Below, in pieces: positions 1 through 32,150 of a stretch of DNA of 32,150 bases. Source of the stretch: Candidatus Methylomirabilota bacterium (GTDB lineage Bacteria; Methylomirabilota; Methylomirabilia; Rokubacteriales; CSP1-6); NCBI GenBank assembly GCA_035260325.1, contig DATFVL010000107.1:1-32150 (forward strand), given 5' to 3'. The notes under the pieces were generated by a model. It did no database searches and was not told where the DNA came from. It saw only the letters and a program-made list of their open reading frames with translations. Position 1 is the first letter of the stretch, and each line of letters starts with the position of its first letter. A program made the translations under genes and the position numbers.

Positions 1-1431
1 CGAATCGAAGGTGAGGCGCCGGACGGCGTGCTCGAGTGACATGATCCCCTTCTCCCTCACCCAGTAGCCAAGGAGCCGCGTCGGGTTGCCCACGTTCGAG
101 TGGAACTGCACGTGCGCGCCGCCGTCGGAGAGCCCCACGACCGCATAGGGGCTCCCGAGGATCTGCGCCACGGCCTCGGTGTCCATGTTGATTTCGCCGA
201 GGCTGAAGACCGTGCCGAGGTCCTCCTCGACCGCCAGGTCGAGGAACGCGTCGAGCGGCTCCTTGCCCTGCGCCTTCGCGATCTGGGCGATGTTCTGTCC
301 CGCGAGGCCGCGGTTCTTCGGAAGCTGCGGCTCCTCCACGATCATCAAGTCCCAGCGCTTCGAGAACGTCGAGTCCGGCCCGAGCGGAGCGTCGACCTCG
401 GCGCGGAGCTTCGCGCGGAGCGCCGAGTCGCGATACGCGGAGAGCTTCTCGGCGTCCGAGCCCTGGAGGATCGGCAGCCACGTGGGCATGCTCCGGAACA
501 CCTGGCAGTTCTTCATCGTGAACCGGTTGACGATGCTGCCGGGGTTGCAGAGCGGCACCGCGCGGATCCCCTGCCGGGCCGTCTCCTCGACGTGGGCGAG
601 GTGCGTGCGCCACCGGCCCGGCTGGCGCGCCTGCTCGAGGAGCGTGTTGTACATGATCTGGCGGCCGCACGCCTGGGCGAGCCGGCTCAAGAGCTTGTCC
701 TTCAGCTCGGGGTTGGTGCCGCCGCCGCACTGGATCACCCCGGTCCCGGCCTCGCGCAGCACGTCGGCCAGCGCGAAGAGCTCCGACTCCGGGGCGCAGG
801 CGGCAGGAATCCGCTTTCCCACGACGTCGAAGTGGTTCATGTTGCGCGTGATCGAGAGCCCGAGCGCCCCGGCCTCGAGGGCCTCGCGCACCAGGCGCCG
901 CATGTGGTCCAGCTCGGCCTCGGTCGCCGGGCGCTCCGAGCACTCCTCGCCCATCGCGTAGAGGCGGACCGCCGAGTGGCCGACGAGCGTGCCGACGTTC
1001 ACCCCGAGCCGCCGGCCGATCACGCTCATGTACTCGGGGAACGTCTCCCACGTCCACGGCACGCCCGCGCGCAGGACCTCCATCGGGATCGCCTCGACGT
1101 AGGAGAGCATCCCCGCGAGCTTTTCGCGCGCCTCGGCCTTCACGGGCGCGAGCGCCAGCGAGCAGTTCCCGATGATGACGGTGGTGGCGCCGTGGTTACA
1201 CGAGAACGTGCACAGCGGATCCCAGAGGACCTGGGCGTCGTAGTGGCAGTGATTGTCCACGAACCCCGGCGCCACGACCCGCCCGTCGGCCTCGATCACC
1301 TGACGCGCGGCGCCGCCGAGGCGGCCGAGCTCCACGATCTTCCCCCGCGCCACCCCGACGTCGCCGTGGAAGGCGGGCCGGCCCGAGCCATCGATGATGC
1401 GACCGTTCTTGATCAGGAGATCGTAGGTCAT
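1..1431 (-). CDS. D-aminoacylase / N-acyl-D-amino-acid deacylase family amidohydrolase (3' end outside window)
   Basis: The 477 codons present start at ATG 1431-1429 and run off the window edge without a stop. GGGGAGGA at 1440-1447 lies 8 nt before the ATG. The N-terminus is the usual beta-sandwich opening (DLLIKNGRIIDGSG, residues 4-17), followed by PGFVDNHCHYDAQ with the metal-site His61 and His63, GNCS with Cys90 (the bridging cysteine of D-aminoacylases), GHSAVR near residue 152, and GLSDGGAH with Asp436, the usual catalytic Asp. Known family members remove N-acyl groups from D-amino acids or act on hydantoin-like amides in the cytoplasm. Near residue 200 the sequence reads TRNMNHFD rather than the more usual TREF-type motif, so the substrate may differ. 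It is divergent from the next gene and may belong functionally with the hydrolases at 1541-4587. Family call is firm; substrate is unknown. Confidence 0.88.
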   Translation of the reverse strand, partial: MTYDLLIKNGRIIDGSGRPAFHGDVGVARGKIVELGRLGGAARQVIEADGRVVAPGFVDNHCHYDAQVLWDPLCTFSCNHGATTVIIGNCSLALAPVKAEAREKLAGMLSYVEAIPMEVLRAGVPWTWETFPEYMSVIGRRLGVNVGTLVGHSAVRLYAMGEECSERPATEAELDHMRRLVREALEAGALGLSITRNMNHFDVVGKRIPAACAPESELFALADVLREAGTGVIQCGGGTNPELKDKLLSRLAQACGRQIMYNTLLEQARQPGRWRTHLAHVEETARQGIRAVPLCNPGSIVNRFTMKNCQVFRSMPTWLPILQGSDAEKLSAYRDSALRAKLRAEVDAPLGPDSTFSKRWDLMIVEEPQLPKNRGLAGQNIAQIAKAQGKEPLDAFLDLAVEEDLGTVFSLGEINMDTEAVAQILGSPYAVVGLSDGGAHVQFHSNVGNPTRLLGYWVREKGIMSLEHAVRRLTFDS

Positions 1432-1527
1432 GCCGTGGGTCCTCCCCGAAGCCCCTGTGCCCTGCGCCCGACCGGTGGCGGCCTGGCCCGCATGGTAGCA
1501 CCGATCCGCAAGCGCCTCCGTCGGGAG

Positions 1528-1533
1528 CATAAT
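1528..1533 (+). promoter_or_regulatory. Possible -10 element (CATAAT) for a leaderless hydrolase mRNA
   Basis: CATAAT matches 5 of 6 bases of the sigma-70 -10 consensus and stands out in GC-rich sequence. It ends 7 nt before the ATG at 1541, so a transcript starting at the normal distance would begin at or next to the start codon. The nearest purine-rich stretch (GGGAG, 1523-1527) is 13 nt from the ATG, too far for a good ribosome site. The -35 match (TCCGCA, 1505-1510) is weak. Inference only. Confidence 0.35.
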
Positions 1534-1540
1534 ACGGCGC

Positions 1541-2329
1541 ATGCGGCCCCGTGAGGAGACGATCCCGGTCGGCGGCGTCGACGTGCACGCCTGGGTCGGG
1601 GGGCGGGGGGACCCGCTGCTCGTGCTCCACGGCGCCGGCGCCAACCGCGGCTTCACCCGGTGGGTCGAGCGGGTGGCCGAGCGCTACACGGTGTGGGCGC
1701 CGACGCATCCCGGGTTCGGCAAGTCCGGCGACGCCGAGTGGATGGAGAGCATCGACGACCTCGCGCGCTTCCACCTCTGGTTCATCGACGCCGCCGGGCT
1801 CGGCCGGCCGCACGTGCTCGGCCACTCGATCGGCGGCTGGACGGCCGCGGAGATGGCAGTCATGAGCCCGCACGCGATCGCCAAGCTCGTCCTCGTGGCG
1901 GCCGAGGGCCTCAAGCCGGAGACCGGCGAGATCCTCGACGTCTTCTATCACTCGGACGCGCAGCTCCGCGAGCTGATCGTCCACGATCCGAAGACGATCC
2001 CCGAGTGGGACGAGCTGTTCGGCCGCCCGCCGACCCCGGCGGACCAGGCGCTCGCGGAGCGCAACAGGGAAATGACGGCGCGGCTCACCTGGAAGCCGTA
2101 CATGCACAACCCCCGGCTCGCGCGGTTCCTCCCGCGGGTGACGAACCCGACGCTGATCGTGTGGGGACGCGAGGACCGCATCGTGCCCGTCGCCTGCGGC
2201 GAGCAGTACCGCCGCGCGATCCCCGACGCGAAGCTGACCGTGCTCGAAGGCTGCGGCCACCTGCCGCCGATCGAGCAGCCCGACGTCTTCGCGCGGCTCG
2301 TGCTCGACTTCCTGGGAGCCGCGGCATGA
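1541..2329 (+). CDS. Alpha/beta-fold hydrolase
   Basis: A 262-residue cytoplasmic protein with the full alpha/beta-hydrolase signature. The oxyanion region is LHGAGAN (29-35). The nucleophile elbow is GHSIGG with Ser96. The acid is Asp212 in WGREDRIVP, and the catalytic His240 is in EGCGHLPPIEQP, the typical end of the family. The length is normal for a single-domain esterase, epoxide hydrolase or C-C hydrolase (MhpC/BphD-like). Its stop overlaps the start of the next gene (ATGA, 2326-2329), so the two are translationally coupled. With the flavin-dependent oxidoreductase and amidohydrolase that follow, it probably takes part in breaking down an organic compound; the sequence does not identify which. 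Confidence 0.9.
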   Translation: MRPREETIPVGGVDVHAWVGGRGDPLLVLHGAGANRGFTRWVERVAERYTVWAPTHPGFGKSGDAEWMESIDDLARFHLWFIDAAGLGRPHVLGHSIGGWTAAEMAVMSPHAIAKLVLVAAEGLKPETGEILDVFYHSDAQLRELIVHDPKTIPEWDELFGRPPTPADQALAERNREMTARLTWKPYMHNPRLARFLPRVTNPTLIVWGREDRIVPVACGEQYRRAIPDAKLTVLEGCGHLPPIEQPDVFARLVLDFLGAAA

Positions 2330-3456
2330 AGCTCTACTACTTCAGCGAGATGCCGCACCACGAGTATCCCGACGCCGAGGGCGAGAAGTACCCGTCGCTG
2401 CGGCTGGCGTTCCCCAACCGCTTCTTCGACCGCGAGAAGGCCGCGGCGAACTACCGGCGCTACCTCGACGAGTACGAGCTCGCCGACCAGGTCGCCTTCG
2501 ACGGGCTCATGATCAACGAGCACCACTCGACGCCGTCGTGCGTCAACGTCGGCGTCAACATGACGGCCGCCGTGCTCGCGCGCACGACCACGCGCGCTAA
2601 GCTCCTCCTCCTCGGCAACATCCTGCCGATCGAGGACAACCCGGTGCGGATGGCCGAGCAGATCGCCATGGCCGACTTGATGTCGGGCGGCCGCGTGCTC
2701 TCCGGCTTCGTGCGCGGGGTCGGGGTGGAGCAGTGGTGGGCGAACGCAAACCCCGTCCACAACCGCGAGCGCTTCGAGGAGTGTCACGACCTGATCCTCA
2801 AGTGCTGGACGGCGCCGGGACCCTTCCGCTGGGAGGGCCGCCACTACCACTTCCGTCACGTCAACCCGTGGTGTCTGCCGCTCCAGCGGCCACACCCGCC
2901 CATCTGGATCCCCGGCACCGCGAGCCCGGAGACCGCGGTCTGGGCCGGCGCGCGCGGCTACACCTACGTGCCGTTCCTGGTGCCGTTCGAGATCGCGCGC
3001 GAGCTGTTCGAGTACTATCGTCAGGGCGCTGCCGAGGCGGGCCGGACCGTGACGCCCGACAATCTCGGCTTTCTCATCTGCGCGGTCACGGCCGACACGA
3101 AGGCCAAGGCCCTGGAGGCCGGGCGCCATTTCGTCTGGCGCATGGGCCCGACGCTGCGCGGGCCCATCGAGTGGTTCTCGCCCGTCGGCATGCGCTCACG
3201 CGCGGGCAAGCAGTTCGCGCTGAGGGCGCGCCCGCGCTCGCTCGCGACGATGAGCTACGAGGAGCTGCTCGAGGGGCACTTCATCATCGCCGGCACGCCC
3301 GACGAGGTGGCCGAAGGCTTCGCGCTCGTCCAGCGCGAGCTCGGCATCGGCCACCTGCTGCTCGAGGCGCAGGAGTCGCGCATGGACCACGCGACCACGA
3401 TGCGCTCGATCGAGCTGATGGGCGCGAAGGTGATCCCGGAGATCGCGAGAATCTAA
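2326..3456 (+). CDS. LLM-class (luciferase-like) flavin-dependent oxidoreductase
   Basis: The ATG at 2326, inside the preceding stop, gives 376 residues. The protein has the bacterial-luciferase-like TIM-barrel pattern: EHH at 65-67, and the conserved stretch near 100-123 ending in MAEQIAMADLMSGGR, which in this family lines the FMN or F420 pocket. PPIWIPGTASPET follows in the middle, and AGTPDEVAEGF appears near the C-terminus. Family members use reduced FMN (with a separate reductase) to oxygenate substrates, or F420 as hydride carrier; no flavin reductase is visible nearby. It sits between an alpha/beta hydrolase (4-bp overlap) and an amidohydrolase (12-bp gap), suggesting oxygenation coupled to hydrolysis. 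Family call is firm; cofactor and substrate are open. Confidence 0.9.
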   Translation: MKLYYFSEMPHHEYPDAEGEKYPSLRLAFPNRFFDREKAAANYRRYLDEYELADQVAFDGLMINEHHSTPSCVNVGVNMTAAVLARTTTRAKLLLLGNILPIEDNPVRMAEQIAMADLMSGGRVLSGFVRGVGVEQWWANANPVHNRERFEECHDLILKCWTAPGPFRWEGRHYHFRHVNPWCLPLQRPHPPIWIPGTASPETAVWAGARGYTYVPFLVPFEIARELFEYYRQGAAEAGRTVTPDNLGFLICAVTADTKAKALEAGRHFVWRMGPTLRGPIEWFSPVGMRSRAGKQFALRARPRSLATMSYEELLEGHFIIAGTPDEVAEGFALVQRELGIGHLLLEAQESRMDHATTMRSIELMGAKVIPEIARI

Positions 3457-3468
3457 AGGAGGTCAGCC

Positions 3469-4587
3469 ATGACACGCGCGTACAACGTCATCGACGCCGA
3501 CGGACATGTGCTCGAGCCGGTGGACCTGTGGGAGAAGTACATGGACCCCGGCTACCGCGACCGGGCGCCCCGGCTCTTCGTGGACACGGACGGCAAGGAG
3601 CGCATGCGCGTGGAGGACAAGGTGCTCGGGAGCCCCAAGGGCCTCGGCCTCCTCGGGGCGATCGGCGCCCGGCAGGGCGCCGTGTCCGACGTCACCATGA
3701 AATATCTCGAGGGCCGCAAGGGCGGCTTCGACCCGCACGCCCGGATCGTGGATCTCGACCTGGACGGCATCGACGCGGCCTTCCTCTATCCGAGTCTCGG
3801 CCTCTTCAGCGGCGCGATCGAGGAGCCCACGCTGGCCGCGGCCGTGTGCCGGGCGTACAACCGCTGGCTCGCGGACTACTGCCGGCCCTACCCCGACCGC
3901 CTCTTCGGCGTGGCCATGCTGCCCATGCAGTCGGTCGAGCTGGCCATCGAGGAGATGCGCTACGCGCGCAAGGAGCTCGGCATGCGCGGCGGGTTCCTCC
4001 GCCCGAATCCCTACAAGGGCCGCATGCTGCACCACCCGGACTACGCGCCGTTCTGGGCCGAGGTCCAGGAGCTCGACTTCGCCATCGGCCTGCACGAGGG
4101 CTCCAGCGGCGGCATGCCTCAAGTCGGCGTGGACCGCTTCACGACCCGCGGCGCCCGGCACATCATCTCCCACACCATGGAGATGATGCTCGCCGCGATG
4201 AGCGTCATCTGGGAAGGCGTGTGCGATCGCTTCCCCCGCGTGCGCATCGGCTTCCTCGAGTCCGGCGGCGGGTGGATCGCGCCCTGGCTCGACCGGATGG
4301 ACCGGCACTTCGACGACGAGGGCTTCAACGACTCGACGCTCAGCATGCGTCCGAGCGAGCTGTTCCGGCGCAATTGCTGGATCTCGTTCGAGCCCGTCGA
4401 GGGCAGCCTCTCCGTGCTGGCCGACTACATCGGCCCGCACAAGATCCTCTGGGCCACCGACTATCCGCATCCGGACGGCTTCTTCCCCGGCGCGCCGAAG
4501 CTGATCGCCGATCGGCCGGAGCTGTCGGCGGAGACGAAGCGCCAGATCCTGGCGGGCGGCGCCAAGGGGTTCTACGCGCTGACGTAA
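3469..4587 (+). CDS. Amidohydrolase family 2 (ACMSD-like) metal-dependent hydrolase/decarboxylase
   Basis: A 372-residue protein preceded by a perfect AGGAGG at 3457-3462, which fixes the ATG at 3469. It opens with VIDADGHVLEP, where Asp11 and His13 replace the classic HxH metal motif, as is common in this subgroup. Other likely metal or active-site positions are His209 (GLHEGSSGG), His235 (IISHTMEMM), Glu264 (FLESGGGW) and Asp331 (WATDYPHPDG). The ACMSD-like family includes decarboxylases of aromatic or unsaturated acids and hydrolases of ring-cleavage products. It is the last gene of the 1541-4587 run and converges with the efflux operon, 13 bp from its stop. The specific reaction cannot be assigned. 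Confidence 0.88.
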   Translation: MTRAYNVIDADGHVLEPVDLWEKYMDPGYRDRAPRLFVDTDGKERMRVEDKVLGSPKGLGLLGAIGARQGAVSDVTMKYLEGRKGGFDPHARIVDLDLDGIDAAFLYPSLGLFSGAIEEPTLAAAVCRAYNRWLADYCRPYPDRLFGVAMLPMQSVELAIEEMRYARKELGMRGGFLRPNPYKGRMLHHPDYAPFWAEVQELDFAIGLHEGSSGGMPQVGVDRFTTRGARHIISHTMEMMLAAMSVIWEGVCDRFPRVRIGFLESGGGWIAPWLDRMDRHFDDEGFNDSTLSMRPSELFRRNCWISFEPVEGSLSVLADYIGPHKILWATDYPHPDGFFPGAPKLIADRPELSAETKRQILAGGAKGFYALT

Positions 4588-4600
4588 GGCGATCCCGGAG

Positions 4601-7600
4601 TCAGTCCGATGGCGCCGGCCCGGGAACCGTCGGGGCCCGACCCAGCCCGAGCGCCGCGCGCGTGCGCGCGGTCGCCCGCCCCACCGCCACGCGGAAGCGC
4701 TCCATGTAGAGGTAGATGACCGGCGTGGTGTAGAGCGTGAGCAGCTGGCTCAGCATGAGGCCGCCGACGACGGTGATGCCGAGCGGGCGGCGAAGCTCGG
4801 AGCCGGTGCCCGTCCCGAGCGCGAGCGGGAGCGTGCCGAGGAGGGCGGCCATCGTCGTCATGAGAATGGGCCGGAAGCGCTGCAGGCAGGCGCGGTGCAC
4901 GGCCTCGTGCGCGGCGAGGCCGTGGCTGCGCTCGAGGTCGAGCGCGACGTCGATCACCATGATCGCGTTCTTCTTCACGATGCCGATGAGCAGGATGATG
5001 CCGATCAGCGCGATGACCGAGAGATCCATGCCGAAGATCATCAGCGCGCAGACGGCGCCGACGCCCGCGGACGGCAGCGTGGAGAGGATCGTGAACGGGT
5101 GGATCAGGCTCTCGTAGAGGACGCCGAGGACGATGTAGACCGCGATCAGGGCCGTCACGATGAGCAGGGGCTGGTTCGCGAGCGCGGCCTGGAACGCCTG
5201 GGCCGTGCCCGTGAACCGTCCGTGGATGTTCGTCGGGAACCCCATCGTGCGCTCGGCGGCGTCGATCGCCTTGACGGCATCGCCGAGCGCCACACCGGGC
5301 GCCAGGTTGAAGAACGTCGTCACCGAGGGGAACAGCCCCTGGTGGTTGATCTGGATCGGCCCGGTGCCGGTCTTGAACTGCGTGACCGCGCTGAGCGGCA
5401 CCGTCGCGCCCGTCGTCGATCGCAGGTAGATGTTCGCGAGCGCGTCCGGGCGCTGCCAGTACTGCGGCTCGACCTCCATGACGACGTGGTACTGGTTGAG
5501 CGAGGTGTAGATGTTCGAGACCTGGCGCTGGCCGAACGCGTCGTAGAGCGTCTCGTCGATCATGCGCGTGCTCACGCCGAGTCGCGCCGCCGTCGCGCGG
5601 TCGATGACGACCGGCACCTCGAGGCCGCGGTTCTGCTGGTCGCTGCTCACGTCGCGCAGCTCGGGCATCTCGCGCATCGCGCGGACGAGCCGCGGCGCCC
5701 AGGTGTTCAGCAGCTCGAGGTCGTCGCTCTGCAGCGTGAACTGGTACTGCGCGTTCGAGATCCGCCCGCCCAGCCGCACATCCTGCACCGCCTGCAGGTA
5801 GAGCGTGGCGCCGGGGACCTGCGCCAGCTTGGGCCGGAGGCGCGTGATGACTTCGTCGGCGCTGAGCTTCCGCTCGGCGCGCGGCTTCAGCGAGATGAAT
5901 CCGCGACCGGTGTTCGCCGTCGTCCCGCGCCCGCCCCCGCCGCCGGTGAAGAGCGTCACGCTCTCGACCGCGGGATCGTCCTGGATGATCGCTCCATAAC
6001 GCCGCAGCTTCTCGTGGATCGCGGAGAACGAGACGTCCTGCGCGGCGACGATGTTCGCGGCGAGCCGGCCGTTGTCCTGCTGCGGGAAGAACCCCTTGGG
6101 GATGGTCCAGAAGAGGTATGCGTTGATCGCGAAGGTCGCGAGGAAGATCGTCATCGTGATCGCCGTGTGGCGCAGCGCGACCGTCAGCGTGCGGTCGTAG
6201 GCCCGCGTGATCCAGTCGAAGACACGCTCGCCGAGCACGGCGAGCCGGCCGCGGCGCTCCTCCGCCCGCGGCTTGAGCAGCAGCGCGCACATCATCGGCG
6301 TCGTCGTGAGCGAGACGACGAGCGAGATCAGCACCGCCACCGACAGCACCACGGCGAACTCCCGGAAGAGCCGCCCGACGATGCCGCCCATCAATAGAAT
6401 CGGGATGAAGACCGCGATCAGCGACAGACTCATCGACAGGACGGTGAAGCCGATCTCCTTCGCGCCGGTCAGGGTCGCCTCGAGCACCGGGACGCCGTGC
6501 TCGATGTGACGCATCACGTTCTCGACCACGACGATGGCGTCGTCGACGACGAAGCCCGTGGCCACGGTCAGCGCCATCAGCGAGAGGTTGTCGATGCTGT
6601 AGCCGACGAGGTACATGACCCCGAAGGTGCCGACGAGGGAGACCGGCACGACCACGCCCGGGATGGTCGTCGCGCGCACGTTCCGCAGGAACAGGAAGAC
6701 GACGAGAATGACGAGCCCGATCGCGATGAGGAGCGCCTCCCCGACGTCCTTGATCGAGGCGCGGATCGTCACCGTCTGGTCGAGCACCGCGGTCAGCGCG
6801 ATCTCCGCGGGCACGAGCGCGCGCAGGTACGGGAGCTCCGCGTGGATGCGGTCGACGGTCTCGATGATGTTCACGCCCGGCTGGCGGAAGATCACGAGGA
6901 CGACCGCCGTCTTGCCGCCGGACACCGCGGCGGCGCGCACGTCCTCGACGTCCGCGCGGACCTGCGCGACGTCCACCAGCCGCACGGGCGCGCCGTTACG
7001 CCAGGCAACGATCAGCGGCTCGTACTCGGGCGCGCGGCGCAGCTGGTCCGTCGCGTTCACTTCCCAGGTGCGCATCCCGTCGTCGAGCTGACCCTTCGGG
7101 CGGTTGACGTTCGTGCTCGCGAGGACCTGGCGTACCTCGTCGAGCCCGATGCCGTAGCGCGCGACCGCCATCGGGTTCAGCTCGATGCGTACCGAGGGGA
7201 GCGAGCTGCCGCCGACGAAGATCCGCCCGACGCCCTCGAGCCGCGCGATCTTCTGCTGCAACACGGTGGACGCGATGTCGTACATGCGCCCCTTGTCCAC
7301 GCTCGTCGAGGTGAGCGCCAGGATCAGGATCGGGGCGTCCGCCGGATTCACCTTCTGGTACGTCGGCAGGTTGGGCAGGTTCGTCGGCAGCTGGCCGCGC
7401 GCGGCGGCGATGGCCGCCTGCACGTCACGGGCGGCGCCGTTGATGTCGCGGGCGAGATCGAACTGCAGCGTCATGGTCGTCGCGCCGAGGAAGGAGACCG
7501 ACGTCATCTCGGTGACGCCGGCGATCCGGCCGAACTGCCGCTCGAGCGGCGTGGCGACGGCCGACGCCATCGTCTCCGGGCTCGCGCCGGGCAGGCCCGC

Positions 7601-7744
7601 GACGACGGAGATCGTCGGGAAGTCGACCTGCGGCAGCGGCGCCACCGGCAGGAGCCGGAAGCTGATCGCGCCGGCCATGACGAGCGCGAGCGTCAGCAGC
7701 GTCGTGCCGACGGGCCGGCGGACGAACGGCGTGGAGAGGCTCAC
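4601..7744 (-). CDS. mdtC: RND multidrug efflux permease, MdtC-like subunit
   Basis: A 1047-residue inner-membrane transporter of the HAE1/RND family. The N-terminal TM segment is followed by LPQVDFPTI (37-45) and the periplasmic porter domains. TM4 carries the proton-relay pair Asp401-Asp402 ([13 protein letters not shown]). The middle motif [14 protein letters not shown] matches the MdtC type rather than AcrB, and the second half repeats the fold ([25 protein letters not shown]). The GTG start at 7744 overlaps the upstream mdtB stop as GTGA. In E. coli, MdtB and MdtC form a mixed trimer that works with MdtA and TolC; the gene order here is the same. Substrates are not predictable. No TolC homologue is in the window. 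Confidence 0.9.
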
Positions 7745-10700
7745 CGCGCCGTCACCGGACGCCCGGCGCGCGCCCGGCCGCCCACCCGGCGCGTCGCCAG
7801 ACGCGTGGCGAGCCGATCGAACGCCAGGTAGATGACCGGCGTCGTGTAGAGCGTCAGCACCTGGCTCACGATCAGCCCGCCGACGATCGCGATCCCGAGC
7901 GGCTCACGCAGCTCCGAGCCCACGCCGCGCCCGAACGCGAGCGGGACGCCGCCGAGCAGCGCGGCCAGCGTCGTCATGAGGATCGGCCGGAAGCGGAGGA
8001 GGCACGCCCGCTCGATCGCCTCACGCGCCGGCCTGTGCTCGGTGCGCTCCGCGTCCAGCGCGAAGTCGATCATCATGATCGCGTTCTTCATGACGATGCC
8101 GATGAGGAGAACGATGCCGATCAGCGCGATGACGGAGAGGTCGAGGCGCACGAGCAGCAGCGCGAGCAGGGCGCCGAGGCCTGCCGACGGCAGCGTCGAC
8201 AGGATCGTGATCGGATGGATCCAGCTCTCGTAGAGGATGCCGAGCACGATGTAGACGGTCACGATGGCGGCGAGGATCAGGAATGGCTGGTTCGCGAGCG
8301 ACGCGCTGAACGCGCGCGCCGCGCCCTGGAACCCCGTCTGGATGCTCGCCGGCAGGTCGATCTCCCGCCGGACGCGGCCGATCGCCGTCACCGCGGCGCC
8401 GAGCGAGACGCCGGGCGCGAGGTTGAAGGAGACGGTCACGGCGGGGAACTGGCCCTGATGACTCACGGCGAGCGACGTCGCCCGCTCCTCGATCGCGGCG
8501 ACGATCGAGAGCGGGACCTGGCCCCCGGCCGACGAGCGCAAGTAGACGCGATCGAGCATCGCCGGGCTCGCGCGGAACTCGGGCAGCACCTCCAGCACGA
8601 CGCGGTACTGGTTCAGCTGGGTGAACACCGTGGAGATCTGGCGCTGACCGAACGCGTTGTAGAGCGCGTCCGTGATCATCTGCGGGGTGATGCCGAGCCG
8701 CGACGCCGTCGCGCGGTCGATGCGGACGGTCGCCTCCAGCCCTTGATCGAGCTGGTCGGTCGCCACGTCGCGGAGCTCGGGCAGCTCGCGCAGGCGAGCG
8801 ACGAGCTTGGGCGCCCACGCCCGGAGCTCGGCCTCGTCGGGATCCTCGAGGCTGTACTGGAACTGCGTTCGGCTGACGCGGTCCTCGACGGTCAGGTCCT
8901 GGACGGGCTGCAGGTAGAGCGTGATGCCGTCGACGCGCGCGAGCGCGGCACGCAGCCGATCGATCACCGCGCCGACGCTCTCCCCGCGCTCGGCCAGCGG
9001 CGTGAGCGTGATCTGGATGCGCCCGCTGTTGAGCGTGGTGTTGGTGCCGTCGATCCCGATGAACGACGAGATGCTGGCGACGGCCGGATCCTGCAGGATC
9101 ACTCGGCCGAGCGCGCGCTGCCGCTGGGCCATCGCGTCGAAGGAGATGTTCTGCGGCGCTTCCGAGATACCGAGGATGACGCCGGTGTCCTGCACCGGGA
9201 AGAGGCCCTTCGGCACCACGCCGTAGAGCAGGAGCGTGAGACCGAGCGTGCCGACGGCGACGAGCAGGGTGCCGCCCTGGTGCGCGAGCACCCAGCGGAG
9301 CGTCCGCGCGTAGAACCCGAGGAGCCCATCGAACGCCGACTCGGCGGCGCGCGCGAAGCGGCCGGGGTGCTGCTCGGCGGCGGGCTTCAGCATCCTCGCG
9401 CAGAGCATCGGCGTCAGCGTCAGGGACACGACGGCCGAGACCAGGATCGCCGCCGACAGAGTGAGGGCGAATTCCCGAAAGAGCCGGCCCACGATGTCGC
9501 CCATGAAGAGGAGCGGGATCAGCACCGCGATGAGCGACACCGTCAGCGAGAGGATCGTGAAGCCGATCTGGCCCGAGCCGACGAACGCGGCCTGCAGGGG
9601 CCGCTCGCCCTCCTCGATGTAGCGGCTGATGTTCTCGATCATGACGACCGCGTCGTCGACGACGAAGCCGGTCGCGATCGTCAGCGCCATCAGCGACAGG
9701 TTGTTCAGGCTGAAGCCGAGCCCGTACATCACCGCGAACGTCCCGACGATCGACACGGGGACCGTGATGCCGGGCACGAACGTCGCCGCCGCGCTGCGGA
9801 GGAACAGGAAGATCACGAGCACGACGAGGATGACCGCCAGCGTCAGCTCGACCTGGACGTCGTGCACCGAGGCGCGGATCGTGACGGTGCGGTCGGTCAG
9901 CACCGTGACCTTCACCGCCGAGGGCAGCGACGCCTGTAGCTGCGGCAGCAGCTGCTTCACGCGGTCGACGACCTCGATGAGGTTGGCGCCGGGCTGTCGC
10001 TGGATGTTGATGATGATACCGGCCTGATCGCCGACCCACGCCGCCTGGCGGATGTTCTCGGCGCCGTCGATCACGTCCGCGACGTCCGAGAGCAGAACCG
10101 GCGCGTTGTTCCGGAACGCGACGACGAGCCTCTTGTACTGCGCGCTCTGGAGGATCTGGTCGTTGGCGGCGATCGTGAACGACTGCGCCGGGCCATCGAA
10201 GCTGCCCTTGGCTTGGTTCACGTTGGCGGCGCCGACGGCCAACCGTACGTCGTCCATCGTGAGACCGCTCGCCGCGAGCCGCGTCGGATTGACCTGGATG
10301 CGCACCGCCGGCTTCTGGCCGCCGGAGAGCGTGACGAGGCCGACGCCGGGAAGCTGCGAGATCTTCTGCACGAGACGCGTGTCGGCGAGATCCTCGACGA
10401 CCGTCAGCGGCAGCGACGTCGACGTCAGCCCGAGCGTCAGCACCGGCGCGTCGGCCGGGTTGACCTTGCTGTACACCGGCGGGTTCGGCAAATCGCGCGG
10501 CAGGAAGGTGGCGGCCGCGTTGATCGCCGCCTGCACCTGCTGCTCCGCGACGTCGATGGAGAGCGCGAGGTCGAACTGCAGCGTGACGATCGACGAGCCG
10601 CTGGAGCTGATCGACGTCATCTGCTTGAGGCCGGGCAGCTGGCCGAACTGGCGCTCGAGTGGCGCGGTGACGCCCGACGCCATGACGTCGGGGCTCGCGC

Positions 10701-10857
10701 CCGGATAGAACGTGACGGTCTGGATCGTCGGATAGTCGACCTGCGGCAGCGCGGCGACGGGCAGCTGGCGATAGGCGACGATACCCGCGAGCACGATCGC
10801 CACCGTCAGCAGCGACGTGGCGACGGGGCGGAGGATGAACTGCCGGGAGAGGTTCAC
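7741..10857 (-). CDS. mdtB: RND multidrug efflux permease, MdtB-like subunit
   Basis: A 1038-residue RND permease. TM4 has Asp401-Asp402 in [19 protein letters not shown], and the region after it ([18 protein letters not shown]) is characteristic of MdtB. The repeat-joining motif is [12 protein letters not shown]. Other marks are LPQVDYPTI (37-45) and [10 protein letters not shown] (131-140). The GTG start at 10857 overlaps the mdtA stop (GTGA), and its own stop overlaps the mdtC start, so all three proteins are probably made in step. The two permeases differ clearly from each other, consistent with an MdtBC heterotrimer rather than a recent duplication. Confidence 0.9.
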
Positions 10858-12149
10858 GTGCCCGGCCGGGGAGCGGGTGGACGCGCCGGCGCGCCGACGG
10901 GCGGCGCGGCGGCGGGCGGCTGACCGGCCGGCGGCGCGCCGGGCTGGCGCACGCTCGGCGCGACGCGCGCGCGGTCCTGGACCTTCTCCGCCCCGTCGAC
11001 GATGACCGCCTCGCCGGCCGCGACGCCGGCACGGACCGCGACGGTTCCCTCGTCGCTCGGTCCGGGCTGCACGCGGCGGAGCTGGACGACGTTGTCCTTC
11101 ACCACGAAGACGTACGGGCCCTGCGGTCCACGCTGGATTGCCTCGGCCGGCGCGAGCAGGGCGTCGTGCAGGACGTCGATGAGCACGCGCGCGTTCACGA
11201 ACTGGTTCGGATAGAGCGCGCCGTCCTTGTTCGCGAACGACGCCTTCAGCTTCACGGTGCCGGTGGCCGGATCGATCTGGTTGTCGATCGCGGCGAGGGT
11301 CCCGCTCGCGATCTTCGTGCGTCCCTCGCGGTCGTATGCGTCGACGGGCACGCCGCCGCCCGAGCGGAAGCGGCGGAGAATCGGCGGCAGGCTGTCCTCG
11401 GGCACGCTGAAGATGAGCGCGATCGGCTCGAGCTGCGTGATGACGACGAGGCCGCCCGTGTCCGCGGCCTTGATCACGTTGCCGGGGTCCACGAGACGAA
11501 GGCCGACGCGGCCGGTGATCGGCGCGGTGATCCGGCAGTACGTGAGCTGGAGCTTGATCGCGTCGATGTTGCCCGCGTTCATCTTGATCACGGCCTCGGC
11601 CTGGTTGACGACCATCTGCTGCGTGTCGAGCTGCTGACGCGCGATCATCTCCCGCTCAGCCAGCCGCGTGTAGCGCTCGAGGTCGAGGCGCGCGTTCGCG
11701 AGGTTCGCCTGGTCGCGCGCGAGCTGCCCTTCCGCCTGGACGAGCTGCGCCTGGAAGGGGCGGGGATCGATCTCGGCGATCACGTCGCCCGCGTGCACGA
11801 TCTGGCCTTCGGTGAAGGGCGTCCGCATGAGCTGCCCGTCGACGCGGCTCTTCACCGTGACGGTGTTGAGCGGGGTGACCGTGCCGAGCGCGGTCTGGTA
11901 GACCGTCAGATCGCCGGTGCGGACGGGCATGACGACGACCGGAACGGGCCGCGCCTCTTGTCCACCGCCGCCGGCGGCCCCGCTGCCGGCGGCCTTCGCC
12001 GGCTGCATCTTGCCCTGGCGCCCGTGGGCGATCCAGGCGCCGACGCCGACCAGCGCGGCGAGGACGATGAGGATGACCCAGAGCCGGCGACGGCTGCCGC
12101 GAGCGCCGAGTCCCCGAGCGTCCCGATCTTCTCCGCTGTCTCCTTGCAC
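10854..12149 (-). CDS. mdtA: RND efflux periplasmic adaptor (membrane fusion protein), MdtA-like
   Basis: The GTG start at 12149 has AGGAGGG at 12155-12161, 5 nt upstream. The 431 residues begin with a basic segment and one TM anchor (about 23-42, [19 protein letters not shown]), with no lipobox cysteine. Then come the HlyD-type lipoyl half-motif ([18 protein letters not shown]), an alpha-helical hairpin rich in Gln and Ala, and the second lipoyl half ([19 protein letters not shown]). Beta-barrel and membrane-proximal domains follow, and the tail (about 390-431) is rich in Pro and Ala. It should bridge the MdtBC pump to an outer-membrane channel encoded elsewhere. It is the first gene of the operon; the promoter should lie in 12150-12426. 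Confidence 0.9.
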
Positions 12150-12426
12150 CCAGACCCTCCTCGGATGGACGATGCGCGCGCCCTGCGGGCTATTTCAACA
12201 CAGAATCTCGTCGACGCGGAAGACGACCGATGACGGCGTGGCGGAGGCGGCGCCCGGCTCGAGGACACCCTCCTCACTTGTGACTGACGAACGACCGGGG
12301 AGTCGGTTGACCGTCCGGCGAATCCCCGGCGTCGCGCGCCCCTCGTAAACCGATCGGCGGCACCGTCGTCTGCAGAGTCATGAGAGAACGTCAGCGGTCG
12401 TGCCCTCCAGGCCGCGGTAGGGCCTC
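12150..12426. other. Divergent intergenic region, mdtABC / proline-rich protein
   Basis: This 277-bp stretch separates the efflux operon from the plus-strand secreted protein and must contain both promoters. No convincing -35/-10 pair was found. A 7-bp perfect stem (CCGGGGA at 12295-12301, TCCCCGG at 12323-12329) may be an operator or chance in GC-rich DNA. No regulator gene is adjacent. Confidence 0.4.
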
Positions 12427-12879
12427 ATGTTGACCCGCGCGCTGGGCGTCGTATGCCTGCTCGTTGCGGTCCCCGTACTGGTGACCGTGAGTACCCAGGC
12501 CCAGGAGCGTCGAGGGCGTGAGCGGGAGGAGGAGCGTCGGGAGTTCGAGCGCCGCGACGAGCGCCCGTGGCGCTTCGAGCGTGGATTCGGCTGGCGCTTC
12601 GAGCACCGTCCCGGAGTCTGGTCACCGTATTACGCCTGGTGGTGGACGGAGGGCCATGTCGTGCTCCTTCCGGTCCCCACGGTGCGCGTGATCCAGTACC
12701 CGCACGGCCGGTACGAGCTGCAGGGAGACGGGATCGCCGTCCCGTATCAGTGGGTCTGGGTTCCGACGCAGCCACCCGTCCCACCGCCACCGCCCGTCGC
12801 CGCGCCACCGCCGCCGCCAACCGCACCGCCGCCCGCCGGCTCGGCTCCTCCCGCGCCTCCGCCGCCTCCTCCGCGGTGA
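12427..12879 (+). CDS. Secreted proline-rich protein of unknown function
   Basis: A 150-residue protein not assigned to a family. Residues 1-26 form a good Sec signal peptide (hydrophobic LGVVCLLVAVPVLVTV, then AxA-like STQAQ). The next 35 residues are strongly charged, mostly Arg and Glu (REREEERREFERRDERP). An aromatic middle section (WSPYYAWWW, PYQWVWVPTQ) precedes a C-terminal tail, about 115-150, almost entirely Pro and Ala with poly-Pro runs. Charged, aromatic and poly-Pro blocks suggest an extended envelope or periplasmic protein rather than an enzyme. Only a weak AGGG lies 5 nt before the ATG. The gene stands alone between divergent mdtA and the next plus-strand gene. Confidence 0.65.
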   Translation: MLTRALGVVCLLVAVPVLVTVSTQAQERRGREREEERREFERRDERPWRFERGFGWRFEHRPGVWSPYYAWWWTEGHVVLLPVPTVRVIQYPHGRYELQGDGIAVPYQWVWVPTQPPVPPPPPVAAPPPPPTAPPPAGSAPPAPPPPPPR

Positions 12880-13034
12880 AGACCGAGCGGGGCCTTCGGT
12901 TGGCTCGAAAGTGACCGTCCGATCACGGATTGATCGGGCTCGCCGAGGCAGGCTGTCACACAAGCCCCGGATCTTTCTGGAAATTCGATTTCGGTATCAG
13001 ATTTGCGTAGTAGTGCCGCCAGGAGGATTCCGGA

Positions 13035-14111
13035 ATGGCGGTCAATGTAGTGAACGTCAAGACCCTGTCCGCCCTCCGGGTGCTGGTTACCGAAAACTCC
13101 GCGGTGATCGCGCCCGGGTTCCGGATCATGGGCGCCGGCGTCCGAGTCGGACAATCCTCGGTCGACCTCGTCGGACTGGACTCGCTCGATACACCAGCGC
13201 TCATCGCGCTCGACGTGACCGGAGACGAGACGGTTCCCTTCAGAATGGCCGAGGCGTATGCGTCGGCCCTCGAGGATCCCGACTCGATCCGGCAACTCAT
13301 GCAAGGCGCGCGCGGACGCGTGGGCTGGCCTCCGCGCGTCATCTTCATCGCCGAGCGGCTGTCCGAATCGTTCTTGCTGAGACTGAAGCTCCTCGCCCTT
13401 CCCGCGGTGGATTGCTTCGAGTACCGATGCGTCGAGGCCAACGGCCAGACGAGCCTCCATCTCGACCGTGTCGAGTGCGGCGCGAGGTCGGCCGGTGCCT
13501 CGACCCCGCCGGCCGTCCAGGCGCCGGCGCCATCCCCTACCCGCCAGGACTCACGGCCGTCCGGCTGGCATGACCTCCTCGCGGAGCTCAGCACGAGTCC
13601 CGAAGTCGAATTCCCTCACGCGGACGCCGAGCTGCCCGCGGCTCCGACGCCTGCGGCGCCGCCCAGGGGCGGCGTGCCCGTGCCGGCTCCCGAGGTCACG
13701 CCCGTGTGGAAGAGGTTCGCCGCAAGCCTCGCGGGGGCGCAGGCAGCCGTGGTGGAGCGCGCCGCCGCCTCGGCAGCGCCGCGCGCGCGGGCGGTCCCAG
13801 CGGCGCCGATCGTCGCATCGGGACGGATCGACGACAAGCTCGCGGCGATCCGCGAGTACTTGCAGCGCGAGTTTCCCCTGCTGATGATCTACGATTTCTA
13901 CGAGCCCGAGCGAGGCGCGCACGTCTTCCAGCTGCAAGACAGTCAGGGGATGGTGGCTCACCTCGCGGTCGTCACGTCCGAATTCTTCGACGCGCATCGC
14001 GACACGAAGCTTCTCGCCACGCTCGAGCGGATGCGGCTGGCCGAGGCGATGCGGCGGGCGGGCGGAGCCGGCGTCCGCGTGACGCCGACCCGGGTGGAGC
14101 AGGCGCGCTGA
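13035..14111 (+). CDS. Unknown protein with a degenerate PD-(D/E)XK-like N-terminal domain
   Basis: A 358-residue protein. AGGAGGA at 13021-13027, 7 nt from the ATG, supports this start. Residues 11-145 have the strand-helix order of small endonuclease-fold domains: a helix, then GVRVGQSSVDLVGLDS with Asp44, then PALIALDVTGDE, a helix (AEAYASALED) and a strand (RVIFIAE). Where an active nuclease has E/D-x-K, this protein reads Asp60-Val-Thr62, so the lysine is missing. Residues 150-250 are a low-complexity Pro/Ala linker. Residues 260-350 form a second small domain (IDDKLAAIREYLQREFPLLMIYDFYEPERGAHVFQ region) ending in a helical, basic tail. It ends 3 bp from the convergent DUF4388-like gene. 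The fold is my inference from pattern only; function is unknown. Confidence 0.7.
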   Translation: MAVNVVNVKTLSALRVLVTENSAVIAPGFRIMGAGVRVGQSSVDLVGLDSLDTPALIALDVTGDETVPFRMAEAYASALEDPDSIRQLMQGARGRVGWPPRVIFIAERLSESFLLRLKLLALPAVDCFEYRCVEANGQTSLHLDRVECGARSAGASTPPAVQAPAPSPTRQDSRPSGWHDLLAELSTSPEVEFPHADAELPAAPTPAAPPRGGVPVPAPEVTPVWKRFAASLAGAQAAVVERAAASAAPRARAVPAAPIVASGRIDDKLAAIREYLQREFPLLMIYDFYEPERGAHVFQLQDSQGMVAHLAVVTSEFFDAHRDTKLLATLERMRLAEAMRRAGGAGVRVTPTRVEQAR

Positions 14112-14114
14112 AGG

Positions 14115-14699
14115 TCAGTCCTTGGCGCGGCTGGTGTGGGCGAGCCGCGCGCGAACCCGCTCCGTAAAACGGGCCGCCTTGTCGCGATCCCCGAGCTCAC
14201 GGGCGAGGCTCTCGATCACGTCGTTCAGGCTCGTCGCTCCGCTTCGCGCCGCCCGCGTCAGGTGCTCGTTGCAGACCACTCGCGCCATCGGACCGAGATA
14301 CTCCACGAGCTCCGCCTCGAGGATCGCGCTGCTTCGATTCAGGCTCGTCGGCATGGGCCCCGTGGCGGCTGCGCCGCCGTCACCGGTGTCGCCGGCCGCG
14401 CCGCCCAGCAGGGTCAGCAGCTCAGCCGTCGGCGGCAGCTCCGCCTGCGACTCGTGCTGGAGGAGTCCGTCCGAGAAGCTCAGGCGTCCACCGGTGATCC
14501 GCGCGATCGACGTCACGGCCGCCAACCCGGTCTGCAGCCCGAAGCCCACGGCGCTGATGGTCCCGCCGCGCAGCACGAAGCGGACGGAATGGTTGTCGGA
14601 CGTCGTGATGAATACCGTGCCGGTCCGGCCCTCGGCGCTGAGCCGCCGCACCTCGCCGATCAATTCACGATAACCGAGGCCCGCGTCGCCGCTCTTCAC
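14115..14699 (-). CDS. DUF4388/PATAN-like protein with a C-terminal helical domain
   Basis: A 194-residue protein with a GTG start at 14699. Residues 8-95 resemble the PATAN/DUF4388 domain: ELIGEVRRLSAEGRTGTVFI, a strand with VRFVLRGGTISAVGFG, a helix (GLAAVTSIAR) and the closing GGRLSFSDG. A Gly/Ala linker follows (98-115). Residues 120-190 resemble the small helical domain (DUF8082 type) often found at the C-terminus of bacterial Ser/Thr kinases and regulators (AELVEYLGPMARVVCNEHL). Such proteins usually act as adaptors in signalling, motility or polarity. It lies 38 bp downstream of the Cache-HAMP sensor on the same strand, so it may be that sensor's partner. No catalytic motif is visible. 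The ribosome site is weak. Confidence 0.7.
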   Translation of the reverse strand: MKSGDAGLGYRELIGEVRRLSAEGRTGTVFITTSDNHSVRFVLRGGTISAVGFGLQTGLAAVTSIARITGGRLSFSDGLLQHESQAELPPTAELLTLLGGAAGDTGDGGAAATGPMPTSLNRSSAILEAELVEYLGPMARVVCNEHLTRAARSGATSLNDVIESLARELGDRDKAARFTERVRARLAHTSRAKD

Positions 14700-14737
14700 C
14701 GGACCGTCAGGCGCCGAAGCGCAATCCGCTCAGGGTC

Positions 14738-15862
14738 TCACGACCGCGTGACCCCGCCGCCGAGGACCGGGGGGTGGTCGCGCACCAGCACTCGCTGGTC
14801 TGCGCCGAGGCGTTTCATCGCCGCCTCGACGCTGCTCTTCAGCCGGTCGATGGCCCGGGCGAGCCCGCCGATCTCGTCGGAGCGGTCGACCTCGTCGATC
14901 GCCGCGGCCAGGTTGCCGCGGCTGATGTCGTTGGCCATCGCGGTCAGGTTGCGTATCGGCTGCGTGAGACGCGGGGCCAGCAGGCTCGACAGGAGGGCCA
15001 CGAACAGGACGCTCGCCCCCAGGAGGAGCAACGCATTACGGTTCGCCTCGGCGAGCGGCGCGTAGGCCTCGGCGTAGTCCTGCTGGGTGACCAGCGTCCA
15101 GCCCTGGTCCGTCTTCTGTGCGTAGGCGACGATGTCCTTGCCGGCCTCTCTGAAGACGACTTTCTTCTTGGACTCGTAACCCAAGGCCAGAAGCGCGGGG
15201 TGCGTCGCGAGCGCGCCGCGAGCCTTCGGATGCGCGATGACATTCCCCTTGTCGTCCACCAGGAACGCGTACCCGGTCTCGCCGATGCGGACCGCGGTGA
15301 TCTTTGCCGAGAGATCGTCGATCGCCATCGCGATGGCGAGCACGCCGACCCTCCAACCGTCCTCGGAGACGATCGGCACCGACAGGATGAAGGCGGGCCT
15401 TCCCGTCGTCTTGCTGATCACGACCTGCCGACCCAGGGGTGCGCCGCCCATGGCTTGCTGGACGTACTCGCGGTCGCCGTAGTCCTTCGGCGCTTCCTTG
15501 TCGCTCCGCGCGACGTTCATCCCATTGGGCCCGACGGTGTGGGCGAGGAAGACCCAGGGATACTGACGGGCGATCGACTGCAGCAGCGGCGCCTGCCGGC
15601 GGGTGGCCATCGACACCATGTCGTCGACACTGGCATTCTGCCTGAGCAGCCTGGCGTGTTGGTCGACCCAGGCATTGACGTAGCTGACGGCGTTGTCCGC
15701 CTGCGTGCCGAGACGCTCGTCGATATTGCGCGAGAGGTACTCCAGCGACGCCCGATAGTCCACGTACCATATCGCGCCGAGCGGAACGACGGTCACGGCG
15801 ATCAGAGTGATGAAGAGCTTGGGAAGGATTCCAAAGTGGATCGAAAGCCTCTTGCCTCTCAC
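14738..15862 (-). CDS. Membrane sensor: dCache_1 domain plus HAMP, no output domain
   Basis: I place the start at GTG 15862 because AAGGAGGA (15867-15874) lies directly before it; a longer frame starting at 15931 adds 23 residues with no ribosome site. The 374-residue protein has a first TM helix (about 13-33, LFITLIAVTVVPLGAIWYV) and a long periplasmic dCache domain (35-280) with SVPIVSEDGWRVGVLAIAM and IGETGYAFLVDDKGNVIAHP. A second TM helix (about 283-303) leads into a HAMP domain (LTQPIRNLTAMANDISRGNL through EIGGLARAIDRLKSSVE). It then stops after about 25 residues. No methyl-accepting, kinase, cyclase or phosphatase domain follows, so it must signal through a partner. The next gene on the same strand is the DUF4388-like protein. 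Confidence 0.82.
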   Translation of the reverse strand: MRGKRLSIHFGILPKLFITLIAVTVVPLGAIWYVDYRASLEYLSRNIDERLGTQADNAVSYVNAWVDQHARLLRQNASVDDMVSMATRRQAPLLQSIARQYPWVFLAHTVGPNGMNVARSDKEAPKDYGDREYVQQAMGGAPLGRQVVISKTTGRPAFILSVPIVSEDGWRVGVLAIAMAIDDLSAKITAVRIGETGYAFLVDDKGNVIAHPKARGALATHPALLALGYESKKKVVFREAGKDIVAYAQKTDQGWTLVTQQDYAEAYAPLAEANRNALLLLGASVLFVALLSSLLAPRLTQPIRNLTAMANDISRGNLAAAIDEVDRSDEIGGLARAIDRLKSSVEAAMKRLGADQRVLVRDHPPVLGGGVTRS

Positions 15863-15866
15863 GCCA

Positions 15867-15874
15867 TCCTCCTT
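15867..15874 (-). promoter_or_regulatory. Strong Shine-Dalgarno site deciding the sensor start
   Basis: On the minus strand this reads AAGGAGGA, 4 nt before GTG at 15862-15860. It lies inside the longer open frame, which has no comparable site near its GTG at 15931. It is the main reason to prefer the shorter protein. Confidence 0.7.
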
Positions 15875-16103
15875 CGTCAGCGAGCGCGCGCCCTCTTGGC
15901 CCATCGGCCTCTCCCGGGCGATGTCGCTCACCTGCCCGACAGAGGGATGCGAGGGCGCTGCCAGGAGTTGCGCGCGGTCAGTTCCCCGAAAATGCTCGCA
16001 GGAGAAGCAACTTGCGCCCCGCCAGTCGCGAATCGTGATCGCCCAGGCCGAGACACCGTGGCAATACAGGTGACAGATTGGGCTGCGAACCCTGATGTTT
16101 AGA
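15875..16103. other. Intergenic region between tRNA-Val and the sensor gene
   Basis: About 230 bp after the tRNA 3' end and before the sensor ribosome site, both on the minus strand. No T-run terminator, conserved RNA or credible short gene was recognised. It probably holds the sensor promoter. Confidence 0.4.
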
Positions 16104-16179
16104 TGGTGGGCGGCGCAGGGCTCGAACCTGCGACCTCAGCCTTGTAAGGGCTGCGCTCTCCCAGCTGAGCTAGCCGCCC
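16104..16179 (-). tRNA. tRNA-Val (anticodon TAC)
   Basis: On the minus strand the 76-nt sequence folds into a complete cloverleaf. The acceptor stem pairs GGGCGGC with GCCGCCC. The D-arm contains GCTCAGCTGGGAGAGC. The anticodon stem CAGCC/GGCTG encloses CTTACAA, giving anticodon TAC (reads GUA and related valine codons). The T-arm is GCAGG-TTCGAGC-CCTGC. The discriminator A is followed by a genome-encoded CCA at 16104-16106. It lies 21 bp downstream of the oxidoreductase gene on the same strand. Confidence 0.97.
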
Positions 16180-16200
16180 GTCGGAGGGCTCGCGCTTACT

Positions 16201-18021
16201 CTACCTCAGATCCAGCGTGGCCAGGCGCGACGCCGTCGGGATCCCCTCGCCGTCCCAGCCGCGGAGGGCGTAGTACTCGTCGAGCATCGCGGAGAGCTCG
16301 TCGGGCGGGCAGTAGGCGCCGGCCGAGGGCCCGTCGGGGATGGGCTCGTGCATCACCTTCCACGGGAGCGCGTCCTGGGTGCGCCGCACGCCCTCGCGCA
16401 CGTTGAAGAGGCGCTCGAGGTTGATGATGCGCTCGCCGGCGCGCTCGAGCTCCTCGAGCGTCATGTCCCAGCCGGTGACGGCGCGCACCATGCGCGCGTA
16501 GGGCTCCTCGAGGAAGAGGCCGAAGCCGCGCTCGGCGGTGAAGCGGCACATGACGAGGGAATCGCCGATGGCGGTGAAGTGCTGGCTCCGGACGGCGAAG
16601 GCCGGCTTGCCCTTGGTGCCGCGCCGGTCGAACCCCTGCGCGTATTGCGGCGTCGGGCGCGTGTCGTGGTGGCTCCCGCCGCGCGTCGCCGTCGCGTAGC
16701 CGATCGAGAGGCCCTTGAGCGCGCGCGCCGAGTGGGCCGGCAGCTCGAGCCGCTTCACCGCGTAGACGAGCTTCGTGCCCTCGGGGTGGACCTGCTCGGC
16801 GAGCCGCCAGGCGCCCTCGGCGAGCCGCGCGCCGAACCCGTCGCGGCGCGCCGTCATCTCGACGAGCTTCAGCATCCCGCGCCAGTTCCCCCAGCCGAAG
16901 TCCACGCCGAGGTCCTTGGTCGTCAGCCAGCCGCGCTCGAGCGCCTCGCAGACGAAAGCGAGCGTAACGCCCATCGTGATCGTGTCCATCCCGAGGAGGT
17001 CGCAGAGGTCGTTGGCGAGGATGAGCGCCTCGGGGTTCGCGATGCCGAGCATCGGCCCGAGCGCGAAGATGGTCTCGTACTCGGGCATCTTCGCCTTCGT
17101 CCCGGCGAACTCGCCCTCGGCGATCGCGTACTGCTTGCCGCAGGCGACGGGGCACTTGAGGCACGTCGTGTCGCGGTCGTGGTAGTGGGCCTTCATCTCC
17201 TCGCCGCCGACGGCGCGCGCCTCGGCGAAGACCTCGGACTTCATGTTGTAGCTCCCGAGCGCGCCGAGGGCGTTGATCGGGCCGACGAGGACGGGCGTGC
17301 CCCAGGTGGAGAGCGCCTGCGTGCCCTTCTTCAAGGGCTCGCGCGTCTCGTCGATCAGGGCCTTGAGCGCCGCGGGGTCGGCGACCTCGGTCTTCCGGGT
17401 CCCGCGCACGACGACGGCCTTCACGTTCTTTCCGCCCAGCACGGCGCCGATGCCGCCGCGCCCCGAGACGCCCTCGCGGTTCTTCCAGTAGTGCACCATC
17501 GCGGCGAAGCGCACGCGCTGCTCGCCCGCCGGGCCGATGGCGATCGCGTCGGCGTCGGCGCCCTCGGCGGCGACGAGGGCGTTGACGGTGTCGCGCGTCG
17601 TCCGGCCCCAGAGTGGGCCCGCGGGCTTCACCTCGGCGCCGGCCTCGGTGACGAGGACGTAGGACGGCCGCGACGCGCGCCCGGCGATCACCACCGCGTC
17701 GAAGCCGGTGCGCTTGAGCGTCGCGGGGAAACGCCCGCCGAAGGTCGAGTCGAAGAAGAGCTCGGTCAGGGGCGACTTGGTGGCGACGCACGCGCGGCTG
17801 TTGCCGGGCACCGTCGTGTCGGTGATCGGCCCCACGCTGAACACGACGGCGTTCGCGGGGGCGAACGCGTCGGTGCGCGCGGGCACATGGTCGTAGAGCA
17901 GGCGCGCGGCGAGGCCGTTGCCGCCGAGGTAGGCGCGCGCCGTCGCGGCGTCGAGCGGCTCGACGCGCGTGGCGCCGGTGCCGGCGTCGACGAACAGGAT
18001 CCGGCCGCCGTAGCCCTTCAC
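16201..18021 (-). CDS. aor: Aldehyde:ferredoxin oxidoreductase (tungsten-pterin family)
   Basis: GTG at 18021 overlaps the upstream TPR-gene stop (GTGA) and opens a normal AOR N-terminus (GYGGRILFVDAGTG); the open frame upstream of it is a shadow of the TPR gene. The 606 residues carry the cofactor-binding GRGGIGAVLGGKNVKAV (187-203), the [4Fe-4S] ligands Cys287, Cys290, Cys294 (TTCLKCPVACGKQ) and Cys492 (IGDSLVMCRFT), and Glu315 in PEYETIFALGP. Cysteine spacing closely follows Pyrococcus AOR. Known members oxidise aldehydes to acids, reduce ferredoxin and bind tungsten with two pyranopterins; some act on aromatic acyl-CoAs. It is cytoplasmic, yet its two upstream neighbours are exported TPR proteins. 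The substrate is unknown. Confidence 0.92.
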   Translation of the reverse strand: MKGYGGRILFVDAGTGATRVEPLDAATARAYLGGNGLAARLLYDHVPARTDAFAPANAVVFSVGPITDTTVPGNSRACVATKSPLTELFFDSTFGGRFPATLKRTGFDAVVIAGRASRPSYVLVTEAGAEVKPAGPLWGRTTRDTVNALVAAEGADADAIAIGPAGEQRVRFAAMVHYWKNREGVSGRGGIGAVLGGKNVKAVVVRGTRKTEVADPAALKALIDETREPLKKGTQALSTWGTPVLVGPINALGALGSYNMKSEVFAEARAVGGEEMKAHYHDRDTTCLKCPVACGKQYAIAEGEFAGTKAKMPEYETIFALGPMLGIANPEALILANDLCDLLGMDTITMGVTLAFVCEALERGWLTTKDLGVDFGWGNWRGMLKLVEMTARRDGFGARLAEGAWRLAEQVHPEGTKLVYAVKRLELPAHSARALKGLSIGYATATRGGSHHDTRPTPQYAQGFDRRGTKGKPAFAVRSQHFTAIGDSLVMCRFTAERGFGLFLEEPYARMVRAVTGWDMTLEELERAGERIINLERLFNVREGVRRTQDALPWKVMHEPIPDGPSAGAYCPPDELSAMLDEYYALRGWDGEGIPTASRLATLDLR

Positions 18022-21011
18022 CGCCCGAGGTCCTGGAGCCCCTTGCGCGCGGCGGCGGCGAGGTCGGCGGGCACGTTCGGCTGGTCGAGGAGCTTCCTGT
18101 AGACGATCGCCGCCGCGTCCGGCTGCTTCGCCGCGATGAAGCTCGTCGCCGCGCCGAGAAGCGCCTTGCGCCCGGCGGCCGACTCCGGCGCCACGTAGGC
18201 CGCGGTCATGAAGTACTCGGCGGCGGCCATCTGGTCGCCCTCGCCCTGCCAGGCCTCGCCGAGACCGTAGGCGGCGTCGGCGACGATCGCGTCGTCGGGG
18301 CTCTTCAGGAGATCGCCGAGCAGCGCGCGCGCCTCGGCCGGCTTCTTCGCCTGGACCAGCAGGCGCGCGTTGCCGATGAGCGCGCGCGGGCCCCAGTCGG
18401 CGCGGCCGTCCTTCGCCGCGCGCGTGTAGGCGTCGAGCGCGCCCGCCGCGTCGCCCGTGGCCTCGCGCGCCCGGGCGAGCACGAGCCAGATGCGCGGCAG
18501 CTTCGTGTCGGCCGGCGCCGCGGCCGCGAGCCGCTCGAGCTCCTCGCGGGCGACGTCCGCGCGCCCGGTCTCCACCTTCGCCTCCGCGAGGACCCAGTGC
18601 CCGTTCACGACGAACGGGCTGTTCCCGAAGCGCTGCTCCATCTCGGTGTACGCGTCGTACACGACCGGCCACGCGCCGGCGGCGGCCGCGCCCGCCCCGA
18701 CGCGCTCGAGGGCGTCGTCGGCGGCCTCGTCGCCGGGGAACTGGGCGACGAGGCGCTTCGCGTGGTCGAGCGCCCCCTTCCAGTCCTTCTCCTCGACGGC
18801 GACGCCCGTGAGGACGTAGAGGAGGCGCGGCGCCGCCAGGCCGGCGGGCGCGGCCGTGAGCTCGGCGAGCGCCGCCTTCTTCCACTCCGCGCGGGCGCCC
18901 TGGTGGTAGGCGATCACGGCGAGCCCGTACTCCGCGGCGCCGGCGATCGCGGGCGTGCCGTTCGCGCGCGCGTCGGTGAGGAGGCCCTTGGCGGCGTCCC
19001 ACTGCGCCTGCGCCAGCTCGACGGCGCCGAGGCCGAGGGTGGCGAGGGCGCCCACGTCGGCCTTGGCGGCCGTGAACGCCTTCGCCGCGTCGGCGGGCTT
19101 GCCGGCCGCGAGCAGCGCGACGCCGAGCGCCGCCTGGGCGCGGCCGACGAGCGGCGGGAACGGCGCGCGCTTGATCCAGTCGGCGAGCACCGGCTGCGCC
19201 GCGGTGGCGTCGCCCGTGCGCAGCAGGAGGATCGCGCGGTTCAGCCGGGCGAAGTCGGTGCGCGGCAGCTTCGCGTAGTCCGCGACGATCCGGTCGAGCA
19301 GCGTCCTGGCACCCGGCCACTCGGCCGGTTTCTTCAACGCCAGCTCCGAGGCGAGCAGGAGCGCGTCCGGCGTGTAGGGATGGTCCGGGTAGAGGCGGGC
19401 GAACTCGAGGAACTCCCGGCGCGCGTCGTCCAGGCGGTCCTGGCGGAGCGCGATCCACGCGACACCGATCCGCGCGACCGGCGCGTCCCGGTGCTGCGGC
19501 AGCTCGACGAGCAGGCGCTCGAAGGCGCTGCGCGCCCCGGCCTGGTCGCCCGCATAGTAGGCGGCCTCGCCCTGGAGCAGGAGCGCGGCCGCGCGCGCGT
19601 CGGGGCCCGTGGCGGACGCGATGACGGGGGTGAGGTCCTTCGCCGCCTGGGCGAACTCCCGCAGCTCGACGTTGACCTGCGCCAGCCGGAACGCCGCGAA
19701 CCAGCCCGTCGCCGACGCGGGATCACCGCGCTGGGCGAGGTCGTACTGCGTGCGGGCGTCGTCGAGGTTCCCCTGCCCGCGGTGCGCCTCACCGTTCAGC
19801 AGGAGCGCGTAGGCGCGGGCGGCGGGCGTGAGGTTGCCGGCGAGCACCTCCTGGAGGACGGTCAACGCCTCGGCCCCCTTGCCGCCGTCGATGAGCGAGC
19901 GCGCGAAGCGGACGAAGAGCGGCTGCAGGAGCGGCGAGCCGCGGCTCTCGAGGTCGCGGGCGGCCTGGCGCGCCGCATCGGGGTCGGAGGGCAGGAGCCC
20001 CAGGACGATCCCCGCTTCGGCCCAGTCGCGCTCGGTGCCGATCTTGGGCGCGGCGGCCGGCGACGTCGGCGTGAGGAACGCGCGAAACGCGGCGACGGCC
20101 TCCTTGTACCGGCCGGCCTGGAGGCTCCACCAGCCGAGCCTCAACTGGCCTTGATCGAGGAGCGGGTGCGGGCCGCCCTGGACGAACCGCCCGAGCTCGG
20201 TCGCCGCGCGATCGGCCTGGCCGACGCGCCCGAGCGCATCGCCCGACCAGAACGCGACGTCGCGTTCGAGCGCGCCCGGCACGCCCTTCGCCCCGAGCGC
20301 CGACCACGCGGCCACCGCGTCCTGGTGGCGGCCGAGCGCGTAGCTCGAGAGCCCGAGGCCGTGGCGCACCCACGGCTCCATCGAGAGCGGCATGGGGCCC
20401 GCGAGGAGCTGCGTGAACGTGTCGCGGGCGCGCTGCGCGTTGCCGAGGCGGAGCGCGGTCCACGCCGCGCCGTGCGTGGCCCACAGCGCGAAGTCGCTCC
20501 CCCGGGGCGCGGTCTGCACGACCTCCCGGAACAGGCGGTCCGCCTGCTCGACGCGGCCGAGGACCCAGTAGGTCTCGGCGAGCCAGTAGCGCGCCTCGAG
20601 CACGAGGTCGGCGTCGCCCCCGCTCCGCGCCGCCTGCTCGAGCGCCTTCGCCGCGTCGTCGTACTCGGACTTGGCGAAGCGCGCGCGCCCGCACTCGAGC
20701 GCCTTCGACGCGACGCCGAAGAACGCGCCCACGCACGCGAGCGCGCCGGGCTGCTCGACCGCGGCGGTCGGCTTGTCGGCCGTCGGCGGCGCGAACGCGG
20801 CCAGGGGGAACGGCGGGAGGTCCGTGGGCGGCGGGGGCAGCGGCAGCGTGGCGCCCGCGAGCTTCGGCTTCTCGCCCGGCGCCTCCGCGAACGGCACGAG
20901 CCGCGCCAGGTCGGGCAGGGGCGGCGTGAGCGGCAGGAGCGTCTGCGCGGCGGCGCCTACCGGCGCCGCGAGCCACGCCGCCAGGAGGAGGCCGACCGCC
21001 GCCCGGCGCAT
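18018..21011 (-). CDS. Large periplasmic TPR-repeat protein
   Basis: A 997-residue protein. Residues 1-23 are a Sec signal peptide ending GAAAQ. A Pro-rich stretch (about 24-80) follows, then from about residue 100 to the C-terminus tandem tetratricopeptide-type repeats with the usual small-residue pattern (YWLAETYWVLGRVEQADRLF; LLLQGEAAYYAGDQAGARSAF; YGLGEAWQGEGDQMAAAEYF). No catalytic domain is visible. Two cysteines lie between the Pro-rich part and the first repeats (ACVGAFFG, LECGRA). It is probably an envelope scaffold. The ATG at 21011 overlaps the upstream TPR gene stop by one base, and its stop overlaps the oxidoreductase start, so the three genes form one unit. Confidence 0.83.
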   Translation of the reverse strand: MRRAAVGLLLAAWLAAPVGAAAQTLLPLTPPLPDLARLVPFAEAPGEKPKLAGATLPLPPPPTDLPPFPLAAFAPPTADKPTAAVEQPGALACVGAFFGVASKALECGRARFAKSEYDDAAKALEQAARSGGDADLVLEARYWLAETYWVLGRVEQADRLFREVVQTAPRGSDFALWATHGAAWTALRLGNAQRARDTFTQLLAGPMPLSMEPWVRHGLGLSSYALGRHQDAVAAWSALGAKGVPGALERDVAFWSGDALGRVGQADRAATELGRFVQGGPHPLLDQGQLRLGWWSLQAGRYKEAVAAFRAFLTPTSPAAAPKIGTERDWAEAGIVLGLLPSDPDAARQAARDLESRGSPLLQPLFVRFARSLIDGGKGAEALTVLQEVLAGNLTPAARAYALLLNGEAHRGQGNLDDARTQYDLAQRGDPASATGWFAAFRLAQVNVELREFAQAAKDLTPVIASATGPDARAAALLLQGEAAYYAGDQAGARSAFERLLVELPQHRDAPVARIGVAWIALRQDRLDDARREFLEFARLYPDHPYTPDALLLASELALKKPAEWPGARTLLDRIVADYAKLPRTDFARLNRAILLLRTGDATAAQPVLADWIKRAPFPPLVGRAQAALGVALLAAGKPADAAKAFTAAKADVGALATLGLGAVELAQAQWDAAKGLLTDARANGTPAIAGAAEYGLAVIAYHQGARAEWKKAALAELTAAPAGLAAPRLLYVLTGVAVEEKDWKGALDHAKRLVAQFPGDEAADDALERVGAGAAAAGAWPVVYDAYTEMEQRFGNSPFVVNGHWVLAEAKVETGRADVAREELERLAAAAPADTKLPRIWLVLARAREATGDAAGALDAYTRAAKDGRADWGPRALIGNARLLVQAKKPAEARALLGDLLKSPDDAIVADAAYGLGEAWQGEGDQMAAAEYFMTAAYVAPESAAGRKALLGAATSFIAAKQPDAAAIVYRKLLDQPNVPADLAAAARKGLQDLGR

Positions 21012-22387
21012 CAGGAGCCGCCCCCGGCCTTCGGCGCCGGCGTCTTCGGCAGCCGGCCCTTGATCGCCGTGGCGCGATCGCGCGCCCAGTCCCGGAGCGT
21101 CGCGTCGGGGCTCTTGGCCGCGACCTGCGCGTAGGCTGCGAGCGCGGCCTTCGGGTCCTGGAGCTGCTCCCTCGCCAGGCCGAGGCCCGCGAGCGCCCGG
21201 TAGCGCGTCGCCGCCTCCACGCTCTTCACCGCGCCGACCGCCTCGAACGCCTTGGCCGCCGCGCTGAAGCGGCCGAGCTTCAGCTCCGACTCACCCTGGA
21301 GCACGAGCGCATCCGCGCGCACGGCCTCCTCGTCGCTCTTCGCGGCGGCCTGCGCCTGGGCCGACGCCTCCCGCCAGTCCTTCCTCTTGAACGCCGCGTT
21401 GGCCAGGTCGAGCGCGGCGCGGGAGGCGAGCTGGTGGTTCGGAAACTCCTTGCGGAGCCGCCGCCAGGCGGCCTCCTGGTCCTTCGGGCGCCCGAGCCGC
21501 CCCGCGATCGCGCCCGCGTCGTAGAGCGCCTCGGCCGTCGGCGGCGCCTGCTCCATGAGCTGCTTGTAGGTGTCCTGGAGCTCGGAGCGGTCGCCGTACT
21601 TCGAGAGCGTCTCGGTGATCATCCGGCGCGCCGCCGGCGCCAGGTCGTGGCGGGGCGCCGCCGCGACGAACGCGCGCAGGTCCTCGAGCCCGCCCTTCGC
21701 GTCGCCGGAGGTCACGCGCGCCCAGCCGAGGAGGTAGCGCGCGTCGGGGACGAGCTTGTGGCCCCCGAACTTCGTCGGAAACGCCTCGAGCATCGGGATC
21801 GCTTCGCCGAACCGCTTCAGCTCGACGAGGGTGCGCGCCAGGTAGAAGGTCGCGTCGGGCGCGAGCGCGTGGTCGGGCCAGCCGTTCAGGAGCTCGCGGA
21901 ACGCCGTCACCGCCCCCTCGGGGCGGCGCAGGTCGAGGTCGGTGAGGCCGAGGCCATAGTACGCGTCCGGTGCGCGCGGCGACTGCGCGTCCTTCCGCGT
22001 CACCGCCTCGTACGCGGCGCGCGCCTCGGCGAAGCGCCGGAGGCGGTAGAGCGCCTCGCCCTGCCAGAACTTCGCCTCGAGGGGCGGGCCCGCCGCCGGG
22101 AGCTTCTCCGCGCGCCGGAACGCCTCGAGCGCCGCCTCGCCGTCGCCGAGCGCCAGCCGCGCGCGCCCGAGGGTGAGCAGCGTCTCGGGGAGCTTCGGAT
22201 CGTTCGGGTACTCGGCGACGAGGCGCTCGAGCGCCCGGCGCGCGACGGCGTAGAGGCCGTCGCCGAACGCGCGCTCGCCGACGAGCCGGAGCCGCGCCGG
22301 CTCGTCGAGCGCCCACGCGGGCGTGCTCGCGAACGCGACCGTGAGCAGGAGGAGGAGCGCCGTGACGGGCCGCAACCTGCGAGTCAT
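21011..22387 (-). CDS. Periplasmic TPR-repeat protein
   Basis: I choose ATG 22387 because it begins a clear signal peptide (basic TRRLRP, hydrophobic TALLLLLTVAFAS, cleavage near AWA-LDE); the open frame upstream runs antisense through the HAD gene and is spurious. The 458-residue protein is mostly tandem TPRs resembling the YbgF/BamD style (GDGLYAVARRALERLVAEYP; YYGLGLTDLDLRRPEGAVTAF; YLLGWARVTSGDAKGGLEDL). It ends in a Lys/Gly-rich tail. It is first in the TPR-TPR-AOR unit. A weak -10 (TACGAT, minus strand 22405-22400) lies upstream in the 42-bp gap to the divergent HAD gene. Role unknown; envelope assembly or a binding scaffold is plausible. Confidence 0.82.
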   Translation of the reverse strand: MTRRLRPVTALLLLLTVAFASTPAWALDEPARLRLVGERAFGDGLYAVARRALERLVAEYPNDPKLPETLLTLGRARLALGDGEAALEAFRRAEKLPAAGPPLEAKFWQGEALYRLRRFAEARAAYEAVTRKDAQSPRAPDAYYGLGLTDLDLRRPEGAVTAFRELLNGWPDHALAPDATFYLARTLVELKRFGEAIPMLEAFPTKFGGHKLVPDARYLLGWARVTSGDAKGGLEDLRAFVAAAPRHDLAPAARRMITETLSKYGDRSELQDTYKQLMEQAPPTAEALYDAGAIAGRLGRPKDQEAAWRRLRKEFPNHQLASRAALDLANAAFKRKDWREASAQAQAAAKSDEEAVRADALVLQGESELKLGRFSAAAKAFEAVGAVKSVEAATRYRALAGLGLAREQLQDPKAALAAYAQVAAKSPDATLRDWARDRATAIKGRLPKTPAPKAGGGS

Positions 22388-22429
22388 GTTGACCAAATCA
22401 TCGTAGCACGGCTGTGGTACGGTCAGGAC

Positions 22430-23089
22430 GTGGCGCTGTGCGTGTTCGACCTCGACCACACCCTCATCCGCACACCGCTCGACCTGGCGGCGATGGCCGT
22501 CGACATGCGGGCGCTCATCGAGCGCGCCCGCGGGCCCCTGCCGCCCCGCCCCGAGCGCTGGCGCGTCGGCGAGCTGGTGCAGTGGACGAAGGCGGGCGCG
22601 CCCGAGCTCGAGGGGGCGGTGTGGGAGGTGGCGCTCGCGCACGAGGGCCGCGCCATGGACGCCGCGACGGTCGAGCCGGGCGCGCTCGACGCGCTCGCGG
22701 GCGCGCGTCGCGCCGGCTTCCGCACCGCGCTCTGGACCAACAACGCGCGCGCCCTCACGCTGCCGGCGCTCGAGCGCCTCGGGCTCGCCGCCCTCCTGGA
22801 TCTCGTGGTGACCCGTGACGACATGCGCGCGCTCAAGCCCGATCCCGACGGCTGGCGCGTGATCTGTGACCGCGTCGACGGCGCCGAGCGTGCCGCCGAC
22901 TCGGTGGTCGTCGGCGACTCCTGGGTGGACGGCCTCGCCGCGGCCGCCGTCGGCGTGCCCTTCCTCGCCTACCGCCCGCGCGAGGAGGAGCTCCGCCGCT
23001 GGGGCGTCGAGCCGGCCGGCCGGCTCGACGACCTCGCCGCCCTCCCCGCGTGGCTCGCCGCGCGGGGCAACGGGCGCGAGGCGCGCTGA
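22430..23089 (+). CDS. HAD-superfamily hydrolase
   Basis: GTG 22430 opens directly onto motif I. The 219 residues contain all HAD motifs: I, FDLDHT with nucleophile Asp7 and acid/base Asp9; II, WTNN with Thr103; III, LKPDPDGW with Lys136; IV, GDSWVDG with Asp163 and Asp167. A helical cap occupies about 15-85. The pattern and size suit a phosphoglycolate-phosphatase-like or other small-molecule phosphatase. The open frame upstream is antisense to the TPR gene and not real. Its stop overlaps the rarA start (TGATG). Phosphatase activity is likely; the substrate is not predictable. Confidence 0.85.
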   Translation: MALCVFDLDHTLIRTPLDLAAMAVDMRALIERARGPLPPRPERWRVGELVQWTKAGAPELEGAVWEVALAHEGRAMDAATVEPGALDALAGARRAGFRTALWTNNARALTLPALERLGLAALLDLVVTRDDMRALKPDPDGWRVICDRVDGAERAADSVVVGDSWVDGLAAAAVGVPFLAYRPREEELRRWGVEPAGRLDDLAALPAWLAARGNGREAR

Positions 23090-24435
23090 TGGACCTCTTC
23101 GAGGAGCCGGCGCCCGGCGCGGTCGCGCCCCCGGCGACGCCGCTCGCCGACCGGATGCGGCCCAAGACCCTCGACGAGGTCCTCGGCCAGGAGCACCTCC
23201 TCGGCCCCGGCAAGGTCCTGCGCACAGCACTCGAGCGGGGCGAGCTCCACTCGATGATCCTCTGGGGCCCGCCCGGCTCGGGCAAGACCACGCTCGCCTT
23301 CCTCCTGGCGCGGGTGACCGGCGCGCGCTTCGTCGCCTTCTCCGCCGTGCTCTCGGGCGTGAAGGAGATCCGCGAGGTCGTCGCCGAGGCCGAGCGCGAG
23401 CGCGCCCGGCGCCGGACGCGCACGATCCTGTTCGTGGACGAGATCCACCGCTTCAACCGCGCGCAGCAGGACGCCTTCCTCCCGCACGTCGAGAAGGCGA
23501 CGGTGATCCTCATCGGCGCGACGACGGAGAACCCGTCGTTCGAGGTGAACGCGGCGCTCCTGTCCCGCTGCCGCGTCTACGTGCTCCAGGGGCTCGGCGA
23601 GGCGGAGCTCGTCGCGATCATGCGGCGCGCGCTCGCCGACGGCGAGCGCGGCCTGGGCGCCCTCGGCCCCGAGGTGGACGACGCCGCCCTCACCCTCGTC
23701 GCGCGGCTCGCCGACGGCGACGCGCGCGCGGCGCTCAACATCCTGGAGCTCGCGGTGCTCCTCTCGGCGGAGGCGGGCGGGCGGCGGCGCGTCACCGAGG
23801 CGTCGATCCGCGAGGCCGCGCAGCGCAAGACGCTCCTCTACGACAAGGCGGGCGAGGAGCATTACAACCTGATCTCGGCCCTCCACAAGTCGCTGCGCGA
23901 CTCCGACCCCGACGCCGCGCTCTACTGGCTCACGCGCATGCTCGAGGCCGGCGAGGACCGCCTCTACCTGGCCCGGCGGCTCGTCCGCTTCGCGTCCGAG
24001 GACGTGGGCAACGCCGACCCCCGGGCGCTTTCGCTCACGCTCGCGGCCAAGGAAGCGTATGATTTCCTCGGTGACCCCGAAGGAGAGCTCGCTCTCGCCC
24101 AGGCGACGCTCTACCTCGCGCTCGCGCCCAAGTCGAACGCGGTCTACGTGGCGCTCGACGCGGCCCGGGCCGACGTTCGCGAGCGTCCCGCCGAGCCCGT
24201 GCCGCTCCACATCCGGAACGCGCCCACCCGACTGATGAAGGACCTCGGCTACGGCAAGGGGTACCAGTACGCCCACGACGCGCGCGACGCGCGCGTGGAC
24301 CAGGACGACCTGCCCGAGGCGCTGCGCGGCCGGCAGTACTACCAACCGACCGACCGCGGGCTCGAAGCCGAGCTCGGCCGCCGGCTCGCTGACTGGCGGC
24401 GCTGGCGGGCGGAGCGACGGCGGGAGCGGGACTAG
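23089..24435 (+). CDS. rarA: Replication-associated recombination protein A (RarA/MgsA AAA+ ATPase)
   Basis: The 448-residue length is close to that of E. coli RarA. ATG 23089 overlaps the HAD stop by one base; an in-frame start 13 codons earlier lies inside that gene and is unlikely. The N-terminal PLADRMRPKTLDEVLGQEHL is the usual RarA opening. Walker A is GPPGSGKTT with Lys66, Walker B is ILFVDEIHRFN with Asp117-Glu118, sensor 1 is IGATTENPSFE (142-152), and the arginine finger is Arg160 in LLSRC. The MgsA C-terminal domain has EDVGNADPRAL and the ending QYYQPTDRGLE. It acts as a tetramer at stalled replication forks, opening duplex ends and linking to SSB and the clamp loader. Confidence 0.95.
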   Translation: MDLFEEPAPGAVAPPATPLADRMRPKTLDEVLGQEHLLGPGKVLRTALERGELHSMILWGPPGSGKTTLAFLLARVTGARFVAFSAVLSGVKEIREVVAEAERERARRRTRTILFVDEIHRFNRAQQDAFLPHVEKATVILIGATTENPSFEVNAALLSRCRVYVLQGLGEAELVAIMRRALADGERGLGALGPEVDDAALTLVARLADGDARAALNILELAVLLSAEAGGRRRVTEASIREAAQRKTLLYDKAGEEHYNLISALHKSLRDSDPDAALYWLTRMLEAGEDRLYLARRLVRFASEDVGNADPRALSLTLAAKEAYDFLGDPEGELALAQATLYLALAPKSNAVYVALDAARADVRERPAEPVPLHIRNAPTRLMKDLGYGKGYQYAHDARDARVDQDDLPEALRGRQYYQPTDRGLEAELGRRLADWRRWRAERRRERD

Positions 24436-24437
24436 CC

Positions 24438-24875
24438 ATGTGGTTCGGGATCAAGCGCACGCACTGGATCCTGATGACGCTCGTCGTGCTGTTCCTGGCC
24501 TTCTACTTCGGGCTGCTCTCGTGGAGCCGGCTCGGCGACGCGCTCGAGACGCTCGCGGCGAACCCGGGCGGCGGCGCGAAGATGTTCGCCGCCAAGGTGG
24601 ACCGCGCCGACGCGATCTTCATGATCTTCATGCTCCTCTTCCTGACGCCGCTCGCGATCGTGGCGGTGGGCGGGCTCATCGTGTTCGTCACCGCGGCGCT
24701 GGCGGGAATGTTCCAGAACTTCGCGGGAGCGAAGGGCGCGCCGTTCTGGGTCTTCTCGGGCTTCGCGTACCTCGTGCTGGTCGTCGTCGGCTTCTTCACG
24801 CGGGGGTACTGGATGCCGCACGTCCAGGGCGCGGTCAGCCTCATCGCCCGCGCGCTCCTCGCCGCGTCCCGGTAA
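24438..24875 (+). CDS. Small integral membrane protein of unknown function
   Basis: A 145-residue protein starting 2 bp after rarA. Three strong hydrophobic segments are visible: about 10-30 (HWILMTLVVLFLAFYFGLL), 60-92 (IFMIFMLLFLTPLAIVAVGG onward) and 103-122 (FWVFSGFAYLVLVVVGFF). A short amphipathic C-terminal helix follows. The loop between TM1 and TM2 is small and mixed. No family was recognised. Its tight link to rarA suggests co-transcription. It ends just before a 16-bp palindrome and the ddl-murG unit. Confidence 0.75.
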   Translation: MWFGIKRTHWILMTLVVLFLAFYFGLLSWSRLGDALETLAANPGGGAKMFAAKVDRADAIFMIFMLLFLTPLAIVAVGGLIVFVTAALAGMFQNFAGAKGAPFWVFSGFAYLVLVVVGFFTRGYWMPHVQGAVSLIARALLAASR

Positions 24876-24876
24876 C

Positions 24877-24892
24877 GCCGCCGCGCGGCGGC
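24877..24892. repeat. Perfect 16-bp GC palindrome after the membrane-protein gene
   Basis: GCCGCCGCGCGGCGGC begins 1 bp after the stop codon and is its own reverse complement. It could fold into a stem with almost no loop or serve as a dyad site. No T-run follows, so a standard intrinsic terminator is unlikely. Confidence 0.5.
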
Positions 24893-24910
24893 CGGCGCGG
24901 TCGTTCCTGC

Positions 24911-24916
24911 TAGAAT
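24911..24916 (+). promoter_or_regulatory. Possible -10 element (TAGAAT) for the ddl-murG unit
   Basis: TAGAAT matches 5 of 6 of the -10 consensus and ends 7 nt before the ATG at 24924, the same spacing seen at 1528-1533. A transcript would start at or beside that ATG. No good -35 is seen at the usual distance. Inference only. Confidence 0.35.
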
Positions 24917-24923
24917 GACTCGC

Positions 24924-24992
24924 ATGCCACGCTGGCGCGTGGGCGACATTTATCGGGTGCCGCGAGGCCGGCGCAAACCGAGGGTGGCCTGA
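24924..24992 (+). CDS. Putative 22-codon leader ORF overlapping the ddl start
   Basis: ATG 24924 opens a short frame (MPRWRVGDIY...) rich in Arg and Pro, ending at TGA 24990-24992. That stop shares two bases with CTG 24989, the likely ddl start, as CTGA. An in-frame ATG also lies at 24915. The peptide may exist to bring ribosomes to a CTG start that has no Shine-Dalgarno site. It may also be chance, or the true ddl N-terminus displaced by a sequencing frameshift. Confidence 0.35.
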   Translation: MPRWRVGDIYRVPRGRRKPRVA

Positions 24993-26107
24993 CCAAGCTG
25001 CGTGTCGGCGTCGTTTTCGGAGGCCGCTCCGGCGAGCACGAGGTCTCCCTGGCCTCCGGGGCGTCGGTGATCGCGGCGCTCGAGCAGCGCGGCCACGCCG
25101 TCGTGCCGATCGGCATCGCGCGGGACGGCCGCTGGGTCGTCGGCGGCGAGCCGTTGCGCGCGCTGGCCGCCGAGGCGCGTGTGGCCCTGCCCGCGGACGA
25201 CGCCGCGGGCTCCGTGAAGAAGGCGCTCGCCGACCGCGCCGAGGCCGTCGAGAGCGGCACGCAGAGCCTGGCGCGCACCGAGCCGCCCGGCGGCCTGCCG
25301 GCCGAGGTCCGCCGCCTCGACGTCGTCGTCATCATGCTCCACGGTCCGTACGGCGAGGACGGCACGATCCAGGGCCTCTTCGAGCTGGCCGACGTCCCGT
25401 ACGTCGGCGCCGGCGTTATGGCGTCGGCGATCGGCATGGACAAGGCGATGATGAAGACCGTCTTCCAGGCCCACGGGCTGCCGGTCGTCGAGCACCTCGT
25501 CGTCGCCCGGCGCGAGTGGCGGGAGGACCCGGCCCGCGTCGCGCGGCGGGTCGCCGAGACGCTCGGCTTCCCCTGCTTCGTCAAGCCCTCGAACCTCGGC
25601 TCCTCCGTGGGCATCAGCAAGGTGCGCGACGCGGGCGCGCTGGCGCCGGCGATGGACGAGGCCGCGCGGCACGACCGCAAGATCCTCGTCGAGCGCGCCG
25701 TGCGCGGGCGCGAGATCGAGGTCAGCGTCCTCGGCAACGACGCGCCGGTCGCGTCGCTCCCCGGCGAGATCACCTACGCGAGCGAGTTTTACGACTACGC
25801 GACCAAGTACGCCGAGGGGCAGGCGCGTCTGACGGTGCCGGCGCCGATCGCGCCCGAGGTCACGCGCAAGATCCAGGAGCTGGCCCTCGCCGCCTACCGC
25901 GCCGTGGACTGCGCGGGGATGGCCCGCGTCGACTTCTTCCTCGAGGGCGACCGGGTGCTCGTCAACGAGATCAACACGATCCCCGGCTTCACGGCCACCA
26001 GCGGCTACGCGCGCATGTGGGAGGCGTCGGGGCTCGCCTACCCGGACCTGTTGGAGCGCTTGATCCAGCTCGCCCTCGAGCGCCACAAGGATAAGGGTGC
26101 CGGCTGA
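24989..26107 (+). CDS. ddl: D-alanine--D-alanine ligase (apparent CTG start)
   Basis: This cytoplasmic ATP-grasp enzyme joins two D-alanines for peptidoglycan. The N-terminal VGVVFGGRSGEHEVSLASG, with Glu17 needed for D-Ala binding, is encoded upstream of the first GTG at 25067, so that GTG cannot be the true start. No ATG, GTG or TTG exists in frame before the upstream stop at 24911, leaving CTG 24989 as the best start (372 residues, DdlA-like length). Other motifs: HGPYGEDGTIQG (118-129), Lys199 and GSSVGIS (204-210) of the ATP loop, ARVDFF (312-317) and NEINTIPGFT (326-335) for Mg, and Ser338 in TSGY. It overlaps murG by 11 bp. Function is firm; start is inferred. Confidence 0.9.
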   Translation: MTKLRVGVVFGGRSGEHEVSLASGASVIAALEQRGHAVVPIGIARDGRWVVGGEPLRALAAEARVALPADDAAGSVKKALADRAEAVESGTQSLARTEPPGGLPAEVRRLDVVVIMLHGPYGEDGTIQGLFELADVPYVGAGVMASAIGMDKAMMKTVFQAHGLPVVEHLVVARREWREDPARVARRVAETLGFPCFVKPSNLGSSVGISKVRDAGALAPAMDEAARHDRKILVERAVRGREIEVSVLGNDAPVASLPGEITYASEFYDYATKYAEGQARLTVPAPIAPEVTRKIQELALAAYRAVDCAGMARVDFFLEGDRVLVNEINTIPGFTATSGYARMWEASGLAYPDLLERLIQLALERHKDKGAG

Positions 26108-27206
26108 GATCGTCATCGCGGGCGGCGGCACGGGCGGCCACACGAGCCCGGGTCTCGCCGTCGCCGCGCTCCTCGCCGCGCGTGGCGTCGGCTACGCGTG
26201 GATCGGCTCGCGCGGCGGCATCGAGGCGAGCCGCGCGCCCGAGGCCGGCATCCCCTACCACGCGATCCCGACGGGCAAGCTTCGGCGCGCCATCACGTGG
26301 CGAAACGTCGTGGACCTCTTCGTCAACGTCCCGGCGGGCGCGGCGGAGGCCTTCCGGGCGCTCGGGCGCCTTCGTCCGCGAGTCGTGTTCGCGACCGGCG
26401 GATACGTCGCCGTGCCGGTCATGCTCGCGGCGGCCGCGCGCCGCATCCCGATCGTGCTGCACGAGCAGACGTCGGTTCCCGGGCTCGCCAACCGCCTGGG
26501 CGCCCGGCTCGCCCGCCGGGTGGCCGTGACCTTCGACGAGAGCACCCACCACTTTCCCGCCCGCAAGGTCGTCGTGACCGGCAACCCGCTCAGGCCCGAG
26601 CTGCGCGGCGGCTCGCCCGCGCGCGCGGCCCGGCGGTTCGGGCTCGACGCGGCGGTCCCTCTCGTTTACGTGACGGGGGGCGCGCAGGGCGCCCAGCGCA
26701 TCAACCGGGCGGTCGGGGCGAGCCTCGCGCAGCTGCTCGAGCACGCACAGATCATCCACCAGTGCGGCGACAACCCGACGACGGGCGATCGGGCGTGGCT
26801 CGAGACGCGTCGCGCGGAGCTCCCGCCGGCCCTCGCGCGGCGCTACGCGGTCGCGCCGTACGTCGGCGCCGAGCTCGCCGACGTCTACGCGGCCGCGGTG
26901 CTCGTCGTCTCCCGCGCCGGGGCCGGCACGGTGAACGAGTGCTGCCAGCTCGGCCTTCCCGCGCTCTACATCCCGTTGCCGGGGGCGCGCGGCGACGAGC
27001 AGGCGGCGAACGCCCGACTCGTCGAGCGTACCGGGGGCGCCGCCGTGCTTCCGCAGTCGGATCTCACGCCCGAACGGCTCGTCGCCGAGGTCACGGCGCT
27101 GCTCGCCGACCCGCGGCGCCTCAAGGAGATGGGCGAGCGCGCCCGCCGAATCGCCGTCCCCGACGCCACCGAGCGCCTCGTCGCGCTCCTCACCGAGCAC
27201 TCGTGA
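26097..27206 (+). CDS. murG: MurG-type UDP-GlcNAc:lipid I GlcNAc transferase
   Basis: The GTG at 26097 overlaps ddl by 11 bp, with AAGG just upstream. The 369 residues form a GT-B glycosyltransferase (family 28). IVIAGGGTGGHTSPGLAVA (5-23) is the lipid-side glycine loop. TGGYVAVPVMLAA and LHEQTSVPGLANRL (HEQ motif) are typical of MurG. The C-terminal domain has TGGAQGAQRIN and the UDP-GlcNAc site SRAGAGTVNECCQLGLPALYIPLPGA with DEQ and NA after it. MurG acts at the inner face of the membrane, making lipid II. Its usual mur/fts neighbours are absent; only ddl is linked here, so it may be an extra copy. Cys-Cys in the donor region is slightly unusual. Confidence 0.9.
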   Translation: MPAEIVIAGGGTGGHTSPGLAVAALLAARGVGYAWIGSRGGIEASRAPEAGIPYHAIPTGKLRRAITWRNVVDLFVNVPAGAAEAFRALGRLRPRVVFATGGYVAVPVMLAAAARRIPIVLHEQTSVPGLANRLGARLARRVAVTFDESTHHFPARKVVVTGNPLRPELRGGSPARAARRFGLDAAVPLVYVTGGAQGAQRINRAVGASLAQLLEHAQIIHQCGDNPTTGDRAWLETRRAELPPALARRYAVAPYVGAELADVYAAAVLVVSRAGAGTVNECCQLGLPALYIPLPGARGDEQAANARLVERTGGAAVLPQSDLTPERLVAEVTALLADPRRLKEMGERARRIAVPDATERLVALLTEHS

Positions 27207-27208
27207 GG

Positions 27209-27333
27209 GTTCCCAGGCCGGGTGCCTTGGTCGACCACGCTAGCGACCAGATCGTCGGCGGTCGTGTCCTGTGGCGCTGCGCCCGAGCGACGCCCAGAAG
27301 CTACGGGTCTCCCAAGGCACCCGGCCTGGGAAC
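27209..27333. repeat. 125-bp element bounded by a perfect 22-bp inverted repeat
   Basis: The left arm 27209-27230 (begins GTTCCCAGGC, ends GCCTTGG) is the exact reverse complement of the right arm 27312-27333 (begins CCAAGGCACC, ends TGGGAAC). They enclose an 81-bp spacer with smaller pairings such as GGTCG/CGACC. The repeat starts 2 bp after the murG stop and lies between convergent genes. No transposase and no clear target-site duplication are seen. Options are a MITE-like non-autonomous element, a large bidirectional RNA hairpin or terminator, or a structured RNA. The repeat itself is certain; its role is not. Confidence 0.9.
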
Positions 27334-27369
27334 GTCCGGCGAGCGCTCGGCGAGACTCGCGGGCGCGGG

Positions 27370-28023
27370 TCAGCGGGCGGGCGCGCGGCCGCGGAGATCC
27401 CAGCGCAGCGGGCAGCGCTCGCAGCGCGGGACCGTGCGGCAGTGCGACTTCCCCACCGCAACGAGGAGCGCGTGATACTCGTTGAACAGCGCGGGATCGG
27501 ACGGCAGATGCGCCTCGAGAAAGGCGCGCGCGGCCTCGTAGCCCGCGCCGCGAGGCAGGAGCCGGTGGCGCGCCAGCACGCGCCGGGCGTAGGCGTCGGC
27601 GACGAACACGGGTCGGCGCGCCGCGTAGAGAAGGATCGCGTCGGCCGTCTCGGGCCCGAGCCCTGGCACCGCCAGGAGGTCGCGACGGAGCGGGCCGAGC
27701 GGCTCATGGCGGAGCCGGGCGAACCCGCCCCGGTCGAGCAGCCAGCGCGTCAGGGCGAGGAGCCGCCGGGCCTTCACGCGAGGCGTGCCCGCCGGGCGGA
27801 TCACGCGCGCGAGCTTGGCCGCCGAGAGCCCCGCCAGGCGCCGCGCCGTCAGGCGCCCGCGCGCGCGAAGGGCGGCGACGGCGCGCGCCGCGTTGGTCCA
27901 CGCCGTGTGCTGGGTGAGAACCGCGCCCGCCGCGATCTCGTAGGCCGTGCGGCCGGGCCACCAGGCCTGCGGCCCGAATCGCCACGTGAGCGCCAGGTAG
28001 AGGCGGAGCAGGCGCGCCTTCAC
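27370..28023 (-). CDS. HhH-GPD DNA glycosylase, MagIII-like (endonuclease III superfamily)
   Basis: I choose GTG 28023 (217 residues, close to MagIII length); a longer frame to 28143 would overlap the divergent neighbour. The helix-hairpin-helix is VPGLGPETADAILLYA (119-134). The catalytic aspartate is Asp143 in VFVADAYARRVL. The lysine that gives Nth its lyase activity is replaced by Glu125, as in mono-functional 3-methyladenine glycosylases. Near the C-terminus Cys195, Cys201 and Cys204 (C-x5-C-x2-C) recall the endonuclease III iron-sulfur loop, but the fourth cysteine is absent, so the cluster is doubtful. It likely removes alkylated bases in base-excision repair. It converges on murG across the inverted-repeat element. 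Confidence 0.85.
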   Translation of the reverse strand: MKARLLRLYLALTWRFGPQAWWPGRTAYEIAAGAVLTQHTAWTNAARAVAALRARGRLTARRLAGLSAAKLARVIRPAGTPRVKARRLLALTRWLLDRGGFARLRHEPLGPLRRDLLAVPGLGPETADAILLYAARRPVFVADAYARRVLARHRLLPRGAGYEAARAFLEAHLPSDPALFNEYHALLVAVGKSHCRTVPRCERCPLRWDLRGRAPAR

Positions 28024-28084
28024 GCGGTCGCGCGGCGGACCGGGCACCCGTCTCCGGCCGCCGGGCCCGGCGCGCGCTGAGCCG

Positions 28085-29056
28085 ATGCTCGCCCTCATCG
28101 CCCTCCTCCAGAGCCTGACCCTGGCCGTGAGCGGACCGGCCACGTCACCCGAGTACCTCCCGATCCGCGTGGCCGAGGCCGAGGGCTACTTCACCCAGGA
28201 GGGGCTCGCCGTTACGCTGAAGACGACGCGCGCCGAGTCGGGCGCCGCCGAGGCGCTCGCTCAGGGCCAGGCCGACCTCGCGGCGACGACGCTCGAGGCG
28301 CTCCTGCGCTTCGGGCCGCGCCTGCCGGGTCAGACGCCGCGGCTCGTCTACGGGCTCAGCGCGGCGCCGCCCGTCGCCCTGCTGACCGCGATCCCCCACG
28401 CGCAGACCGTGCGCTCGGTCGAGGACCTCGCCGGCCTCCGCGTGGGCGTCACGACGCCGGGCGCCCCCGAGCACGCCTGGTTCGGCTGGCTCCTGGCCCG
28501 GCACGGCGTGAGTCTCGCCGACGTCCACCTCCTGAGCGTGGGCGCGCGCGGCCTCGTCGGCGCGATCGACTCGGGCGAGCTCCATGCGGCGCTCGTCCCC
28601 GAGCCCCTCGCGAGCCGGCTCATCGGCGAGGGCCGGGCGAAGCTCCTCGCCGACTTCCGCACCCCCGCGGCGGTCGCCGCGGCCCTCGGCAAGCAGACGG
28701 TCAACGCAGCTCTCTTCGTCCGCGCCGACCGGCGCCCGCGGGATTCCGTGCTTACCGCCCTCGCGAAAGCGCTCCTCGCCGCGGAGGAGCGCATCCGCAC
28801 GGCGAGCGCCTCGGCGCTCGCCGCGAAGCTCGACCGGCGCGTGACCGGCGCCCAGGACGAGTTCGAGGCGCGGCTCGAGACGGCGCGCGCGTGCGCCATC
28901 GCCGACGGGCGCGTGACCGTCGAGGACGTCGAGCAGACGGTCACGATCGTCCGGGCCCACACGCCGCTCCCCGCCACGCTCCGGATCCCGCGCCCCGAGC
29001 ACATGCTTCACCCCGAGCCCCTCCAGAAGGCGCTCAAGGCGCGCGCGGCGCGCTGA
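28085..29056 (+). CDS. ABC-type substrate-binding protein (NMT1/SsuA-like), orphan
   Basis: A 323-residue protein. A short hydrophobic N-terminus (MLALIALLQSLTLAVSG) is probably an export signal. The mature part follows the NMT1/SsuA pattern: EYLPIRVAEAEGYFTQEGLAVTL, then the ligand-loop region GAAEALAQGQADLAATTLEALL, then VEDLAGLRVGVTTPGAPEH and the hinge GAIDSGELHAALVPEPLA. Family members bind taurine, sulfonates, pyrimidine precursors or nitrate. No permease or ATPase gene is adjacent, so the ligand cannot be inferred. It diverges from the glycosylase gene (61-bp gap) and its 3' end overlaps the convergent maf gene by 23 bp. Confidence 0.82.
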   Translation: MLALIALLQSLTLAVSGPATSPEYLPIRVAEAEGYFTQEGLAVTLKTTRAESGAAEALAQGQADLAATTLEALLRFGPRLPGQTPRLVYGLSAAPPVALLTAIPHAQTVRSVEDLAGLRVGVTTPGAPEHAWFGWLLARHGVSLADVHLLSVGARGLVGAIDSGELHAALVPEPLASRLIGEGRAKLLADFRTPAAVAAALGKQTVNAALFVRADRRPRDSVLTALAKALLAAEERIRTASASALAAKLDRRVTGAQDEFEARLETARACAIADGRVTVEDVEQTVTIVRAHTPLPATLRIPRPEHMLHPEPLQKALKARAAR

Positions 29057-29618
29057 CGGGCACGCCGAACCCCTCGAGCAGCTCGCGCGTCTCCTCGAGG
29101 GGGAGCCCCACGACGTTGCTGTAGGAGCCGTCGAGGCGCGCCACGAGGGCGCCGCCCAGGTCCTGGATCGCGTACGCGCCCGCCTTGTCGAGGGGCGCGC
29201 CCGACGCGACGTAGGCATCGAGCGTCGCGTCAGGGTAGCGCGCCATCAGGACCCGGCTCACGACTGCCCGCGAGGCCTCCCGGCCCTGCCCGGCCTCCAC
29301 CACGGCGATCCCGGTGATCACCTCGTGCTCCCGCCCGCGGAGGCGCTGGAGCATCGCGCGCGCCTCCTCGGGCCCGGCGGGCTTGCCGAGCGCCTCGCCG
29401 TCCAGGACGACGACCGTGTCCGCCCCGAGGACGATGCCCTCGGCCACTCGGGCGGCGACGGCGCGCGCCTTGCGCGCGGCCAGCCGGGCGACGGCCTCGG
29501 GCGTCGGGTCCCCGTCGAGCGTCTCGTCGATCTCGCTCGGCACTACCTCGAACTCCCGGACGAGCCTCGCGAGCAGCTCGCGACGTCGCGGGGAGCGTGA
29601 CGCGAGAATGACCTTCAG
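29034..29618 (-). CDS. maf: Maf-family nucleoside triphosphate pyrophosphatase (apparent CTG start)
   Basis: This cytoplasmic house-cleaning enzyme hydrolyses dTTP, UTP and modified pyrimidine nucleotides. The signature KVILASRSPRRRELL lies at residues 2-16 only if translation starts at CTG 29618; the first GTG in frame (29543) would delete it, and no ATG/GTG/TTG exists upstream in frame. Further motifs: GADTVVVLDG with Asp67, GKP (78-80), DKAGAYAIQ (144-152) and GSYSNVVGLPL (164-174); the last two suit the YhdE (dTTP/UTP) subgroup. Length 194 is normal. It follows the DUF4321 gene by 19 bp and overlaps the convergent substrate-binding gene by 23 bp. Function is firm; start is inferred. Confidence 0.9.
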   Translation of the reverse strand: MKVILASRSPRRRELLARLVREFEVVPSEIDETLDGDPTPEAVARLAARKARAVAARVAEGIVLGADTVVVLDGEALGKPAGPEEARAMLQRLRGREHEVITGIAVVEAGQGREASRAVVSRVLMARYPDATLDAYVASGAPLDKAGAYAIQDLGGALVARLDGSYSNVVGLPLEETRELLEGFGVPVSAPRAP

Positions 29619-29637
29619 ACGAGCCGGCTCCGGCCGG

Positions 29638-29904
29638 CTAGAGGCGGCGGAGGGCCAGCGCCGCGATGACGATCCCGACGACGCCGACGAGGTTGATCTT
29701 GAGCGCGAGCCCGAAGGTCAGGGCGACGAAGCGGAGGTCGAGTGTCGCGGGAGGCGTCAAGCCGATCGTCGGGCCCCGGCTGATCAGGTCCTGAAGCCGC
29801 CCGGCCGGCAGGAGGCTGCCGAGCAACTCGCCGAGCAGGGAGCCGACCAGCAGGCCGGCGATGACCACCAGGAGGATCAGCTTGACGCCGTGGCCCGCCG
29901 CCAT
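29638..29904 (-). CDS. DUF4321 small membrane protein
   Basis: An 88-residue protein with two hydrophobic segments, about 8-33 (KLILLVVIAGLLVGSLLGELL) and 62-85. The central conserved stretch TIGLTPPATLDLRFVALTFGLALKINLVG matches the DUF4321 pattern, a family of unknown role often found next to maf. Here too it directly precedes maf, and it starts 10 bp after speE, so it is probably co-transcribed with the polyamine genes. No enzymatic residues are visible. Confidence 0.85.
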   Translation of the reverse strand: MAAGHGVKLILLVVIAGLLVGSLLGELLGSLLPAGRLQDLISRGPTIGLTPPATLDLRFVALTFGLALKINLVGVVGIVIAALALRRL

Positions 29905-29914
29905 ACGGCCGGGC

Positions 29915-30835
29915 TCAGGCCATGATCAGGGGGTTCGCGTCAGTGACGACCCGAGTCTGAGCGTCAACGGCCTTTCTGATGAACTTCGGCAGGCTGAAGG
30001 CGTGCTGATGGGTCTGGCCGTCCCAGTACGCCAGCGGGCCCGTCACCCGCTCGGCGATGAGCTTGTCCACGGCCGGCGTGTCCTGCCGCCGGGGATCCAC
30101 CTTCTTCGTGGCCGCGAGGAACCCCCAGGGCGTGCCGAAGCAGGAGATGAAGGTCTGGTAGCCGGCGACGACCGGGAAGACCTCGCGCAGGGTCCGGTGG
30201 ACGGTGCTGTAGAAGGCCAGCTCGCCGATCTTCGTCATGCCGGCCTGCATCGTCATCGCCCCGGCCGGGGTCAGCCGGTCGCGGACGAGCGTGTAGAATT
30301 CCTTGGTGAAGAGCATGCACGCCGGCCCCTCATCGAGGGGCTCGACGAGGTCCACGGTGATGAAGTCGAAGCGCTCGGAGGTCTTCTCGAGGTAGCCGCG
30401 GGCGTCCTCCGTCCGGACCTCGGTGCGCTTGTCGTCGAACGCCCCCCGGTGCATCTCCGGCAGGTGCTTCTTGCAGAGCTCCACCACCTCGCCGTCGATG
30501 TCCACCATGACGGCCCGGGCGATCGAGGGATACTTCAGGACCTCCCGGAGGGTGGCGCCCTCCCCACCGCCGATGACCAGGGCGCTCCGCGGGGCGCCGT
30601 CGGTGGCCAGGAGCCCGGGGTGGACCAGGGCCTCGTGGTAGATGAACTCGTCAGCCTGGCTGGACTGGATCCTGCCGTCGAGGATCAGGACTTTCCCGTA
30701 GGAGGTCGTCTCCATGATCTCGACGTGCTGAAACTTCGTCTGGGCCTCCACGACCGTCCGCTTGATGGCGTGCATGTGGCCTTCGGCGGGGGTCGTGGTC
30801 TCGAAGAACCACTTGTAGCCCTGCGGGTTGATCAC
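29915..30835 (-). CDS. speE: Polyamine aminopropyltransferase, thermospermine-synthase (ACL5)-like
   Basis: GTG 30835 overlaps the speD stop (GTGA). The 306-residue enzyme moves the aminopropyl group of decarboxylated AdoMet onto a polyamine. Seen: GKVLILDGRIQSSQADEFIYHEALVHPGLL (47-76), the nucleotide loop IGGGEGATLREVL (88-100) and VDIDGEVVELCKKHL (111-125). At the catalytic site, ordinary spermidine synthases read D-x-x-D-P-x-G-P-A; here it is DLVEPLDEGPACMLFTKEFY (162-181), with Glu165 in place of the catalytic Asp and an extra residue, as in plant-type ACL5 enzymes. C-terminal AERVTGPLAYWD also recalls ACL5. Products could be spermidine, thermospermine or agmatine-derived; family is firm, product is not. 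Confidence 0.87.
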   Translation of the reverse strand: MINPQGYKWFFETTTPAEGHMHAIKRTVVEAQTKFQHVEIMETTSYGKVLILDGRIQSSQADEFIYHEALVHPGLLATDGAPRSALVIGGGEGATLREVLKYPSIARAVMVDIDGEVVELCKKHLPEMHRGAFDDKRTEVRTEDARGYLEKTSERFDFITVDLVEPLDEGPACMLFTKEFYTLVRDRLTPAGAMTMQAGMTKIGELAFYSTVHRTLREVFPVVAGYQTFISCFGTPWGFLAATKKVDPRRQDTPAVDKLIAERVTGPLAYWDGQTHQHAFSLPKFIRKAVDAQTRVVTDANPLIMA

Positions 30836-31227
30836 CTGCCGGCGGCGAAGGCCTTGTTCACGATGGGCACCGAGGAGTTGAGGAACATGCCCCGCTGCAT
30901 CTCGACGACCGAGGTGCGCTCGGCGGAGAACTGCTCGACCAGGTAGCAGGCGGCCACCTCGGGCTGCAGGGTGTCGCCGCAGGAGAAGATGTCCACGGCC
31001 GCGTAGCGGTACTCCGGCCAGGTGTGGATGGAGAGATGGGACTCGGCGATGACGACCACGCCGCTGATACCGAAGGGGTTGAACTCATGGAAGACGACGT
31101 CGACGATCGTGGCCTGGGCCCGTCTCGCTGCCTCGACCAGGGCCCCCTTCACGGCCTCGAGGCTGTTGATCACGTCGGTGTCGCAATCAAACAGCTCGAG
31201 AAGCAGGTGTCGTCCCAGGGCGTTCAA
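30832..31227 (-). CDS. speD: S-adenosylmethionine decarboxylase proenzyme (class 1B)
   Basis: The TTG start at 31227 has AAGGGAGG (31237-31244) 9 nt upstream and gives the usual first residues (NALGRHLLLELFDCD). The 131-residue proenzyme cleaves itself at Glu62-Ser63 in AESHLSIHTWPE, turning Ser63 into the pyruvoyl cofactor. His68 and Cys83 (DIFSCGD) are at the same positions as in the Thermotoga maritima enzyme. It makes decarboxylated AdoMet, the aminopropyl donor for the overlapping speE. It heads the speD-speE-DUF4321-maf unit and has an unusual leader with a short ORF (31224-31259) and a hairpin. Confidence 0.95.
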   Translation of the reverse strand: MNALGRHLLLELFDCDTDVINSLEAVKGALVEAARRAQATIVDVVFHEFNPFGISGVVVIAESHLSIHTWPEYRYAAVDIFSCGDTLQPEVAACYLVEQFSAERTSVVEMQRGMFLNSSVPIVNKAFAAGR

Positions 31228-31259
31228 TCGAGTGGCCCTCCCTTCTGCGATCCGGCCAT
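31224..31259 (-). CDS. Putative 11-codon leader ORF overlapping the speD start
   Basis: ATG 31259 begins MAGSQKGGPLD and ends at TGA 31226-31224, which shares two bases with the speD TTG start (TTGA). AGGAGAGG at 31268-31275 is 8 nt upstream of the ATG, as good a ribosome site as any in the window. The speD Shine-Dalgarno site lies inside this ORF. The arrangement suits translational coupling or polyamine-responsive control of speD. No homologue is known to me; coding is unproven. Confidence 0.45.
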   Translation of the reverse strand: MAGSQKGGPLD

Positions 31260-31275
31260 CTACCGCACCTCTCCT

Positions 31276-31296
31276 GCGACGCGGTCATCGCGTCGC
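31276..31296 (-). promoter_or_regulatory. 8-bp hairpin in the speD leader
   Basis: GCGACGCG and CGCGTCGC pair perfectly around a 5-nt loop, giving a stable stem. On the minus strand it lies 1-8 nt upstream of the leader ORF's Shine-Dalgarno site. No T-run follows, so it is not a terminator; it may shape access to the ribosome site or stabilise the mRNA. Confidence 0.45.
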
Positions 31297-31341
31297 CGTT
31301 CCGCGCCGAAAAAATTTCGCTCTATGACAAAAACTTGATTC

Positions 31342-31370
31342 ACTGTATGGCCCACGTTTTTCGATTGCAA
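31342..31370 (-). promoter_or_regulatory. Candidate sigma-70 promoter for speD
   Basis: On the minus strand TTGCAA (31370-31365) and TACAGT (31347-31342) are 17 bp apart, each matching 4 of 6 consensus bases. They lie in the only A+T-rich patch of the window (about 31305-31390), with A/T runs just upstream of the -35. Transcription would start near 31335, leaving a leader of about 108 nt. Confidence 0.45.
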
Positions 31371-31477
31371 GAAAAAAACACCATTTCGGGCCCCGTCGGC
31401 GGCCCGGAAGGCGGCTCGCGGCGCCCGCGCGACGCCGCTCCGAGCCCCTGCCGCGGCCCCCGATCCGCACTTTCCTC

Positions 31478-31505
31478 TTGCATCCGGTCGCGCGGCCGGT
31501 AGAGT
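31478..31505 (+). promoter_or_regulatory. Weak candidate promoter for arginine decarboxylase
   Basis: TTGCAT (31478-31483) and TAGAGT (31500-31505) are 16 bp apart, matching 3 and 4 of 6 consensus bases. Transcription would start about 6 nt before the ATG at 31518, leaving almost no leader. AAGGA (31510-31514) is only 3 nt from the ATG. Low confidence. Confidence 0.25.
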
Positions 31506-31517
31506 GACGAAGGATCG

Positions 31518-31997
31518 ATGTCGAAGACGGTCACGATGGCGGCGGCGGCGGTCGGCAGCGCGGAAGGCGGCTCTCCGCTCAACGCCTTCGACAACGCGCT
31601 GCTGGCGGCGGGCCTCGGCAACGTCAACCTCATCAAAGTCTCGAGCATCATCCCGCCCGACGTCACGATCGTGGACCTTCCGAAAATCAAGCCGGGCGCG
31701 CTCATCCCGACGGCGTACGCCGCGATGACGAGCGACGTGCCCGGCCAGACGGTAGCCGCCGCCGTCGGCTACGCGCTGCCCGACGACGCGTCGAAGCCCG
31801 GCGTCATCATGGAGTTCCACGATGCCGCCACGCGCCGGGACGCCGAGCGGGCGGTCCGCGCGATGCTCGAGGAGGCGTTCTCCGTCCGGGGCGAGCCGAT
31901 TCGCGAGCTGAAGGTCTTCGCCGTCGAGCACACGGTCGCGCGCGTCGGGTGCGTCCTGGCCGCGGTCGTCCTGCTCGCCGAAGAAGACCTCGCGTAG
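31518..31997 (+). CDS. pdaD: Pyruvoyl-dependent arginine decarboxylase
   Basis: A 159-residue proenzyme converting arginine to agmatine. LNAFDNALLAAGLGNVNLIKVSSIIPP spans residues 21-47 and is the family signature; cleavage between Ser42 and Ser43 would make Ser43 the pyruvoyl group. Glu99 in VIMEFHD is the likely catalytic acid by analogy with the Methanocaldococcus enzyme. Length is typical for archaeal and bacterial PvlArgDC. It is divergent from speD and 6 bp upstream of an agmatinase-like gene, which together supply putrescine. No PLP-type decarboxylase is in the window. Confidence 0.93.
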   Translation: MSKTVTMAAAAVGSAEGGSPLNAFDNALLAAGLGNVNLIKVSSIIPPDVTIVDLPKIKPGALIPTAYAAMTSDVPGQTVAAAVGYALPDDASKPGVIMEFHDAATRRDAERAVRAMLEEAFSVRGEPIRELKVFAVEHTVARVGCVLAAVVLLAEEDLA

Positions 31998-32003
31998 CGG
32001 CGC

Positions 32004-32150
32004 ATGCGCCCCGTCTCGCCCCGCTTCATCGCCTGCGAGGGCACGCTCGCCAACTCGAAGATCATCGTCTACGGCATCCCGTTCGTCGGCCGGGTCAACC
32101 TCCGCAAGGGCGCCGAGGACGGCCCGCGCGACCTCCGGCTCGCCTCGGAC
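32004..32150 (+). CDS. Agmatinase / ureohydrolase family, N-terminal part (runs off window)
   Basis: The 49 codons visible start at ATG 32004, 6 bp after pdaD. IIVYGIPFVGRVNLRKGAEDGP (20-41) matches the conserved opening of agmatinases and related ureohydrolases (GIPFD followed by G-A-x-x-GP-x-x-IR). The metal-binding motifs lie beyond the window edge. The position after an arginine decarboxylase favours agmatinase (speB), making putrescine and urea; a related hydrolase cannot be excluded. Confidence 0.72.
   Translation, partial: MRPVSPRFIACEGTLANSKIIVYGIPFVGRVNLRKGAEDGPRDLRLASD

Follow-up and report, generated by a model that had tools for sequence, protein, structure and literature searches.

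A dispersed family of palindromic elements with a fixed core and freely varying arms in one Rokubacterial family

Introduction

In a contig of a Candidatus Methylomirabilota bacterium (assembly GCA_035260325.1, contig DATFVL010000107.1), a murG-like gene is directly followed by a 125-bp element with perfectly complementary ends, which raises the question of what kind of element this is and why it is found at this position. A preliminary description of the window, i.e., the whole stretch of 32,150 nucleotides analysed here, considered a MITE, a double-sided terminator and a structured RNA.

The palindrome downstream of murG

The element is bounded by an exact inverted repeat, in which positions 27209-27230 are the reverse complement of positions 27312-27333. 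The arms of 22 bp enclose an 81-bp spacer (27231-27311), and no pairing is gained by extending them outward. When spacers of up to 200 are allowed, 22 is also the longest perfect arm of the window, whereas 60 dinucleotide shuffles of the window gave a mean longest arm of 13.1 and a maximum of 16. Folding of either strand of the element is far better than that of shuffled sequences, and no gene was recognised within positions 27209-27333. The murG-like open reading frame (ORF), whose product contains both glycosyltransferase-28 domains, stops 2 bp ahead of the left arm, and the convergent neighbour encodes an HhH-GPD repair protein. A T-run beside the stem is absent from the window copy, as read directly from its letters. 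The preliminary description was therefore right about the perfect 22-bp terminal inverted repeats round an 81-bp spacer, arms far beyond chance, the location 2 bp past the murG stop between convergent genes and the lack of a gene. Chance or a plain hairpin is ruled out for this copy by the shuffles (16 vs. 22) and by the arm pairing found across the family described below. The locus comprises the following features:

26097-27206, plus strand: murG-like gene, upstream, with GT28 domains
27209-27333, minus strand (putative folding and sense strand): whole element, an exact repeat; matched by model R2 (see below) at 27211-27331, minus, with 100.8 bits
27209-27230, no strand assigned: outer stem P1, first arm; sequence free, complementarity kept
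27231-27244, no strand assigned: fixed core end 1, plus-strand reading TCGACCACGCTAGC; contributes one side of the tandem G.A step (27231-27232) and of the fixed helix P2 (GACC)
27245-27288, no strand assigned: variable middle, hairpin tip, with little conserved pairing
27289-27311, no strand assigned: fixed core end 2, plus-strand reading GACGCCCAGAAGCTACGGGTCTC; contributes the opposite side of P2 (GGTC) and of the G.A step (27310-27311)
27312-27333, no strand assigned: outer stem P1, second arm; sequence free, complementarity kept
27370-28023, minus strand: HhH-GPD base-excision repair gene, convergent, identified by a domain match

A dispersed family with a conserved core

The palindrome in the window is one member of a dispersed family of Rokubacterial hairpin elements, and the signature of this family is the core of the spacer rather than the arms. 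A DNA search of the source assembly returned further matches, mostly to parts of the spacer. Ten of them were inspected, and most consist of GACCACGCTAGC, around 45 variable bases and AGAAGCTACGGGTCTC, flanked by pairing arms, while two (L014 and L016) contain the second core end only. The conserved core GACCACGCTAGC...AGAAGCTACGGGTCTC thus spans about 79 bp between arms whose sequence changes from copy to copy while their complementarity stays.

A first model, R1, had 17 matches at E < 1e-6 in the source genome (21 at E up to 10) and matches in 19 of 60 relatives, every one of which belongs to the source genome's own family. Model R2 was built on the sense strand from the 44 sequences of alignment A3, 34 of which were included on account of arms of 19 or more. 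The search of the genome and its relatives that the preliminary description had proposed yielded 18 R2 matches in the source genome and matches in 37 of the 57 genomes of the family; these genomes cover 14 of 24 genera, and the per-genome counts sum to 475. None of 38 genomes of the same phylum outside the family had an R2 match. A single copy with nothing but the stem conserved had been named in the preliminary description as the outcome that would favour a terminator; the opposite was found, namely many copies in which the core is conserved rather than the sequence of the stem.

In a collection of 84,980 species, which may omit records of the source genome itself, the core pattern was present in 31 stretches, 29 from Candidatus Rokuibacteriota and one each from Marinobacter and Prevotella. 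The latter two, in which 4 and 3 of 14 arm positions pair, are taken as chance matches. A viral carrier of the element was considered and rejected, as the core pattern had no match in a viral contig collection. A larger autonomous form with a gene between the core ends was likewise dropped as a candidate; none was apparent in the motif listings of seven genomes, which were read by eye.

The copy set used below was obtained from 98 matches by removing two duplicates from overlapping loci and one opposite-strand match of the same copy, which leaves 95 copies, 93 of which have recognisable core ends. The core is 77-79 long in 73 of these 93. As copies were sought via the core, decayed copies are under-counted. 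The same arm plan also surrounds another core type, TCGACCACGAGCCTGG...GGGAACGGGTCTC with slight variation, which was seen at L167 4943-5055, at L168 4651-4765 and 4792-4906 (genome G013) and at L220 (genome G016); the two copies in L168 are arranged in tandem.

Fold, covariation and strand

The fold of the family consists of a long outer stem of free sequence, a tandem G.A step, a fixed helix GACC(CG)/(CG)GGTC, a conserved asymmetric loop and a variable tip. The pairing of the arms could be assessed in the stretches from the 84,980-species collection, which had been found without reference to the arms and some of which are copies also fetched from genomes searched separately. At least 11 of 14 Watson-Crick pairs are present in 27 of the 28 evaluable Rokubacterial stretches, the remaining one having 7; the 29th is cut by a contig end. 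Across 96 distinct sequences, 85.1% of the cells are paired (shuffles: 63.1%), and both sides are changed in 360 cells (shuffles: 97), a value reached in 0 of 500 shuffles, with 32-62 such cells in slid registers. In alignment A3, 95.4% are paired, a figure inflated by the arm-based choice of 34 of its 44 sequences. Among the arm pairs of orthologous copies, 266 are changed on both sides and still paired, 229 show one-sided changes, 74 are changed on both sides without pairing being kept in both, and 709 are identical. Weak signals of inner structure were detected in the variable middle; a UAGC/GCUA helix beside P2 was tried and rejected, since covariation does not back it.

The core ends have the sequence GAGACC...GGTCGA on the strand opposite to the written core pattern, which in the window is the minus strand. 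GA thus faces GA between the outer stem and the GACC/GGTC helix, forming a tandem G.A step in 82 of 93 copies; Watson-Crick pairs occupy this position in 7 copies and a single change is found in 4. The position is also paired in L057 and L058, which come from other genera. Read on the other strand, the same step would be UC opposite UC. The mismatches in the stem, counted on the minus-type strand, are asymmetric as well, with 85 G.U vs. 35 A.C and 49 G.G vs. 21 C.C. The excess of G.U persists when one copy per site cluster is counted (40 vs. 15, p 0.001) and per element (47 vs. 13). The order of these mismatches, G.U over A.C and G.G over C.C, follows mismatch stability. These data suggest that the folding strand is the minus strand in the window, although G/C skew could account for part of the asymmetry.

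The tandem G.A step and the mismatch pattern taken together indicate that a folded single strand, either RNA or DNA, is the likely object of selection. The G.U asymmetry is weakened as proof of RNA by the parallel excess of G.G over C.C and by the fact that DNA could behave alike. The asymmetry is no weaker where the transcribed strand is the opposite one, an argument against a fold formed by the host mRNA. Of the three options in the preliminary description, the structured RNA therefore comes nearest: a fold kept by covariation is present, and its carrier may be RNA or single-stranded DNA.

Taking all data together, the family probably represents an ancient, non-autonomous type of palindromic element that is dispersed in the genomes of one Rokubacterial family, resembles the Rickettsia palindromic elements (RPE) and acts via a folded single strand. 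More tentatively, it might represent a new class of structured nucleic-acid element restricted to this family, such as a protein-bound RNA, a ribozyme or a single-stranded DNA recombination signal. This class would have a fixed asymmetric internal-loop core and a free-sequence stem, would be functional at about 20-40 sites per genome at most, even in coding sequence, and its core would be flipped periodically.

Genomic context and in-frame copies

Gene calls for the analysis of the context were made with a crude, purpose-written codon-usage finder. Among 95 copies, 27 lie between convergent genes, 25 between tandem genes running with the core strand, 18 between tandem genes running against it and 4 between divergent genes; 15 are located inside an ORF and 6 are unclear. 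A second count covered the window and L130-L209. Convergent pairs make up 23 of the 66 gene pairs that bear an element vs. 29 of 314 others, and divergent pairs make up 3 of 66 vs. 43 of 314. Most copies start within around 30 bp of a stop codon, just 3' of genes. In L025, L031 and L205, the complementary arms extend through stop codons, so that the stop of one gene is paired, across the stem, with a reverse-complemented stop.

The ORF-internal copies are open in frame. They are located between the ligase and primase-polymerase domains of LigD, in the metallo-beta-lactamase region of ComEC and within the pterin-binding domain of FolP. A ferrochelatase contains the element at its C-terminal end, and in a fused gene for branched-chain amino acid transport it separates two ATPases; a further protein with an in-frame copy, encoded at L135, has no Pfam match. 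In the fused transporter gene (L130 778-3387, genome G001), a single open frame covers the permease for branched-chain amino acids and both transporter ATPases; this may be a real fusion or result from a lost stop codon.

The enrichment between convergent genes, the scarcity between divergent ones and the proximity to stop codons are what would be expected of a bidirectional terminator or 3'-end stabiliser common to neighbouring, often convergent genes, in which a bound protein replaces the U-tract. The double-sided terminator of the preliminary description is supported to this extent, but it is unlikely to be the answer: copies reside in frame within ligD, comEC and folP, the stem in the window has no T-run, a core of about 79 bp is fixed, many genomes of the family lack the element, and the core is indifferent to the orientation of the gene (25 tandem-same, 18 tandem-opposite). 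An intrinsic terminator consists of a stem with a T-run outside of coding sequence, and neither the window copy nor the in-frame copies show this arrangement. Copies of a dispersed palindromic element working as a folded single strand would persist where harm is small, either just past stops or as in-frame loops and linkers.

Occupied, empty and inverted sites

Occupied and empty sites, which the preliminary description had suggested looking for, were found at folP and behind murG. The folP site was searched in 57 genomes and 30 loci were fetched. R2 matches the element in the insert at 9 of these 30 loci, three of the matches being weak (L212, L214, L224). Both strands of L223 give a match, the match in L239 lies solely outside the insert, and in several genera the folP linker is short and uninterrupted. 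At this site, G016 carries the other core type mentioned above, G013 and G060 contain shortened or rearranged remains, and the core is reversed in G011, the middle of which is by eye of the same subtype as in G000. In L219 (G064), the folP linker that bears the element in other genera holds a perfect hairpin instead, which is long, in frame and almost loopless and lacks the core. Behind murG, R2 matches are present in 3 of 20 loci (G000, G001, G013); among the 20 loci, L115-L119 were checked by model R2 alone. Several other loci have a short spacer in place of the element, including that of G004, which is copy-rich elsewhere. In G025, which is outside the 20 murG loci, a copy adjoins the orthologous gene. 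The first ~250 bp past the murG stop in L106 (G016), from a genus that lacks the element, contain a unit repeated at least three times in succession, in which a short plain hairpin is formed (GGGGGCC ATTTC GGGGCCCC, then ATAGAGATGG). No target-site duplication is readable, occupied and empty sites being too diverged for their junctions to be read.

Of 70 orthologous pairs, 54 agree in the orientation of the core and 16 are opposite, and the differences involve 9 of 25 orthologous sites. In the flipped pair L163/L144, the identity of the middles is 0.75 and thereby exceeds the 95th percentile for unrelated pairs (0.70), as would be expected of an inversion in place; the remaining flips could be independent insertions. 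Between orthologous copies, the identity is 0.65-0.67 in the middles (unrelated copies: 0.61), 0.65-0.68 in the arms (0.54) and 0.88-0.92 in the core ends (0.85), where the constraint is over-stated because the copies were found through the core. The copies look old, since their middles are nearly without site-specific similarity while the core ends keep theirs.

According to PMC8604942, template switching between short inverted repeats homogenises their arms and inverts their spacers, and does so in coding DNA as well; PMC8794818 reports that it creates and maintains hairpins. Both footprints are present in the family, as compensated arm changes (266 vs. 229 one-sided) and as flipped cores. 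These reported effects, together with the decayed or rearranged copies, would also fit a functionless relic of an old mobile element whose arms are kept by template switching alone. We regard such a relic as quite improbable: the core ends have kept high identity while the middles have drifted close to the level of unrelated copies, a contrast that is subject to the ascertainment bias mentioned above, and the mismatches are asymmetric between strands.

A model for the element

In the favoured reading of an old, non-autonomous element, the working form would be the folded single strand (in the window, the minus strand). The fixed core would be the putative recognition site of a protein or activity by which the element was once dispersed and which may use it to this day. 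Two processes would each contribute to keeping the arms near-perfect, namely selection on the fold and template switching of the polymerase between the inverted repeats, by which one arm is copied onto the other and the spacer is flipped. No mover or binding protein was found for the element, and Y1 transposases do not track it.

A family of trans-acting small RNA genes would account for the fixed core, the stable fold and a strand preference that is independent of the neighbouring gene, but arms abutting stop codons leave little room for a promoter and copies lie within coding genes, which makes this very unlikely. Least credible of all is an element of REP or MITE type whose inverted arms are acted on by a transposase that moves it. 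The palindromes are indeed dispersed over occupied and empty sites, but the arms are not conserved between copies and Y1 transposase is found in just 11 of 57 family genomes and is absent from G000, G001, G004, G025, G022 and G013. Mobilisation by a RAYT was rejected, as Y1 transposase (PF01797) is encoded in 6 of the 37 genomes with the element and in 5 of the 20 without it. What remains of the MITE option in the preliminary description is the dispersal and the alternation of occupied and empty sites; the conserved terminal inverted repeats of a MITE are lacking, as the arms are variable.

The orthologous sites with differing arms and flipped cores provide a natural record of how the symmetry of inverted repeats is kept up, by selection or by template switching, and the fixed core offers a handle for finding the factor that reads the element.

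Comparison with known systems

A search of Rfam 15 with part of the window and 13 loci gave no family at the gathering score; the few weak matches were to microRNA-precursor models, which fit the long hairpin, and to one model each of a toxic sRNA and a CRISPR repeat. Like structured RNA families in Rfam, the element combines a conserved fold supported by covariation with an invariant internal loop. No report of such an element in Rokubacteria was found in the open-licence papers searched.

REP/BIME sequences with their RAYT (Y1) transposases are dispersed extragenic palindromes. The Rokubacterial element is dispersed and palindromic as well, but it is larger, occurs about 20 times per genome, and Y1 transposase is missing from most carrier genomes. 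ERIC, RUP and Correia/NEMIS elements are dispersed and of ~100-200 bp, with transcripts predicted to form long stem-loops, and are listed in a table of PMC2229807 with terminal inverted repeats and target duplications. Size class, dispersal and the long stem-loop are shared with these elements; unlike them, the Rokubacterial arms do not form a common terminal repeat, and no target duplication is readable.

The closest analogue seems to be the RPE, which are described in PMC2229807 as dispersed elements of 105-146 bp with a long predicted stem-loop, located both in intergenic regions and in frame in conserved protein genes; a report of such palindromic elements in Wolbachia is cited there. The Rokubacterial element is similar in size, palindromic and dispersed, and is likewise found in intergenic regions and in frame in conserved enzyme genes. 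It differs in its host, the high-GC Rokubacteria, in its fixed core, in cores that are flipped between relatives and in its unconserved terminal arms, so that a terminal inverted repeat common to all copies, as in RPE, is lacking. The two are likened by description and not by sequence, and a likeness rather than membership is proposed. The family would thus add a case from an uncultured phylum that resembles the in-frame coding palindromes of Rickettsia, with the conserved and variable parts swapped: the core is fixed and the stem is free.
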